Assembly: GCA_028875055.1 (NCBI GenBank)
Contig: JAPPGG010000019.1
Span: 1-64,000, forward strand
Direction: 5' to 3'
DNA: 64,000 bases
Source: Chloroflexota bacterium
GTDB lineage: Bacteria > Chloroflexota > Dehalococcoidia > Lucifugimonadales > UBA3495
Within the stretch, counting starts at the first letter, position 1; every line of letters starts with the position of its first letter. The notes beneath the pieces are model-generated. The model searched no databases and was not told the DNA's origin. It worked only from the letters and a program-made list of their open reading frames with translations. This document shows positions 1-64,000 of the stretch, piece by piece. Position numbers and translations under genes: made by a program.

Positions 1-209
1 AGGAGCCCATCGCCACTCTGGAGAGCGAGCGCCGGGGCCGCGTGCAGGCCGAGGCTCGCGCCGAAACCGAACGAGAATTGCGTGTCCAGGCCGAGGCCCG
101 TGCTGATGCTTCTGATAGCCGTGCCAACTCTGCCGAGGCGCGCGCCGACACCGCCGAGGCCCGCAACCGGGAGTTGGAAGAGGAACTGCGCCGGTTGCGA
201 GAAGGTTGA
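1..209 (+). CDS. C-terminal end of a Uma2-like protein (5' truncated)
   Basis: The frame opens at the window edge and stops with TGA at 207-209. The visible 68 residues are an alternating Ala/Arg/Glu heptad-like coil ending in ELRRLREG. Uma2-family (DUF820) restriction-like endonucleases of Chloroflexota and Cyanobacteria often end in such a charged coiled-coil tail. The catalytic domain lies outside the window, so the family call rests on the tail alone. The next gene starts 12 bases downstream with a GAGG-type ribosome binding site, so the two may be co-transcribed. Confidence 0.45.
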   Translation, partial: EPIATLESERRGRVQAEARAETERELRVQAEARADASDSRANSAEARADTAEARNRELEEELRRLREG

Positions 210-221
210 GGAGGGTTCGCC

Positions 222-830
222 ATGACCATTGCCAATGGAGGGGATTTGCGGGAGACCTACCGGCCCCCGGCGCCCCGGGCGGCGCAGAAGGTGCTGGACC
301 GGCTGGACGAGCACTGCCGGAACTTCATTGCCCTGTCGCCCTTCTGCGTGCTGAGCACCAGCAACGCCGCTGGCCAGCCCGACGCCTCGCCCCGGGGCGA
401 CCCGCCGGGATTCGTGCGGGTGCTGGACGAGAGGACCCTGCTGCTGCCGGACCGTCCCGGCAACAACCAGGTGGATTCCCTGCAAAACGTCGTGGCGAAC
501 CCCGGGGTGGGATTGCTGTTCTTCGTGCCGGGGATGAACGAGACGCTGCGGGTGAAGGGGAAGGCGGAGATCGTGACCGGCCAGGGGCTGCTGGAACCCA
601 TGGCCGTGGGCGGGCGGGCTCCGCTGTCGGGGTTGAAGGTGACGGTGGAAGAGGCCTTCCTGCACTGCGGGAGGGCGCTGCTGCGGGGCCGTCTCTGGGA
701 CCCGTCGGCGCGGATAGAGCGGTCGTCCTATCCCAGCTACGGGCAGGTGCTGGCGGACCAGATTGCCGGAGCCGACGCCGGGCGGATTGACGCCGAGGAG
801 GAAGAGGCCAACCGGGAGCGGCTCTATTGA
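222..830 (+). CDS. PPOX-class FMN-dependent flavoprotein (pyridoxamine 5'-phosphate oxidase family)
   Basis: This 202-residue protein has the split-barrel flavin-binding fold of the PNPOx-like family. Residues about 35-60 give the first beta strands (FCVLSTSNAAGQPDASPRGD), followed by LLLPDRPGNNQ and GVGLLFFVPG, which match the MSMEG_1061-type subfamily. That subfamily is thought to bind FMN or F420 and reduce or sense small molecules; the substrate is unknown. GAGGAGGG lies just ahead of the ATG. An HCGRALLRGRLWDP segment near residue 148 is typical of the C-terminal part. The cytoplasmic location is inferred from the lack of a signal peptide. Confidence 0.85.
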   Translation: MTIANGGDLRETYRPPAPRAAQKVLDRLDEHCRNFIALSPFCVLSTSNAAGQPDASPRGDPPGFVRVLDERTLLLPDRPGNNQVDSLQNVVANPGVGLLFFVPGMNETLRVKGKAEIVTGQGLLEPMAVGGRAPLSGLKVTVEEAFLHCGRALLRGRLWDPSARIERSSYPSYGQVLADQIAGADAGRIDAEEEEANRERLY

Positions 831-943
831 TCGGCTCTACTGAGGGGAGGTTTACCTGTTCGGCCGATGTGGTGTGGCTGGATGTCAATGTTCAGGGGCC
901 TTGGCATTCTGTGCCCCCGCTTCGACAAGGATAAGGAAGCGGG

Positions 944-1945
944 CTAACCGGTGTCCCGCTCGCCCTGCTTCAGCATGGCGGAGCAGCCCCGCTCGTCCAC
1001 CAGGTGGTTCACGGAGACCCGCCCGTGGCGGTCGTATCCGCTGGTGTAGGCGAATTCGACCTCGGCGCCCCAGGGGACCCTACCGCCGACGCGGATGGTG
1101 CCGTCGCCAGGCTTATTTCCAGCCCGTGGCCCGCCGGCGCCCTTGATCACCACGCCGTTGCGCCCGCCCTTCTTCCAAGCCATGACTTTCAGCTCCACCG
1201 GCGCCACCAGTTCCGCCGGAGAAGGCGCGAACAGCACTTCGTGCAGCCGCCTCAGCACGTCCCCGGAGGGTTTGCGATGGCCGTTCATCACCTGGGAGAG
1301 CATCCCGGTGCTGATGCCGGCCCGCCGCGCCGTTTCGTTCTGGGACCAGCCGTGAGCGTCCATGCGCTCCCACAGGGCCGGCGGGTTGATGTCGGCAGGC
1401 TGGGCGGTCTCCACCTTCACCGGAGCCTCCAGGACGGACTCCATCCGGGCTTGGGCGGACGGGCTGAGGTTGCGCTGGCCCCGGCTGACCTGGACGACGT
1501 AGCCATAGGTCAGTCCGGCCCGGTCCGCCACCTGCCGCAGGGTCATCCCACGTTCCCGGGCTTTTTCCCGGAGGTAGGTGCTCTCTCCGCCCTTGACCAC
1601 GCCGCCCTGGCGGTGGACGACGCCCTGGGGAGGGACTTCACCCAGGACTGCCTCAATCTTGCCGCGCATGTAGGGTGTCAGGGTCTTCCTGCCCCGGGCG
1701 ACCTGGGACAGGTGGGAGGGACCGACGCCCATCAGGGCGGCCAGTTCCTTGATGTTGAGGCCGCGCTCCCTGGCGGCCACGGACAGGTGAGACTCGGCCC
1801 GGCCGGTGGCGGGGCTGGGTTCGACGGCTGGGACGGCGGCTTCGCCGGTGAGGTTGACGCGGATGGCGTTGTCGTTGTTCTTGCCGCTGACATTGACGCT
1901 GGGTTCGATGTTGTAGTTGACGGTGTTCGTGGTGTTGGCCTTCAT
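944..1945 (-). CDS. Triple helix-turn-helix XRE-family regulator
   Basis: This 333-residue protein starts at the ATG at 1945, chosen because GGAGGAAACGAC precedes it; a longer frame exists but lacks such a site. Three Cro/C1-type HTH units are visible at about residues 55-100 (NIKELAALMGVGPSHLSQVARG), 122-165 (TLRQVADRAGLTYGYVVQVSRG) and 190-235 (SQNETARRAGISTGMLSQVMNG). A Gly-rich C-terminal domain of about 90 residues is not recognised. Most XRE regulators carry one HTH, so three in tandem suggests binding to a multi-site operator. The upstream (minus-strand 5') side is an unusually long gene-poor region with a periodic palindrome array. Function is inferred. Confidence 0.8.
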   Translation of the reverse strand: MKANTTNTVNYNIEPSVNVSGKNNDNAIRVNLTGEAAVPAVEPSPATGRAESHLSVAARERGLNIKELAALMGVGPSHLSQVARGRKTLTPYMRGKIEAVLGEVPPQGVVHRQGGVVKGGESTYLREKARERGMTLRQVADRAGLTYGYVVQVSRGQRNLSPSAQARMESVLEAPVKVETAQPADINPPALWERMDAHGWSQNETARRAGISTGMLSQVMNGHRKPSGDVLRRLHEVLFAPSPAELVAPVELKVMAWKKGGRNGVVIKGAGGPRAGNKPGDGTIRVGGRVPWGAEVEFAYTSGYDRHGRVSVNHLVDERGCSAMLKQGERDTG

Positions 1946-3460
1946 GTCGTTTCCTCCGAAAGGCGGAAAGCGAGGCCGGCCCGAATGGACCGACCCCGCT
2001 CTCCGGTTCAAGATGCAGGTCGTTGGGTGCGGTCCATTCGCCGCTGTGGTTGTGTTCGCCGGGAGGCGGAACACCAAGAGCGGGGCCGCCTCCCCGCAGT
2101 TGGGAGAGACGACCCCGCTCGTTGGTATCTATTCGGTTGTCAGTGGCGGCCCACGCAGCTGCCTTGGTAGCCGCCCCGCCGCGCTTGGCGCAGCGGGCCT
2201 TGGGTTGTCACCGCCGGTTCACTGGTCGCTCCAAGCGGCCCGTGGCGACCGGAAACTCAGGATGTTTGTTGTGTCTGGAGATCACCTCCTCGACGTGGTT
2301 GTAGTTGTCGCCGCTGTCACTGACCTTCTGTCCGCCGCTGACCCGGTTGCCGGAATAGGCCACGGCGTTAGCGATTGGCGCGTTGGCCTGTCTCCTGCTC
2401 CCGACTGCTGGATTCCTGCCGACCGCTACGCCATGTTGGAGATGGCCCCGTTGCCTATCCGAGCCATCCCGCGCAAGACGAAATGCGCCCAGGGTGGTGT
2501 TCGGCAGGTCCAGCCAGCCCGTGGGGAAGGCGCACTACGCCCAGGGTCAGGCGATGCCGCGGGAAATAGCGGTTGTGGCGCTGGCGCAGGGCACAGTTCG
2601 GCCAGGGCCGGAGTCGGTGGAAACCGGGTGGGTGGGGAGAATCCGGCGAACGCAGCTCGCCCGGCGGTCGCGTGGTCAGGGACCAGGCCAGGGGGAACCC
2701 GTGGCAGTAACGAGCGCCCGGCCGTCGCTGAGGGATGACCGGCCGGTGCAAGTGACGGCAGCGGCGGTGGCTGCCGTGGTTGGGCAGCCGCGCCGCAGCA
2801 TGGCAGGGCGCACTGGAGGCGTTCAGTCGCTCCGGCGGCAGGGCGAGGGCAGGGCGAAGGGCGTCGGCCGCTCCGCAAATGTAGCCGGATGATGGTAATC
2901 TCCGGGATGCCGTGTTGTTTCGATTCATCACCTCCCTGACGATGTGGTTGTTGACGTTGACCAGGGCAACTTTGCCCCGGCCGGGTTTGGGAACGGAGCG
3001 GGATCAATCGCTCCGCGCCCTCCGTCCGTTGACGGGAGCGATCAACTCCGGCCAGCGGACGGGTGTCCAGCAACCGGGAGGGATCAGCTCCCAACCGCTG
3101 AACGGCGTCCGGCGGAAGAAGGACTTGAACACTCCAGCCGCCGGACTGCCCAACGGGAGCAGGGCTTGACACTCCAACCCGTTGGACAAGGCCGGGGAAG
3201 AAGGGATTGAGCACTCCAACCACCGGCCCGCGCTGCCTGCGGAGGACTTGAACACTCCGGGTCGGCAGCATTCCCTCGTGGGCCGGCCTTGCGGCAAAGA
3301 CCCGGGCTGAGGGAGGGACCCCCAGATTTCTATGGCGGGAAACCTGGAAAAGCCTGACAACATAGATATTGTCGGCCTTACTGACGCCCCTGGGTAGGCC
3401 GTGCGCGCCCCACCGGGCAAGTGTTAACCGGATTGGAACCGGCCCTTTCGGGGCGGCTAC
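1946..3460. other. Gene-poor region of 1.5 kb with degraded segments and a repeat array
   Basis: No reading frame here has convincing coding character. Two minus-strand segments (about 2266-2330 and 2917-2972) encode similar peptides, QKVSDSGDNYNHVEEVISRHN and GKVALVNVNNHIVREVMNRNN, each with GGAGGTGAT inside. They look like decayed copies of one small gene or leader. An array of seven palindromes occupies 2995-3258 and is listed separately. Confidence 0.5.
2995..3258. repeat. Array of seven imperfect GGAG...CTCC palindromes spaced about 41 bp
   Basis: Seven units follow the pattern GGGAG, a few bases, GATTGA-like core, CTCC. The CTCC ends fall at 3014, 3049, 3091, 3135, 3175, 3217 and 3258, so the steps are 35, 42, 44, 40, 42 and 41 bases, close to four helical turns. 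Examples are GGGAGCGATCAACTCC, GGGAGGGATCAGCTCCC and GGAGGACTTGAACACTCC. The regular phasing suggests binding sites on one face of the helix, for example iterons or operators. The XRE protein at 944-1945 is an obvious but untested candidate binder. Confidence 0.55.
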
Positions 3461-4288
3461 CTACCTGCGCCACTGCCGCAGCGCCAGCGCCAGCGCCCGG
3501 AGCGGCCACCGCAGCCGTTCCCGCCGCCTCCGGGCCCGGCGGGTTTCCGCCAGGGTGGTGCTTCGCCAGTTGGTCTGGTTGTTGCGGTTCAGGCCCGTGA
3601 GGGGATAGTCCTGCGGTGGCAGGGTCAGGCCGTGCTCTTCCAGGAGCGCCAGTTCCACGGTCATGAGCCGCTCCTCGTCGCGCAGCCAGTCCAGCCCCTT
3701 GCCCCGGTCGGGGTGGCTCTGCCGCAGCGCCCGCCACTCCTGGATCAGGGGCCAGGCGTCGCCGAAGACCTGTTCGTCGTCAGGGGCCGTTTCCAGGGTG
3801 GCCAGTTCGGGGAACTCGCGGCGCGGCGCACGCGGCGGTGAGGGCGGCTGGCTCGGACTGACGGCGGGCGTTGCGCTCGGCGGAGCCTGCGCGCTTTCCA
3901 CTTTCGCCAGCCTGGCCTCGATGCTCCGCAAGGCCTGGCCGTGGGCCGCAACCTCGCCCTGGACGGCGGCCAGGCCCACGGCGGTCTCCCCGGCCAGTTC
4001 CTCCACCCTATCCAGCCGCCCGGCCAGCAGGTCGTTGCGCTGCCGCTGCTCCTGGGCCGGCGACCCGGCCCCGTCAAGCAGCGCCCGGTCCAGGGCCACC
4101 CGCATCCGCCGGGTGAGTTGTCCGCTCTCCAGGCTGGCGGTCAGGGTGCGGTGGTCCACGTCCAGGTCCGCCGCCGCCTGGCGCGGTCCCTTGTCGCGCA
4201 CCAGTTCGTCCAGCAGGGCCATCAGCCGCAGGTGGTGCAGGTCCTCGATGCTCTCGCTCCGGTGGATGCCCGGCGTCTCCGCTGTCAT
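3461..4288 (-). CDS. Coiled-coil protein with N-terminal HTH-like segment, function unknown
   Basis: This 275-residue protein starts at the ATG at 4288, preceded by GGAGGCGGGAAC. Residues about 25-60 (LMALLDELVRDKGPRQAAADLDVDHRTLTASLESG) look like a helix-turn-helix. A predicted coiled coil follows at about 85-135 (LLAGRLDRVEELAGETAVGLAAV). A Pro-rich linker (APPSATPAVSPSQPPSPPRAPRR) leads to a Trp-rich C-terminal domain and a very basic Arg-rich tail. The basic tail and HTH suggest nucleic-acid binding. The gene reads away from a promoter region with repeated motifs at 4320-4399. No named family is recognised. Confidence 0.7.
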   Translation of the reverse strand: MTAETPGIHRSESIEDLHHLRLMALLDELVRDKGPRQAAADLDVDHRTLTASLESGQLTRRMRVALDRALLDGAGSPAQEQRQRNDLLAGRLDRVEELAGETAVGLAAVQGEVAAHGQALRSIEARLAKVESAQAPPSATPAVSPSQPPSPPRAPRREFPELATLETAPDDEQVFGDAWPLIQEWRALRQSHPDRGKGLDWLRDEERLMTVELALLEEHGLTLPPQDYPLTGLNRNNQTNWRSTTLAETRRARRRRERLRWPLRALALALRQWRR

Positions 4289-4319
4289 GTTCCCGCCTCC
4301 GCATACAAAAATGTTCGTC

Positions 4320-4399
4320 TCAGGTAGGGCGATTGCACGCGGTCCCCGGTTTTCCATCCGGCAAAAATGCCGGTTTCAGGTAGGGCCGTTGTACCCGGA
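4320..4399. promoter_or_regulatory. Direct repeat TCAGGTAGGGC (two copies) flanking a small hairpin
   Basis: TCAGGTAGGGC occurs at 4320-4330 and 4376-4386, 56 bp apart, each followed by a related G-rich tract ending in CGG. Between them CCGGCA-AAAA-TGCCGG (4358-4373) forms a hairpin. The block lies directly upstream of the minus-strand gene at 3461-4288, so it may be its operator. The role is inferred from position only. Confidence 0.4.
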
Positions 4400-4409
4400 C
4401 GTTGGAACG

Positions 4410-4562
4410 GGGCCTTACGAAAACCGTTAACAGGAAAGGTCCGGTAGAGGGCCGATTTCCCCGGGTTCCAGGTTCAAAACGTCCCGACCTGCATTGCCGC
4501 CACCGGACGCGACTCCTGTACACCCCAATGACACCACGGGAGGGGCCGTTTTCGTAAGGCCC
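4410..4562. repeat. Perfect 15-bp inverted repeat, 123 bp apart
   Basis: GGGCCTTACGAAAAC at 4410-4424 recurs as its exact reverse complement at 4548-4562. The 123 bases between carry no clear gene. It could be a miniature mobile element with terminal repeats, or paired regulator sites between the divergent genes at 3461-4288 and 4890-5117. Confidence 0.5.
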
Positions 4563-4889
4563 GGCGCGCCCCCGCAGGATGGTGGGGGCGCGCGCGAGGT
4601 TATGCGGAGGGGGATGTTCGTTCACACTCTACGGCAGTGGCGGAGCGTCTCCGGCACGCCTTCAACCAACGAGAGGCAGAAGAAGACCAGAAGACCGGTG
4701 ACCATGCTGAATGCCGTTTTCACCGGAGTGGCCACCGAGCCGGCATCGCCGGCGGCGTCCGGCCCCAGGGTTTGCCCGGCGGGGTTCATGAGCCGGCGGG
4801 GAGGGCCAGGGGAAGCGCCGGGCAGAGGAACGCGGCCAGCGACCACACCACGACGCCCTCGGCGCCGGGGCCGCAGAACACGGAGGAAC

Positions 4890-5117
4890 ATGACGAAATC
4901 GAATCAGGGGAACCGGTACCGGCGAAGGTCGAGCCGGGGGAATCAACCCGCCGGGCAACGGCGTGGGCAAGTGGACGCCGAGCTGCCGGAGCAGCAGCAT
5001 AGACCCGATTACTCGCCCCAGCAGCGGGAGCAGGTCCGGGAGGGTCTGCGCATTCTGGCCCGGCTGATTGCGCGGGCGCACCTGCGGCGGCAGAAAGGGT
5101 GCCCACGACCGGAATGA
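4890..5117 (+). CDS. Small basic protein, function unknown
   Basis: This 75-residue frame starts at an ATG directly behind ACGGAGGAAC, a strong ribosome binding site. The upstream part of the longer open frame (from 4494) lacks coding character, so the short start was chosen. The N-terminal half is Arg/Gln/Asn-rich and probably disordered. The C-terminal half (SPQQREQVREGLRILARLIA, then RAHLRRQ) is a predicted amphipathic helix. Similar short proteins ending in an ILARxIARAHL helix are, from memory, common in Chloroflexota accessory regions; function is unknown. Confidence 0.5.
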   Translation: MTKSNQGNRYRRRSSRGNQPAGQRRGQVDAELPEQQHRPDYSPQQREQVREGLRILARLIARAHLRRQKGCPRPE

Positions 5118-5908
5118 CCGGCGGGTGTTAGAAGAGAGCCGCGGCGCCGGGACGCTTCCACCAACCCAGTCCGAAGCCAAGCCCTTCCAGCAACCACTCA
5201 ACCGCCGTGGGCCGCTTCAGCGTCACCAGCAGGAAGCAAGACGCCCAGCGAGACGGCGTTGAGCGCCAGGTCAAAGGCGGCGCCCCCATGCCATCTATAG
5301 CGCAGAACTCAGAATTGAACCACAACCTTCCGGTGAAGCCTCCCGGTGCGGCGATTGCCAACCGCGAGAGCAAGATGGTGTCCCGCATCGACGTGGACGC
5401 CGGAGGAGCGGGGCTCGACTCCGTGATCCGCGCCACGCAGCGGGTGGCGTTGGTCTCCGTTGAAACCGACGCGGGGAGAGCGAGGCTCGGTCCCAGTCAA
5501 TCGGTCCGGGTCGGGGACGGACCCGCCAGCTTTCGTTCGGGAAAGGCTGGAAAAACCGTGAACTGCATTGATTATCGCCCGCACTCCCGTCGCAGGGAAC
5601 GGATTTTGCAAGCGCCTGGTCATCCGCGCCGCCAATCGCTTGCTCCGCGCTTGCTGGCTGCTTGCTAATGTCATCTCTAACGTAAAATGAACCACCATGC
5701 TACGCGGTCAGCCCCGGCATTGACAGACGGAAGAGCCAGGTCCGTTATTCCCACCATAGGCCAGGGTGAACCGCCGGATCCGTTCCGCCCTCTGGTTACC
5801 CAAGTGCTTTTTTCGGGTTGTTGCCGACGGTCTTGGTTGCCGTTCCCCCAGCCCTCATGGGCGGTTTCGTTCTCCTTGCTGCGGATCGATGTGATTAAAT
5901 TCACTATG
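5118..5908. other. Intergenic region of about 790 bp
   Basis: A plus-strand frame from 5288 to 5668 has high third-position GC in its first half but no ribosome binding site and no recognisable fold. The minus strand shows a similarly weak frame. Nothing else could be supported until the promoter at 5909. Confidence 0.35.
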
Positions 5909-5938
5909 TTGATATATTATATTGTGTGTCATTATAAT
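5909..5938 (+). promoter_or_regulatory. Sigma-70-type promoter of the secreted protease gene
   Basis: TTGATA at 5909-5914 and TATAAT at 5933-5938 are separated by 18 bases in an AT-rich patch that contrasts with the GC-rich surroundings. The start codon at 5973 lies about 28 bases after the expected transcription start, with GGAGGAGG before it. TGCCT/AGGCA and CCTCC/GGAGG pairings near 5938-5966 overlap the ribosome binding site, but part of them may precede the transcript start. Confidence 0.65.
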
Positions 5939-5972
5939 GCCTCCAACGTAGGCATTCGGAGGAGGTAACGCT

Positions 5973-7253
5973 ATGGTATCGAAACGATTCTTGACGATAG
6001 CTGGCATTCTCGCCCTGACGGTGGCCATGGGAGGGTTCGCGTGGATGCAAGGGTCGCCGACCGACTTTGACCCGGCAACCTATAAGGACCCCAACGAATT
6101 GTTGAAGGAAGTATCGAACGAGGTTCCGGAATTCGGCGGCGTTTTCCTGTCCGACGGCCAGAGCGTGCTCAACATTTACCTCACCGGGGACGCGACTGAA
6201 GCGGCCAAACAGCAAAAAGCGCGGGAGGAGGTCGAAAAACGGTTTGACGTGAAGCCGGGCTTGAGGCTGAACGTCATCAAGGGCGATTACACCATCACCC
6301 AGCTTTCTGACTGGTACGCCCTGATGGAGTCAGAGGGCTTGTGGAACCAGGAAGGGGTGATGATGACCGACCTGGACGAAGGCGCAAACGAGCTCTACAT
6401 CGGAGTGGTGAGCGAGGCAAATGTCGAACCCATTTACAAGTTCCTTGAGGGCATAGGCATACCTCGCGCAGCGGTTACGGTGGCGGTGGAGGAACAACCG
6501 ACCTCAAGCAGCCACACATTGCAGGACCGGGCCCATAACGACAAAATGGCTGGTGGCTACCAAATCAACATTGGCGGCAGGAATTGCACGATGGGGTTCG
6601 TGGCCGTTAAGAGCGGTGTTGCCGGCATGGTCACGGCCGGGCACTGCACGGAAGCGCAACCTTACGATGGCGGCGTAACGTCCAGCAACCAGGTGCACCA
6701 ACCCAGAGCGTCCAACCTGATCGGCTACGAGGACATTGATCCGGCGTTCTCCACTGCGCTGACCGGTTGCACTGATAGCGACGGTTGCCGCCATTCCGAT
6801 TCGGCCTTCGTCGATTTCTCGTCCGGGGTGAAGTACAATCGGGGCTGGATCGCCAAGCCGAGCAGCGATTGGGGAATTAGCGTCGACCCCGACACGGCTC
6901 ACTACAGCATAACCCGCGATTACGGATCTGCTATGGTGGGAGATGAAGTCCTTAAGGTTGGCAGGTCCACGGGGCGAACGAGGGGAGACGTTACCCGCGT
7001 CTGCTTCAAATCAGACGACGTAAGCAACACGCAGTGGATAGGCACGTACCTGTGTCAGACGCGGGTTGGCGTCTCTGCCAACACCGGTGATAGCGGGGCA
7101 CCGGTGTTCGCGGTTCAGAGTGGCGACCGGGTGAGGCTCGTGGGGATATTGACCCACCGGACTACTTCATCCTACAACTACAGCCCGTTGGGCAGGGTTT
7201 TCCTGGACCTGGGGAGCACCTCAACGTGGGACGTATGCACATCCGGTTGCTGA
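5973..7253 (+). CDS. Secreted chymotrypsin-like serine protease (S1 family)
   Basis: This 426-residue protein has an N-terminal hydrophobic segment (residues 5-22) that reads as a signal peptide or anchor. A propeptide-like region follows to about residue 190. The protease domain carries TAGHC with His224, HSDSAF with Asp276, and TGDSGAPV with Ser374, the order and context of streptogrisin/alpha-lytic-type S1 proteases. Paired cysteines (Cys205/Cys225, Cys266/Cys272, Cys344/Cys361, Cys422/Cys426) fit an extracytoplasmic protein. It has its own promoter and no close co-directional partner. It probably degrades external protein and may self-process its propeptide; both are inferred from the family. 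Confidence 0.88.
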   Translation: MVSKRFLTIAGILALTVAMGGFAWMQGSPTDFDPATYKDPNELLKEVSNEVPEFGGVFLSDGQSVLNIYLTGDATEAAKQQKAREEVEKRFDVKPGLRLNVIKGDYTITQLSDWYALMESEGLWNQEGVMMTDLDEGANELYIGVVSEANVEPIYKFLEGIGIPRAAVTVAVEEQPTSSSHTLQDRAHNDKMAGGYQINIGGRNCTMGFVAVKSGVAGMVTAGHCTEAQPYDGGVTSSNQVHQPRASNLIGYEDIDPAFSTALTGCTDSDGCRHSDSAFVDFSSGVKYNRGWIAKPSSDWGISVDPDTAHYSITRDYGSAMVGDEVLKVGRSTGRTRGDVTRVCFKSDDVSNTQWIGTYLCQTRVGVSANTGDSGAPVFAVQSGDRVRLVGILTHRTTSSYNYSPLGRVFLDLGSTSTWDVCTSGC

Positions 7254-7380
7254 CGTACCGAGCGCAACTCTGTGATCTCCGGGCTTGGGGGTCGGCCAGC
7301 CACAGACTCCGACGGCCTAATGGCCAGTTTCCGACACCTCCCTGCGAGGAAGCAATGTAGCGAAATCTCCCCAAATGGTT

Positions 7381-7800
7381 TCAAGCGGGTTGGAGTGGTT
7401 TGAGCAACAGGTTGATCATAACGATATTCACCCATGCCTCGCTGCTTTCATTGCGCACTTTGACAACGACTCAGCCGCGCCAGTGGCCGTTCCACCACCA
7501 GTCTGCGAGAAACACCTCGAAATGGGAACTGTGGGGATTGCGCTTCACCACAGTCAGAACCTGTCTGCACACCGGCCAGATCCAAGCTAGCAGTTGACCC
7601 GAGTAGCCAGCATTGGCCCAGATCAACTGCAACCCGCGAAGTTGGCCGGCACCAAACTGGGCAGCATTCCAGTCTTGGACCTTGGGAGATAAACCGCCAT
7701 CACCAACAGAAATCAAATGGTGCCCACGATTACGAGCCGCTTGCGTCCGGTTACATCCTCGCCGGCGTCGTGACGAATTCAGAACTCAAGGGCCGGCCGA
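7381..7800 (-). pseudogene. Decayed IS5-family transposase (C-terminal part)
   Basis: On the minus strand, DAGEDVTGRKR (near 7770), KVQDWNAAQFGAGQ, LIWANAGYSGQLLAW, VVKRN and SSEAWVNIVMINLLLKPLQ (ending at the stop at 7381) occur in the order expected for an IS5-type DDE transposase. Typical sequences are GRKRHLLVDT, VQDRDGA, LIWADGGYAG, EIVKR and SSEAMIYIAMI. The pieces lie in different frames with internal stops, and the N-terminal third was not found. It marks an old insertion between the protease and the replication-relaxation gene. No terminal repeats could be delimited. Confidence 0.75.
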
Positions 7801-8219
7801 AAGGGATTCAGCATCACAGTCGCGGATTGCGTTGAACTTTCCTTGATTCCGGTGGCGCGCCGGGGATAGAGAACCCCCCATGAGAGCTATGGGACGCCAA
7901 TCCGCAGGGGCAGCGCCGCCAACCCGACCGGGCACGCACGACATCCGCCCATCCTCCCGCTTGCTGCGTCGCAGCAGGATGGGAACTCCCCCGTTGGTGA
8001 CCGCGATTGCAGTGCGGGACGGAGCCTAAACCCAACTGCTCGCCGGGACCGTCCTGTAGGGGGCTGCTGCCGCAGCAATCCGGTAGGAAATTGCAGCGAA
8101 TTGTATTTCTACAAGTCCTCTTTTCCTTGTACTACGCCGCAACAGGGGAAGCGTCGGGAAACGTCCTTTACCCTGAAGCCGGTCCCGACGCCGTTGCTCA
8201 CGGCGTCTGACGCCGCCCT
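7801..8219. other. Intergenic region between IS remnant and replication-relaxation gene
   Basis: No open frame with a ribosome binding site is seen. The missing N-terminal part of the transposase was looked for here and not recognised. CGGCGTCTGACGCCG just before the next gene is a short palindrome. Confidence 0.3.
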
Positions 8220-10007
8220 TTGCTGACAGTTGCCCCTTGCGCCGGCTTGGTCATCCTGGGGAAACTGGATACCGGCGACGGTCCGCAGGTCGAGGCGGGA
8301 CGCGGTGAGCGCGGCGGGAAAGTCGCCGGGGAGGAAGACATTCCGCACAGCAGGGACCGGGACGTGAGGCTGCTGCGTCTGCTGGGGGCCATGCCCTTCC
8401 TGGACCGTATCGAGCTGTCCCAGGTAGCGGGGGATGCCAACCAGCGGGTGTACGAGGAGATCGCCGACCTGACGGAGTTGGGCGTGGTGGCCGGTGTCAG
8501 CCACGGCAGCCCGTTGTTGCCTCCCGCCCGGCGGTATTACCTGACCCGCAAGGGAGTGGAGTGGCTGGCCGACATCAACGGCGTCAGCGAAGAGGAAGCG
8601 CTGCGGCGCTACCCGGTGTCGCGGCGCTGGCAGCGGCTGTTTCTGGAGCGGTTGGACGCGGTGGGGGTGATCTACCGGGTGGCGGCCAGCGTGGCCATTG
8701 TCGCCGGCGGATTGGCGGGCATGGAGTGGTACCGGAGCCGGGCGCTGGACGCGGTGGTTCACCTGCCCGGAGACCGGACCCTGGGGATCGTGCGCCAGGG
8801 GGCCACGTCAGATCGGACCGGGTTCTCCAAGCGGGCCTGGCGGCTGGGCGAGGAGCGCGGTCCCCGGACCGTGCTGGTGCTGGCGCCGGACACGGTGCGG
8901 CTGCGGCACACCCGGCGGCTGATGTCCCAGTTTGGCGGGCTGGCCTTCGTGGCGCTGGAGGAGGACGCGGCCCGGGCCGACCCGGAGGACCGCATCTGGC
9001 GCACGCCGTCGGGCGGATCGTGGTTGGGACTGCCGGACGTGCTGAAGCGCGGCGTCTGGCAGGGCAGGACGCAACCTGAGCCGCCGCTGGTGGAGCTGCG
9101 CTACCCGGATACCGTCGAGATGCCGGAGACCGGGCTGTGGGGGCCGGATTACCTGCTGCCGGCCCTGCTGAAGCCCGGGGAGAAGCGGGTGCTGGACCTG
9201 CTGGCCGACTGGCCCTGGATCACGGCGGCGGAGTTGGAGGGCCTGCTGGGGGTGTCCAAGATGCGGGTGTCCCAGCTGCTGTCCCGGCTGGTGGAGGGCC
9301 GGCTGGTGGAGCGCAAGTTGGCGGGCCGGCGCCGCCACCTGGGGCTGTCCGATTGGGGATTGGCGACGCTGGCCCGGAGGGACCGCACCGCGGTGGGCCG
9401 GTTGCGCCGGCAGTGGAGCGTGGAGATGAGCGGCGGGGGCGACGATGCGGAGTGGTGGCGCAGGGTGTGGGGGCGGCGGAGCCGGCTGCTGGCTAGAAAC
9501 CTGGAGCACACCGAGGCGGTGCACCGGTTCCTGGCGCGGATGTCCCGCCAGGGGAAGGGCGAGGGGTACCGGGTGGTCCAGTACGACCCGCCGCACCGGG
9601 CGTCCCGCCACTTCCGCCACCTGGGGACGCTGCGTTCCATCCACCCGGACGCCTTCGGGATGCTGCGCTGGGAAGAGGAAGGGAAAGAGGAGGACGTGCC
9701 CTTCTTCCTGGAGTGGGAGCGGCGGGCGGTGCGGCCCGGGACCATGGCGGCGCGCCTGGCGCCGTACCTGCGCTACTATGCGTCCCAGCGTCCGCTGGAC
9801 GATCACGGGGCGTGGCCGCTGGCGCTGATCGTGTTCGACGACGCGCTGGCGGAGGCCAACTTCCTGGGGGTGGCGAGAAGGGAGCTGGAGCGCAGCCGGG
9901 TGGACGTGCCCCTGTGGGTGTCCCATAGGGAGTTGGTGGAGGACGTGGGACCCCTGGGCAAAGCCTGGCGCAACCCCGACGTGCTGGAACCCGACTATGC
10001 CTTCTGA
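8220..10007 (+). CDS. Replication-relaxation family protein
   Basis: The frame encodes up to 595 residues, beginning with TTG at 8220. Residues 50-110 (LRLLGAMPFLDRIELSQVAG, then LTELGVVAGV) form a winged-helix DNA-binding domain, and a second winged helix is visible near 330-385 (ITAAELEGLLGVSKMRVSQL). The C-terminal part (residues about 450-560) has the strand pattern of Replic_Relax proteins, ending in VFDDALAEANFLGVARREL. This family is linked to plasmid and integrative-element replication or mobilisation, which fits an island setting. The start is uncertain: the first 48 residues have poor coding character and a GTG at 8364 is an alternative. One hydrophobic stretch near 158-172 is noted. 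Confidence 0.75.
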   Translation: MLTVAPCAGLVILGKLDTGDGPQVEAGRGERGGKVAGEEDIPHSRDRDVRLLRLLGAMPFLDRIELSQVAGDANQRVYEEIADLTELGVVAGVSHGSPLLPPARRYYLTRKGVEWLADINGVSEEEALRRYPVSRRWQRLFLERLDAVGVIYRVAASVAIVAGGLAGMEWYRSRALDAVVHLPGDRTLGIVRQGATSDRTGFSKRAWRLGEERGPRTVLVLAPDTVRLRHTRRLMSQFGGLAFVALEEDAARADPEDRIWRTPSGGSWLGLPDVLKRGVWQGRTQPEPPLVELRYPDTVEMPETGLWGPDYLLPALLKPGEKRVLDLLADWPWITAAELEGLLGVSKMRVSQLLSRLVEGRLVERKLAGRRRHLGLSDWGLATLARRDRTAVGRLRRQWSVEMSGGGDDAEWWRRVWGRRSRLLARNLEHTEAVHRFLARMSRQGKGEGYRVVQYDPPHRASRHFRHLGTLRSIHPDAFGMLRWEEEGKEEDVPFFLEWERRAVRPGTMAARLAPYLRYYASQRPLDDHGAWPLALIVFDDALAEANFLGVARRELERSRVDVPLWVSHRELVEDVGPLGKAWRNPDVLEPDYAF

Positions 10008-10560
10008 TGGCGGTCTCCGGAGGTTCGAAGTCGCCGGGCACGTTGACCCATTTCGGGAGCCACGGCCACGGCCTGGTTGCATTGCGGAGGAACGGAAATG
10101 CAAAAGATCATTCTCCGCTGCCGCCGGCGGGCCAAAGACCGGTTGAGGAGTGATAGTTAGTAAGACCATGTGGCATAATATCAGTGCAAGGTACGCTCAT
10201 GGCCCAAAAATATGGGATTGTCGGCCGATTTTACCCAAGGGTTTGATGATGTGTGAAATTCAATCTAATCTTGGGTTCTCCGTTTCCCATTCCGCACACT
10301 TCGAGAACTGCCGGCGTGAAGGCGTTCACGCGGAATCCAGTTATGACCGGGTGCTTTGAGGCATCGTCGTCCCGGTGTCGAAATTGCCGTCAGAATTGTA
10401 ATCGGCATGGTTTTGATTCATTGGGAAGCCTTTGGTTTCCTACTCATCTGATACGGCTGCAACGGGGCTCGGTTGCCGGCGTATTTTCGGGCTAATCACG
10501 GCTTTCTGCGACGAAATCCCGTGATTGACAGTCTCACGCTCAATTCATAGAATGCGCGGG
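10008..10560. other. Intergenic region, AT-richer than its surroundings
   Basis: About 550 bp with no frame that can be supported. Base composition drops in GC between 10150 and 10500. Nothing was recognised. Confidence 0.3.
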
Positions 10561-10597
10561 CCAATAAAACGGCCCCGGTGGAGCTAACACCGAGGCC
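10561..10597 (-). terminator. Intrinsic terminator on the minus strand
   Basis: Read on the minus strand, GGCC-T-CGGTG, loop TTAGCTC, CACCG-G-GGCC is followed by GTTTTATTGG. The stem spans 10571-10597 with one mismatch. No minus-strand gene ends here, so it either isolates the region or ends an unannotated short transcript. Confidence 0.5.
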
Positions 10598-10662
10598 GCG
10601 GTCGATGGGGAAATGCGCTCCGCCATCGGGCTCAATGTTAGCCCTGTGTTTCCTGAGTGTCC

Positions 10663-10693
10663 AGCCCTGGCGACTGCCGGCAGGGCTTTTTTT
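10663..10693 (+). terminator. Intrinsic terminator on the plus strand
   Basis: AGCCCTG at 10663-10669 pairs with CAGGGCT at 10681-10687, and a run of seven T residues ends at 10693. It stands 216 bases before the zincin gene at 10909. A small hairpin CGATGG...CCATCG (10603-10628) and a possible pairing of GCTAA (10583) with TTAGC (10638) lie just before it, so the whole block could be a short structured RNA. Confidence 0.65.
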
Positions 10694-10820
10694 GTTGGCT
10701 CGGTCACGACGGCGCGCGGCGGTAGTTTTGCTGTCGCCGCAGGGGTTCCGTCATCTGGGTGTCAATGACTCCTGCCGCTTGACCAGTCAAAACGGAGGTG
10801 TATCACGTCAATTTGACCTT

Positions 10821-10899
10821 GGGTGCAAGTGCGCCCTGACCGAAATCGGGCCGTAACCCGTGTCCCGGTTGGTGACCGGGTACGGCACTCCATCAGGAG
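10821..10899 (+). promoter_or_regulatory. Hairpin-rich 5' leader of the zincin operon, occluding its ribosome binding site
   Basis: Consecutive hairpins are visible. GGGTGC-AAGT-GCGCCC lies at 10821-10836. GCCGTA pairs with TACGGC (10850-10855 with 10881-10886), enclosing CCCGGT-TGGTG-ACCGGG. CTCC-ATCA-GGAG at 10888-10899 has the GGAG ribosome binding site in its 3' arm. The ATG follows at 10909. Sequestration of the ribosome binding site suggests translational control. It matches no riboswitch class known to the annotator. Confidence 0.45.
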
Positions 10900-10908
10900 A
10901 CAACAACC

Positions 10909-11433
10909 ATGAGATACATACTGCCTATGGTGGCGCTGTCGATTTTCGTCTTCTCCGTGGCGGCGTTCATCGGCACGACTCCGGCGATACAGGCCCACTA
11001 CCAGCGGTACGACTCCGTCAACGGCGACTGCGAGATCCGCTACGAAGAAGCGACCCAGTACGACTCGGCGCGGAGAGAAGGAGAAAGGATGTGGGAGGCT
11101 CTCCAGGGGAGCAACGATTGCGTAGAAATCGCTCCTGACAACGCAAACACGTCCACGGACCTCAAGGTGAAAGACGTGGACAAGCCGGACGTGACCTGGG
11201 CTGGGTACTACACTTGGTGGCCGATCTTCACGGACCGCATCCGTTACAATGAGCATTACATGGACGACTTCAGCGATTGTAAGAAGGAGTTCGTGGCGGC
11301 ACACGAGTGGGGTCATGCCCAGCGTCTGAAGCATTCGCTAGATGAAAACATCATGCACGAATACATCCTGAACCAGTGTGAACTGGGCGAGCACGATAAG
11401 GAAGACTACCGCGAATACTGGGGTAACCAATAA
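10909..11433 (+). CDS. Small secreted zinc metalloprotease, metzincin-like
   Basis: The 174-residue product starts with a clear signal peptide (residues 1-29). HEWGHAQRLKH near residues 135-145 follows HExxHxxxxxH, the zinc-binding signature of metzincins; the usual glycine at the eighth position is Arg. ENIMHEY shortly afterwards could be the Met-turn. Size and layout resemble snapalysin-type secreted proteases. The stop codon overlaps the start of the next gene (TAATG), so the two are translationally coupled. No propeptide is obvious. Protease function is inferred from the motifs. Confidence 0.7.
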   Translation: MRYILPMVALSIFVFSVAAFIGTTPAIQAHYQRYDSVNGDCEIRYEEATQYDSARREGERMWEALQGSNDCVEIAPDNANTSTDLKVKDVDKPDVTWAGYYTWWPIFTDRIRYNEHYMDDFSDCKKEFVAAHEWGHAQRLKHSLDENIMHEYILNQCELGEHDKEDYREYWGNQ

Positions 11434-12068
11434 TGAGCATCAACATCAGAAAAAAACATGTGGCCTGGACCAGCGTCATTGTCATTTCCCTGGCACTCCT
11501 GGGGATCGCCGTGGGGCAGTACGCCGGAGGTGGACCGGTCCCACTGATTGTGGGTCACCCCCTTCACGTGACGGACATCCACGATGATCAGAAGCTGGCA
11601 GGCATTTCGCACAACGTTTGGTTCGGGCAGGTCGATGCCAAGACCAGCCAGGTGGAGGACAAGGACGACGAGCCTTACACGCTTTACTCCGTGACCGTCC
11701 TGGAGTCCCTGAAGGGCACGCTCCCTGCCCAGGTGGCGGTCGTGCAGTACGGGGTGGACTTCTCGAACGGCACTAAGTACCGCGTCGAGGGAGACCCGGA
11801 CCTATTGGAAGCTGGGAAGTCGTATCTCTTCGTAACCCGCACCAATGCAGCGGGCGATAAGCACACAGTGGTTCCCGGCGTGGGGAACCTGCCATTGGAT
11901 GTGGCGAAAAGGGCGGACAGGTCCACGGTTTTGGAAAGCGATGACGCTAACCGACTCCGGATCCGCTTTCAAGACGCCATCGACAACCAGATCGAATACG
12001 ATCCCAATGAAGGAGAGGGGCCAGCGGAAGGAGATGGTACCGGCGCCTCTCACAACTCGTCGAACTGA
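11433..12068 (+). CDS. Secreted beta-rich protein, NTR/TIMP-like fold possible
   Basis: This 211-residue product has an N-terminal membrane segment (residues 11-28). A domain with alternating beta strands follows (HNVWFGQVDAK, YTLYSVTVLESLKGTLPAQV, AVVQYG, KSYLFVTRT). The pattern VWFGxV...VxVLESLKG...V is seen in bacterial OB-fold/netrin-like secreted proteins. The C-terminal 30 residues are acidic and disordered. No cysteines are present, so a TIMP-style cysteine-zinc mechanism is not possible. Its start overlaps the stop of the zincin gene, so a role as partner, chaperone or inhibitor of that protease is a reasonable but untested idea. Confidence 0.6.
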   Translation: MSINIRKKHVAWTSVIVISLALLGIAVGQYAGGGPVPLIVGHPLHVTDIHDDQKLAGISHNVWFGQVDAKTSQVEDKDDEPYTLYSVTVLESLKGTLPAQVAVVQYGVDFSNGTKYRVEGDPDLLEAGKSYLFVTRTNAAGDKHTVVPGVGNLPLDVAKRADRSTVLESDDANRLRIRFQDAIDNQIEYDPNEGEGPAEGDGTGASHNSSN

Positions 12069-12096
12069 CGAGGTACAGTGCTCTACGCTAGAAGGT

Positions 12097-12128
12097 CTGG
12101 GCCCTTGCTATATCCGGCAGGGGCCCAG
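12097..12128 (+). terminator. Strong hairpin after the zincin operon
   Basis: CTGGGCCC at 12097-12104 pairs with GGGCCCAG at 12121-12128, 28 bases after the stop of the preceding gene. No T-run follows, so it may stabilise the transcript end rather than terminate by itself. Confidence 0.4.
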
Positions 12129-12840
12129 GCTATTGCGGTGGGCCTGATTTCCATAGTCACCTCACGGAAAGAACTAGCACGCCGTTGGCAGCTGCAGAAT
12201 GCTGGGACGATATTAATCGCAATGGCGGGCAACTTTCATCGGTCTTTCGACCATGTACCGAGTAGCGAAATTTCCGCCCGTAGTAACTGGCAGGACCGCT
12301 GCGGGCGTTCGCTGATTGTTGTATGACTCGCCGAATCCGAGTAGTCGCTGGTTTTTCTTTGCAGGACAGTGTCGACCGGCAGGCATCAGGGGTAATTTGC
12401 CCACAAACATAGGACGCTGGTTCCGCAAATGGGCCGCGCTGGTAACCACACGGGGAGATTTCAGGATTTTTAACGGAGTCTTAACATTTTGCACCGCCTT
12501 TTCCTCTGCCAATGTGCCCGGAAGGTTGCGATGATGGAGTCAGGGTCGCGTTATGTTGAAACGCGGCCTTTGTTGTTTTGGGGAGGCTGGAGTGCGCGAT
12601 CAGCGGGTTGTGACAGGCCGTTCCCAATCCGTTGCGGGATGTTTACGAAGATTGTGCCGATAGAAACATTATCCGTCACTTTCGGCACGTGGAGATGACA
12701 CTTTTGAGAGTAAAGTCCCCGGAGGTGGTTTGATCCAACCGAAAGACCGGGCCAGACGGGTGGAGGGTCCCAGGCGAAAACCATTGCTTTGCCCGCGTCA
12801 AGGTGCCGGCGCTGGCGAAATACATTGTCGGAGATACGCC
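12129..12840. other. Intergenic region with an isolated terminator-like hairpin
   Basis: No gene is supported in these 710 bases. GGTCGCGTT-ATGTTGA-AACGCGGCC at 12544-12568 is followed by TTTGTTGTTTT and reads as a plus-strand intrinsic terminator, with no gene recognised before it. It could end an unseen small RNA. Confidence 0.4.
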
Positions 12841-13341
12841 ATGGATATGAGTCCGGAACAGGCCGCAGAGTACAACCGCATGAGGGGTGAATACCTCGGC
12901 TTGATGGCATCGCTCGAGCTGAATTTGACCTGCCTCTTGACGGAGTGGTTGGACGTTGGGAACCATCGGGAAGAATTCCGTCGTTGGTTTATCGAAGCGC
13001 CGATTCCGCTTCGGGCTAAGGTGCGTCTCTACGAAGCGATAACCGAGAATAGCATGATGACCGAGCAGTTCGGTGATCTCCCCAGTCAGATCCGGGAATG
13101 TTACGATTTCCGCAACACGTTGGCCCATTCTTTCGTGCAGTTCAACGGTGTAACGACTTCCAGGGGCGTCGAGGTGCCAGCAGAGCGAGTTTCGCTTGAA
13201 GCTTTGGAGGGCAGCCTCAAGAGGCTGTGGGAGTTGGACAATCTGGTCTTGAACCTGTTGGTGTCGCAGTGGGAAGGGCCTCCGGAGCGGGTCTTCACCG
13301 ACGACTACGCCGATTGGCCATATGGGTTGTTTCTCCCATGA
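12841..13341 (+). CDS. HEPN-like protein (RNxxAH motif)
   Basis: The 166-residue product starts at the ATG at 12841, with CGGAGA upstream; an upstream extension of the frame lacks coding character. It is almost entirely helical. YDFRNTLAHS at about residues 91-100 contains the R-x4-H signature (RNTLAH) of HEPN-domain proteins, many of which are RNases in toxin-antitoxin or defence systems. The gene stands alone but lies about 100 bases before a CopG/PIN toxin-antitoxin pair. No nucleotidyltransferase antitoxin partner is visible. The HEPN call rests on the motif and helical content. Confidence 0.6.
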   Translation: MDMSPEQAAEYNRMRGEYLGLMASLELNLTCLLTEWLDVGNHREEFRRWFIEAPIPLRAKVRLYEAITENSMMTEQFGDLPSQIRECYDFRNTLAHSFVQFNGVTTSRGVEVPAERVSLEALEGSLKRLWELDNLVLNLLVSQWEGPPERVFTDDYADWPYGLFLP

Positions 13342-13449
13342 CTGTTAAGGCCCGTTAGTAGTGCATAGCCAATTCCCCGCCGGGAATCGGTTGACAAGGT
13401 TGCTCCGGTGGCCCAGTATCAGAGTAAGACCGGATAACAAGGGGTGATC

Positions 13450-13707
13450 ATGCCGAGAACGACGAAGACCATCACCTTCTCGTTGCCGCCCGAGATGGCG
13501 GAGCGGCTCGACGAAGCGATGCAGCAGCGGGGGAGGTCCCGCAGCGAGTTTCTGCGGGAGGCGGTGCTCCGTTACATCGAGGAGTGCGAGTGGCGGGAAC
13601 TGCTCCGGTACGGTGAGGAGCGGGCCCGGGAACGGGGCGTCGGCCCGGAGGACGTGGCCGGGCTGGTGGAAGAGTACCGGGCCGAGGAGGATCAGTCCCC
13701 AGCATGA
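13450..13707 (+). CDS. Ribbon-helix-helix antitoxin (CopG family)
   Basis: The 85-residue product begins TTKTITFSLPPEMAERLDEA, a classic ribbon strand followed by GRSRSEFLREAVLRYIEE for the two helices. It starts at the ATG at 13450 behind AAGGGG; a GTG six bases earlier is also in frame. It binds operator DNA as a dimer and is expected to neutralise the PIN toxin, whose start codon overlaps its stop (ATGA). TTGACA at 13391 may be the -35 of an autoregulated promoter, though no good -10 was found at the usual spacing. Confidence 0.85.
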   Translation: MPRTTKTITFSLPPEMAERLDEAMQQRGRSRSEFLREAVLRYIEECEWRELLRYGEERARERGVGPEDVAGLVEEYRAEEDQSPA

Positions 13708-14114
13708 GGGTAGTGCTGGACACCAACGTGATCATCTCGGCCCTGAACTTCCCCGGCAACGAGCGGATGTTGTTGGGGTTGGCCCTGCGGGGCAGGTTCG
13801 AGTTCATCCTGTCGCTGTTCATCCTTGAAGAGGTGGCCGGAGTGCTGACGCGCAAGTTCGGCTGGGATGAGGAGCGCACGAACCAGGCGATACTGACCCT
13901 GGAGAACGCCGCCGTCGTGATTGAGCCGCCGAGATTGGAGGAAGTGATTGAGGGCGGCCACGCGGACAAACGGGTGCTGGAGTGCGCGGTGGCCGCCAAT
14001 GCCGACTACTTGGCGACCGGCGACCGTCGGCATCTGCTGCCCATCGGAGAACACCGGGGCATGACAATCGTCAACGCGCCGCGATTCCTGTCCCTGCTGG
14101 CGGAAGTCCGGTAG
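13704..14114 (+). CDS. PIN-domain toxin
   Basis: This 136-residue product belongs to the 'putative toxin-antitoxin system toxin component, PIN family'. It opens with VVLDTNVIISAL (Asp6) and shows FILEEVAGVL (Glu) and ADYLATGDRRHL, supplying the acidic residues of the PIN RNase site. It overlaps the antitoxin gene by four bases, the standard antitoxin-first layout. It is expected to cleave RNA when freed from the antitoxin. Length is normal and the gene looks intact. Confidence 0.88.
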   Translation: MRVVLDTNVIISALNFPGNERMLLGLALRGRFEFILSLFILEEVAGVLTRKFGWDEERTNQAILTLENAAVVIEPPRLEEVIEGGHADKRVLECAVAANADYLATGDRRHLLPIGEHRGMTIVNAPRFLSLLAEVR

Positions 14115-14152
14115 GCGATAAACGGGCTGCCTCGGTTGCTGACAGTCGGTCC

Positions 14153-14182
14153 TTGACAGAAGCCAATGGGGTGTTTCATGAT
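14153..14182 (+). promoter_or_regulatory. Candidate promoter of the serine recombinase gene
   Basis: TTGACA at 14153-14158 is followed after 18 bases by CATGAT at 14177-14182. A tandem ACTGGGTA repeat follows just downstream (14182-14200), before the start codon at 14233. The tandem copy could be an operator or part of a recombination site. Confidence 0.4.
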
Positions 14183-14232
14183 ACTGGGTAAGACTGGGTA
14201 ATTAGACGCAACAGCAAAAAGGGGATGCACAT

Positions 14233-15828
14233 ATGACGAAAAGGCAGCAGTTTCAAGCCCTGACCCCAGCGGCGCTCTACGCCCGGGTCTCCAGCGACCG
14301 GCAGGACGTGGACCTCTCCGTGGCCGCCCAGCTTAGGGCGCTCAGGGACTACGCCAAGAACAACGGCTACTCCGTGGCCAGGGAGTACGTGGACGAGGCC
14401 GAGAGCGGCAGGATCGCCGATAGGCCCCAGTTCCGGGAGATGATCGACGAGGGAAGCAGGCCCAAGGCCCCTTTCCAGGTCATATTGGTCTGGAAGTTTT
14501 CGAGATTCACCCGCAAGCGGGAGCACGCCGTGGCCTTCAAGGCCCAGTTGCGGCGCAAGGGCATCCGGGTGGTGTCCATCACCGAGCAGGCCGAGGACAG
14601 CGCCACCGGCCGGCTGCTGGAGGGCATCATCGAGTCGGTGGACGAATATTACAGCGAAAATTTAGCTCAAGAGGTCGTTAGGGGAATGCGGGAGGCGGCG
14701 TCCCGGGGTTTCTTCCTGGGCTCCAAGGCTCCCTTCGGCTACAAGCGCATCAAAGTTAGCGACGGGGTTAAGGATCGCCCCACCCTGGAGGTGGACCCGG
14801 TGGCCGCTCCCATCGTGCGGGAGATATTCGAGAGTTCCCGCCGGGGCAACGGGCTGGCGGAAATCTGCAAGGAGCTGAACGGGCGGGGCATCACCAACAA
14901 GGGCAAACGCTGGCAGAAGAACGTGGTCCACTACCTGCTGACCAACGAGGCCTATACCGGAACGGCGGTGTGGGGAGTGAAGAGCAAGAACGAGAAGGTG
15001 GGAGAGCCGGTGCGGGTGGAGAACGCCTGGCCCGCGTTAGTATCACGGGAGCTGTTCGAAGCGGTGCGGCAGGGGTTGCATGAACGGGCGCCTAGCGTCC
15101 AACGGCCCGGGACGGTGGGCAGCCAGTACCTGCTGAGCGGCCTCCTGCGCTGCGGGGTGTGCGGCAAGTCCTACTCGGCCCAGGGAGCCAAGAGCGGGCA
15201 GTTCGCCTACTACGTCTGCTCCAGCCTGTTTCGTGAGGGAGCCGGGGCCTGCACCGCCCGCTACCTGAACGCAACCAAGGTGGAGGACCTGGTGATCGAG
15301 AAGGTCAGGGAGCGGATTCTCACCGAGGAGACCATCACCGAGCTGGTGACCCTGGTGGCCGAGGAGATTGATGCTTTGGCCGGCGAGGTCAACGGCAGGC
15401 TGACCGCCATCAACAGCGAGCTGTCCGACGTGGAGACCCGGTTGGAGAACCTCTACCAGGCCCTGGAGACCCAGCAGTTGCCCATCGAGGTCCTGTCGCC
15501 CCGCATCCTGTCCCTGAAGAGCCGCCAGGACCAGCTTGTGGCGGCGCGGGAGGAAGCCGAGTTCCAGTTGGAGCAGCGGCGGGCGGAGCTGCCCACGTCG
15601 AAGGAGATCAAGGGGTACGTGGCGGACTTCCGCGCACTCTTCCAGGACGGCACTTTCCCGGAGCGGAAGGCCCTGATTCGCAACTTCGTGCAGGGCATCG
15701 AGATCGTGGAGGACGAAGCGGTTCTGACGTACACCATCCCCATGCCCCAGGACGGGGTGACCTCGGAATCGGCCTCGGTTCTTGATTTCGTCCAGTCCGG
15801 CCCGCCATGCTGGACTCGAACTCCGTAG
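14233..15828 (+). CDS. Large serine recombinase
   Basis: The 531-residue product has the resolvase catalytic domain at residues 10-155, with YARVSSDRQ carrying the nucleophile Ser20. A recombinase domain follows (about 170-275; KAPFGYKR, GLAEICKELNGRGI). The zinc ribbon is RCGVCGKSYS and YYVCSSLFREGAGAC, and a coiled-coil arm covers about 370-460. This is the layout of phage and integrative-element integrases. AAAAAGGGG precedes the ATG. The last residues (SGPPCWTRTP) read through DNA resembling a tRNA T-loop on the opposite strand, as seen when an element has integrated beside its integrase. It is the likely mover of the 1-16 kb island. Confidence 0.92.
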   Translation: MTKRQQFQALTPAALYARVSSDRQDVDLSVAAQLRALRDYAKNNGYSVAREYVDEAESGRIADRPQFREMIDEGSRPKAPFQVILVWKFSRFTRKREHAVAFKAQLRRKGIRVVSITEQAEDSATGRLLEGIIESVDEYYSENLAQEVVRGMREAASRGFFLGSKAPFGYKRIKVSDGVKDRPTLEVDPVAAPIVREIFESSRRGNGLAEICKELNGRGITNKGKRWQKNVVHYLLTNEAYTGTAVWGVKSKNEKVGEPVRVENAWPALVSRELFEAVRQGLHERAPSVQRPGTVGSQYLLSGLLRCGVCGKSYSAQGAKSGQFAYYVCSSLFREGAGACTARYLNATKVEDLVIEKVRERILTEETITELVTLVAEEIDALAGEVNGRLTAINSELSDVETRLENLYQALETQQLPIEVLSPRILSLKSRQDQLVAAREEAEFQLEQRRAELPTSKEIKGYVADFRALFQDGTFPERKALIRNFVQGIEIVEDEAVLTYTIPMPQDGVTSESASVLDFVQSGPPCWTRTP

Positions 15829-16512
15829 CTGCCGGCTTAATCTCCATTACTTGAAGGCGTTGTTGCTCTACTAATTGTGATTCGGGCCAATAGTGAGCAC
15901 GTCGCACTGGAATGACTGGCTCAAAGGCATCAAGTTTGGAAACTCTGACGTGGAAGGGTTGTTTACTGCTGCACGAATAAAGTCATCTGCGGCAAGTGAC
16001 TTGTTCTGGACTGCAGAGACATAGGTTCCTGCAAGCATGCTGTATTGTCGTAGGACTAATACACTGAAGGACCGAGAAGGGGGTAAAATGTGGTACAAAA
16101 CTTGTTCATGGGCCTAGTTTCTTGAAATCTGAACGTGTTTCTCATTTAGCACGAATCCCCTCACCTCCACCAACCCGTGCCCGCTTGCCTGTCGCGGGGG
16201 GCCCCAAGGCTTTATTCTCCTGCCTTCTCAGGCGCATCGCCTGGCAGCTTCCACGACGGCTGGCAACCTTCCAACGCATGGCAAGCGAAGAATCTGCTGG
16301 TGAGACTCCGCTGCCGGCAGAATATCGCCCTCCATTGGACGGGATGATGCGGCAGTTCGGGGAAGAGCTTATGGTGGAACAGCCATTCAGCACAGTCCGG
16401 ACCGGTTGGCGGCCAGACGGGGATGCGCCTGGCAGTCACGGCCCTCGCAATGGCGTTGTCAGCGACAGGAAAAGTGCCCGGGAATGGGTGGGGACACGGT
16501 CGCCGGTGGGAC
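15829..16512. other. Intergenic region after the recombinase
   Basis: About 680 bases without a supportable gene. The GC content is lower at 15840-16120 than in the flanks, consistent with an island boundary. The minus-strand frame at 15871-16098 has no ribosome binding site and no recognisable family. Confidence 0.3.
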
Positions 16513-17511
16513 CTAAAGGTTTATTGAGGGTTCTACGTAGTCCCTCAGCTTGTTGTAGATTTGAAGCCGGTGGTGGTAGGACTCCAGCACAATTATCCGG
16601 TCCTCGGCATCAACATTGACGGCCACGGGACGCCGGAACCGCCACTCAGGCTCAAGATCCGTCCGACGCCTGGCCTTGATGAGGTCCGGGTTGGCGTCGA
16701 TGTAGCTCTGGGCCCACGGCGAAGGTTCCTGGGCATCACCCACCAACGCCGTAATATATTGGCCGTCGGCCGCGTAAATCTGGACGCGGTGGTTGCCCCA
16801 GTCAGTTACATAAACATCTCCGTCCGAGTCCACAGCCACCCCGGACGGGCCTTTCAAAGATCCAACTCCCGCGCTGGAGCCCTCGAACTTGACGAGGAGT
16901 TCCCCCGTAGGAGCGAATTTCTGCACCCGGTTATTTCCCCAGTCCGCAACATAAATGTTGTCGTGGCGGTCAATACAAAGGCCCCACGGCATTTCCAGCT
17001 CTCCGTCGCCGCTTCCCCGCTTCCCGAAACTGGACCGAAACTCGCCCACCTGGCTGAAACTCTGCACCCGGTGATTCAGGCTGTCCACCACCCAGACGGA
17101 CCCCCAGGAATCAAAGGCAATGCCTGACGGACCGTTCAGCAGTCCCTCTTCGCTGCCCGACCTCCCCCAGTGATACCGGTACGCCCCCTCTTCGTCGTAA
17201 ACCGTTATCCGGTTGAGTTGCTCGTCGGATACGAACACCCTCCCGTCGCGGTCCAGGTCAATAGACCTGGGCCAGACAAAACGCCCGTCTTCCGCGCCCA
17301 CGGATCCGAACTGCCCCTGAAACTCGTGGTCCAGGGTCACCTTGCTGACCCGCTGCCCCAGTTGTTCCACGCCGCGACTCAGCACGTACATCCGTCCGTT
17401 TTCTCCCAGCACAAAGTCCTGGGGAGCCCAGAATCCCCGGCCCGACTGACTGTACATGCCAATGCAGTAGCTGTAGTCATACACCCGGCCAGCGGCGACG
17501 GTGGTCAGCAT
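16513..17511 (-). CDS. NHL-repeat six-bladed beta-propeller protein
   Basis: The 332-residue product starts behind GGAGGGGGAAA. At least six NHL blades are visible, for example WPRSIDLDRDGRVFVSD, GPSGIAFDSWGSVWVVD, MPWGLCIDRHDNIYVAD and GPSGVAVDSDGDVYVTDWG, each ending in a NHRVQxF-type strand. No signal peptide or membrane segment is present. NHL propellers bind proteins, RNA or ligands, and some are enzymes (peptidyl-glycine lyase type). It is last in an operon with DUF1501 and DUF1800 genes, 36 bases after the DUF1501 stop, suggesting a joint function that is not known. Confidence 0.85.
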   Translation of the reverse strand: MLTTVAAGRVYDYSYCIGMYSQSGRGFWAPQDFVLGENGRMYVLSRGVEQLGQRVSKVTLDHEFQGQFGSVGAEDGRFVWPRSIDLDRDGRVFVSDEQLNRITVYDEEGAYRYHWGRSGSEEGLLNGPSGIAFDSWGSVWVVDSLNHRVQSFSQVGEFRSSFGKRGSGDGELEMPWGLCIDRHDNIYVADWGNNRVQKFAPTGELLVKFEGSSAGVGSLKGPSGVAVDSDGDVYVTDWGNHRVQIYAADGQYITALVGDAQEPSPWAQSYIDANPDLIKARRRTDLEPEWRFRRPVAVNVDAEDRIIVLESYHHRLQIYNKLRDYVEPSINL

Positions 17512-17547
17512 TTTCCCCCTCCGGCGAAGGAATTTGTCATCCTGGAG

Positions 17548-18684
17548 CTACACAAAGGGCAGCTGCTCAAAGTGTCCGCCGACGATGGGTACCGGATCGA
17601 GTCCCAGCCACTTTTCCGCCAGCGTGGAGTAAAAGCCACGGAAATCATAGCTGGGCGCCAGGTCCCCCTCGGTGAGGTCCTCCGGTTTCAGCGAAGGATA
17701 GGCGCCGTACATACCGCCATTCACCCGGTCGCCGATGGCAAAGGCGGCCCCGGCCGCGCCATGGTCCGTGCCGGTGCCGTTATCCCTCACGCGGCGTCCA
17801 AACTCGCTGAACAACATAACGACCACCTCGTCCGAGGCATCGTGTTCACGCAGGTCGGCAAAGAAGTCGCGTAGGGCAGCGGAAACGTCCATCCACAGCT
17901 TGGTGTGGGACCCCATCTGGTCATAGTGGGTGTCGAAGGACCCGTAGGCGGTGTAGAAGACCTGCGTACCCAGTCCGGCCAGGTGCACCTGGGCCACGTC
18001 CCTGAGGCGCCTGGCAATGGGATTGTTGGCGTACTCTACGTTTGAAGAATAGGCTTCGGGAGCAACCCGGATGATATCGGCGCCCTTCAACGCATCCCGT
18101 CCCGCCTGACCTAGGTAGTCCATGGTCGGTCCGTTGCCCATGGCGGGGGCGTACATGCGGGCAAAGCTCTCCAACATTTGCTCCCGGTCCTGCTCCGACG
18201 TTATGCCCGGATTTGATGACAGCACGCCGTAGGTAGGGAGATGGTTGACGGAGGTAACGGGCACGCCCTTCATGGCCAGCGCCCGGGGCAGGCCCTGGCC
18301 CAGGTTTACTCCCTTCAGCACGTTTTCCCCGCTGGGGTCCAGGTCCCGGACCACCTTGGCAAGCCAGCCCTCGGTCCCGATGGAGTCGGGCTCGCAGGTG
18401 TGCCAGATGTCCATGGCCCGAAAGTGGGAGCGGGGCGAGTTTTCGAATCCTATTCCGTGGATGATCGCCATCTTGCCCTGGTCGTAGATATCTTTCAATG
18501 GCTCCGTATCCGACCGGAACGCCAGCTCGTCGTCTATGGGCAGCAGCTGGTCCTCAGAGATATGGACCCTGGGCCGGTTATCCCAGTACAGGGGATTAGC
18601 ATAGGGCACGATGGTATTTAGGTAATCGTTGGCCCCCGTCAGCTCCATTACTACCAGCACGGGGTCTTTATGGTTTCGTGCCAT
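17548..18684 (-). CDS. DUF1501 protein (sulfatase-like fold)
   Basis: The 378-residue product matches DUF1501. It begins VLVVMELTGANDYLNTIVPY, contains FENSPRSHFRAMDIWHT and FDTHYDQMGSH, and ends its core with VVVMLFSEFGRRVRDNG followed by GTDHGAAG. The family belongs to the alkaline-phosphatase/sulfatase superfamily, and the conserved His/Asp residues suggest metal binding, but no reaction is established. Many relatives carry a Tat signal; this one does not. GGAAGGATACGAAA precedes the ATG. It lies 35 bases after the DUF1800 gene, its usual partner. Confidence 0.88.
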   Translation of the reverse strand: MARNHKDPVLVVMELTGANDYLNTIVPYANPLYWDNRPRVHISEDQLLPIDDELAFRSDTEPLKDIYDQGKMAIIHGIGFENSPRSHFRAMDIWHTCEPDSIGTEGWLAKVVRDLDPSGENVLKGVNLGQGLPRALAMKGVPVTSVNHLPTYGVLSSNPGITSEQDREQMLESFARMYAPAMGNGPTMDYLGQAGRDALKGADIIRVAPEAYSSNVEYANNPIARRLRDVAQVHLAGLGTQVFYTAYGSFDTHYDQMGSHTKLWMDVSAALRDFFADLREHDASDEVVVMLFSEFGRRVRDNGTGTDHGAAGAAFAIGDRVNGGMYGAYPSLKPEDLTEGDLAPSYDFRGFYSTLAEKWLGLDPVPIVGGHFEQLPFV

Positions 18685-18719
18685 TTTCGTATCCTTCCGC
18701 TTTGGCTGAATGCGCCTGC

Positions 18720-20129
18720 CTATGCGAACTGGTACTCCCGCGAGGAGGCAATCAGGGTCAAAATCCTGCTAACGCTTCGCAGCGAAGCAATGAGTTCTTC
18801 GGTGGTGTTCCAGGCCAGGTCGCCGCAATTTGCCGCGTGGACCATCAGTTCTGCGTGGGTGGCCTCCCCCACTTCCAGCGGTCCCATGGCGTCAAGACAG
18901 GCCGCCACTATTGCCTCGGGGGAGCGGTCACCCTGCACGGCTACCATAACCTGCTTGAAGATGGTCTGCACGCCGGGCAGTGAAATGTCTCCGAATATCC
19001 TGGCGGCAAAGTTCACCCGCCGCATCAACACGCCGGGGTCAATCCATTCGGAACCCATGTGCCAGCCCTCAACGCTGGGAGGATTTAGCAGCTCCTGTCC
19101 CTGCCAGCCGCACTCCAGCGCCAGGTTGTTGAAGCCCGGCTTGAAGCCGTTGTAGTTGCCTACCATGCGCACGGTGCCGACGATCAGTTCCGCCGGACAC
19201 TTCACCCGGGCGAACCGGGCATTCTTGAAGAACTCCGAATTGAACAACGCCCTCAGGATGGACCGGATGTCGCCCCCGGACTCATTGTAGGCATCAACCA
19301 GGAACCCGATGGCCTCGGGGTCAACGGGTGGGGTGATGTTCCAGGTGGACACGTGGGGCTCGTCGGCGACGAAGAACCGGTACAGGTGGCGGGCCAGGAA
19401 CCGGGCCGTGGCCGGCTGGGCCACGATGATGTCCACTATGTCCTCGCCGTTGAAGTTCCCGGTCTGCCCCAGGAAATTCTTCTCCCGGTGGTCGTGCTCC
19501 TCGGGTTTGTACTCGAACTGCCAGTGGAAACGGCCGTAGGGATTGCGGGGAATCTTTGGCGCAATCGTCCATCCGGTAAAGGCCCTGGCCGCTTCCTTGA
19601 TATCATCCTCGGAGTAGTTGCCGACTCCCAGGGAAAAGAGCTCCAGCAACTCCCGTCCCCAGTTCTCGTTAATGGCGCCGTCGCGATTTCCGTGGTTGTC
19701 CAGCCAGAAGATCATGGCCGGCGACCTGGCGACCTCTATCAGCAGGTCACGGTAGGGTCCCAGTCCGTGCTCACGGAAAAGGGCAATCTGGCGAGTCATC
19801 TCCGGGGGATTGTCCACCTTGGAGTTGCCGGTGGCGAACAGCTGGTGCCAGAAGAGCGCCATCTTCTCTTCCAGCGGCCGCTGGGTATTGATCATCCGGA
19901 AGACCCAGTTGGCCTGGTTTATCGGCGGCGCACCGGCCCCCTCGTAGCCCGGGAAGTACCGGTACAGCAGTTCCTCGTCAATGGCCGGTTGCAGCTCAGG
20001 ATGCAACAGTTCCTCGACTACGGCCTCGTAGCCCTTGGCGACGCGCTTCTCCAGTTCCTCGCGCGTATCGCCGAAGCCTGCCCTTCGCATCAGGTGGGCC
20101 ATCAATCGAATGTCTTCCTGGCGGGACAT
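18720..20129 (-). CDS. DUF1800 protein
   Basis: The 469-residue product starts at the ATG at 20129 behind GGAGAGGTTGCA; nine further in-frame codons upstream were rejected because they lack a ribosome binding site. Family hallmarks are AHLMRRAGFG near the N-terminus, MALFWHQLFATGNSKV, NENWGRELLELFSLGVG, ARAFTGW and PPSVEGWHMG. DUF1800 and DUF1501 genes are almost always adjacent and are proposed to act together, but the activity is unknown. No export signal is seen. It is first in a three-gene minus-strand operon with DUF1501 and NHL proteins. Confidence 0.88.
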   Translation of the reverse strand: MSRQEDIRLMAHLMRRAGFGDTREELEKRVAKGYEAVVEELLHPELQPAIDEELLYRYFPGYEGAGAPPINQANWVFRMINTQRPLEEKMALFWHQLFATGNSKVDNPPEMTRQIALFREHGLGPYRDLLIEVARSPAMIFWLDNHGNRDGAINENWGRELLELFSLGVGNYSEDDIKEAARAFTGWTIAPKIPRNPYGRFHWQFEYKPEEHDHREKNFLGQTGNFNGEDIVDIIVAQPATARFLARHLYRFFVADEPHVSTWNITPPVDPEAIGFLVDAYNESGGDIRSILRALFNSEFFKNARFARVKCPAELIVGTVRMVGNYNGFKPGFNNLALECGWQGQELLNPPSVEGWHMGSEWIDPGVLMRRVNFAARIFGDISLPGVQTIFKQVMVAVQGDRSPEAIVAACLDAMGPLEVGEATHAELMVHAANCGDLAWNTTEELIASLRSVSRILTLIASSREYQFA

Positions 20130-20270
20130 TGCAACCTCTCCGTTTTTCGAGCCCAAATCACCGGGGAAGGGGCCGGTTCACACCATATTAGGATTGGCCA
20201 ATTCGGATGTCAACGAAGGAAACGATGCTGTAGCTGTTCAGACTTGATGAGTCACAGCGGCCTGGATTTC

Positions 20271-20366
20271 GTCATTCCGGCGCAGGCCGGAATCCAGCAG
20301 GCCCGACAGCGAATTAAGGTCAAGCGGGGCAAGGATTCCTGGATACCGGCTTTCGCAGGTATGACG
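20271..20366. repeat. Palindromic intergenic repeat (GTCATTCCGG...TATGACG), copy 1
   Basis: GTCATTCCGGCGCAGGCCGG at the left end and a diverged reverse complement ending GCAGGTATGACG at the right end enclose about 50 bases. AATCCAG/CTGGAT continue the pairing. It belongs to the widespread class of short palindromic intergenic repeats that translate as IPAKAGIQ/IPACAGMT. A second copy lies at 32111-32203. Confidence 0.75.
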
Positions 20367-20424
20367 TGGCTGGCTGGCGCGGAATTCCCGCCAATTATGA
20401 AGTCTTGCGCTAGCAGTTCAACTG

Positions 20425-20553
20425 GATTGCATTGATGGGTTGGGGCTAACCCGTCGTTCCCGCGCCGGCGGGAACCTCGGTGCAACTTGTAAGATCAGTT
20501 TTCCACGGGAATGGCGATAGACAAGCGCCATCCATCATTTCAAAGCAGTTGGA
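20425..20553. repeat. Dispersed intergenic repeat, copy A (about 130 bp)
   Basis: It begins GATTGCATTGATGGGTTG, continues to CCGTCGTT and ends near AAGCAGTTGG. The same beginning, the same CCGTCGTT and the same end at the same distance recur at 27879-28006. Overlapping it, CGTCGTTCCCGCGCCGG at 20452 has an inverted counterpart at about 20622-20652. Confidence 0.6.
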
Positions 20554-20693
20554 CCGCTTGGGTAGTATCGTCAAATTTCCCCGTCATCCTTGAATCGGGA
20601 GGAATCTTGACTACAACCGGCGAGGTTCCCGCCTTCGGGGGAACGACGAAATTGTGCGCTGGGAAGCTTTGCTTTTCTATTTGACGACAGATC

Positions 20694-21974
20694 CTAGCGG
20701 CTGCTCACCCAGAAGTCGTTAGACTTCTTGTCGAATTTTCCGTTTCCCGCCAAATCGTCCAGCCAGATCCAGGTCTTGTTCAGCCACCTCCACCGGAAGT
20801 TCCGGATGAAGAAGCGCGGGATGGCATACTTCCTGCTGGGTGGCTTGGTCCAGGCGCACCGGCGCACACAGGTGCTGCACGTGCTTCCCACCCGGTTCTG
20901 GAAAGTCATGCACTTCTTGGCGTCCAGCTTCCAGGTAAGCACCCCGCTGGCATTGCTTTCGTCAATGGCGTCGAAGCTCCGTTCTCCTGTCGTAATGGCT
21001 TTGGTGCCGCACTTCGGTACGCACTTCAGGCATGCGTTGCAGAATTCCGTGATTCCCGAATCCACTGCCCCGGCCGGCTCCAGCGGAAGGTCGGTGAAGA
21101 TCTTGGATATGCGGCAGCGCGCCCCAACCCTGGGGTTGATCAACATCCCGTGCCTGCCCACCTGCCCCAGGCCCGCGTCGATGGCCAGGGGAATGCTGAG
21201 GGCCGTATCGTTGGCCGCCGGAATGGCGTTGTAGCCCAGTCCTCTAATGAACTCAGCCACCATCCACAGGGTGGGCGCCATGCGCGCGTATGCCAGGGTG
21301 CTGAGTCCCTCGGTGAGCAGGGTGGGCGCATGCTCCGTGCCGTCCAGGTCCTTGCCCCACTCGTGGAGCATCACCACCACGTACTTCATCTCCTTGGGAA
21401 TAACCCGGGTGCCGTCTTCAAGGCGCACAGGTTGGTCATGCTCTTCGTACCCGGCCTCGTCGGAAAACTTGATGGGGAAAGCCTCATTCGTCTCCGCATC
21501 AAAGTAATGGGAATACACCCAGCGACGGTCAAGCTCCGCGAATCCTACCTGGTCCGCTCCCAGGAGTTCAGCAGCCTTTCGCACCATCTGGGAGGCTTCT
21601 GCGGGGGAGGTTTCCGGCCGGCCCGCTGGCGAAGGTTCCAGGTCCGAATGCCATGCCGTGGCGCGCATGTCGGGCTGGCTCTTCGAGAAGCCCATCAGTG
21701 AGAGCAGAGAGTCCGCGGCGGAGTCCAGCCCCCAGGCTGTGGACTCATAGCCGATACGTCCCTTGTCCATCAGCAGGCGTTGCTTGTCCTTCAGCTTGTC
21801 TCTTTCGGCCTTGTAATAGGCATCCCACACCATCTGTGACCCCATGTGGTCGCGCTGATTGAACCGGACGTACGAGTCCTGCACCTGGTACATTTCGGCG
21901 GCCGTTACGCGACCGCCCTGGGTTGCTTTTTCTTCCGAACTGGACCTGGAAAGCCCCCGCATTCCCAGTTTCAT
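20694..21974 (-). CDS. Reductive dehalogenase RdhA-like protein without Tat signal
   Basis: The 426-residue product has the cobalamin-domain motif AGLGQVGRHGMLINPRVGARCRI (residues 267-289). Two ferredoxin clusters follow: Cys312, 315, 318, 322 (CxxCxxCxxxC), and Cys355, 366, 369, 373 (Cx10CxxCxxxC). Both match RdhA. Respiratory RdhAs carry a twin-arginine signal and sit beside a small membrane anchor (RdhB); neither is present here, so a cytoplasmic, non-respiratory role is likely. It could be a catabolic dehalogenase or a related corrinoid/FeS enzyme such as an epoxyqueuosine-reductase relative, though length and clusters favour RdhA. AGGAGGTATGGCATC precedes the ATG. It is probably monocistronic. 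Confidence 0.82.
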   Translation of the reverse strand: MKLGMRGLSRSSSEEKATQGGRVTAAEMYQVQDSYVRFNQRDHMGSQMVWDAYYKAERDKLKDKQRLLMDKGRIGYESTAWGLDSAADSLLSLMGFSKSQPDMRATAWHSDLEPSPAGRPETSPAEASQMVRKAAELLGADQVGFAELDRRWVYSHYFDAETNEAFPIKFSDEAGYEEHDQPVRLEDGTRVIPKEMKYVVVMLHEWGKDLDGTEHAPTLLTEGLSTLAYARMAPTLWMVAEFIRGLGYNAIPAANDTALSIPLAIDAGLGQVGRHGMLINPRVGARCRISKIFTDLPLEPAGAVDSGITEFCNACLKCVPKCGTKAITTGERSFDAIDESNASGVLTWKLDAKKCMTFQNRVGSTCSTCVRRCAWTKPPSRKYAIPRFFIRNFRWRWLNKTWIWLDDLAGNGKFDKKSNDFWVSSR

Positions 21975-22200
21975 GATGCCATACCTCCTGCCGGCAGAAG
22001 CCTGTTACATACTGCGTTACGTCCGGCATTTTTGCAAACGCTCCGATTCCAGCATATCCATAAGCCGGAAAACTGGCCGGGTCGGCGGCTAATCGCAAAC
22101 AGACCAGCTTCCTGCGGGAATCCCATGCACGATAGGCCAGCTATCGAGCCTCGGGTTGAGGTCCTGAACCCTGCGTCGCTCAATTCACCTATCCCCTGCA

Positions 22201-22410
22201 TCAGCTTACGCCATCCAGGCGCATTTCCCTGGCGCAATGCAGGCAAAGGTCGGAACGCCTCTGTTCCGACCACCTGGCTTCAAAATCTTCGATCCAAAGG
22301 GCCGACTCCGAGTCGGCCGGCAGGTGGCGACCGCAAAGGGTTATGAAGAAGGCAGCATCGTAGTCATCCCTGGCTTTGGTCAGGTATGAATGCCTGGTGG
22401 CTCTCCGCAT
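22201..22410 (-). CDS. Small cysteine-containing protein, function unknown
   Basis: The frame gives 69 residues from an ATG behind GGAAGGAGGCTGG. The sequence starts RRATRHSYLTKARDDYDAAF and ends with CLHCAREMRLDGVS. TLCGRHL and CLHC together could bind a metal. It lies upstream of, and on the same strand as, the RdhA-like gene but 226 bases away, so co-transcription is uncertain. No family is recognised. Confidence 0.5.
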   Translation of the reverse strand: MRRATRHSYLTKARDDYDAAFFITLCGRHLPADSESALWIEDFEARWSEQRRSDLCLHCAREMRLDGVS

Positions 22411-22712
22411 CCAGCCTCCTTCCACCTCGGTTGATGGACCTGGCATATCTCCCGCGACGTTCCTAGCGTAAGGGTTACGCCGGTTGCATCATCATTGCCA
22501 ACTGAGCCTGTTGCAAGTGTCCGGATGGGCTACCGTGGAATATTCTCCCATTTCACAAGGACCTGGGCCAACTCCCTGAGTTATTTGCGCCTTTTGAAAC
22601 GGTTCACTCGGCAACTTTCCAGGGCGTCGCCGGTTGAGCAATTGTAGGGCGGAAAGGCGCGGGTGTATGATGGGGCGAACGCTGGCAAAGGGACGCCGCG
22701 AGGAGAATTGTG

Positions 22713-23597
22713 ATGGCCGACAAACGTATTCTGTGCGCCTTTGGAGTTGACCTGGACGCCGTTGGCGGCTGGCTGGGTTCCTACGGTGGCGAGGACTCGC
22801 CCGACGATATTTCCCGAGGCCTGTTCGCGGGGGAAGTGGGAACGCCCCGGCTGCTGAAGCTCTTTGACAGACTGGGCATCAAGACCAGCTGGTTCATCCC
22901 CGGCCACTCCATCGAGACCTTCCCCGACGAATGCCGGATGATTGTCGAGCAGGGACACGAGGTCGGAATGCACGGCTACTCTCACGAGAATCCCATCTCC
23001 ATGTCGCCGGAGCAGGAAGAAGCCGTATTGTTGCGCTGCATAGATTTGATTACCGAGGTCTCAGGCAAACGGCCCCGGGGCTACGTCGCGCCCTGGTGGG
23101 AGTTCAGCCATGTTACCAACGAACTGCTGCTGAAGCACGGCATCAAGTATGACCACAGCCTCATGCACCGCGACTTTGAGTGCTACTACGTCCGCGTGGG
23201 CGATCGCTGGACCAAGATTGACTACGGTATGCCGGCGGACCACTGGATGCACGCCCTGGAACGCGGCGAGGAGACCGACCTGGTGGAGATACCGGCCAAC
23301 TGGTACCTGGACGACCTGCCGCCCATGATGTTCATCAAGGCGTCGCCCAACAGCCACGGCTTCGTAAATCCCCGGGACATTGAGTCAATGTGGCGGGACC
23401 AGTTCGACTGGGTGTACCGCGAATACGACGAGGCGGCCTTCCCCATAACCATCCACCCGGACGTAAGCGGTCGCCCCCAGGTTCTGCTGATGCTTGAGCG
23501 CATCGCGGAGTACATCCGCTCCCACGACGGCGTTCGCTTCGTAACCATGGAAGAAATCGCCGACGATTTCCTGGCCAGGCACCCCAGGGAGAAGTAG
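22713..23597 (+). CDS. PgdA-like polysaccharide deacetylase family hydrolase
   Basis: The 294-residue product carries the NodB-homology core: GVDLD (Asp13, Asp15), [12 protein letters not shown] and MHGYSHENP (His87, His91), which supply the metal-binding Asp-His-His triad of the HpPgdA group. [10 protein letters not shown] is the third conserved motif. HpPgdA-type enzymes act on cyclic imides or peptidoglycan-like substrates; the substrate here is unknown. The ATG at 22713 was chosen over the GTG three bases earlier because GAGGAG is better spaced. No signal peptide, so a cytoplasmic imidase-like role fits better than cell-wall editing. Confidence 0.85.
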
Positions 23598-23648
23598 TAA
23601 ACCAGGCTGGCCGCGGCCACCGCCGCCGCGGCCAGACTACCTGAACCG

Positions 23649-24563
23649 TCAGTCCATTGCCGCCTCCGTGTCTATGCCCCACTCCCGCACCATCTCCAGC
23701 ATGGTGCGGGCCGTTTCTTCGTGGGCGATGTCCACCATGTCGCCGGCGTAGGTTACCACCGCGCTGCCGGCCTGCCTTTGTTCCTCCATGGCCTTCAGCA
23801 GACCCTTCCAGTGAGCGATCTGCTCGGGGCTGGGCGTGAACACCTCGTTGACCACCGGAACGTGGGACGGGTGAATGAGGTTCATACCGGTGTAGCCCAA
23901 TTGCTTCAGCTGGTTGGCTAGGTCGCGCAGCCCGTCCAGGTCGTGGATGTCAAACCAGCCCCCGCTGATGGGGAATTCAATTCCGGCGGAGCGGGAATCC
24001 ACCAGCACCTTGGACTTGATGAACAGGGTCTCCATTCCTTCCGGCGTCCACTGGAACCCGATGGAACGCGCCGTGTCGCCGCCCTTGCCGCCGCTGCCGC
24101 CCATGTGGGCCACCCGATCCGAGGCCATGGCTATGTCGTAAGCCTGCCGGATACCCTCGGCCGTTTCCAGGCCCGGGTCAATGCAGACATACCCAATGGC
24201 CATCCCCGCCTTGCGTTCAAAGAACCGCAGGAGTATGTCCACCTCCACCACGTCCTCGGGACGCTCCACCTTGGGCAGCAGAATGCCGTAAAGATGGGGG
24301 CTGGTGACGGCCTCCAGGTCAAACCCGGTCAGCCCGGTTTCCAGCCGGTTGACGCGGACGAAAAGGGTCTGGCCGGCGGACCCCAGTTCTTCTACCATGC
24401 CGGCCACCAGGGCGCGGGCCTTCTCCTTTTCAGCCTCCGGCACCGAGTCTTCCAGGTCCAGGATCAGGGCGTCCGGGCCATACTGGTGGGCCTTGCGCAT
24501 CCAGTCTTCGCGGTTGCCGGGGACGAACATCACCGACCGCAGCGGTTTCGCCTTGAATCTCAT
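23649..24563 (-). CDS. HpcH/HpaI aldolase / citrate lyase beta-like CoA-ester lyase
   Basis: The 304-residue TIM-barrel product starts RSVMFVPGNREDWMRKA, followed by DALILDLEDSVPEAEKEKAR (metal and phosphate region), FVRVNRLETGL and GILLPKVE, the order seen in CitE and malyl-CoA lyase-like enzymes. YVCIDPGLETAEGIRQAYDI is in place of the usual IETA motif. It probably cleaves or forms a 3-hydroxyacyl-CoA such as malyl- or citramalyl-CoA. It overlaps the retropepsin-like gene by four bases and is translated with it. The substrate cannot be told from sequence. Confidence 0.85.
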   Translation of the reverse strand: MRFKAKPLRSVMFVPGNREDWMRKAHQYGPDALILDLEDSVPEAEKEKARALVAGMVEELGSAGQTLFVRVNRLETGLTGFDLEAVTSPHLYGILLPKVERPEDVVEVDILLRFFERKAGMAIGYVCIDPGLETAEGIRQAYDIAMASDRVAHMGGSGGKGGDTARSIGFQWTPEGMETLFIKSKVLVDSRSAGIEFPISGGWFDIHDLDGLRDLANQLKQLGYTGMNLIHPSHVPVVNEVFTPSPEQIAHWKGLLKAMEEQRQAGSAVVTYAGDMVDIAHEETARTMLEMVREWGIDTEAAMD

Positions 24564-24973
24564 ACCATCCTCGCGGTGTCATTGAATTCGTCTGGCTGGG
24601 ACCGGCCCGGCCATTCGACCATTTCCAGGGCGTTAACCGGCATGAGCCTTTTGGCGTGAGGATCTACCGCCAGCATAGCGTCCTCCAGAGCCATGGCTCC
24701 CAGCAGGCTTAGTTCCCCGGCTTCTCCGAAGGTTATCGGCGTGGGGTATTCCTTGCCCTCCAGCCGGATCATCGTCCTGCCCCGGGTCCGCTCTATTCGG
24801 CTTCCGTCGGCCAGTTCGGCTATATATGTGCTCTCCACCGGAACGCCAAGACCTTCCAGCAGTTCCCTCGGGGCCTTGGTGAATGTGGCTCCAGTATCAA
24901 CCAGCATTTCAACAGGTTCGAAGCGCTGCCCGTGAGGGTCGCCTATTTCCACGGTGATCCGGAAAGTTCCCAT
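24560..24973 (-). CDS. Retropepsin-like aspartic protease family protein
   Basis: The 137-residue product has MLVDTGATFTKAPRELLEGLG, with DTGAT as the catalytic Asp motif of retropepsins, and ITFGEAGELSLLGAMALED for the flap-side strands. Such single-domain proteins act as homodimers; bacterial members are mostly uncharacterised. It overlaps the CoA-ester lyase gene (ATGA), an unusual partner. No signal peptide is present, so it acts in the cytoplasm if active. Confidence 0.8.
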   Translation of the reverse strand: MGTFRITVEIGDPHGQRFEPVEMLVDTGATFTKAPRELLEGLGVPVESTYIAELADGSRIERTRGRTMIRLEGKEYPTPITFGEAGELSLLGAMALEDAMLAVDPHAKRLMPVNALEMVEWPGRSQPDEFNDTARMV

Positions 24974-25224
24974 GCTTATCTCCTGAACGTTCAGAGCGGT
25001 CGGCCTTCATTCTACTTGGGTGAGCAAGCCGTTAGCTACCGTGAACTGTCAGTGTAGCAGTTCAGAATTCGGAGCAATATTGGAGCCGAGCCCAACGTAC
25101 CGGCCTTCGCCAGTATCCAACGTTGCTTTCTCCAATTGGGCCGGTCAGAACCCGGCCATGCCACCTTCCTACATTTGCTGGACTGGCGGTGGATTCTTGG
25201 ACCGGTTTTGAAACAATTACACCA

Positions 25225-26466
25225 CTAGATCACCCCACCGGAGGCCAACCCTTCCAGGTCCGACTCTTCCAGTCCCAGGAGCTTGCGGTAAATCTCGCTG
25301 TTATGCATCCCCAGCGTCGGCGCCCCGGGCAGCGCTGGCAGCGGCTTGCCGGAAAACACCACCGGAAATCCCGACGCTATCCCCCCGGGCACCGGGGCGT
25401 CCATGGCCCCGTGGCGCATGGGCTGGAGGGTTCCCCTGTCGTAGAAGTGAGGGTCGGCAATGATGTCCGGCACGGTCCGCACCGGGCCGCAGGGCACATC
25501 CGACTCCTCCAGCCGCGCCAGCATTTCTGCCTGGGTCATCTTTCCTACGCGCTTCTGGACTTCCTCCCGCGCGCCGGCCACATTGATGGTCCTTGACGTA
25601 TAGTCGGTAAAGCGCGGGTCCTCCAGCAGTTCCGGGGCGGCCAGGGCTTCGCAAAGCCGTCGCCACTGGTCGTCGCTGGCGGCGGTGATGATCAGGTCCG
25701 CGTCCGCAGCGTGGTACAGGCCGGTGGGACCGCCCCGGCTGGTGTTGCCGGTCCGTAGGGGATTGCCCTGCTGCACGTCCTCTTCCAGGTTCTCCATGAA
25801 CATCAGGGACGCCAGGGTATCCATCATTGAAATATCCAGGTGTTGCCCCTTGCCCGTTCGCTCCTTCTCCCGCAGCGCGCCCATAATGGAGTAGGCGGCA
25901 AACAGGGGCGTTACCAGGTCGCCGATGTAGAATCCTACCTTGGTGGGAGGCCCATCGGCGTCGCCGTTAATGTCCATCAGACCGCTCATGCCCTGGATCT
26001 GCGGGTCGTGGGCCGGGAGGTCGGCATAGGGGCCGGTCTGTCCGTAACCGGCGATGGAACAGTAGATGATGCCTGGATTGACTGCTGCTACGTCGTCATA
26101 ACCCAGCCCCAGCCGCCGCATGGAACCGGGGGCCAGGTTTTCCAGCACAATGTCGGACTGGCGGGCCATGTCCAGGAACATCTCCCGTCCCCTGGGGTCT
26201 CTCAGGTTCAGGGTGACGCTCTTAACGCCCTGGGTGCGCTTGAGGAAACGGGTGGCAATGTCCTGCTCCGTCTGCGGGGTGTTGTTGACGCCCTCCGGCC
26301 CCGCAAATGGGCCGTTGCCCCGCACCGGGTCTCCGCGCCCTGGTATCTCTACCTTGATGACCTCTGCTCCCAGGCGCGCCAGGTTCATGCTGAGGTACGG
26401 GCCCGCCAGGAATACCGTCACGGCCAGCGCTCGGATATCGCTCAGTGGCTGCATCGCATTTCCCAT
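25225..26466 (-). CDS. Class III CoA-transferase (CaiB/BaiF family)
   Basis: The 413-residue product shows AGPYLSMNLARLGAEVIKVE at the N-terminus, LNLRDPRGREMF and SIAGYGQTGPYADLPAHD. IGDLVTPLFAAYSI contains the catalytic Asp183, followed by RTGKGQHLDISMMD. The family moves CoA between carboxylic acids through an aspartyl-CoA thioester. Length is normal. The ATG at 26466 behind AAGAAAGG was preferred to an upstream in-frame start. It may act with the CoA-ester lyase 660 bases downstream, but they are not tightly linked. Confidence 0.9.
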   Translation of the reverse strand: MGNAMQPLSDIRALAVTVFLAGPYLSMNLARLGAEVIKVEIPGRGDPVRGNGPFAGPEGVNNTPQTEQDIATRFLKRTQGVKSVTLNLRDPRGREMFLDMARQSDIVLENLAPGSMRRLGLGYDDVAAVNPGIIYCSIAGYGQTGPYADLPAHDPQIQGMSGLMDINGDADGPPTKVGFYIGDLVTPLFAAYSIMGALREKERTGKGQHLDISMMDTLASLMFMENLEEDVQQGNPLRTGNTSRGGPTGLYHAADADLIITAASDDQWRRLCEALAAPELLEDPRFTDYTSRTINVAGAREEVQKRVGKMTQAEMLARLEESDVPCGPVRTVPDIIADPHFYDRGTLQPMRHGAMDAPVPGGIASGFPVVFSGKPLPALPGAPTLGMHNSEIYRKLLGLEESDLEGLASGGVI

Positions 26467-26854
26467 GCCTTTCTTGCTGCTTGTTGGCTGTCGGCCCCAG
26501 TATAACCCCACTCTGCCTGGTGCGCATTCAGGTCCGGAATGGGCACGGGGCAGTCGCGTTCCATTCTACGCTCAAGTTGCGCCAATGCTGGCAGAGAAGA
26601 ATCATGTCACCCCGGGCTTGCCGAATTGTCTGAACTCCTCGCTGGGAGCCGCGGCCAGGGTTCCGCTGCCTGCCTGGACGCCTGCCTGTACTCCTTGAAT
26701 ATCGCTCAGTACGGCGCGAACTCCGGCAATGGCGGCGAAACCACCCTGCAGGGCCCTGTTGGGAGCAGCAGGCTGTCCCGCAGTCCGCCCCCACCGTATT
26801 TGGCGGCAAGAAAAGCGAGGGACCATTAGAGGGAAGCGGCAGATCAGGGAGACT
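26467..26854. other. Intergenic region of about 390 bp
   Basis: Nothing recognised. The open frames on both strands here lack ribosome binding sites and known motifs. Confidence 0.3.
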
Positions 26855-27829
26855 CTATCGCTTCAGGATGTTAATGTAGGCCTCTTCCAGGGTTGGATCT
26901 CGGGACACCATGCTCTCTATATTTTCCGCGCCGACCGTCTCCGCAATCCTGTCATTCAGGTCAACCCCATAGCTGACCGATATTGTCAGCTTCTGGAAGG
27001 GCCCCTCTCCCGAAGACTCCACCCGTTCCACCGCCTCAAGCCCGGAAACCTCCGCCGCCAGGTCCTCCCTGGGCCGGTTTACGGTTACCTCAACTATTCC
27101 CAACCGGCTGAACCGGCGCTTGATTTCGCCCGGGGTCCCCGTAGCCGCCAGCTCACCCTGGTCGATGATAGCGATTGTGTCGCACAGCATGTCTGCCTCG
27201 GCCATGTAGTGGGTGGTCAGCAGGATGGTCTTGCCCTCGCTGGCCAGTTCGGGAACGTAATTCCTCAGCTCCTGCGCCCCGATGGGATCAATGCCGATGG
27301 TTGGCTCGTCCATAAAAAGCACCGGCGGGTCGGTCAGCAGGCCCCGGGCAATGTGCAGCCTCTGCTTCATTCCCCTGGAGTAATTCTCCACCGGCGTCCT
27401 GGCATGCTCGGTGAGGCCCACCCGGTCCAGGAGTTGCTCTGTCCGGCGCTTTGCCTCACTGGGGTTGATGTGGTTCAGGGCGGCGAAAAACCGCATGTTC
27501 TGTTCGCCGGTTATTCGGCCGTACAGGCCCCGCTCTCCTCCCAGGATGAAACCCGTGTTCCTGCGGACCTGCCTGGACTGGGACACCACGTCATAACCCA
27601 GGACTCTCGCGCTCCCCGAAGTGGGCGTCAGCAGCGTGGACAGTATTCGCACCGTCGTGGTCTTGCCCGCCCCGTTGGGCCCCAGCAGTCCAAAGACTGC
27701 CCCCCTGGGAATTTCCAGGCTGAGGTCTTTCAGCGCGGTGAAATCGCGCCGGCGACCCACAACGTTACGGGAGGTGTACACCCGGTTCAGATTCGCGCAT
27801 TCGACCGCGTTTGAGCTTGTTGCAGCCAT
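26855..27829 (-). CDS. ABC-2 type exporter, ATP-binding subunit
   Basis: The roughly 324-residue ATPase has Walker [10 protein letters not shown]-loop region [17 protein letters not shown], signature YSRGMKQRL, Walker B VLFMDEP and the H-loop TTHYM. The C-terminal 90 residues are the extension typical of DrrA/CcmA-type exporters. The ATG at 27829 behind GGGGGACCAA was chosen; another ATG lies four codons upstream. Two ABC-2 permease genes follow upstream on the same strand, together making a heteromeric exporter. The substrate is unknown. Confidence 0.9.
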
Positions 27830-27878
27830 TTGGTCCCCCATTCCCCGGTATCCGGCAGGTCAATAGAATTGCCAATAG

Positions 27879-28006
27879 GATTGCATTGATGGGTTGTGGT
27901 CAAGCCGTCGTTAACGCGAACCCGGGAACCCCGCGGGATTCTGCCGTCCCTGGTTCTCGCCTGAGTGGCAATACGCCCTTGCTGCCCACCTTTCCGAAGC
28001 AGTTGG
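27879..28006. repeat. Dispersed intergenic repeat, copy B (about 130 bp)
   Basis: GATTGCATTGATGGGTTG at the left, CCGTCGTT inside and AAGCAGTTGG at the right match copy A at 20425-20553 at the same spacing. It sits between the exporter ATPase and permease genes, so it does not break either. Confidence 0.6.
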
Positions 28007-28010
28007 TTTG

Positions 28011-28715
28011 CTAGAGTATTGAAGTTTCGTAGGCACCCCGTCGTTTGGCATCCGCCTCTATGATGAGAAAAAGCAGGTATCCCGCCAGCCCGTAGCAGAT
28101 ACCCACCGCAGCCTCCCAGGCCAGGTCAATCCCCACCGATGCCAGGTCAGCCCCCACAAAGGCTTCCCTGAATGCCGCGACTCCGTGGGTCAGGGGCAGG
28201 ACATCGCCGAAGTAGGGAAGGAACAGGGGCATTTCGTCAACCGGTATGACCACACCGGTGAATACAATCAGCAGCCCCGACCCTGCCGCGCTGATGACCA
28301 GCCAGTCGCGGACCACAATGGCGAGCACCCCTATGCTCAGCGCGAAGGCCGTGGAGGAGAAGCCGATCAGCAGAATGGAGGTTACCAGGGTCAACCAGTT
28401 GGTACTGGAAAAGTCCAGGCCGATGAACGCGCCCGCGAAAATCAGGCTGGTCGCCACCGTGAACATTCCGTTGGGGAAATGCAGCGTTCCCCTGCTCCAG
28501 TAGATCAGCCACCGGTTCCCCGAGCAGCCAAGAACGTGCCCCAGCGTTCCAATCACCCGCTCGTAGTAGTTGCACTGGGTAATGCCCCAGATCAGGATGA
28601 AGGGAGTGGAATACGCTGCCATTCCCTTGATGTAGTAGTCCGAGTCCAGGGGGCTGTTGGCGAACCTGCCCGTCAGCATCAGCATGGTGATGTACAGCAC
28701 CGGCACCAGGAACAC
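28011..28715 (-). CDS. ABC-2 type permease, second subunit (start likely misplaced)
   Basis: From the first canonical start (GTG at 28715) the product has 234 residues and about five membrane helices, ending LLFLIIEADAKRRGAYETSIL. Upstream the frame continues without ATG, GTG or TTG through IQSYLTYRALFFWLNWPAYI, which looks like the missing first helix of an ABC-2 permease. The nearest usable codon is CTG at 28796 with GGGGG just before it, so the true protein is probably about 261 residues with a non-canonical start, or the assembly has an error. It follows the other permease by at most a few bases and pairs with it. Confidence 0.8.
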   Translation of the reverse strand: MFLVPVLYITMLMLTGRFANSPLDSDYYIKGMAAYSTPFILIWGITQCNYYERVIGTLGHVLGCSGNRWLIYWSRGTLHFPNGMFTVATSLIFAGAFIGLDFSSTNWLTLVTSILLIGFSSTAFALSIGVLAIVVRDWLVISAAGSGLLIVFTGVVIPVDEMPLFLPYFGDVLPLTHGVAAFREAFVGADLASVGIDLAWEAAVGICYGLAGYLLFLIIEADAKRRGAYETSIL

Positions 28716-28804
28716 ATTCCCGATGTATGCCGGCCAGTTCAGCCAGAAGAACAGGGCCCGGTAGGTGAGATATGACTGTATGAAAAAATTCCTCAGGATG
28801 CCCC

Positions 28805-29584
28805 CTAAAAGGCCCGCATGTTCCCTTCAACCCGGACCCGATGCTCAACCTTTATCAGCAGCAGATAGGCCAGGGTGAGATACCCCAGCGAGATTGCCAG
28901 GGCCACGGCCAGGTCCCAACCGCCCTGCAGGGTGTTCCCCCCGGGCTCCAGGGCGACGACTACGGCATCCATGGCCCATGCTGCCGGCAGCGCCCGCGCC
29001 ACGACCTCAACGCCGGGAGTAAGGAACGCCACCGGGTAGAAGAATCCTCCCAGTACCACGCCCATTGGCCGGATCACGTTGAAGAACCCCTCCCGCCCCC
29101 GCACCAGCAGGAACAGCGGGGCGAAGTTGATTGACACGGATAGCACGCTGAACGCCCCTATCCCGACGCCAAAGGCAAGCAGCCAGGGTTCGTGAACCTG
29201 GATGAACCGCCCGGAAATCCATACCATTACCACAATCGGCAGCAACCCCGAGAGAATCCCCAGCACGCTGATGGCCAATGCCCGCGTAAATACGATCAAA
29301 GCCAGGGGAGTGCGTGCCGTGGCGATGTAGTCATACGTGCCCGCCAGAATGTCGCTGGTGATGCTCCACCCCAGCCGGATCGAAACACGGTTCCAGATGG
29401 ACATCAGCAGGACACCCACCAGCAGGTAGTCAATGGGGACGGAACTCTCCCCCTTGCTGGCAATCCACGCCAGCGCCACCGCCAGCGGGATGTTGACCAC
29501 CAGGAAAAACAGCACTTCCCCCAACCGCATATCGTGCTTGATCTGTTCGAAAAAAGCGCTTCGGAAAGCGTAAACATAACCCAT
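28805..29584 (-). CDS. ABC-2 type permease, first subunit
   Basis: The 259-residue product begins at the ATG at 29584 (AGGCGG upstream); a longer frame reaching 29785 runs through an intrinsic terminator and was rejected. Six membrane segments are visible (for example VLFFLVVNIPLAVALAWI, ALAISVLGILSGLLPIVVMV and VLSVSINFAPLFLLV). RPMGVVLGGFFYPVAFLTPG is the typical ABC-2 loop before the last helices. It is first in a three-gene exporter operon. A small ORF with promoter and terminator just upstream may control it. Confidence 0.87.
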   Translation of the reverse strand: MGYVYAFRSAFFEQIKHDMRLGEVLFFLVVNIPLAVALAWIASKGESSVPIDYLLVGVLLMSIWNRVSIRLGWSITSDILAGTYDYIATARTPLALIVFTRALAISVLGILSGLLPIVVMVWISGRFIQVHEPWLLAFGVGIGAFSVLSVSINFAPLFLLVRGREGFFNVIRPMGVVLGGFFYPVAFLTPGVEVVARALPAAWAMDAVVVALEPGGNTLQGGWDLAVALAISLGYLTLAYLLLIKVEHRVRVEGNMRAF

Positions 29585-29726
29585 TCTGAGACCGCCTGTT
29601 GGATTGCCTCTACTGATGTTGTCGGGCGGGGAATTCGACCTCTGCTGGCTTGAAGGGATCAGAAAATCGTGATTCTTACCGCTGGCGGCCCGAGGCGCTC
29701 CTGCCGGCAGGGCAGCCAGTGGCGGC

Positions 29727-29778
29727 CAAAAAATAAAACCGGCGGGAAACTCCGGTCCTGAAAAAGAGCTTCCCGCCG
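29727..29778 (-). terminator. Intrinsic terminator upstream of the ABC-2 exporter operon
   Basis: On the minus strand GGCGGGAA (29777-29770) pairs with TTCCCGCC (29748-29741) and is followed by GGTTTTATTTTTT. It ends the small transcription unit that starts near 29950 and lies about 140 bases before the permease start, so it could act as an attenuator. Confidence 0.75.
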
Positions 29779-29806
29779 TGTCCAACTAATTGATCTTGAG
29801 AAATCT

Positions 29807-29926
29807 CTAAGTCAGGAACAGGTTCCTCCGCCAATGTATTCGTACAGCAAAGACAGCGACATTCCGCGCGGCCCCCATGGCGTGGGCCCGCGAAAGGTAA
29901 ATTTCAATGGCCTGGGTAACTGTCAT
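29807..29926 (-). CDS. 39-residue small ORF / possible leader peptide
   Basis: The frame starts at the ATG at 29926 and stops at TAG (29807-29809). The peptide starts MTVTQAIEIYLSRAHAMGAA and ends VAVFAVRIHWRRNLFLT; it is basic and partly amphipathic. A good promoter lies about 30 bases upstream and an intrinsic terminator about 30 bases downstream, so a transcript of about 220 nt is expected. There is no clear ribosome binding site, so it may equally be a small RNA. Leader-peptide attenuation of the downstream exporter is an inference. Confidence 0.45.
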   Translation of the reverse strand: MTVTQAIEIYLSRAHAMGAARNVAVFAVRIHWRRNLFLT

Positions 29927-29956
29927 AACGAAATAACCGGGAAATGGGTACGGGCT

Positions 29957-29986
29957 AAACTACCACCGGGGTTGAAACGTTGTCAA
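29957..29986 (-). promoter_or_regulatory. Promoter of the small ORF (minus strand)
   Basis: On the minus strand TTGACA (29986-29981) and TAGTTT (29962-29957) are 18 bases apart. The predicted transcript start is near 29950. Confidence 0.6.
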
Positions 29987-30072
29987 TGACGTACCGCCAC
30001 GGCAACAGGGCTATCGCATGAAGGATTCGTCCTGCAGCCGGTTAATTTCCACAAGACAAAGCTGTGTAGCCC

Positions 30073-30168
30073 TGAGCTTGCCGAAGGGCCTGAAGTCCTT
30101 CCCCACGGCCTCGCTACGGGTCCGAAAGCCAGTTGGTGGGAAGGAGTTTAGATTCTTCGGCAAGCTCA
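30073..30168. repeat. Inverted repeat TGAGCTTGCCGAAG / CTTCGGCAAGCTCA
   Basis: The 14-base arms lie at 30073-30086 and 30155-30168. This GAGCTTGCCGAAG palindrome is a familiar intergenic repeat of many bacterial genomes. It lies in an 880-base stretch (29785-30668) that otherwise holds only the small transcription unit and shows no other gene. Confidence 0.7.
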
Positions 30169-30668
30169 GAATAACAATTTGCTCACTCATGCGATAACCC
30201 TGGCCACGGCAAGAACTCGGAGTTGGTGGATTTTCTGTGTTAGCCGAGGTCGCCCCACCGGCTTACGCCGCTATGCCGTCGCTGGCTGGCCGGGAACTCC
30301 CCGCCAGCTCTGAATTGCTGCTTCCGACATTCCCCTCTTGCCATTCCGCATGGCGCCTGCTTACCGTTAGATGAAGTGGGCAATAATCCGAAAGCCTCGT
30401 CAGGGCCGTCCTTCACAATTTTTGGAGTTTTTGATTCTATGGCCCTTGCCGTATCTGCAGGAGACCTCAAAATTACGGTCTGGTCGCCCCATACGACAGA
30501 TCGCTCAGGTACAGAATGAGGTCAAATGAGACCACATGGCGGGGAAAAGCATTTTTTCCAGGCTGCCTCTGAGCCATGCGCTTTGGCAGCCCTGCGTACG
30601 GCCAAGAGCCCCGAAAAGCTGCTGCTTTGGCGGGGGGCGTCGTTCAGCTTGACAACGGCAGGATTTGC

Positions 30669-31634
30669 TTACCGGCTCCACTTCCTGGTAAAGGTGACCA
30701 GGAACATGGCTGTGATGAACAGGCCAATGAAGGACTCGATCCCGCCTACGCCCCGAGCCCAGGAGCTGGGATGGTCCACCCAGCCTCCGTAACCCAGGGT
30801 GGTGAATGAGACCAGGGAAAAGTAAAAGCAGCCCCACAGCCTCGAGAGAATGTTGCCCGATCCCACACCGGCAGAGTCCGGGCAGAAAAAGTAAAAGATG
30901 GCAAAGGACACAATCACCACGCTGGCCACAATGCAGATGCGGAAGGGCCGCTCTCCATATCCGAAGAGGGCCTCGAAGCTCAACAGGAAGAGAAAATTAA
31001 GCAGCGCCCGCCAGTTTTCGGGCTTCAGCAACAGCCAGGGCTTCCGCCAGTTCAGTCCCTGGCCAGTCCTGGTCCACGCCGCTCTGCGCCGGCACACCCA
31101 CTCCCGGTACAGGAACTCCCCGGCCAGGTCGGAATATCCCCTGTTCTTGTACCAGACATGGAGTTGCCTGTAGGTGGACACGGCGTTGTCATACATGCCC
31201 ATCCGCTCCCATTCACTGACATAGCCCTCTCCCCACTGGACTGAGCCCAGTTCAGTCTGGGCGCTGATGCGCGCCGCCAGCAGGTAGGCGCCCTCCAGGT
31301 TGGCTCGCATCAGGAATGTCCCCCGCAGGTCGGCCCGAAACAGGTCCGACTCTCTTAGGTCCGCCCCGAACAGGTCGCAGTCCTGCAGGTCGGCATAGCC
31401 CAGGTCGGCGCCCCGCAGTACCGCCCCCTTGAGTTTCAGTCCCGACAAGTCTGCGGAGTTCAGGTTGCGAAAGGACAGGTCCAGGCCCTCACCCGTGCCT
31501 CCATTGGCACAGATCAGCCCTACCACGTCCTCTCGGCACAGCGGCTCCGACCCGGCAATAACATCGGTGCGTCCCTGCGCCGTTAGCCACCGGTCCACCA
31601 GGGCCGCAGAGTGTGCCAGGGGAAAATCCACCAA
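30669..31634 (-). CDS. Pentapeptide-repeat protein fused to a two-helix potassium-channel domain
   Basis: In this 321-residue product, residues about 52-125 are pentapeptide repeats of A(D/N)LxX form (ADLSGLKLKGAVLRGADLGY onward), forming a right-handed quadrilateral helix. A linker with a Trp/Tyr-rich segment follows. The C-terminal third has two membrane helices (CIVASVVIVSFAIFYFF and FIGLFITAMFLVTF) flanking SLVSFTTLGYGG, the potassium selectivity filter, near residue 278. It is a probable membrane ion channel with a cytoplasmic repeat domain acting as sensor or scaffold. It is monocistronic. Confidence 0.85.
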   Translation of the reverse strand: MVDFPLAHSAALVDRWLTAQGRTDVIAGSEPLCREDVVGLICANGGTGEGLDLSFRNLNSADLSGLKLKGAVLRGADLGYADLQDCDLFGADLRESDLFRADLRGTFLMRANLEGAYLLAARISAQTELGSVQWGEGYVSEWERMGMYDNAVSTYRQLHVWYKNRGYSDLAGEFLYREWVCRRRAAWTRTGQGLNWRKPWLLLKPENWRALLNFLFLLSFEALFGYGERPFRICIVASVVIVSFAIFYFFCPDSAGVGSGNILSRLWGCFYFSLVSFTTLGYGGWVDHPSSWARGVGGIESFIGLFITAMFLVTFTRKWSR

Positions 31635-32531
31635 GGGTCAGCCTCCACTGGTATGCCTGGAAAGTTGGATCAGGTTGTCGAGGACAGCGCAGGCTTCAAC
31701 TGCGCCGCTAACCGGATCGAGTCCTGGGGCGATATGGGGCGGGTCAGAGTCCGGTCTCTCCAGGTTCTTCCAGGTTGACGGAATTAATTACAATATAAGC
31801 ATGGTCAATCGGACCGGGAGCCATCCCGGTCCTGCGTCATCCAATAATAGCCATATGCCTGGTCAGAGGAAATACCCGGACGGGGTATGCGGAGCAAATT
31901 ACCTCGTTAAGCGGGGTAAATATATACCTGCCTAGTCATTCTCAAGCCACCAAGAGGTACCTGGGGGATACTCTTGTGACGGGCAAGGGTGACTGATTGC
32001 AGCCTCGCAATTCTCTGCAGCCGGCCTGGTCGCGACAGGTGTTCGGACTCCCCCATGGGGCGGCAACTGATCCTAAGCCAAGGTTGAACGTGCACTTGCC
32101 ATCGACCGCCTTTCCGGCGCAGCCCGGAATCCAGCATGGTCTGGAACAAGCCGACGCAATCAAAGTGGGAAACTCCCCCTGCCGGCGAAAGTCGGTATGA
32201 CGCTGACAACCCTGCGAATCCCTGTAGGAGTAGCTTTCATTTTGGCTTCTGGTTCGCCGCCTGGAGAGGTAGCGGAGCCCTCCACCTGGGCATCCTCCAT
32301 CAGACCGGTAAGCGCCATGCCGCACTGGAAAGCTCCATAGGGGCAGTGAGGAGAGGCTTCCCTGTGGCCGGGGTTGGTTGCCATTGCCGGTCGCAACCTC
32401 CGCAGGGGTCTTTCTGCAATCAGCGTATGGCGAGACTCCACGGAGTATTGGCAGAAACGTAACCAATTGAGAACGAACCTGCAATTGGCAGGTAAAAGCC
32501 GGCTGCCGGAGTTTGCCAACCCGAGCCCATT
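31635..32531. other. Intergenic region of about 900 bp containing a palindromic repeat
   Basis: No gene could be supported. A relative of the repeat at 20271 lies at 32111-32203. The stretch 31770-31930 is AT-richer and may hold promoters, but no clear pair was found. Confidence 0.35.
32111..32203. repeat. Palindromic intergenic repeat, copy 2
   Basis: TTCCGGCGCAGCCCGGAATC at the left and GCGAAAGTCGGTATGACG at the right correspond to copy 1 at 20271-20366. The interior differs between the copies. Confidence 0.65.
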
Positions 32532-33266
32532 TTAATTTGACAGGGCGCTAGCGGAAGGGTCCACCATGCCGTAGCCGACGTTCTTGACCGTGCGGAAGTA
32601 TCGCTCGCCGTGGACTTCCAGCTTGCTTCGGAGCTTGCGAATGTGAACGTCCACGGTACGGGTGCCGCCGATGCTGTCGAACCCCCAGACAGTGGAAAGC
32701 AGGGCGCCACGGGTAAAGACCCGGCCCACGTTTTCCATGAGGAACTTCAACAGCTGGAACTCCATCCATGCCATGGGCACCACCCGGCCGGTAAGACGCA
32801 CCTGGTAGGCATCGGGGTCGAGGGTAATCCGACCCACCTCCAGGACGGCGCCGGTTGGCCCGGTAGCGCTCTTGCGAAACAATCGGCGGAGCCGCCACTG
32901 CAGTTCGGCCACCGAGCAGGGAACAACCAGAAAGTCGGCAACCTCATCGCTCTCAGACAGTGTGGTCCCGTGTTCCAGTTCCTCGGCGGTCACGCAAACG
33001 AGCACCGGTGGCATTTCGGTCGCATCGTCCGACTCCAAATCGGGTCGAGGAAGGGCCTGGCCGGAGTCGCATCCCGGGCAGACCATTATTACCGTCGGAT
33101 CCACCAGAGACACGATCTCCGGGCTTCCATGGTCCGAGGGGCCGACAAAGGTCACTTCACCCTGCCCAGCCAGGGACTTGAGGTTGGCGCTGAGGGAATC
33201 CCACTGGCTGCCAATCAGCAGAACCCGTTCGGCGACGTTGGAAGTTCCGAATCTTGAAACGAACAC
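32532..33266 (-). CDS. OmpR/PhoB-type winged-helix regulator with degenerate receiver domain
   Basis: The GTG at 33266 behind GAAGGCGG gives 244 residues; a longer frame to 33314 lacks a ribosome binding site. The C-terminal domain is typical (MEFQLLKFLMENVGRVFTRG, VWGFDSIGGTRTVDVHIRKL, RYFRTVKNVGYGMV). The N-terminal domain has the receiver fold pattern, but the phosphoacceptor strand reads PTVIMVCPGCDSG without the aspartate, and the usual lysine strand reads FLVVPCS. It probably works without phosphorylation, like atypical response regulators. No histidine kinase is adjacent. Targets are unknown. Confidence 0.8.
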   Translation of the reverse strand: MFVSRFGTSNVAERVLLIGSQWDSLSANLKSLAGQGEVTFVGPSDHGSPEIVSLVDPTVIMVCPGCDSGQALPRPDLESDDATEMPPVLVCVTAEELEHGTTLSESDEVADFLVVPCSVAELQWRLRRLFRKSATGPTGAVLEVGRITLDPDAYQVRLTGRVVPMAWMEFQLLKFLMENVGRVFTRGALLSTVWGFDSIGGTRTVDVHIRKLRSKLEVHGERYFRTVKNVGYGMVDPSASALSN

Positions 33267-34273
33267 AACCCGCCTTCGACAGCAGAAATAACCGGAAATT
33301 GCCCGGAACCCCATCAGGGACAGGACCGGGCCAACGGCTGTTGAGGTACAGCCCCAGTCTGCTTCAGCTATGTTTCCGCCAAATTACACGGTGGTTAACT
33401 CTATGTTACAAGGACTCTGGCGCCGGATATTCAAGCTGAACCCCGGTTCCGTTGCTGAGAGTCGGAGCCAAGCGCATTGCAGGTTACCAGTTGCGAAGGA
33501 CCGCGAGAACAATGAAGCCTAGCCGTCATCTCCGCTCATTCTTGACCTTTCTGATCTGGAGGATTTGACCGTCGAGAGGGTAACCAGGCCAACCGGACGG
33601 TTTCGTCGCTGTAACCCTTCGCAGCGTATGAGCCAGGCAGGGTTTAACGCAAACCGGCAACCAGGGATGTGACTGCTTATTCTTCGTCTCTGTTCATGTC
33701 GGGCATGGGGAAGGCAATCGGGAAAGGGAGAATTGTCAGCGGTATTTCTTGAGCGGGTTGGTTAATTGCTGGAGGATGGTGAAAAGGAAGAAGTCGACGT
33801 CCCAGCCAGCCCAGGGTCCAAGGCCGTTTCCCGTAGCTCTTCCGGAGGGGCTGCCAAGTGACCCTGATTACCTCCCAGGACCACCACGCAGTTGGCCGCC
33901 CTGTCACCTTCGGGGTCTGGATACTGGCAGTGCGTGGCTCTGAAGTGAATGGCTCGGCGGTAATGACGGTGGCAGCCGAAGGCAGCAATTTCAGTCGTCT
34001 GAGAACAGCGGCGATTTCATTGGGTTGGCCTTTCACTGGCAGTCACCCCTGGACCCTCCACGCACATCCGGGCCCTCGGTCCCACGGTACCGTTTCTGTT
34101 CCCGGTTACAGCCACTCCGCCACCGATGGAGCTGCCCTGGGGGCAGGAAGGCAATGCTTGACGTTGATAGTCCGTACAACTATGCTCAAACCAACAGAGC
34201 CGCCCCGTCCCGCCCATGAGTCGGCGGCGGGCAAAGACGCTTCACTCAACCTGATTCGCGAAGGAATTGTGGA
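33267..34273. other. Intergenic region of about 1 kb
   Basis: Frames exist on both strands (for example 33677-34036 minus and 33858-34277 plus) but none has a convincing start, ribosome binding site or known motif. It may contain the regulator's promoter near 33360-33410, where the sequence is AT-rich. Nothing else is seen. Confidence 0.3.
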
Positions 34274-35995
34274 ATGAAAGTACAGATTATGTCTCCCGCA
34301 GCCGACCGCGTGGACTTCAAGGTGCCCCCTGCGCCCAGACTCGTTTCCTTTGAGGGCAAGACCATTGGGTTGTATAACAACGTGACCGGCGGGGCCGACG
34401 TTGCCGTCGAGCGGTTCGCCGAGCAGCTGCAGCGCAGGTACCCCAGCGTCAAGTTCGAGCGATATGGCGGAGATCTGCGAGAGGGGCGTCCGGTCCTGAG
34501 CCGAGGCGTCCACATTGATGAAGACGAGGCGGCCCGCATCGCCACCGAGGTTGACGCCATGGTGGGGGCCACGGCCCATTGAGGGGGCTGCACGTCGTGG
34601 CTTAGCCATGACATGGTTGCCATGGAAAAGGCGGGAATCCCCACCGTGGCCATTGCCGCCCAGAGCTTTGCCCGCGCGTGGCAGTCCTGCGTGGACGGCT
34701 GGGGTCAGCCCACCGCCGCCTACGTCATCATTCCCCACGCCACCACGGGGCAGCAACCCGACTTCATCCGAAGTATGGTGGACGGCCAGATTGACGCCAT
34801 AATCCAGGGCCTGACCACCATGCAGACGTCTCGCGGGCCGGTTACCGCCCGGAATGGAGGCGGCGCGACCGAGGTCTTCACGGTGGAGATGGACGCATCC
34901 CCCGAGGGTATTGACGCGGTTAACCGATTCCTGGCCGAACGGGACTGGAGCGACGGCATTCCGGTGGTTCCTCCCACACCCGAATTGGTGGAACGCATGC
35001 TGGCCGGCACCAGCAGGAGTCCCCAGGATGTGCTGATGGTGATGGAGCCCGGCTTCGGCGTAGCCACGGTTGAGAAGGTGGCCATCAACGCCGTGATGGC
35101 CGGGTGTCGCCCTGAGCAGTTTCCCGTCCTGCTGTCCGCCATTGACTGCCTGGCCCAGCCGGAAATGAACCACCGGGATATGCAGGTGTCGGGCCACACC
35201 GAGGCCCCGCTAATCCTGGTCAACGGCCCCATCGCCCAGCGAGCCGGCATCAACTGCGGCACCTCGGCCATGGGCCCCGGTGTGGTAAACAGCGCCAACA
35301 CCGCCATAGGGCGGGCGCTGCGGTTGTGCCTGATCAACATCGGCTACTGCAAGGCAGGCACGGGCGATCCCAACTTTATCGGCCTGCCCACCAAGTTCGG
35401 CATGTGTATCGCCGAGAACGAGGAGCTCAGCCCCTGGCAACCGTACCATGTGGACCAGGGTTTTCAGCCTCACGAAAGCGCGGTGACGGTGGTGACCGTT
35501 ACCGGCCCCGGAGACATTCTCGACTCCGGTTCCAGGAGCCACCAGGACACTTTGAACAACATAGCCCAGCTGATGTACTACCCGGGCTCCGGCAACGGCA
35601 GCTGGATTCGCGGCTGGCAGTCGGCGCAGGTGGGGCACACCAATCAGCGGGTTTCTTACCCCGGACCCTATCACCCCATCATGCTCAGTCCTTCCCGGGC
35701 GGTGATTCTTGCCCAAGCTGGGTTCAGCAAGCGAGACGCCCAGGAATGGCTGCACGAACGCTGCCGGGTATCATTGAAAGAGGCCATCGGCAGCCGCGGG
35801 GTTCCCAGGGACGAAAACGGCAAGTGGCTGAATCACCCGGAACTGCAGGCCCTGGAGAATGATCCGGAAGCCACCATACCCATGCTGGAGAGCCCTGAGC
35901 AGTACCTGCTGTTCGTCACGGGAGGCACCACCCACTACGCCAACTTCTTCTATGGCACCTACGGCATCGCCACCCGTCCGGTGGAGGAGTTCTAG
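34274..35995 (+). CDS. UGSC-family selenoprotein (in-frame TGA at codon 103)
   Basis: Reading TGA (34580-34582) as selenocysteine joins two ORFs into one 573-residue protein. The junction is VGATAH-U-GGCTSW, matching the U/C-G-S/G-C motif that names the UGSC family, known to include selenoproteins. Residues 1-190 are the UGSC domain (FEGKTIGLYNNVTGGADVAV, then AMEKAGIPTVAIAAQSFARA). Residues about 210-573 form a second domain (WSDGIPVVPPTPELVERML, VATVEKVAINAVMAGCRPEQ, INCGTSAMGPGVVNSA) of a family without known function that often accompanies UGSC proteins. AAGGA precedes the ATG. Codon use continues smoothly across the TGA. A redox role is likely but unproven. A nonsense mutation is the alternative. 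Confidence 0.85.
34603..34619 (+). promoter_or_regulatory. Candidate bacterial SECIS hairpin after the TGA codon
   Basis: TAGCCAT-GAC-ATGGTTG forms a seven-pair stem (two G-U pairs) with a three-base loop starting with G. The loop begins 27 bases after the TGA, inside the spacing usual for bacterial SECIS elements, and is within the coding sequence as expected. Confidence 0.5.
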
Positions 35996-36118
35996 CCTCC
36001 GAAGATTCGAGGCCGATTTCGCTGCTACGGGAGAAACGCGCGGGGTGATGCTGATGACTACCAGCTTCACCCCGCTTTCCCGGAACCCTGTTCGTTTCTC
36101 GGTGTCCCAATAGGCGGC

Positions 36119-37252
36119 CTACCCCAGGGATTTGGGGTTGATGGGCGTTGGCATGGCTTGCACCTCGGGGAGCACCTTCTCGGCGAATAGCCTGATGCTC
36201 TTTTCGGCCTTTTCCCTGGGCATACCCCCGTAGAATACGTGGACCACCAGCTTTTCGCAGCTGATGGTTGCCTGCATCGCCCTGATCTTCTCAATGATCT
36301 CGTCCGGGGTGCCAATGGGCTGGGTTGAGCGCCGGGCGGCGAAACCGGCGTCTGCCGTGCCTACGTCAGCCCGCTGGCGCAGCAGGTATTCTTCGTAGCC
36401 AGCGATTCCTTCGTATCCAGGATTGTTCCATTCAAAGTAGTGATGCTGGGCGGCGGTCAACTGGTTGTAGAAGTAGGTCCACCCCTCTTCGGCTTCTTCC
36501 GAGGTTTCCGCGCAATACATCCAGAGCAGGGTCGTAGGCTGGTCGGGGGGAAGTCCCAGCTCCCTGCGGATGGCGTTGAACCTTCGAACCTTGTCGGTCA
36601 TCTCGTCCACGTTATCGCCGGCGACGAACATTTGGCCGAGACCATTCTCCGCGGCCATTCTTGCCGACGCCTCGGTGGTAAAGGCCACTTTGATGTCCCT
36701 GGTCAGCTCACCCTTGTGGCGGGCCTGGGGCCGGATGGTAGTAGGGGGTATGTCGTAGATGTCGCCCTTGAACTGAAAGCGTTCGGCGCCGTCAGACTCC
36801 TTGAGAACGTTGATTACATCGTAGAAGTACTTGTGAGAATGGTCTATTGGGTAGCCCAGCGAGGCGTACTCGTGGGGGGCTATGCCCCGGCCGATGCCCA
36901 GGTGAAGGCGCCGCCCCTTCAGCAGGATGTCCAGCATGGAGATTTCGGAGGCCAGACGGACCGGATTCCACCAGGGGGCAACGATAACCGCCGTGCCCAC
37001 ATCCACCCGGCTGGTGCGGCCCGCCCAGTAGGCCAGGTACTGCAGGGGGTTGGGCTGCATCGAGTAAGCGGAACCGTAATGCTCGGTGGCCCAAATGGAA
37101 TCAAACCCCAGGGGTTCTACCAGTTCCCCCATATAGAGGGTGTCATCCATATTCTGAGCATCAGGTACGGCCGGCGGGCGGCCATAGTCGCCTTCCATCA
37201 GACGGGGCCAGTCACCCTGGTTGTAGCCGGTGACCATCACTCCACAGTGCAT
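36119..37252 (-). CDS. LLM-class flavin-dependent oxidoreductase (luciferase-like)
   Basis: The 377-residue product has the bacterial-luciferase TIM barrel: LGFDSIWATEHYGSAYSMQP, VGTAVIVAPWWNPVRLASEI, RLHLGIGRGIAPHEYASLGY and IGTPDEIIEKI near the end. It uses FMNH2 or F420 to oxidise an organic substrate; the cofactor cannot be decided here. GGAGGAACACCTCA precedes the ATG. It lies 44 bases after the HpaB-type hydroxylase on the same strand, so the two probably act in one oxidative pathway. It converges with the selenoprotein gene. Confidence 0.9.
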   Translation of the reverse strand: MHCGVMVTGYNQGDWPRLMEGDYGRPPAVPDAQNMDDTLYMGELVEPLGFDSIWATEHYGSAYSMQPNPLQYLAYWAGRTSRVDVGTAVIVAPWWNPVRLASEISMLDILLKGRRLHLGIGRGIAPHEYASLGYPIDHSHKYFYDVINVLKESDGAERFQFKGDIYDIPPTTIRPQARHKGELTRDIKVAFTTEASARMAAENGLGQMFVAGDNVDEMTDKVRRFNAIRRELGLPPDQPTTLLWMYCAETSEEAEEGWTYFYNQLTAAQHHYFEWNNPGYEGIAGYEEYLLRQRADVGTADAGFAARRSTQPIGTPDEIIEKIRAMQATISCEKLVVHVFYGGMPREKAEKSIRLFAEKVLPEVQAMPTPINPKSLG

Positions 37253-37296
37253 TGAGGTGTTCCTCCTTCAGTTTCGCGGTGTAAGACGGGCCAATA

Positions 37297-38754
37297 TCAG
37301 GACTCGCCCAGGCCCAGGAACTCCCGCACCCTTTCCTTGAAGGGTTCCTTGTCGTAGTTGGTGTAAAGGGCCAGCGCATTTCGGACGGGATTGCCGCCGA
37401 ACATGCGCTCGTACAAAACCTGCCGGCCGCTGAAGGAACTGCAGGAGGCGTCCCAGGCCAGGTGGAACAGCTTAGAGCGGTCCCAGGCATTGGCGGTGTC
37501 GGTAGCCATGTATTGGCCAACCTCGGCGGCGATGTCCGTGTCGAAGTCCGCTTCGGCGGGCAGAGCCATCAAGCTGCTGGTGCCGAGCATCTGGATAATC
37601 TCCACCATGCGAGGATACATGGACCGGCCAAACAGGGTACGCCCCGCTCGCAGGGGAGGCAGGGCCGGGCTCATTACGCCCCACCGGTTGGGCGCCGCGT
37701 CGGCCTCGGAAGCCCGGAGGCAGGACCAGAGGGTGTCCCTTTGAATGATCAGCTCTGCCACCTGTTCCTGAACGTGGGGGATGGTTCCCGACCCCAGGGT
37801 ATCCACAATCAGGTCCGCCCGTCCCAGCATGAACTCGGCCTTAACCAGGCAGCGCGTCAACACCTGGTGCCCGGTACGAGCGTCGGAACTGGTGCCCTGG
37901 GCATAGCCGTTGCAAAGCTCCACGTTTCCCATGAGAAAGACCCGCTCCCACGGCACAAAAACATCGTCGAAGAAGACCACCGAATCCATCTCCTCGAAGC
38001 GGGACCCCAGCGGATGGTTGAAGTGGGAGCGACCGACGTCAAAGCTCTCCCGGCACAGAAACTTTACGCCTGGCGTGTCGCAGGGAATGGAGAAGGAGAA
38101 GGACTGCCGACCGTCGTCGTCGGCAAGGCGGTGGGATGCCACCGGATAGATGGCGATTTCGTCGGAGATGGGGCCCAGCGTAGCCAGTACGCGGCTGCCC
38201 CTGACCACAATTCCCGCGTCCGTTTCCTTCACCAGAGTCAATGCCACCTCTTCGCTCAGGGTGTCGGTGGGATTGGAGGTACGTCGTCGTTGCAGGTTAA
38301 CCAGGGCATGGGTCAAGGCTACGTCGTTTTCCCGCAGGAACTCGTGATAGTCCTCAACGTTGCGCTGGAATTCGGGTCGGTCCTGGGCAAAGTAGCCGGA
38401 GGCCCCGGCCCACGCCGAGAAGATAGTATTGAGAAAGTCGGGCGAACGCCCCATCATTCCGCAGGAAGCCCAGGCCCACCTGGTCATCATCTGCCGCCGT
38501 CGCACCAGGTCTTCCGCCAAATCGGGAACCAGGTAAGACAGCCCGACCGGCTCGCCGGTTGTAGGGGAAGCGAAGGTCATTTCTTCGCGCAGGTCCGGGT
38601 CGTGCTGCATGTCGTACAGGGCAGCCACCGATTTGACGCCGTTCTTCAGGGCCGGGTGGGTGGTCACATCCTTCACCCGTTCCCCGTCAATCCATACTTC
38701 CCTTGGGCGGTCCCGTAGTCCCCTGATGTATTCGGCTCCGGTTCTAGCTGGCAT
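37297..38754 (-). CDS. 4-hydroxyphenylacetate 3-hydroxylase family monooxygenase (HpaB type)
   Basis: The 485-residue product begins with the standard RTGAEYIRGLRDRPREVWIDG. It contains MMTRWAWASCGMMGRSPDFL, FFDDVFVPWERVFLMGN, and a C-terminal helical bundle with FGRSMYPRMVEIIQMLGTSS. Family members are FADH2-dependent oxygenases that hydroxylate phenolic rings; some relatives are 4-hydroxybutyryl-CoA dehydratases, but the iron-sulfur cysteine/histidine set of those was not found. A separate flavin reductase is required and not seen nearby. It is co-directional with the LLM enzyme. Confidence 0.9.
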   Translation of the reverse strand: MPARTGAEYIRGLRDRPREVWIDGERVKDVTTHPALKNGVKSVAALYDMQHDPDLREEMTFASPTTGEPVGLSYLVPDLAEDLVRRRQMMTRWAWASCGMMGRSPDFLNTIFSAWAGASGYFAQDRPEFQRNVEDYHEFLRENDVALTHALVNLQRRRTSNPTDTLSEEVALTLVKETDAGIVVRGSRVLATLGPISDEIAIYPVASHRLADDDGRQSFSFSIPCDTPGVKFLCRESFDVGRSHFNHPLGSRFEEMDSVVFFDDVFVPWERVFLMGNVELCNGYAQGTSSDARTGHQVLTRCLVKAEFMLGRADLIVDTLGSGTIPHVQEQVAELIIQRDTLWSCLRASEADAAPNRWGVMSPALPPLRAGRTLFGRSMYPRMVEIIQMLGTSSLMALPAEADFDTDIAAEVGQYMATDTANAWDRSKLFHLAWDASCSSFSGRQVLYERMFGGNPVRNALALYTNYDKEPFKERVREFLGLGES

Positions 38755-39156
38755 ACTTCTTCACCTCAGGATGAGAATTGCCTCACAGGATGGGCTGCAA
38801 ATTTGTTCCACCGTTCCTTGCGAGTCTTGATGCCGGCGCCCTATTGCCGACAGTATAGAGGGGTAGGGCAAGGTTAGCCACGACCCAGTTTGGTTTTTCT
38901 GCCGGTTCAAACATTGATTGACGAAAGGGTTCTATATTCGAGAAGGCTGATGCAGGACCGGTTCACACTAAGTTCCTCAAGGGAGGTTGACGGGCTTCTT
39001 CGGTGGCCTTCATACTCGGATTCATCAGCCTGCAGGGGTTGCTGCCCGGCTGGATGCCCTCGGGCGCGCCCTTAAGCCAGAATGGTGCATCGCAAAAGCT
39101 CAGGGGACGTGCCCGGCTGATAGGGGACTCCATACCAGGAAGACGGGAGGTGAACC
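38755..39156. other. Intergenic region between divergent catabolic genes
   Basis: About 400 bases; it should hold the promoters of the hydroxylase (minus) and CoA-transferase (plus) genes. TTGATTGACG near 38912 and an AT-rich TTCTATATTCG near 38930 are possible plus-strand elements. No operator-like repeat was found. Confidence 0.3.
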
Positions 39157-41628
39157 GTGGCAGGACCATGTTCCGGCCTTACCGTACTGGATTTTTCCCT
39201 GGGCATGCCCGGCGCCCTTTGCACCCTGGTGCTGGCCGACTTCGGCGCCGAAGTCATAAAGGTTGAACCTCCCGGCGGCGACCCCTTCCGCTTCCAGCCG
39301 GCATGGATATCCTGGAACCGGGGAAAGAAGGGCATTACCCTTGACCTCGGCACTCCGGAAGGCCGCGAACAGGCCGTCATGCTGGCCGGCTCGGCCGATG
39401 TGCTGGTGGAGTCCTTTCTACCCGGAGACATGGAAGAATGGGGGCTTTCGCATGACCACCTCTCGGCGCTTTACCCCGGCCTGGTCTATTGCTCCATAAC
39501 CGGCTTTGGACAGAAAGGCCCACTGCGCCGGGTGAAGGGATACGAGGGACTGGTTGCGGCCAAGGCTGGCCGGATGCTGAACATGCAGGGCCAGCCAAAT
39601 CGTGACGGGCCGGTTTACTCGGCGGTCAATACCGGAAGCTGGCACGCCAGCCAGGCCGCAGTAAGGGGAATCCTGGCGGCGCTTCGGGTCCGTGGCCTCT
39701 CCGGGCGCGGCCAGTGGGTCCAGACCAGCATCGTCCAGGCCCTGGCCTCTCCCCATGACAACAACGCCGGCGCCGGGGGCCTGGTGAACCTGCAGCTGGC
39801 TCGAAAGGACCCGGAGCGGTACCCTGTCCGGGCCGCCAGTCGGGGTCTCTCCACGATTGGCTACATTCCCGTACGGACCAGAGACGGCGCCTGGCTCCAG
39901 CACGCCAATCAGCGAGTCCCCCACATCCAGGGTCATCTCAAAACCATTGGCCTGGGGCATCTGCTCGAAGACGAGCGATTCGCCAGGGTACCCGCTATTG
40001 ACGTGGAAAACCGGGAGCTTCTGCGCCAGGAAATTCTGAATAAGCAGTCGGAAAAGACCTCCGACGAATGGATGGATGCTTATCTCGAGGACGGCAACAT
40101 CGCCGCCGAACCCTACCGTACCAGCGTGCAGGCCATGGACCACCCTGCGGTGGTTGATAACGGGACGGTGGTAACCGTTGACGACCCCGTCGTAGGCCCC
40201 ATGCGCACCCTGGCTCCGCTGGTGGAATTAAAGGAAACCCCGGGAGAACCCAGTGGACCCGCCCCGGCATTGGGACAGCACAATCGTGAACTCCTGGGAA
40301 GCCTGTCCGAACGGGCAAAGCCGGCGTTTAACGCCATCTCTTCTGAAAATGCCGGCAACCTTCCGGCTAATCCCCTGTCCGGTATCACCGTTCTGGACCT
40401 GGCCACCATCCAGGCCGGGCCCTACGGCGCCTCCCTCCTTGCCGACCTGGGAGCGCGGGTGATCAAGATAGACGCCACCGACCGGCGGGTGGACGAGGGA
40501 CGGCGTTCAACCGCCCAGTCCATCGCCGAACCCCGCACCTACGCCGGCAAGGAGGGCATTCAGATTGACCTTCAGACCCCCGAGGGAAAGGAAGTTGCCC
40601 ACAAGCTGATCGCGCGGGCGGATGTCCTGTTGCACAATTTCCGCCTGGGAGTACCGGAACGCCTGGCCATTGACTGGGAAACCTGTCGGGGCATTAACCC
40701 CCGAATTGTCCACCTATGGATGGGAACCTACGGCGAACACGGGGAACACGCGCGCCGGCCGGGCGCTCACCCCATTCCAGGCGCAATTATGGGCGGAGCC
40801 ATGCGGCAGATGGGCCGGGGCATGCCGCCTCCGCCGGAACAAGTCCTGGATGTTGAAGAGACAGTGGAGGCGACCCGCTGGATTATGAAATCCAACTGGG
40901 GGCCGGACCAGAACACGTCGCCGGCCCTGGCGACGGGCATCATGCTGGCCCTGCGGGCTCGCGAAGTTAGCGGCAGGGGGCAGCCCGTTCACGTTACGAT
41001 GCTTAACGCCAACGCCTGGACCAACGCCGATGAGTACTACGACTATGAGGGCCGTCCCCCGATTGTCCTGCCCGACGAGGAAGTTCACGGTCTTCATGCC
41101 CTGTATCGGCTCTACCGGTGCCGGGAAGGATGGGTTTTCCTGGGGTGCCTGTTCCAGGAAGAGTGGGAGGCCTTTTGCCGGACCGTGCAGCGGGATGACC
41201 TCCTGACCGACCCGCGCTTTTCCACCCGCGAGGCCAGGCTGGCCAACGACGAAGCCCTGATTCCCGAAATAGCGGCCATATTCGCCGGCGGTTCCGCCGC
41301 TGAGTGGGAAGCGTTACTGCTGGAAGCAGACGTGGGGTGCGTTCAGGCCGACGAAGCGCTGGAAGGTGATTTCTACGCGGACCACCCCCACGCCAGGGCC
41401 AACAACCTGAGCGTTGAAGTCGAACATCCGTACATCGGCAAATATTTGCGGTATGGCGGGCTGGTCGAATTCTCCCTGACGCCGGGGCTTTATCGCACCT
41501 CAATCCAGGTGGGGCAGCACACCAGGCCCCTGCTCCGGGAACTGGGCTATAGTGACCAGGAAATTGAAGACCTGGGAGCACGGGGAATCGTACAGTGGCC
41601 CGATCCATCAGTGGGAGGGGAGCCTTAG
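39157..41628 (+). CDS. Double-domain class III CoA-transferase
   Basis: The 823-residue protein is two CaiB/BaiF domains in tandem. Domain 1 (about 1-395) starts LTVLDFSLGMPGALCTLVLA and domain 2 (about 405-823) starts ITVLDLATIQAGPYGASLLA. Each has the GRGQ strand after the catalytic helix. In domain 2 the catalytic aspartate is present (GPDQNTSP, Asp584). In domain 1 the matching position is Ser161 (NTGSWHAS), so that half is probably structural or altered. Single-domain family members dimerise as interlocked rings, and this fusion would make an internal pseudo-dimer. The GTG start is behind GGAGGTGAACC. It begins a plus-strand run with HAD, DUF35 and thiolase genes. Confidence 0.9.
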   Translation: MAGPCSGLTVLDFSLGMPGALCTLVLADFGAEVIKVEPPGGDPFRFQPAWISWNRGKKGITLDLGTPEGREQAVMLAGSADVLVESFLPGDMEEWGLSHDHLSALYPGLVYCSITGFGQKGPLRRVKGYEGLVAAKAGRMLNMQGQPNRDGPVYSAVNTGSWHASQAAVRGILAALRVRGLSGRGQWVQTSIVQALASPHDNNAGAGGLVNLQLARKDPERYPVRAASRGLSTIGYIPVRTRDGAWLQHANQRVPHIQGHLKTIGLGHLLEDERFARVPAIDVENRELLRQEILNKQSEKTSDEWMDAYLEDGNIAAEPYRTSVQAMDHPAVVDNGTVVTVDDPVVGPMRTLAPLVELKETPGEPSGPAPALGQHNRELLGSLSERAKPAFNAISSENAGNLPANPLSGITVLDLATIQAGPYGASLLADLGARVIKIDATDRRVDEGRRSTAQSIAEPRTYAGKEGIQIDLQTPEGKEVAHKLIARADVLLHNFRLGVPERLAIDWETCRGINPRIVHLWMGTYGEHGEHARRPGAHPIPGAIMGGAMRQMGRGMPPPPEQVLDVEETVEATRWIMKSNWGPDQNTSPALATGIMLALRAREVSGRGQPVHVTMLNANAWTNADEYYDYEGRPPIVLPDEEVHGLHALYRLYRCREGWVFLGCLFQEEWEAFCRTVQRDDLLTDPRFSTREARLANDEALIPEIAAIFAGGSAAEWEALLLEADVGCVQADEALEGDFYADHPHARANNLSVEVEHPYIGKYLRYGGLVEFSLTPGLYRTSIQVGQHTRPLLRELGYSDQEIEDLGARGIVQWPDPSVGGEP

Positions 41629-41708
41629 CCCAGCTTGAAAGGGCGGGCGCGTCAGTCCGCTGGTTGAGCGGTCTCCTCCTCATTCAGTCGGCAATAGAGA
41701 GGTAATTC

Positions 41709-42068
41709 TTGGCAACCCTGGTCAGCTTCGACATTGACGGGACGCTGGAAGCCGGCGACCCCTCCGGTCCCGTTACCATGAACATAGTCAGAAATGCGCA
41801 GGCCCACGGGTGCATCATTGGCAGCGCTTCCGACCGGCCCCTGCCAGTGCAGCAATCCATCTGGGACCGGCACGGCATTACGGTGAGCTTCATATCCTCG
41901 AAACAGGGGCTTCCGGACGTTAAATTACGCTTCCCTGCCGAGCAGTACTACCATATCGGCGACACGGAAATGGACCAGCAATTGGCGGAGGCAGCAGGCT
42001 TTGTTTTCGTCTGGATGCATGACGGACCTTCAGAACCGTGGATAAATGCGAGGACCGAACAGGTATAG
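41709..42068 (+). CDS. Short HAD-like hydrolase
   Basis: The 119-residue product carries VSFDIDGTLEAG (Asp8 nucleophile, Asp10) and YYHIGDTEMDQQLAEAAGFVFVW, the first and last HAD motifs. There is no cap domain, and it is shorter than most HAD phosphatases. The TTG start has AGAGAGG upstream. It sits between the CoA-transferase and DUF35 genes, but a cellular role cannot be assigned. Confidence 0.75.
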   Translation: MATLVSFDIDGTLEAGDPSGPVTMNIVRNAQAHGCIIGSASDRPLPVQQSIWDRHGITVSFISSKQGLPDVKLRFPAEQYYHIGDTEMDQQLAEAAGFVFVWMHDGPSEPWINARTEQV

Positions 42069-42302
42069 GCCCGCTTGCTTTGGGACCAGTTACGTCGGCG
42101 AGGTTGAGCACATGCAGGGTCGCGAGGGGGTGCGCCACCGCGCCCTGATTGCTCGTTTCAACTACCAACGCCGGGGCTATGATCACGATGAAACAGGCAA
42201 CCGGAATTTTGACCTACCGTGACGCCCTACCTATAATCCACGTCAGTGTGTGTCAGCAACGTTAACGGGCCAAATACGGGACTCCGCAGGAGGCTAGAAA
42301 CA

Positions 42303-42731
42303 ATGTCAACCATTCCAGGATTGCAGCGACCGGCGCCGGTCCCAAATGAATTGACCCAACCCTTCTGGGACGCCTGTAACGAGCGGCGTCTTGTCCTGCA
42401 GAACTGCACCTTGTGCGAGAGGCTGCACTATCCACCTGCCCCGCGGTGCAACCTGTGTGGGTCTAGCGACTCCTTTGAATGGAAAGAGGTGCAGGGCAAG
42501 GGACACATTGACGTGTACATGGTGATCCGCGACTCTCGCATCCGGGGGTTCCGTTCGGCCCAGCCCATTAACTTTGCCGTGATAACCCTGGACGAGGACC
42601 CGGGCATCAATTTCCTGTCCAACCTCCCCGGCACACCCCCTGGCGAGGTCCCCGTTGGGGCTCCGGTGGAGCTGATATTTGAAGAAACCAGCAACGGCCA
42701 GCTGGTCCACGAATGGCAGGTGGTCAATTAA
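42303..42731 (+). CDS. DUF35 OB-fold protein with zinc ribbon
   Basis: The 142-residue product starts at the ATG behind AGGAGGCTAGAAACA. The zinc ribbon uses Cys35, Cys38, Cys49 and Cys52 (QNCTLCERLHYPPAPRCNLCG), followed by an OB fold (GKGHIDVYMVIRD, NFAVITLDED, VPVGAPVELIFEE). DUF35 proteins bind and activate thiolase-fold partners, for example steroid side-chain aldolases and archaeal HMG-CoA synthase. The thiolase-like gene follows 54 bases later, so the pair is expected to form one complex. Confidence 0.9.
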   Translation: MSTIPGLQRPAPVPNELTQPFWDACNERRLVLQNCTLCERLHYPPAPRCNLCGSSDSFEWKEVQGKGHIDVYMVIRDSRIRGFRSAQPINFAVITLDEDPGINFLSNLPGTPPGEVPVGAPVELIFEETSNGQLVHEWQVVN

Positions 42732-42785
42732 CCCATCCGGGCGCCTGGAAACGGTGAATAGCGCAGCGGACACGAGGTAAGAGAG

Positions 42786-44081
42786 ATGGTTAGCGATACG
42801 GGTTGGATGAGAAACCGGGAAGGCATGGGAGTCTGGGAACACCGGGGCAAAGTTGCCATTGTGGGCTGGGGCCAGTCCCACATGGACCGCCGCTGGGACG
42901 GGGTGGCGCTGGACAGAAGCTGTGGCGGCTTGACCAGGGAGGCCTGCCTCAAGGCCATCGCGGACGCGGGCCTGTCCCTTGACGACATCGACGGGCTGAT
43001 CACCAGTCCCGAGACCCGAGCCGAACAGACCTGGGCCCCTCGCCCCTATTTTGATCCGCCCTACGACACAGAGGACGGCCTGACCAAGGCGTCGGCGGAG
43101 TGGATACAGCGGGAACTGGGCCTGAAGAACGTCAAGTACTTCAACTCGGACGCGCCCTACATCGGTCCAATGATGGGACTGGCCGCCCAGGCAGTGGGCG
43201 ACGGTCTTTGCGAAACGGCCCTGGTCTGGTATCCCATGGTTAATCTGGAGGGCCGCTACGGGCACAACAATCCGCAAAACAACAACCAGGAGGCCCCCGG
43301 GGCCACTGCATTTACCCTTCCCTGGGGTTACCAGAACGGCGCCATGTTCAACAACCTGGTGGTTTTTCTCCAGTACTGCCAGAAGTACGGCAAAAGCCAC
43401 GATGGGCTGGCCCCTCTCTGCCTGAACCTGCGCAGGAACGGCCTGCTGACTCCCTGGGGATACTATGCGCTGCATGAGCCCTACCAGCTAACCACCGAAG
43501 ACTACCTGAACGGCCGCGTCATCGAGGAACCGCTGGTCATCTACGACTGCGACCGGCCGGTCAATACCTGCGCTGCCTTCATTTTCACCACCGCCGAGAG
43601 GGCGAAGGACCTGAGGCAGAAACCGGTGTACGTTCTGAACCACGCCCAGAACAACGGGCGGGGCCGCAGTACCATGGCAACCCTGGATGAGCACCAGGAA
43701 GCCGTCGCCAGCCTGGCGCGCAAGATGTGGGAGGGTTCCGGCCTGGGTCCAGCCGATGTTGATATCTTCAACCCCTACGACGGCTACCTGACCTTTACCC
43801 AGCAGTTCCTTGAGGGTTTCCAGTGGCATGGCGTGAAATGGGGCGAGGCCCACGACTTCTACGCCGAAGACATCCGAGTGGAGGGTCCTCATCCCTTCCT
43901 GTCCAGCGGCGGAAACAACGGGACAGGCCGCAACCGCGCCGTCCTGTTCTCGGACAGCATTGAGCAGCTTCGGGGCACGGCGGGGGCGCGCCAGGTAACG
44001 GTGCGGGCTGAAACGGCCCTGGCCGGCTGCAACACCCCGGACAGTTGCGGCTTCCTGATGATGAGCAAGAATCCCGACTAG
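42786..44081 (+). CDS. Thiolase-like protein (SCP-x/Ltp2 type), partner of DUF35
   Basis: The 431-residue product has the thiolase fold (KVAIVGWGQSHMDR, ACLKAIADAGLSLDDIDGLI, GDGLCETALVWYPM). At the usual nucleophile position it reads NSDAPYIGPMMGLAAQAV without cysteine, and the C-terminal motif is SGGNNGTGRNRAV instead of CGGGMG. It is therefore more like the retro-aldolases and non-thiolytic members than a true ketothiolase. Its start may be a few codons downstream. With DUF35 it probably handles a CoA ester with a branched or ring-derived side chain; the substrate is unknown. Confidence 0.87.
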   Translation: MVSDTGWMRNREGMGVWEHRGKVAIVGWGQSHMDRRWDGVALDRSCGGLTREACLKAIADAGLSLDDIDGLITSPETRAEQTWAPRPYFDPPYDTEDGLTKASAEWIQRELGLKNVKYFNSDAPYIGPMMGLAAQAVGDGLCETALVWYPMVNLEGRYGHNNPQNNNQEAPGATAFTLPWGYQNGAMFNNLVVFLQYCQKYGKSHDGLAPLCLNLRRNGLLTPWGYYALHEPYQLTTEDYLNGRVIEEPLVIYDCDRPVNTCAAFIFTTAERAKDLRQKPVYVLNHAQNNGRGRSTMATLDEHQEAVASLARKMWEGSGLGPADVDIFNPYDGYLTFTQQFLEGFQWHGVKWGEAHDFYAEDIRVEGPHPFLSSGGNNGTGRNRAVLFSDSIEQLRGTAGARQVTVRAETALAGCNTPDSCGFLMMSKNPD

Positions 44082-44273
44082 GATTTCGAGCCGCAGCCAC
44101 GCAAATAACGGCAAGCCAGAGGTATCCTTTTCGCTTGAGGAGCAGCGCCAGCCATAAGGTCAGAATGGGCTGGGGCCTACGGACGTAGGCCGCAGCTGTT
44201 ACCAAACCCCTTCTGATTTCCCTGAAGATGGGGGATGATTCGCCCTAGTCTCGGGCGAACCCCATTTCGCAGG

Positions 44274-45449
44274 TCATTCTTTTTGCCCGCTAAACCCCAT
44301 AAGCCCGACATTGGGCGCCATCCCTTTTGACTGTGCGAGCACTTTGATGGAGCCATAGTCCTCCGGATCCACCAGGGACGTGATGGCTATCCGGTTCAAC
44401 TCCTTGCGGGCAGCGGACACTTCCTGGCTTTCCAGCTCCGCAAGATATGAAGAGATGCCGAGATTGTCGAGGAACTGACGCTGCTGCACGTAGCCCACGG
44501 TGTCCAGGCCGTGTCGCTCCCCCAGCCGCATCAGGGAGATGAAATCTACCTGGCAGGTGATGTCGCGCTGGCCCGGTGATTCGTACGGTACTGCATCGAC
44601 AATGTGCTTGCCGATGGAATATAGCGTCTCTCCCGAGTTCTGGAGCGTATAGAGTCCTTCTGCCAGGTCGCCGTAGTCGATGGTTATGATGAAACCCCTT
44701 TCCAGCACAGTGGCAATCTGAGCGACCCAGTCCTCCATGGCCAGGTTCACCTCGCCCCGGTAGCCTTCGGGCAGGGACAAGCCCAGGCCGGCCAGCCTCT
44801 CTTCGATTCGAGGCGTGGAGGGCTCATCCAGGACTTCCGCAAGCTCTTCCCCTTCCAGGGTGACGAAGACTTCCCTGATCCTGCCGCCCTGGAAGGCGAA
44901 GCGGTGGACCGGAAAGTTGTCAATCAATTCGTTGCTCAGGATACAACCCTGAACGTTCCGGACCGGCCGCAGTCCCTCTCCCTTTACCAGCCGCACTCCT
45001 GAAGTTGCGGCGGCCCAACCCTTTGGCTGCCAGGCTCCGGATGGCCTGGGCCAGTCGAAGATGTTGTCGGGCGCCTGAGCCCATCCGGGCTGATAATCCA
45101 GGGCGACATATCTCAATGCTTCGGCAAGCCCGGGCGCATTCCGTCGGGTTGTGTTCACGATGGACTGGGCCAGGACGCTGTCGCCCGAGCCGACTTCGAT
45201 GACGTGGAACACGGGCGGCTCTCCCATCAGCGTCCACATCTGTTCCAGCTGGCGTGCGATCAGGGCCCCGAAAACCGGGTGGGTGGTGGGGGAAGTCCCG
45301 AAATGGGAGTCAATCCAGTCCTTCCGACGGAAATAGAAGCCGCCAGTGGGCGAGTACAGGCAGATCTGCATGAACCGGGCGAACGTAATTCGCCCATACT
45401 GCCGAATCAGGCCTCTGATTTCCTGCTCTACGGCTGACGGCAATACCAC
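44274..45449 (-). CDS. MidA/NDUFAF7-family SAM-dependent methyltransferase
   Basis: The 391-residue product (DUF185) begins IRGLIRQYGRITFARFMQIC, followed by YSPTGGFYFRR. It has FHVIEVGSGDSVLAQSI for the SAM-binding loop, GCILSNELIDNFPVHRF and GFIITIDYGDLAEGLY. The mitochondrial homologue methylates an arginine of a complex I subunit; bacterial substrates are unknown. The GTG start lies 27 bases after the GMC oxidoreductase stop, so they are co-transcribed. DITCQVDF in place of DLTAHVDF agrees with the family. Confidence 0.87.
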   Translation of the reverse strand: MVLPSAVEQEIRGLIRQYGRITFARFMQICLYSPTGGFYFRRKDWIDSHFGTSPTTHPVFGALIARQLEQMWTLMGEPPVFHVIEVGSGDSVLAQSIVNTTRRNAPGLAEALRYVALDYQPGWAQAPDNIFDWPRPSGAWQPKGWAAATSGVRLVKGEGLRPVRNVQGCILSNELIDNFPVHRFAFQGGRIREVFVTLEGEELAEVLDEPSTPRIEERLAGLGLSLPEGYRGEVNLAMEDWVAQIATVLERGFIITIDYGDLAEGLYTLQNSGETLYSIGKHIVDAVPYESPGQRDITCQVDFISLMRLGERHGLDTVGYVQQRQFLDNLGISSYLAELESQEVSAARKELNRIAITSLVDPEDYGSIKVLAQSKGMAPNVGLMGFSGQKE

Positions 45450-45476
45450 GCCCTGGATAGCCGGGATTTCCGGTCC

Positions 45477-47060
45477 CTACTTGCCCTGCTTGATGAACTC
45501 CGCGATCCGTTCGCCGATCATCAACACTGTAACGTTTATGTTGGCCCTTACGCACTCGGGCATTATGGAGGCGTCCACCACGCGCAGACCGTCCGCTCCG
45601 TACACCTTTCCGTACTGGTCCACCACGGCCATAGGGTCTGAGCTGGGCCCCATTTTGGCGGTGCAGGAAACGTGGTGGCCCGTGCCCACCCATCGCTTCA
45701 TCCAGCGGTCCAGGGCTTCGTCCGTTTCCAGGTCAGAATCCTCGGGGTAAACCCTCTTCTCGATAATCTCCGCCATGGCCGGATGGTCTTCCAGGTCCAC
45801 AATCATACGAATGCCGTCCCGGTACCGCCGCCGGTCCTCCTCGTGGTCCAGCATGTTGTAGTTGAGGTAGGGATAGTCCCGGTAGTCGGCGGAGCGCAGC
45901 CTTATCTCCCCCTTGGACAGCGCCAGGTTCAAGCCGAGGCTGGCGCCCAGGCCCACCACAGCGCTCATGTCCTCTGCCCCGCTCCGCATGCCGCCCCGGT
46001 TTCGTGACATTCCCGCAGCGGCGTTCAGGTAAACGATCATGTCGTTTTCCAGCGGAGAGCCCTCAGCCGTGTACCTTACCAGCAGTTGAGCGCTGGGCAG
46101 GAAGGGGGTCAGGTCCACCTCGGGCTTCGTGGCCCACAGCATGTTGATCAGCGGATGGTCCGCCAGGTTCTGCCCAACCCCGGGCGAGTCAATGACCGTA
46201 TTTATGCCATGTTCACTCAGGTGGTCGGAAGGGCCGACGCCGGAAAGCATCAGTATTTGCGGCGACCCTATGGCTCCGGCGCTCAGGATGATTTCCCCGC
46301 CCTCGACTTCGAAAGTCTCGTCGCCCGAAACCGCCTCCACTCCCGTCGCTCTGGGGCGGGCGCCGCTGCTGTCGAAGAGAATCCTCTTGACGGTTACGTT
46401 GGGGCGGATGGTCAGGTTCAGGCGGTGCCGGGAAAGGCCCAGGTAGCCGATGGACGTGGACCAGCGTATTCCGTTGGGATTGTTCAGGGTTATGGGGCCC
46501 ACGCCGGTGGTGCCCGGCATGTTGTGGTCTTCGCAGAAGGGGTGCCCGCTGTCCCGCCAGGCGGACATCCAGACCCTGTTCCCCTGCCGCCACTGGTCTT
46601 CGGGGAACCGGTGGCAGATTATGGGCCCGCTGTTGCCGTGGAAGTCCCCGGGGTCGTCCTGGTAGGTGGTGTCGGTCTCCACCATGTTGAAGTAGGGCAC
46701 CAGCTTGCCGAAGTTCCACTCGTCGTTGCCCCAGTCGGCCCAGTTGTCATAGTCCTCGGGAATCCCCCGGATGAAAATCTGGCCGTTGATGGCGCTGGAA
46801 CCGCCGGTCACCTTGCCGCGGGGAATCTCGATCTCGGCCTCGTCGGTAGCCCGGGCCCGGTACTGCCAGTTGTGGTCGCTGTCCCACACGCTCTTGGTGG
46901 ACATATAGCCGTACTTGACCTCTTCAGGGAGGCCGTCAATGTCCGCAAAGTCCTGGCCCGCCTCCAGCAGCAGCACCGAGGTGTTGGGGTCTTCCGAAAG
47001 CCTGGTGGCGACGATGGCTCCCGCGGAGCCTGCGCCGATAACGATATAGTCGTACTTCAC
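45477..47060 (-). CDS. GMC-family FAD-dependent oxidoreductase (choline dehydrogenase-like)
   Basis: The 527-residue product has the Rossmann motif YIVIGAGSAGAIVATRLSED, the GMC signature GKVTGGSSAINGQIFIRG, and the second signature GAIGSPQILMLSGVG. The C-terminal catalytic part includes GTGHHVSCTAKMG and ANINVTVLMIGERIAEFI. It oxidises an alcohol at FAD; the substrate is not choline-specific by sequence. The GTG start lies behind CCAGGAGGCAGCCA. It is first in a two-gene operon with the methyltransferase and divergent from the MFS gene. Confidence 0.92.
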   Translation of the reverse strand: MKYDYIVIGAGSAGAIVATRLSEDPNTSVLLLEAGQDFADIDGLPEEVKYGYMSTKSVWDSDHNWQYRARATDEAEIEIPRGKVTGGSSAINGQIFIRGIPEDYDNWADWGNDEWNFGKLVPYFNMVETDTTYQDDPGDFHGNSGPIICHRFPEDQWRQGNRVWMSAWRDSGHPFCEDHNMPGTTGVGPITLNNPNGIRWSTSIGYLGLSRHRLNLTIRPNVTVKRILFDSSGARPRATGVEAVSGDETFEVEGGEIILSAGAIGSPQILMLSGVGPSDHLSEHGINTVIDSPGVGQNLADHPLINMLWATKPEVDLTPFLPSAQLLVRYTAEGSPLENDMIVYLNAAAGMSRNRGGMRSGAEDMSAVVGLGASLGLNLALSKGEIRLRSADYRDYPYLNYNMLDHEEDRRRYRDGIRMIVDLEDHPAMAEIIEKRVYPEDSDLETDEALDRWMKRWVGTGHHVSCTAKMGPSSDPMAVVDQYGKVYGADGLRVVDASIMPECVRANINVTVLMIGERIAEFIKQGK

Positions 47061-47351
47061 TGGCTGCCTCCTGGTGTGGAGATGTTGACGATTCTTCCAC
47101 CGCTCCTGCGATAGTAGGTTCTGGAACCGAGGCCGTCAATCGCCTGCGGCTTTCTTTCGCAATGCCGCTGTACCGGATTTTCCTTGCCCTGAAGCTTTGC
47201 CCTGCCCGGGCAAGTCCGTGGTAGCTATCGCCTATACGCTGGGCTATACTACACTGGCTACCCAGAACTCCTTGCCAACTGGGCGGTGAGGGCCCGAACG
47301 ATGCCGGTCTGATTCCCTGATTTGAAGGGGAAGAGCCCCGGGACAGTTGGT

Positions 47352-48761
47352 ATGGGGGTGACTCAGGCGCACCTCGGAGGCCCCATCACGCAGAGCAATT
47401 CGGGTTCCCAGTCCCAGCCGCAGGCTTCCGCAGCTTCGGCAAATGGGCCTCCTTCCGGCGCCCCAACTACCGCTGACCCGCAAGCCCCGGAGTCACCCGC
47501 CCAGGACTCAGGCCGGGTGGCGGGTTCTCGGGGGCGGCGTCCCGGTTCGCCCCTGAATTTCCGCAACACCTTCAGTTCCCTGTCCAACCGGAACTTCCGG
47601 ATGCTCTGGTTTGCCATGCTGCTGCTCATGGGCGCCATGCAGATGCAGATGATTGCCCGGGGGTACCTTACCTACGACCTCACAGGCTCTCCGGCGCTGC
47701 TGGGAATTGTCTCCGCCGGCTTCGCCCTGCCCATGCTGATGTTGGCCCTTTTCGGCGGGGCTTTCGCAGACCGGCTGGAGCGGCGCCGGATTGTGCAGTT
47801 GGGGCAGGCCGGGGCCGGGCTCATCGCCATCTTTGTGGCGGTCTCGATTACCACGGACACCGTTACCTGGTACCATCTGTTGGCCGCCTCCATGATGCAG
47901 GGAGCCGTATTTTCGTTCCTGATGCCCGCGCGACAGGCCATGATTCCCCAACTCGTGGGACAGGGTCAGCTGACCAACGCCATGGCTCTGGACGCCATGG
48001 CTATGAGCGCCACTACCCTGCTGGCCCCGGCCGTAGCCGGTTATCTCTACAACGTCATTCAACCCGACGGGGTGTACTGCCTGGTTGCGGCAATGTGCGT
48101 TGGGGCCATCATCCTCACTGGCCTGTTGCCCAAGCTGCCGGAAAGCACCGGTACGGGCCGGGCCGGAGTGCTTAACGACATCCAGGCCGGCCTTGCTTAC
48201 ATCCGCCGCAACTCCCTGGTAATGGCCCTGCTGGTTATCGGCCTGACGTCCACCGTCCTGGCCATGCCCTTCCGCTTCCTGATGCCCATTTTTATCGTGG
48301 ACATTTACGAACTGGGGCCGGAAGCCATGGGCCTGATGACCAGCATGATGGGACTGGGCACCCTGGGGGGTTCCTTCTTTATCGCAGCCCTGGGAAGCTG
48401 GCAGCGGGGCAAGCTGTTGATCTTCAGCTCCTTCATCAGCGGCGCCGCCCTGATGCTGGTGGCTTTGCTTCCCTTCTACCTGGTCGCCCTGTGGCTGATG
48501 GTGCTTCTGGGGCTTGGCGACGCCGGCCGGCGCACCCTGAACCAGTCCCTGCTGATGGAGGTGACCGACGACCAGTACCGGGCCCGGGTTATGAGCCTGT
48601 TCATGATCAATTTCGCGCTGATACCCTTGGGAGTATTGCCGGCCGGGCTGGCGGCGGAATTCCTGGGAGGCCAAATGTCGGTAGGAATCCTGGCCGGCCT
48701 GCTCATCGCCCTGACCGCGGTAATCCTGGTAACCCAGCGGGGGTTGCGGAACTTGAGGTAA
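47352..48761 (+). CDS. MFS transporter (EntS-like, MFS_3)
   Basis: From the ATG at 47352 the product has 469 residues; a TTG at 47322 is also in frame. After a 70-residue Pro/Ser/Ala-rich cytoplasmic tail the transporter starts RNTFSSLSNRNFRMLWFAML and has about twelve membrane helices with FGGAFADRLERRRIVQLGQ as the loop 2-3 motif. This is the layout of drug or siderophore exporters. The long disordered N-terminus is unusual. The aldo-keto reductase gene follows 45 bases later. Confidence 0.87.
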   Translation: MGVTQAHLGGPITQSNSGSQSQPQASAASANGPPSGAPTTADPQAPESPAQDSGRVAGSRGRRPGSPLNFRNTFSSLSNRNFRMLWFAMLLLMGAMQMQMIARGYLTYDLTGSPALLGIVSAGFALPMLMLALFGGAFADRLERRRIVQLGQAGAGLIAIFVAVSITTDTVTWYHLLAASMMQGAVFSFLMPARQAMIPQLVGQGQLTNAMALDAMAMSATTLLAPAVAGYLYNVIQPDGVYCLVAAMCVGAIILTGLLPKLPESTGTGRAGVLNDIQAGLAYIRRNSLVMALLVIGLTSTVLAMPFRFLMPIFIVDIYELGPEAMGLMTSMMGLGTLGGSFFIAALGSWQRGKLLIFSSFISGAALMLVALLPFYLVALWLMVLLGLGDAGRRTLNQSLLMEVTDDQYRARVMSLFMINFALIPLGVLPAGLAAEFLGGQMSVGILAGLLIALTAVILVTQRGLRNLR

Positions 48762-48806
48762 AATTTCTTTCATCATTTAGCCATCAACATCTACCTGGAG
48801 GAGACA

Positions 48807-49619
48807 ATGGAGTACCGGAAGCTTGGCAACCTGGACGTTTCGGCCATAGGCCTGGGGACCTTACGAACTTTTGACGTGACCAACAACGAAGAAATTTCCG
48901 TGCGCCGGCAGATTGTGGACAACTGCCTGCAAAGCGACGTAAACATGATTGACACCGCCGCCTGGTACGGCCATGCAGAGGCTGTGGTGGGTGAAATCAC
49001 CGAGAACCGCCGCGACCAGTTCTATATCGCCACCAAGGTCAGGACCGAGGGAAAAGAGGCCGGAGAGGCGCAAATCGCCCAGTCCTTTGAACACCTCAAG
49101 ACCGATTACATTGACCTTTTTCAGGTCCACAACATGACCGACTGGGAAACCCAGCTGCCTACCCTGGAACGACTGAAGGAGGAGGGGAGGATCGGTATGA
49201 CGGGTGTGTCCGCCATGGTTCCGGATGCCTACCCCACCATTATGGACCTGATGCGCCAGGGTAGAGTGGACGCCGTCCAGATTCCCTACAACGTGCTGAA
49301 CCGGGCCGTGGCGGAGGAACTGCTGCCCTTGGCCGAGGAACTGGGCACCGGCGTCCTGGTGATGGAGCCATTGCAGAAGGGCCGCTACGTCCTGGAATTG
49401 AAGCGCCAGCCCGACCTGACGCCTTTGCGGGACTACGGAATCAATACCTGGGCCCAGGCCCTGCTGGCGTGGGTTATATCCGACCCACGGGTCAGCTCAG
49501 CCATACCTACCACGTCGCGTCCGGAGCGTATACAGGAAAACGCCCAGGCGGCCGACGGCGCCAACCTTCCCCAGTCCTTCCGGGACTACATCCAAAGGGA
49601 AGCGGAGCGGTGCTTGTAG
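48807..49619 (+). CDS. Aldo/keto reductase
   Basis: The 270-residue product has the AKR tetrad in order: Asp49 (MIDTAAWYG), Tyr54, Lys77 (YIATKV) and His108 (FQVHNM). TPLRDYGINTWAQALLAWVI and SSAIPTTSRPERIQENAQA form the NADPH-binding end. It is somewhat shorter than the 300-residue norm and belongs to the general aldehyde/ketone reductase group. CTGGAGGAGACA precedes the ATG. It probably shares a transcript with the MFS transporter. Confidence 0.92.
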   Translation: MEYRKLGNLDVSAIGLGTLRTFDVTNNEEISVRRQIVDNCLQSDVNMIDTAAWYGHAEAVVGEITENRRDQFYIATKVRTEGKEAGEAQIAQSFEHLKTDYIDLFQVHNMTDWETQLPTLERLKEEGRIGMTGVSAMVPDAYPTIMDLMRQGRVDAVQIPYNVLNRAVAEELLPLAEELGTGVLVMEPLQKGRYVLELKRQPDLTPLRDYGINTWAQALLAWVISDPRVSSAIPTTSRPERIQENAQAADGANLPQSFRDYIQREAERCL

Positions 49620-49752
49620 GGGTTGCCCTGGCCGGCGTGACGGAATCTTCGGCCTTCCGGAATTCCGTTCAGGTGGCGCTTGGGACCACTGAGTTATGGG
49701 GAGGTTGCTGAACCGGTCGCTTACCTGAATACTGGCGCTCGACACTTACAGA

Positions 49753-51210
49753 ATGATGTTTAGAGCGAAACGCGTGATTGGCCCCTGGGCCCTGGGCATA
49801 TTGGCGGTCATTTCCCTCACCCTCGCCTGCGTCCCCCAGTTCTCCCCTGGCCAGGCGCCGCCCGACCCTGTGCCTGCCCTGCCCGTCCCCAACATCGAGG
49901 CAACAGTGGAAGCCCTGGTTACCGAACGTGTGCGGGAAGCCCTGGCCGCCATCCCTACCGTTACTCCCGCCCCTACGGCTACACCTGTTCCAACGGCCAC
50001 ACCCCAGGTGGCCCACGACGGGCTGCCCCTGCAATCAGCTCCTCAAGCGGGGCTTGGGTTTCCTCCGGAGGAGGAGGCGCCTCCCGCTTCTGAGCCGGAT
50101 CAATCCCCTGCTCCTCTGGGCCTGGCGGAAATGGTGGACCGGGTCAAGGGAGGAATCGTACGGGTTAACACGCCCGGCGGGGTGGGCAGCGGCATCATCA
50201 TCGGGAAGGTTGACGGGGAGAAGGGGCTGGTCCTGACCAACTATCACGTGGTGGCCGACTCCTACCGCATAGACGTGCTGGTGAACGACAGCAGGACCTT
50301 CCGTGCACGCCTGGTGGGCTTTGACCAGCAGCGGGACCTGGCGGTGCTGGAGATGTGCTGCGCCGACTTCCCCACCCTGGCATTCAGCGGTGGCGCAGAC
50401 ATCAGCGCCGGCAGCGAGGTGATAGCCATCGGGTATGCCCTGGGCCTTACCGGCAATGCTACGGTTACCCGGGGCATTGTGTCGGCTGTGCGTTACCACC
50501 CGGGGATGCGGGCCTGGGTAATTCAGACGGACGCTTCCATCAACCCCGGAAACAGCGGCGGCCCCCTGTTGCTGCCTACCGGCGAGGTTGTGGGCGTAAC
50601 CACCTTTCTCCAGAACCAGGATAACCGGGGCAACCGCACTGCCGGGCTGGGTTTCGCCATTGCCGGACGATCCATCCGGGAGCTGCTGCCCGACATGATG
50701 AAGGGCTACAGAAACGTTGCTCCGAGTTTCGGCAGGGGCGGGGACAATGCGCTGCCCGCGGGGTCGCTCAACTGGCAGACCTACACCAGCCGCAATCACG
50801 GTTACTCGGTGGAAGTCCCCGAGGAGTGGGGGATTGACGACAGCGACCAGGATAGGACCCACTTCGATAGCGCCGACGGTTTCGCCGGGTTTACCGTCGC
50901 CGCCCACCGGCGCACCGGCAACACCGTGGAAGCGTGGGTGGACGACGTCGTTCAGGAACACCGGAAGCTCTATGGCGGGCGGTTCCATATCGTCGAGCGG
51001 GAAACTTACCCGGGAAGCAACGAAGCGCAGGCTGCCCACATAGTTTACCGGGCCAGGATTGCCAATCGCTTCTGCCTGCTAAGGGTTACGGAACTGTTTC
51101 TCCGGACCACCGGAAAGGATCTCGTGGCCTCCTTCCACATTTGCGAACACTCTTACTCCAGGTACTCCGCAGTCCAGCAGGCGGTGCTGTCCAGCATCCA
51201 AGCGCATTGA
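49753..51210 (+). CDS. Trypsin-like lipoprotein protease (HtrA-like, no PDZ)
   Basis: The 485-residue product has a lipoprotein signal ending LTLAC (Cys26) and a Pro/Thr-rich linker. The protease domain has LTNYHVV (His165), RDLAVLEM (Asp195) and NPGNSGGPLLL (Ser268). After residue 340 a separate domain follows (WQTYTSRNHGYSVEVPEEWG, then FAGFTVAAHRR), resembling surface lipoprotein domains rather than PDZ. It is anchored outside the membrane and probably handles misfolded or external protein. It is transcribed alone. Confidence 0.88.
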   Translation: MMFRAKRVIGPWALGILAVISLTLACVPQFSPGQAPPDPVPALPVPNIEATVEALVTERVREALAAIPTVTPAPTATPVPTATPQVAHDGLPLQSAPQAGLGFPPEEEAPPASEPDQSPAPLGLAEMVDRVKGGIVRVNTPGGVGSGIIIGKVDGEKGLVLTNYHVVADSYRIDVLVNDSRTFRARLVGFDQQRDLAVLEMCCADFPTLAFSGGADISAGSEVIAIGYALGLTGNATVTRGIVSAVRYHPGMRAWVIQTDASINPGNSGGPLLLPTGEVVGVTTFLQNQDNRGNRTAGLGFAIAGRSIRELLPDMMKGYRNVAPSFGRGGDNALPAGSLNWQTYTSRNHGYSVEVPEEWGIDDSDQDRTHFDSADGFAGFTVAAHRRTGNTVEAWVDDVVQEHRKLYGGRFHIVERETYPGSNEAQAAHIVYRARIANRFCLLRVTELFLRTTGKDLVASFHICEHSYSRYSAVQQAVLSSIQAH

Positions 51211-51728
51211 ATTCCTGACCAGTGGCATCCTGCACCTTGAGAATTTCCCTGCGGGCCTATACAACAGGACGGCAGGGGCAATTGTTCCCAATGGTGACCC
51301 GGGGCAGGCTTTGCGCAATGAATCTCTCTTAGTTTCGATTCGATGTCCCGATTTTATTCTTGCTCATGGACCGCAGATCTGGCCCGCGAGGACGCTGCGC
51401 GGCCCCTGGGCGCTTCCGTAGCCCTGCTGGAACAAGGTTCGGCGGGGGCCGCCGTCGCTCGGCGCCCGCCCGGGCGGGTCACCGGTCATGGATTATGGAT
51501 TAAAGAGGAATCGAACTCGGGACCTGTCGTCAAGGTGTGGGCCAGTCTCGCGGCAGCCCACGGGATGGAGCCGCATGGCGGTCGGGGTATCTGATTAGGG
51601 TCTGAATAAGTCGCCGTTAGCCCGTAGTTCCCGCATTCGCGGGAACTACGCCAGCTACGGGATTAACGTCTTCACTCCCTATTCTAGCCTTCCCCCGTCA
51701 AGGGAGCAGGGACTCATTCCCAGGTTCC
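51211..51728. other. Intergenic region with a 12-bp perfect hairpin
   Basis: CGTAGTTCCCGC-ATTC-GCGGGAACTACG occupies 51623-51650 and can be drawn on either strand. GGAATCGAACTCGGGACC near 51511 resembles a reversed tRNA T-arm but does not fold into a tRNA. No gene is supported in these 518 bases. Confidence 0.45.
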
Positions 51729-52841
51729 CTAACGGAGGTCGAACCACATCCGCTGCGGCGTGGGCGACTCATCCCAGTACATCAACAGTGTCGGCAGGTC
51801 GGAACTGAATATTCTCCAGCATACGTTCAGCGAGAACTGTCCGCCGGGGAACACTTCACGGGAATTCTCCCCGGGGTGGACTCCGCAGGGGTCTCCGCTG
51901 ATGGTATATCCCAGGGACTCCGCTTCTCCCACCGCCTTGGTGTAGGGCACGAAGAAGGCTGCCTGGTCGCCGACATTCTTCACGCTCAGGGTGAGCATGT
52001 AGAACTGCTTTCCCTCCCCGGGTGGGGGATTGAACTGGTTCTCCTCCCGAATCAGGTCCCACGCGTCGGGGATGATCTCTTCCACGCCGATCTCCCAGGT
52101 GGTGCGAAAGTCCTGTACCCTCCCGACGGAGCCCAGGGGTACGGGGTTTCTCCTGGAGCCGGTTCGGGGCGTGGGCGTGGGCTCCGGGGTTGCGGTAGGT
52201 CTTGGCGTTGCCGTGGGCCGGGGTGTTGCGGTGGGCCCGGGCGTTGCGGTAGGTCTCGGAGTTGCGGTGGGATCCGGGGCTGCAGTTGTCCCCTCCGGCG
52301 ACTCCCCCGGGGAGTCCGGACTGGCTGCGGAGGCCGTGGTTCCTTCCGGGTCTCCGGCTTCGCCTGATGGCTCTGTGCCTGCGGTGGGCTCCGTCCCGTC
52401 CTGCGAGGCTGCGGTTGCGTCGTTCCCGCTGTCTGGGTCTGCGGCTGCGGTCCCGGTGGCTGGTGTTCCTTCGGGTGGGCCTGGAGGAGGGGTCGTTTCA
52501 TCCGTGGCCGTTGCCGGTGCGGCGGGGTTGTCCGGCTCCGTCGGGGTCGTCGCCTCCGTCTCTGTTTCAGGCGTCGGCAGGGCGGCCATTGTCGCCGATA
52601 CGATTGCTGTGACCGTGGCTTCGATATCGGGAGTGTCATCCTGGACGGCGTCGGCAGCCAAGTCCACCTGGGGCGGTTGCTGCTGCGGCGTTGGGCTTGG
52701 TAGCGGGGTTATGGTGGGTATCCCGCCCTGGTTGGGGGGCGGCTCGGTGGGAACCGAGCTTCCGCAGGCGAGGAGGATGGGTACCGTGATCCCAAGGACG
52801 GCTGGCAGGACCAGCTTCCTGAAGTTGAACTGGAAATGCAT
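51729..52841 (-). CDS. Lipoprotein with Thr/Pro-rich repeat stalk and DUF4352-like domain
   Basis: The 370-residue product starts at the ATG at 52841 behind GGAGGGATCAGAAGG; an upstream extension was rejected. The lipobox is PILLAC. Residues about 35-230 are low complexity, with TPRPTATP-type repeats near the end, forming a stalk. The C-terminal 140 residues form an immunoglobulin-like domain (GKQFYMLTLSVKNVGDQAAF) as in DUF4352 proteins, with two cysteines that may pair. It is a surface-exposed lipoprotein of unknown ligand. The stalk repeats make the length likely to vary between strains. Confidence 0.82.
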   Translation of the reverse strand: MHFQFNFRKLVLPAVLGITVPILLACGSSVPTEPPPNQGGIPTITPLPSPTPQQQPPQVDLAADAVQDDTPDIEATVTAIVSATMAALPTPETETEATTPTEPDNPAAPATATDETTPPPGPPEGTPATGTAAADPDSGNDATAASQDGTEPTAGTEPSGEAGDPEGTTASAASPDSPGESPEGTTAAPDPTATPRPTATPGPTATPRPTATPRPTATPEPTPTPRTGSRRNPVPLGSVGRVQDFRTTWEIGVEEIIPDAWDLIREENQFNPPPGEGKQFYMLTLSVKNVGDQAAFFVPYTKAVGEAESLGYTISGDPCGVHPGENSREVFPGGQFSLNVCWRIFSSDLPTLLMYWDESPTPQRMWFDLR

Positions 52842-53535
52842 TACCTTCTGATCCCTCCTCAGATCCCGGATTACTCGCCGGTCATTGCCCAGAAACCCAT
52901 CGTAGCTCCAGCCGGGCGGCCGGTCTATGCTGAAAGCCAGCCTATCAGGTCGCCGTGGCCAGGGGCTTCCTGGCTGGTAGCATAACACCCACGGCCGCTT
53001 TGCGGTCGCAGGTATGGGGTCCTGGACAGCCGTATTCTCTGGCTTCCTTCGGGAGCGAAGCCCTGACCCATCTCCCGGTGCATGGGCGACGTGTCATAAT
53101 TTTGTAGCTGGACTTTCTCTTGCGACGGCCGAAATTTTCTCAAGTTTGAGGGCCTGTGGGGCCATTCGGATGGGATCATGCCCCGGGGAGCGCTGCCGGA
53201 CGGAAACTGGCAGGATCTCACCGTCTTCCGGCCAATCTATTTGATCTATGCCTGCCCATTTTCTCCATCGTAGGCGAGCGCCATGCAGGAGCTAAGTGGA
53301 AGAATGTCAACGCCCACCGGTCAAGCACAAGGAGAATTCCGGGGTGCCGGATTTCGACAGTGTGACGGGGCCGACTGTCACGACAATCCCACCAACCCCG
53401 ACCAGTTACAATAAGCTGTAGAATTTCTTTATAGTTTCTTGAAAATCGACCTCTATATTCGTTACTGCGACAGTCGCCGGCGGGGGTTCTTGACCCCGCC
53501 CAGACCCGGAAGAGCAGTATCGAGGAGGTTCAGGG
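52842..53535. other. Intergenic region of about 690 bp upstream of the envelope cluster
   Basis: No gene is seen. TATATT at 53454-53459 with ATAGTT 17 bases upstream is a weak promoter candidate for the gene at 53536. The stretch 53080-53150 is AT-richer than its surroundings. Confidence 0.35.
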
Positions 53536-54198
53536 ATGAAGCTTATGCGTAACAAGGTTTTCCTTTTCCTGGTGGCAGGGGCAGCAGCGCTGGGAATAGC
53601 CGGCGGCATCGCCATTGCCACAACCACCTCCAACGCCTTTGCCCACGGCGGCTTCGGCAGTGGTGGCAGCGCCGATGCCGCCAGCTTTGCCGCCAAGGTT
53701 GCCGAGAAGCTCAACGAGGCGTTGAGTCTGGACGAGGACATCACCGAGGCCCAGGTGCAAACGGCCTTCAACGGCGTCGTATCCGACCAGCAGGACACTG
53801 CCCTGGAAGCGAGATTGGTTGAACTGGAAGCCGAGGATGACGTCAAGACCGAGATAACCGACTGGTTCGACGACTATCCATATTCGGACTTGATCCGTCT
53901 CCGGATAATTGGGCTGGCATCTTCCGACACAGTCTCCAGCCACCTTGAGCGACTGGTGGAAAAGGAACGCATTACCCAGGCCCAGTCCGACGGCATCCAG
54001 TCCTGGTACGACGACCGGCCCGACCTGCCCGAGGGACTGGAAAGGTCGGGACACGGCAAGCGCCGGGGAGACGGCGACGGAGCCAACACCCGTTTCCGGG
54101 GCCGCCACGGGCACGGCGGAGACAACAGTGTTGGTTCCTTCTTCCGAGGACGGTTCGGGCGCGGTGGCGGCGATCACTCCACGGGAAGCTCCATGTAA
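53536..54198 (+). CDS. Secreted protein of unknown function with Gly/Arg/His-rich tail
   Basis: The 220-residue product starts behind GAGGAGGTTCAGGG. A signal peptide (residues 1-35, ending SNAFA) is followed by a helical acidic region. Two short similar segments are visible (SLDEDITEAQVQTAFNGVVSD and KERITQAQSDGIQSWYDDRP), which resemble the repeated helix-loop units of small secreted Chloroflexota and actinobacterial proteins. The tail is rich in Gly, Arg, His and Asp, perhaps metal-binding. It heads a same-strand run that ends with an exporter, so it may be a cargo or sensor; this is inferred from position. Confidence 0.65.
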   Translation: MKLMRNKVFLFLVAGAAALGIAGGIAIATTTSNAFAHGGFGSGGSADAASFAAKVAEKLNEALSLDEDITEAQVQTAFNGVVSDQQDTALEARLVELEAEDDVKTEITDWFDDYPYSDLIRLRIIGLASSDTVSSHLERLVEKERITQAQSDGIQSWYDDRPDLPEGLERSGHGKRRGDGDGANTRFRGRHGHGGDNSVGSFFRGRFGRGGGDHSTGSSM

Positions 54199-54396
54199 GT
54201 CAGAGCCGGCAGGGGCAGTGTTGGGCTGTGAGGTCCAACGCTGCCACGGCGTTTCTGCCAATTCGGTCCAGAGATGCCAACTTGCGGAAAGGGTTGCAGG
54301 TACGCTGGTCTGTATGAAGTCGAGAAATAGTGAACGTCATACCCGCCCTCAGGAAGAGAATAACGAGCGGAACGGCTACCCCTGGCGGAGAGGCAT

Positions 54397-54903
54397 ATGT
54401 TCGCGGGACTAACCGCCGGCGCGGTTGCTGCGGTTGCTGCTGTCCTGGTGTCGCTGCCCCTGCGGTCGCCCAGCGACACATTGCTGAACAGCGCTTCGGT
54501 TGCCCTGGCCGCACTGATGTCCGGTGCTGTGTCCGGTTTGCTGTGGCTGGCGCTGAGGCGAACCGGACGTCCGGCGCTCTGGTTCCTGGCAGCCTGGTCG
54601 GCCATTTTTCTGCCGGCGTCGGCGTTCGTGCTGTTTCTCGGTCAATCCCAGTTGGATGGCTTCATCTCATTCGCTCTTCCCCTAGCCCTGATCGTTTACC
54701 TGGTTACCGGACTGTTGACCCTGGTCATCCACAGGTTTGTTCCCGGTCTTCGCTGGTGGCACGGCGTGGCGGCGGTGGGCGTGGCTGCGGCGTTGGGCTT
54801 CGGGCTGGTCACCCAGTCAGACCAGGAGAGCGGCCGGCTGGAGCTCCCTCCACCGGGCTCCCACAGCCTGCCGGCGGAATCCCCCTCGGAATCCGGGGCC
54901 TGA
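54397..54903 (+). CDS. Small integral membrane protein, function unknown
   Basis: The 168-residue product starts behind GGCGGAGAGGCAT. Four to five membrane helices are visible (GAVAAVAAVLVSLPL, ALMSGAVSGLLWLAL, LAAWSAIFLPASAFVLFL, ALPLALIVYLVTGLLTLVI, GVAAVGVAAALGFGLV). The C-terminus is a short Pro/Ser-rich tail. No family is recognised. It lies between the secreted protein and the YceI lipoprotein in the envelope cluster. Confidence 0.7.
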   Translation: MFAGLTAGAVAAVAAVLVSLPLRSPSDTLLNSASVALAALMSGAVSGLLWLALRRTGRPALWFLAAWSAIFLPASAFVLFLGQSQLDGFISFALPLALIVYLVTGLLTLVIHRFVPGLRWWHGVAAVGVAAALGFGLVTQSDQESGRLELPPPGSHSLPAESPSESGA

Positions 54904-54976
54904 CAGCAAGCGGTTTCAATCTTACTGGTTCAAAGACCAGGCTTACTTAATCAAAGACCTGGGCAATAGTGAGGAT

Positions 54977-55930
54977 ATGCAAGCGAGATTAGGCAAGGTG
55001 TTCGACATCAGGACGGTTAAAAGACTGCGGGTAGTTCCGGCGGTGTTTGTCCTTCTGGCGCTGCTGGTTACCGGCTTGGCGGCCTGTGGGGAAGGCTCGC
55101 AGCCGGCGGCCCAGCCGGCAGAGCCACCGGCGCCCGCTCCGACGGCGCAACCGGCGGCGCAACCGACGGAAGAGCCAACGTCGTCGGAAGCGGCGCCAGC
55201 CCAACCGGCGGTCACCAAGGCCGAAGCAACATCTGCTCCCCAGGCCCAAGCCCTTCCGGCCGGCCAACCCGAACCGGCGCCGGAGACCCGGGCAGAAACC
55301 GCCCCGACTTCCACTCCCGAACCCGTACCTGCTTCCGAGCCGGAAAGCCCCGCCCCGGAAACCCCTGCCATGGAAGCCCCGAGCCCTCCGGCCGAAACCC
55401 CCGAATCCGCTGACGGCGCGGGCTTTGCCGTTGGTGAAGGGTCGGAAGCCACCTTCACTGTCAACGAGAAACTGGCCTGGCTGGACCTGCCCAATGACGC
55501 GGTTATGCGTACCACGGGACTGTCCGGGACCATCTACCTGGACGGGCAGCCTTCCGTAATTGAGCTGGACCTCCACTCCATGACCAGCGACTCCGACCGG
55601 CGGGACGGGTATGTCCGCAACCGCATGTTCCCCGACGACCGCACCGCCACCTTCACCGTAACCAGCCTGGGCGACCTGCCCCATCCCTTGCCCGAAGGGG
55701 AGGAGATATCCCGGGAAGTCCAGGGAGAGCTGACCATCCAGGGTGTGACGAAACCCATAACCTTCCAGGTACAGGCCCGCAGGGACCCGGACAAGCTCTT
55801 TGTGCTGGGACGGACAACCTTCACCTGGCAGGAACTGGAAATCCCGCCCCCCAATATTCCCGGGCGAATACAGGTGAAGGACGAAGTACAGGTGGAAGCG
55901 CTACTGTCGGCGGTTCCCGCTGCACCATAA
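54977..55930 (+). CDS. YceI-family lipoprotein
   Basis: The 317-residue product starts at the ATG at 54977. The lipobox is VTGLAAC. A Pro/Ala/Glu-rich stalk of about 120 residues follows. The C-terminal domain (EATFTVNEKLAWLDLPNDAV, LSGTIYLDGQ, MFPDDRTATFTVTSLGDLP, ELTIQGVTKPITFQVQARR) is the YceI lipocalin-like barrel that binds isoprenoid-type lipids. The response regulator starts 23 bases later, so YceI is likely part of the same transcript. It could deliver or sense a lipid linked to the exporter downstream; this is inferred. Confidence 0.87.
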   Translation: MQARLGKVFDIRTVKRLRVVPAVFVLLALLVTGLAACGEGSQPAAQPAEPPAPAPTAQPAAQPTEEPTSSEAAPAQPAVTKAEATSAPQAQALPAGQPEPAPETRAETAPTSTPEPVPASEPESPAPETPAMEAPSPPAETPESADGAGFAVGEGSEATFTVNEKLAWLDLPNDAVMRTTGLSGTIYLDGQPSVIELDLHSMTSDSDRRDGYVRNRMFPDDRTATFTVTSLGDLPHPLPEGEEISREVQGELTIQGVTKPITFQVQARRDPDKLFVLGRTTFTWQELEIPPPNIPGRIQVKDEVQVEALLSAVPAAP

Positions 55931-55953
55931 TCCGCTCCGGCGAGGTTAGAGCT

Positions 55954-56640
55954 TTGCCCAGCAAAGTACTGATAATTGAAGACGACCCCCACACCTCGGA
56001 GTTGGTACGGCTTTACCTGGCCAATGACGGTCATGAGGTGCTTTCGGAAGCCACCGGCCCGGATGGGCTGGCCCGGGCCCGTGAATCGGACCCCGACCTG
56101 GTGGTGCTGGACCTGATGCTGCCGGGAATGGACGGGAAGGAAATCTGCCGGGAGCTCCGCGCCGAGTCCGACGTGCCCATCGTAATGCTCACGGCCCGGG
56201 TGGAGGAAGACGACCTGCTGACCGGTCTTGGCCTGGGCGCCGACGACTACGTCACCAAGCCCTTCCGGCCCCGGGAACTGGCCGCCCGGGTGAATGCCGT
56301 CCTGCGCCGCAGCGGCAGGGACGATTCTGATGGCGGCGGAGAGCTTGCCTTTGGTCCCCTTCGCGTTAACCTGCGGGACCGGAACGTAACTGCGGGAGAC
56401 TTGCCCGTTTCCCTCACCCCTACCGAATTCCGCCTGCTGGCGCTGCTGCTGCGGGAGCCCGGACGCGTGTTCTCCCGGGAACAGATTATTGACCGGGCGC
56501 TGGGGCAGGACTTTGACGGATTCGACCGTACCGTAGATACCCACATCTACAGCCTGCGCCGCAAGCTTGAAAAGCCCCTGGGTGGCGCCAGGTACATCCA
56601 CACCATATACGGAATGGGTTACCGGCTTGGCAATGCCTAG
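55954..56640 (+). CDS. OmpR/PhoB-family response regulator
   Basis: The 228-residue product has a complete receiver (IIEDD, Asp53 in VVLDLMLPGMDG, Thr in MLTAR, Lys in VTKPF) and a C-terminal winged helix (LTPTEFRLLALLLREPGRVF, then TVDTHIYSLRRKLE and YIHTIYGMGYRL). The TTG start is behind GAGG. It overlaps the kinase gene by eight bases, so the two form a standard two-component pair that probably regulates the exporter genes that follow. Confidence 0.92.
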   Translation: MPSKVLIIEDDPHTSELVRLYLANDGHEVLSEATGPDGLARARESDPDLVVLDLMLPGMDGKEICRELRAESDVPIVMLTARVEEDDLLTGLGLGADDYVTKPFRPRELAARVNAVLRRSGRDDSDGGGELAFGPLRVNLRDRNVTAGDLPVSLTPTEFRLLALLLREPGRVFSREQIIDRALGQDFDGFDRTVDTHIYSLRRKLEKPLGGARYIHTIYGMGYRLGNA

Positions 56641-58054
56641 TTGGTTCCGAGGTCTGCAGTTCCGGCTGATTCTGGCCTTCACCCTTACTATTGCCCTCGC
56701 CGTGGGCTCCGTGGGGGCGCTGGTAAGCTTGATGGCCGCCATCGAGATCAACCGCTTCGAGGCCCGCAGCCAGGAGTTTCGGGTGGGACGGGTCCACGGC
56801 ATGATTGCCCGTCATTACGAGGAAAATCAGGACTGGACCGGAGTCCAGCCATCTCTGGAGCAGGCCGGGTCCTTTTACGGGCGCCGCTTTGTCCTCACAG
56901 ACTCGGACGGTGAGGTCATAGCAGACTCTCACCGGCAGGAGGGCAAGAAACGCTTCGGCCGCCATTTTCGGTCCAGCGGCGTGCCCGTTGAAGTCGAGGG
57001 ACAGGCCGTTGGCTTCCTGGCTGCCGGCCCGGGCTGGCTGAATGGTCAGGATGAGGATGGCCAACCACTGGGCGCAGCGGTTGTTCTGCCCCCGCCCTCC
57101 GGCCAGGACCGCGAACCACTGATTTCGCTGGTGGCGGCGGCCGTCAACAAGTCCCTGTTATGGACCGGCTTGATTGCCTCCATCGGGGGAATCCTGGTCT
57201 TGTCCCTGGTTTCGCGACGCATCCTGGCCCCGGTGCATTCCCTGAGCGGGGCCGCTCAGCGGCTGGGTCAGGGCGACCTTGCCCAGCGGGTACCCTCTAC
57301 CGGGCCGGCGGAACTCCGCAAGTTGAGCGACACTTTCAATACCATGGCCGAGAACCTGGAGACGGCCGAGCAGCTGCGCCGCAGCCTGACCGCCGACCTG
57401 GCCCACGAGTTGCGTACGCCCCTGTCAAATATCCAGGGCTACCTGGATGCGGTCCACGATGGCCTGCTGGAACCCGACGAGGCGACCATAAATACCCTGC
57501 GTCAACAGGCAGCCCACCTGGTGGCCCTGGTGGAGGACCTCCGCCTTCTGGCCCTGGCCGAAGCCGGATCGCTGACGTTGAACCTTCAGCTCGAGTCCTT
57601 GCGGGACCTGCTGCAAGAGTCCATCGAAGCCTTTCGCCCCCGGGCCGACGCGGGGGGCATAAGCCTGACGCTGTCGGCGCCCGATGACCTGCCCAGCCTG
57701 GAGGTGGACCGCACCCGCATTTCCCAGGTGGTGGGGAACCTGCTGGAAAACGCCATAGTCAACACGCCGGAAGGGGGCGAGGTGACGGTAAGCGCCGCCT
57801 GGGAAGGCGAATACGTAGCCGTATCCATAGCCGATACGGGGGCGGGAATCGCGCCGGAAGACCTGGACCGGATCTTTGACCGTATGTATCGCGTGGACCC
57901 TTCCCGGGCCCGGGCCACCGGCGGGGCAGGCCTTGGACTGACCATCGCCCGTCACCTGGTCCAGGTCCACGGTGGAGCCATAACCGTAAGCAGCATTGTC
58001 GGGCAGGGCAGCGTCTTTACCTTCACTCTCCCCTTGAATCGGGGCGACTGCTGA
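56633..58054 (+). CDS. Sensor histidine kinase
   Basis: From the ATG at 56633 the product has 473 residues. The first membrane helix (LILAFTLTIALAVGSVGALV) is followed by an extracytoplasmic sensor of about 120 residues and a second helix (LLWTGLIASIGGILVLSLV). Then come HAMP (ILAPVHSLSGAAQRLGQGDL), the H-box DLAHELRTPLSN (His258), and the ATPase motifs NLLENAIVNTP, IADTGAGIAPEDL, FDRMYRVD and GGAGLGLTIARHLV. It is an EnvZ/BaeS-like kinase. It is coupled to the regulator before it and followed by the adaptor gene 29 bases later. Confidence 0.92.
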   Translation: MPSWFRGLQFRLILAFTLTIALAVGSVGALVSLMAAIEINRFEARSQEFRVGRVHGMIARHYEENQDWTGVQPSLEQAGSFYGRRFVLTDSDGEVIADSHRQEGKKRFGRHFRSSGVPVEVEGQAVGFLAAGPGWLNGQDEDGQPLGAAVVLPPPSGQDREPLISLVAAAVNKSLLWTGLIASIGGILVLSLVSRRILAPVHSLSGAAQRLGQGDLAQRVPSTGPAELRKLSDTFNTMAENLETAEQLRRSLTADLAHELRTPLSNIQGYLDAVHDGLLEPDEATINTLRQQAAHLVALVEDLRLLALAEAGSLTLNLQLESLRDLLQESIEAFRPRADAGGISLTLSAPDDLPSLEVDRTRISQVVGNLLENAIVNTPEGGEVTVSAAWEGEYVAVSIADTGAGIAPEDLDRIFDRMYRVDPSRARATGGAGLGLTIARHLVQVHGGAITVSSIVGQGSVFTFTLPLNRGDC

Positions 58055-58083
58055 CGTCAGCCCCTTCCGGCGAGGACAATTAT

Positions 58084-60456
58084 ATGGAAACGCTATGGAA
58101 CGCACTGAAATCCCTTTCTGTCTGGCAGATACTGGTCCTCGTTGCGGTGTTGTTTGGGTCGGCCGGCAGCGTGTATTTCCTTTACTCCAATGCCACTCAG
58201 CCCGATACCACCGAACTGGCCGATAACCAGCAGCTGATTCCCGTCCAATACGGCGCCATTGTCAATCAGGTTTCCACCAACGGAAGCGTAACCTTCCCCG
58301 AGCGGGAAACCCTGAGATTCGGGATAGAGGGAACCATCGGACAGGTCCTGGCGGAAAAAGGGCAGTCGATCAACGTGGGCCAGGAGCTGGCGCGACTGGA
58401 TGCGCCAACCATCGCAACCCTGGAGGAGGCGGTGGCCCAGGCCAAGGTGGATTTGCTGGATGCCCAGGATGCCCTGGACACTCTGCGAGAGCCTTCCTCC
58501 CAGGCCACCAGGAACCTGGAGCTGGCCATGGCAGAGGAAGAGGTGGCCTCCGCGAGGTTCGAAGTGCAGCAGGCGCACGAAGCGTTGGAGGAGGCCCTTG
58601 ACCCGGAGCTGCCGGGGCCCCTGCAAATTGAGGCGAAGAAGGAAGAAATTGCCGTCGCGGAACTCCTGATTCAACAGCGACTGGAGGAAATGGAAGACCT
58701 GCTCAACCCGGAGCTTCCATCCAACCAGGACATCAGGGCCCAGGAGGAGCTGATTGCCGACGCCCGGGTCAAGCTGCAGGAAGCGACGGACAGCCGGGAC
58801 GAACTGGTTAACCGGAACCTGCAACCCGATTATGAAATGAAGCTGGCCGAGGCATTACAGAAACGGGTGGATGCGGAAAAGGAACTGGCGGAAATTCAGG
58901 ATTCCCTGGACGCCCTGGCTCCTTCAGAGAGGGAACTGGCGCAGGCGAGGCAAGACCTGCTGAAGGCGCAGATTGCGCTGGACGAAGCCAACCAGGCCCT
59001 GGAGTCTTTCATTGACACCCACGGCTCCAACCTCACCAACCGCCGCCAGGAGAAGACGGACCTGGAGGCCGACCTGGCTTCGGCCCGGGAGACCCTGGGT
59101 TCTCTCCAGGAAGCGTATGACCGGGGAAGGCTGGGCCTGTCCAGCAACATCACCCGCTGGGAAATTTACGCCTTTAACCTGGAAGAGGAACTGGAGGAGG
59201 TCCGGTTCGGCATAGTTTCCGAGGTGGAAGAGCTGGAAGCCGACGTTGAACTGGCCCGGGTTGCCCTGGCGGAAGCGACACAGGACCTGGCAGACGTGGA
59301 GCAGGGGCCCGACGCCCTGGAACGGGCTGCGCTGGAAGCCCGCGCCGATGCCATCACCGCCAACCAGGAGGTGGTGGAGCGGGACCTGGCTGAGCTGGAA
59401 CAGCCTGCCGTTGATCCCCAGGAACTGGCCCTGAGGCAGGCGCGCATCGTGCTGGCCGAAGCCAACCTGGCCCAGGCCATTGAAGACCTGGAACAACTCA
59501 AAGAAGACCTGGGAGTTACGCCGGATACCCTGGAACTGGCGCTGAACAGCCAGCAACTTGAACTGGCCCAGGCTACCCTGGCCGAACGCCAGGAAGAGTA
59601 CGCCGAACTGCTGGGGGACTTGGAGATACAGCCCGACCCCGCCGAGGTTTCGCTGAGGCGGCAGCAGATTCTACTGGCCGAGGCCACCCTGGTCCGGGCC
59701 GAAGAGAGCCTGTCCGAACTGGTGTCGGAACAAGCCAGCCCACCGGACCCGCTGGAAGTGGCCCTGGCGGAGAAGAAGATTGTGGGGGCCAACGTGCGGC
59801 TTGCAACCGCGGAGGAAGAACTGCGGGCGGCGATTATCGTTTCACCCCTCACGGGCTACGTGGCAGAGGTAGAAGTGGAGCAAGGCGACAGAATAGAAGC
59901 CCGGGCTGCCATCATGGAAGTCGTTGACCCCACCATAGTTGAGATCGACGGCATTGTGGATGAGATCGATGTATTGCTGGTGCAGCCGGGAACAACCGCC
60001 GAGGTGCTGCTTGATGCCCTGCCGGGCACGGTGTTGGAGGGTGTGGTTACGGAGATAGCTGAGGTTGCCAACAATCAGCAGGGAGTCGTCAGTTTCCCCA
60101 TCCGCATCCGCATGGAAGTGCCCCAGGGGGTACGCCCCCGGGAGGGCCTGAGCGCAGTGGCCAACATTGTGCTGCAGGAGGAACGCAACGTATTGCTGGT
60201 GCCGCAGCAGGCCCTGTACGGTTCCTTTGAACAGCCACTGGTCCGCATCCTGACCGACGGCGGCGTGGCGGAGAAATCGGTGGACCTGGGCAGCAGCGAT
60301 GATTTCTGGGTAGCGGTAAAGGCAGGACTCTCGGAGGGAGACCAGATCGTCTTTGAGTCGGCCGATGTGGGCACCAATGAATTCAGCTTCCGCAACCTGC
60401 GCCGAGCCACCGGCGGGGGATTCGGCGGTCCATCCCGGGGAGGCGGGCGCCGCTAA
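58084..60456 (+). CDS. HlyD/MacA-like efflux adaptor with an unusually long coiled-coil domain
   Basis: The 790-residue product has an N-terminal membrane anchor (residues 14-34) and a lipoyl half (TLRFGIEGTIGQVLAEKGQS). A helical domain of about 475 residues follows (about 108-583). Then come the second lipoyl half (IVSPLTGYVAEVEVEQGDRI) and beta-barrel and membrane-proximal domains. Ordinary MacA-type adaptors have about 370-400 residues. The helical part contains tandem units of about 36 residues, such as IQPDPAEVSLRRQQILLAEA and SPPDPLEVALAEKKIVGANV. It belongs with the MacB-type genes after it. The Gly/Arg-rich C-terminus (GGGFGGPSRGGGRR) is also unusual. Confidence 0.88.
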   Translation: METLWNALKSLSVWQILVLVAVLFGSAGSVYFLYSNATQPDTTELADNQQLIPVQYGAIVNQVSTNGSVTFPERETLRFGIEGTIGQVLAEKGQSINVGQELARLDAPTIATLEEAVAQAKVDLLDAQDALDTLREPSSQATRNLELAMAEEEVASARFEVQQAHEALEEALDPELPGPLQIEAKKEEIAVAELLIQQRLEEMEDLLNPELPSNQDIRAQEELIADARVKLQEATDSRDELVNRNLQPDYEMKLAEALQKRVDAEKELAEIQDSLDALAPSERELAQARQDLLKAQIALDEANQALESFIDTHGSNLTNRRQEKTDLEADLASARETLGSLQEAYDRGRLGLSSNITRWEIYAFNLEEELEEVRFGIVSEVEELEADVELARVALAEATQDLADVEQGPDALERAALEARADAITANQEVVERDLAELEQPAVDPQELALRQARIVLAEANLAQAIEDLEQLKEDLGVTPDTLELALNSQQLELAQATLAERQEEYAELLGDLEIQPDPAEVSLRRQQILLAEATLVRAEESLSELVSEQASPPDPLEVALAEKKIVGANVRLATAEEELRAAIIVSPLTGYVAEVEVEQGDRIEARAAIMEVVDPTIVEIDGIVDEIDVLLVQPGTTAEVLLDALPGTVLEGVVTEIAEVANNQQGVVSFPIRIRMEVPQGVRPREGLSAVANIVLQEERNVLLVPQQALYGSFEQPLVRILTDGGVAEKSVDLGSSDDFWVAVKAGLSEGDQIVFESADVGTNEFSFRNLRRATGGGFGGPSRGGGRR

Positions 60457-60478
60457 CGGGCCTGGACAGCTGGTGTTT

Positions 60479-61177
60479 ATGGACGAAAGAACATCCCCCG
60501 CAACCATTGAACTCAGGAATGTGACCAAGACCTACCGCATCGGCGATATCGAGGTGGGCGCCCTCCAGGGCGTTTCCGTGTCCATCGAGGCGGGAGAGAT
60601 GGTAGCTATTATGGGAGCTTCGGGTTCGGGAAAGTCCACCATGATGAACATCCTCGGCTGCCTCGACGTGCCCACTTCCGGCGAGTACTACCTGGAAGGA
60701 GAAAACGTGGGACGGCTCAGCGACGACCGCCTGGCCGACATCCGGAACCGGAAGATAGGTTTCGTGTTCCAGACCTACAATCTGCTGCCCCGGCTCACCG
60801 CGCTGGCCAACGTGGAATTACCCCTGCTTTACGGCAATGGGCACAACCGCCGGCGTCGCTCCCTCCAGGCATTGAACCGGGTGGGACTGGCCGACCGCGT
60901 GGGGCACCGGCCCGTTGAACTTTCGGGAGGCCAGCAGCAGCGGGTGGGAATTGCCCGGGCCCTGGTGAAGGAGCCCAGCATTCTGTTGGCCGACGAGCCT
61001 ACCGGAAACCTGGACAGCCAGTCCAGCGAGGAAGTGGTTGGCATCCTCCAGGACCTGAACAGGCGTGAGGGCCTGACCGTCATTATCGTGACTCACGAGC
61101 CCGACATTGCCGCCTCCACCCGCCGGACAATCACCATGCTGGACGGTCGCGTAACCGACGACCGGGAATCGGCATGA
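60479..61177 (+). CDS. MacB-type ABC transporter ATPase
   Basis: The 232-residue ATPase has Walker A GASGSGKS, the LolD/MacB-type YNLLPRLTALANVELPL region, signature LSGGQQQRVGIARAL, Walker B ILLADEPTGNLDS and the H-loop VTHEPD. It starts at the ATG at 60479 and overlaps the permease gene by four bases. Together with the adaptor and permease it forms a tripartite-type mechanotransmission exporter rather than a classic exporter. Confidence 0.93.
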   Translation: MDERTSPATIELRNVTKTYRIGDIEVGALQGVSVSIEAGEMVAIMGASGSGKSTMMNILGCLDVPTSGEYYLEGENVGRLSDDRLADIRNRKIGFVFQTYNLLPRLTALANVELPLLYGNGHNRRRRSLQALNRVGLADRVGHRPVELSGGQQQRVGIARALVKEPSILLADEPTGNLDSQSSEEVVGILQDLNRREGLTVIIVTHEPDIAASTRRTITMLDGRVTDDRESA

Positions 61178-62421
61178 ACCCGCTGGCTACTCTTGGCATA
61201 GCCGTCGTTTCCCTGGGCGCCAACAAGCTCCGCTCGGGCCTGACCCTGCTGGGCATCGTAATTGGGGTTTCCGCCGTCATCTCCCTGATGGCTATCGGTC
61301 AGGGAGTCCAGCAGGCTATAACATCCAACATCGAGTCCCTGGGAACCAACCTGCTGTTTGTGCAGCCCGGCGACTCGTTCCAGGGCGGTGTTGGTGGCGG
61401 GGCTGGCAGCGCCGGCACCCTGATCCTGGAGGACGCCTACGCGCTGGTTGACCCGGTATTTGCTCCGGCGGTCATCGCGGTAGCCCCGGAAATACGGGCC
61501 TCGGGCCAGGTGTCCGCCGGTCGGAACAACACCTCGGTGCAGATAATCGGGGTAACTCCGGAGTATTCGGATGTGCGAAATTCCCCGATAGACAGTGGAA
61601 GTTTCATAACCGAGGGCCAACTGGCCAACAATTCGCAGGTAGCCGTGCTGGGGCAGACCATCAAAGAGACCCTGTTCGGAAACCGGAACCCGCTGGGCCA
61701 ACCCATACGGATAAACGGGCGCCAGTTTGAGGTTGTCGGCACTTTGAAGAGCAAGGGAGGCGGCTTCTTCGGCAACCTGGACAACCAGATTCTGGTCCCC
61801 ATAACTACCGCCTATTACCGCATTAACTCCCAGCGGACCACTGACGGCGAAATCAGCGTCGATTCCATCAACGTTCGGATGCCGGATATCGAGTCCATGG
61901 ATTCGGGAATGCGCCAGGTTGCCACTGTGCTGCGCCTGCGCCACCACATCACCGGGGATGACGACTTCGTCATTACCAACCAGCAGCAGACCATCGAAAC
62001 CCTGGAGGAGACCACCAACACCTTTGTCGTATTCCTTGGGGCCATCGCGGGCATATCCCTGCTGGTGGGCGGCATCGGAATTATGAACATCATGCTGGTC
62101 TCGGTAACTGAACGCACGCGGGAAATCGGCATCCGCAAGGCCATGGGCGCCAAGCGGCGGGATATTCTGCTCCAGTTCATGTCGGAAGCCACCCTGCTCA
62201 GCCTCGGCGGTGGCGCGGCCGGCGTAATGGTGGGAGCCAGTGTGGCCCGGCTGCTGAACGGGCAGCCCCTGCTGGGAAACAACCCCATGCAGACTGCCTT
62301 CAGCTGGGACATTGCCCTTCTTGCCCTGGGTGTTTCGGCGGTAATTGGCCTGTTCTTCGGCATCTACCCGGCCATGCGGGCAGCCAGCCTGCACCCGATA
62401 GATGCGCTGCGTTACGAGTAA
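61174..62421 (+). CDS. MacB-type ABC transporter permease
   Basis: The 415-residue product has the MacB/FtsX layout. One N-terminal helix (LRSGLTLLGIVIGVSAVISL) is followed by an extracytoplasmic domain of about 230 residues (MacB_PCD). Three C-terminal helices follow (FLGAIAGISLLVGGIGIMNI, LSLGGGAAGVMVGASVARL, ALLALGVSAVIGLFFGIYPA). TERTREIGIRKAMGAKRRDIL is the coupling helix. In monoderm-like Chloroflexota such pumps would act at the cell surface. The substrate is unknown. Confidence 0.93.
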   Translation: MNPLATLGIAVVSLGANKLRSGLTLLGIVIGVSAVISLMAIGQGVQQAITSNIESLGTNLLFVQPGDSFQGGVGGGAGSAGTLILEDAYALVDPVFAPAVIAVAPEIRASGQVSAGRNNTSVQIIGVTPEYSDVRNSPIDSGSFITEGQLANNSQVAVLGQTIKETLFGNRNPLGQPIRINGRQFEVVGTLKSKGGGFFGNLDNQILVPITTAYYRINSQRTTDGEISVDSINVRMPDIESMDSGMRQVATVLRLRHHITGDDDFVITNQQQTIETLEETTNTFVVFLGAIAGISLLVGGIGIMNIMLVSVTERTREIGIRKAMGAKRRDILLQFMSEATLLSLGGGAAGVMVGASVARLLNGQPLLGNNPMQTAFSWDIALLALGVSAVIGLFFGIYPAMRAASLHPIDALRYE

Positions 62422-62431
62422 GGGAGGAGAA

Positions 62432-63211
62432 ATGAGCCGGTCTTTCATTGTGCTCCTGGGCCTGACCCTGTTCCTGGGCGCGGGTTTTGGCGGGTCGTTC
62501 ATTGGAGGCGTCATTTACGGCCAGACCCTGGAGGACGACGCCAGCGAACTGGCTCCCAGGCTGGGGACAGCAGGCCAGTTGCCTGGCGGCGGCCAGGGAG
62601 CCGGTGCGGGCCAGCGAGGACAGGGCAGGCAGGGGGAGCAAGGCGGCTTTGCCGGCGGGCAGGCGCCCGGAAGCCAGGGACAGGCCCCTCAACCCAATGA
62701 CCCAGGCAATCTTTCCGGAAGAGAAGGAAGGCGAGGCCAGCCCGGAGCGGCAGCGGCAGGACAGGTTGGAGCGGGCGACAGCGCGGCGGAGGCGCAAGCT
62801 GACCAGGCAGAACCGGCCGGGCCTGAACCGGCGGAGACGACGGGAACTGGCGGGTCCACTGCGCAGACTAATTCAGCCACAGGAAGCGCGGCCGGCGGAG
62901 ACGGCAGCCCCCCGGTATCTGGACGTGGCGGCGTGGACGGAACGGTCCTCTCACTGGAGGGAGATACCCTCACCGTGACTTCGGCGAGAGGTGAGTTGAC
63001 GGCGCTGCTCTCCGATGCCACCACCGTGTACCAGATAAGTGAATCCTCGCGGGACTCGCTTACCAGTGAAACCAGGGTCCGGGTGATTGGCAGCAGAATC
63101 CCGGAGGGCGGGCTTGCCGCGCAGTCGGTAATCATCACACCCGCGGGCGCTGAAGGCCTGTTCGGGGCCGCAGGGGGACCGGGTGGACGCCGCAGGGGAG
63201 GCGGGCCCTGA
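62432..63211 (+). CDS. Membrane-anchored DUF5666 protein with Gly/Gln/Ala-rich linker
   Basis: The 259-residue product starts behind AGGGAGGAGAA. A hydrophobic anchor (residues 5-28, Gly-rich) is followed by about 145 residues of Gly, Gln, Ala and Pro-rich linker. A C-terminal OB-like domain then follows (DGTVLSLEGDTLTVTSARGE, then ETRVRVIGSRIP and LAAQSVIITP), matching DUF5666. The Gly/Arg tail (GGPGGRRRGGGP) resembles that of the long adaptor two genes upstream, hinting at interaction or a shared surface role. It closes the cluster. Confidence 0.8.
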   Translation: MSRSFIVLLGLTLFLGAGFGGSFIGGVIYGQTLEDDASELAPRLGTAGQLPGGGQGAGAGQRGQGRQGEQGGFAGGQAPGSQGQAPQPNDPGNLSGREGRRGQPGAAAAGQVGAGDSAAEAQADQAEPAGPEPAETTGTGGSTAQTNSATGSAAGGDGSPPVSGRGGVDGTVLSLEGDTLTVTSARGELTALLSDATTVYQISESSRDSLTSETRVRVIGSRIPEGGLAAQSVIITPAGAEGLFGAAGGPGGRRRGGGP

Positions 63212-63228
63212 CCATTGCTAATGGTCAG
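63208..63228 (+). terminator. Hairpin at the end of the envelope cluster
   Basis: CTGACCATT-GCT-AATGGTCAG is a perfect nine-pair stem whose first bases include the stop codon of the DUF5666 gene. No T-run follows, so termination efficiency is uncertain. Confidence 0.55.
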
Positions 63229-63788
63229 TCGCCGGCCCTTCCGTTACCCGGCGAACTCTCCAGACCTCCAGGAGGTACCTCCGGCGAACGGTCGCTTATC
63301 TACTTCCTTCCGGTTGACAACCGCTCCGCGTCCATAGCGCTGGTGGGGTTTTGCGGGCGATCACTTACCTGCTTACTCTGCCCCTTAACTTAAGGTGGCG
63401 GGGAGCCTGAGCTCCCCGGTTCCTTCCGGCTGCGCGTGAGCCAGTTTCACCGCTGCCCCAACCCGGCCGCCGACCTGGTAGATTTTCAGCTTCTCCGGCT
63501 CCTTCGCTGCGCCGTCAACCAGGAGCCTCTCGGATGTCCAGGGGGTATGGCTGCTGTACGCTTGGTCAGGGACATGCTGGCCACAGGAATCAAGGGCGCC
63601 TGCAGATGGAAGCCCCATCCTCCGGTTGCCAGCGGTTGCCGGGGAACGCCACGCGGACATTGCGTGGGCACGCCTTGCGAGCCGTGAGTAATGTTCCACA
63701 CTTTGCCGAAGGACCCTCATTGCCAATGATAGAGCCATTATATTAAGGTAAGCCGATCTACCATTTCTATTGGTTGCGGGAGAGTTGA
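63229..63788. other. Intergenic region of about 560 bp
   Basis: No gene is supported. AT-rich GCCATTATATTAAGG near 63730 may be the promoter region of the last gene. Confidence 0.3.
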
Positions 63789-64000
63789 ATGGGCAAGCTT
63801 CGTCCGTCCATGTCCGTTGAGGAATTTGAAGACGGCTACTTTTATGCTGCCGAGCTCAAGGCCTTTGCGCGCCAACTAGGTATTGCCGTCGGCCGAAGGC
63901 GGAAGCCCGAGCTCGAGGCTCTCATTCGCGAGTTTCTTCGAACAGGGACGGTTCCCCCAGCCAATCCCGAGCCTGATCGCCGGTCCGGCAAGTCGCGTGA
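63789..64000 (+). CDS. SAP-domain-like protein (3' truncated)
   Basis: The frame starts at the ATG behind GGGAGAG and runs off the window after 70 codons. FEDGYFYAAELKAFARQLGI and RKPELEALIREFLRTGTVP match the SAP-like helix-extended-helix of small bacterial proteins in the SAP/DUF6434 group, thought to bind nucleic acid. The rest of the protein is outside the window. Confidence 0.7.
   Translation, partial: MGKLRPSMSVEEFEDGYFYAAELKAFARQLGIAVGRRRKPELEALIREFLRTGTVPPANPEPDRRSGKSR

Follow-up and report, generated by a model that had tools for sequence, protein, structure and literature searches.

The forward-strand positions 34274–35995 encode, in our confident view, a single 573-residue selenoprotein, in which a putative hairpin aids the recoding of one UGA, the UGSC domain around it is probably related to GrdB and PrdB, and a selenol would carry the chemistry. 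The reading of the TGA at codon 103 as selenocysteine is firmer still and close to certain. Positions throughout refer to the window, the whole stretch of 64,000 nucleotides from a Chloroflexota bacterium that was analysed. UGSC selenoproteins were first reported in 2008 (PMC2398784), as was the fusion of UGSC to an unnamed domain, and the gene described here is a new, divergent member. What goes beyond the literature found is the proposed kinship with GrdB and PrdB, together with the pairing of UGSC with a C-terminal domain that has no match among named families.

A single reading frame interrupted by one UGA codon

Translation of 34274–35995 (+ strand) gives a single frame of 573 codons followed by TAG, of which the sole internal stop is the TGA of codon 103 at 34580–34582, in the context MVGATAH*GGCTSWLSHDM. 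Standard open reading frame calling breaks this frame into a fragment of 102 amino acids (34274–34582) and a 460-amino-acid frame beginning at ATG 34613, which lies 10 codons 3′ of the TGA and inside the UGSC domain. A likely ribosome-binding site, GAAGGA (34260–34265, + strand), was read directly from the sequence 8 nt 5′ of ATG 34274, and none comparable was found upstream of ATG 34613.

The initial annotation had proposed that the two frames are one UGSC-family selenoprotein, and this is upheld by the single frame, the conservation of the TGA and the match of residues 5–181 to the family profile. Its placement of the TGA at codon 103 is exact, and its expectation that standard calling would return a 102-residue fragment and an N-terminally shortened protein was borne out. 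That the split calls would hide the active site is a reasonable further step, with the term ‘active site’ itself being inferred, since the UGSC family has no assigned activity.

Membership of the UGSC family

Marine surveys since 2008 have counted UGSC among their most abundant selenoprotein families. Residues 5–181 (34286–34816, + strand) match the UGSC family PF24696 with an E-value of 3.9e-29 and 102.4 bits against a gathering threshold of 25, spanning positions 2–171 of the 172-position profile; a genome search and the predicted structure also delineate this domain. The NCBIfam equivalog NF041046 scored 84.5 bits, under its cut-off of 125, and the motif is UGGC rather than UGSC, and because of these two features we regard the protein as a divergent member. 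The likeness to the family described in PMC2398784 and later reviews includes the same domain by Pfam, selenocysteine as the first residue of a UGxC motif, cysteine in some relatives, and occurrence in aquatic bacteria. The protein departs from that description in its motif, its NF041046 score and its additional C-terminal domain on the same chain. A PHROGs search gave no match, and sequence searches of the PDB with the protein, the fused profile, the PrdB-like profile and the C-terminal profile returned nothing meaningful.

A second, more distant UGSC-like subfamily was also seen (L060:7193, L080:2355 and 12360, L079:1862, L126:3030, and L131:49). Its motifs are of the type NGFUGTCTPACTRPA or GIGAUGSCTPAVLRA, its members also have the C-terminal part, and they often neighbour an ordinary UGSC fusion.

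Selenocysteine machinery and conservation of the UGA codon

The host genome is a draft of 3.75 Mb that is 98% complete. The initial annotation had suggested searching it for selA, selB, tRNA-Sec and selD, and all four are present. The tRNA-Sec scored 67.5 bits, with the anticodon tca assigned by ARAGORN, while selB was matched over its full length at 345 bits (cut-off 242), selA at 542 bits (cut-off 268) and selD at 385 bits (cut-off 125). The selD gene has an in-frame TGA of its own in HCAGUAAK, the usual selenocysteine site of SelD.

Searching with PF24696 identified four UGSC genes, which lie on four contigs of the genome and have exactly one in-frame TGA apiece within the matched domain. 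Homologues were found in 88 of 294 genomes in a class-wide search, with one TGA in most full-length matches, and a scan of GTDB contigs produced 80 loci, among them members of Chloroflexota, Betaproteobacteria, Actinomycetes and haloarchaea. Of the 122 distinct homologous sites that have the motif, 115 carry TGA and seven a cysteine codon (from Nonomuraea, another actinomycete, a mycobacterium, Sphingomonas, two haloarchaea and a Clostridiales bin). The residues around the TGA had been taken for the UGSC selenocysteine or cysteine site, and an alignment of homologues at position 103 had been proposed; every site that keeps the motif carries one of these two residues and nothing else. In 58 of 58 aligned proteins position 103 is C or U, and Cys106, the partner cysteine of the UxxC motif (TGC, 34589–34591, + strand), is invariant. 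Cysteine forms of the fusion or pair were recorded at L091 and L120 (haloarchaea) and at L065, L066, L068, L077 and L136, whose hosts are actinobacteria, Sphingomonas and Clostridiales.

The closest orthologues (L057 and L058, from one Dehalococcoidia genome and one Chloroflexota genome) are independently assembled, share 78% identity over residues 1–572 and carry TGA at the identical codon. A further orthologue at 49% identity also has TGA at exactly codon 103. Measured against L057 and L058, dN/dS is about 0.1 before codon 103, 0.14–0.32 just after it and 0.15–0.17 in the C-terminal part, so selection is purifying both before and after the codon.

Alternative readings of the frame

A recent pseudogene or a sequencing error, in which TGC or TGT turned into TGA, gains some plausibility from the seven homologues with cysteine, which put a cysteine codon one or two changes away. 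It is already refuted by the conservation of the TGA in independent assemblies: the codon stands at the same position in the 78% and 49% orthologues and in more than 100 others, three further UGSC genes of this genome have it, and selection is purifying before and after it. We therefore consider this reading exceedingly improbable. An altered genetic code, with TGA meaning Trp or Gly genome-wide, would account for the in-frame TGA here and in other genes, but in relatives the residue is replaced by Cys and never by Trp or Gly. The neighbouring gene at 37297–38754 uses TGA as its ordinary stop, and the genome has a Trp tRNA with the ordinary anticodon cca alongside the tca selenocysteine tRNA, which together make general reassignment unlikely; moreover, selA, selB and the neighbouring frames have no internal TGA, nor is in-frame TGA widespread among the ordinary conserved genes examined. 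The chance of such a code is accordingly minute.

If the frames instead gave two proteins, an N-terminal fragment plus a C-terminal one started at ATG 34613, there would be a parallel in the many relatives that encode the C-terminal part as a separate gene downstream of UGSC. These natural splits, however, come after the whole UGSC domain (at about residue 180–200) and not at the selenocysteine codon, whereas ATG 34613 is internal to the domain and is without a ribosome-binding site, and the conserved UGGC motif would be lost from the fragment. We judge this arrangement very improbable, and take the frame as encoding one selenoprotein.

A putative SECIS hairpin 3′ of the UGA

A putative bacterial SECIS hairpin, GUCGUGGC-UUA-GCCAUGAC, lies at 34594–34612 (+ strand) and starts 11 nt after the UGA. 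In this sequence alone the fold of the region is unremarkable (z of −1.4 to −1.7 against dinucleotide shuffles), and some homologues taken singly (L057, for example) have an ordinary fold energy, being unusual only as a set. Across 115 homologues, folding of the 45 nt that follow the UGA is more favourable than that of synonymous recodings matched for codon usage (median z −1.28, p 9e-19), while control windows in the same genes gave a median z of −0.17 and a difference from the hairpin window of p about 3e-21, p-values that overstate independence because the controls share ancestry.

Codon choice in the 70 regions with a W..HD context follows the same direction. The Ser codon is TCG in 65 and TCA in two, against a TCG background of 26%. 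In every one of the 70, the loop-closing codon has C as its third base, which faces the Trp codon. This is the pattern predicted for a bacterial SECIS inside a coding region. In a covariation test most stem positions barely vary, so support for the hairpin comes from codon choice rather than from compensatory changes. The cysteine homologues (n = 7) are too few for a firm contrast between selenocysteine and cysteine forms, and an Rfam search of the window gave no match at the gathering threshold.

The C-terminal domain and its pairing with UGSC

Residues 205–573 (34886–35992, + strand) form a C-terminal domain belonging to an unnamed conserved family, for which no Pfam or NCBIfam match was found in any of 59 members. 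The domain is fused to UGSC in 67 open reading frames, and in the split cases 22 UGSC genes are followed immediately, in the same orientation, by the C-terminal gene. Being either fused or directly adjacent, the two parts appear to share a joint function. Fusion of UGSC to a conserved domain of unknown function, as UGSC/Unknown_1, was reported in 2008 (PMC2398784, its Figure S1A), and the architecture here is alike in this respect; the C-terminal domain would probably correspond to Unknown_1.

The C-terminal domain was modelled with a pLDDT of 92.5. The best Foldseek hit for this model alone had an E-value of 0.18, with no clear solved relative, and the best VIA match, to class I fumarate hydratases (Z 5.0 across 88 residues), is too weak to name the fold; such weak structural matches are not proof of a new fold. 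A relationship of the domain to GrdE/PrdA was considered and rejected (profile probability 0.1%). The domain has no invariant cysteine, with C278 and C378 each being Cys in 49 of 58 proteins, which leaves Cys106 as the natural partner of Sec103.

Probable relationship to the GrdB and PrdB selenoproteins

The genome also encodes PrdB-like selenoproteins, one of which scored 181 bits against TIGR04483. Aligned by hhalign, the UGSC profile matched the PrdB-like profile with a probability of 91.7 and an E-value of 7.7e-7, placing selenocysteine on selenocysteine and cysteine on cysteine, and it matched the full GrdB profile with an E-value of 3.4e-4, the GrdB/PrdB–UGSC alignment covering only about 85–95 columns. 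Control profiles from 18 other neighbour families reached a probability of at most 2% and an E-value of 0.024 or worse; a nineteenth family scored high and is itself a UGSC N-terminal piece. The motif context of the protein (VDAMVGATAHUGGCTSWLSHDMVAMEKAGIPTV) resembles that of the PrdB-like selenoproteins from the same genome (VDGAVIGTTUPRCHQSGGLIARAIESAGVPTV). As in PrdB and GrdB (TIGR04483, TIGR01918 and PF07355), the aligned selenocysteine is flanked by a VDA-x strand and an E-x-x-G-I-P-T-V stretch, and as in the PrdB-like set the cysteine at +3 is aligned too.

The protein also differs from PrdB and GrdB. Neither PF07355 (GRDB), TIGR01918 nor TIGR04483 matched this protein at an E-value of 0.01, the matches of the GRDB model stopping just before the selenocysteine, and the C-terminal domain here is unrelated. 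The pyruvoyl partner GrdE/PrdA (PF09338), which 9 of 197 genomes in the class possess, is absent from this one. GrdA (PF04723) had no match in this genome, but neither did it in the control genomes. On balance, the profile comparison suggests that the UGSC domain is probably a distant relative of the selenocysteine-bearing domain of PrdB and GrdB. Our literature search found no paper linking UGSC to these proteins.

The same genome has short PrdB/GrdB-like proteins (L160, at G000:C22:31556–32041, and another at G000:C68:173858–174268). Both score well under the PrdB equivalog cut-off, in a genome without the GrdE/PrdA partner, and the first has an in-frame TGA within a U-P-R-C motif.

UGSC might instead be a thioredoxin-fold redox protein, its likeness to GrdB and PrdB being local convergence around UxxC. 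The family was called ‘likely’ thioredoxin-like in PMC2398784 and is listed beside thioredoxin-like proteins in PMC13188914, and the UxxC motif is common to many thioredoxin-fold selenoproteins. The structure predicted for the whole protein (pLDDT 89.6) speaks for a different fold: in the model the UGSC domain alternates strands and helices in five units, residue 103 opens a helix, and the solved structures that the domain matches have Rossmann-like or comparable sheets (best Z values 10.8 and 10.0). Furthermore, the profile alignment extends over some 85 columns, including the strand and helix flanking the motif and the GIPTV strand. We find the thioredoxin-fold reading unlikely, and favour distant kinship with GrdB and PrdB.

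Gene neighbourhood

The neighbours in the window include a luciferase-like monooxygenase, an HpaB-type hydroxylase and a double CoA-transferase III, a set that fits the catabolism of organic acids or aromatics and proves nothing. By sequence, the recurring neighbours across the 80 loci are ABC transporter parts, MmgE/PrpD-like proteins, CoA-transferase III and dehydrogenases, which share loose catabolic themes, and no fixed operon partner beyond the C-terminal domain was found at these loci. Elsewhere in the window, 39157–41628 is an 823-residue open reading frame with two tandem CoA-transferase family III stretches, and 30669–31634 encodes a fusion of pentapeptide repeats with a two-helix ion channel domain.

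Proposed mechanism and implications

In the mechanism that we propose, tRNA-Sec and SelB read the UGA of codon 103 as selenocysteine, aided by the hairpin just 3′ of it. The selenol of Sec103 would attack a small organic substrate. Cys106, which follows three residues later, could resolve the intermediate by forming a selenenylsulfide, to be reduced in turn by a cellular thiol system. The C-terminal domain may serve as a dedicated substrate-binding or partner domain, or may complete the site, and would in this way replace the role of a separate subunit in the known reductases. Assignment of the protein as a selenol-based reductase of small molecules is offered tentatively. Slightly better favoured, though still short of an even chance, is the broader proposal that UGSC constitutes a third branch within the selenol reductase superfamily of GrdB and PrdB, with its own unnamed partner domain in place of the pyruvoyl subunit, widespread in Chloroflexota, Betaproteobacteria and other lineages and acting in the catabolism of small organic compounds.

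Because gene callers split genes of this kind and lose the selenocysteine site, the selenium-dependent fraction of these genomes is underestimated; examples in this genome alone are at least four UGSC genes and a selD whose frame contains a TGA. Together, kinship with the glycine and proline reductases and the conserved pairing with the C-terminal domain would provide a first concrete, testable idea of what UGSC proteins do.
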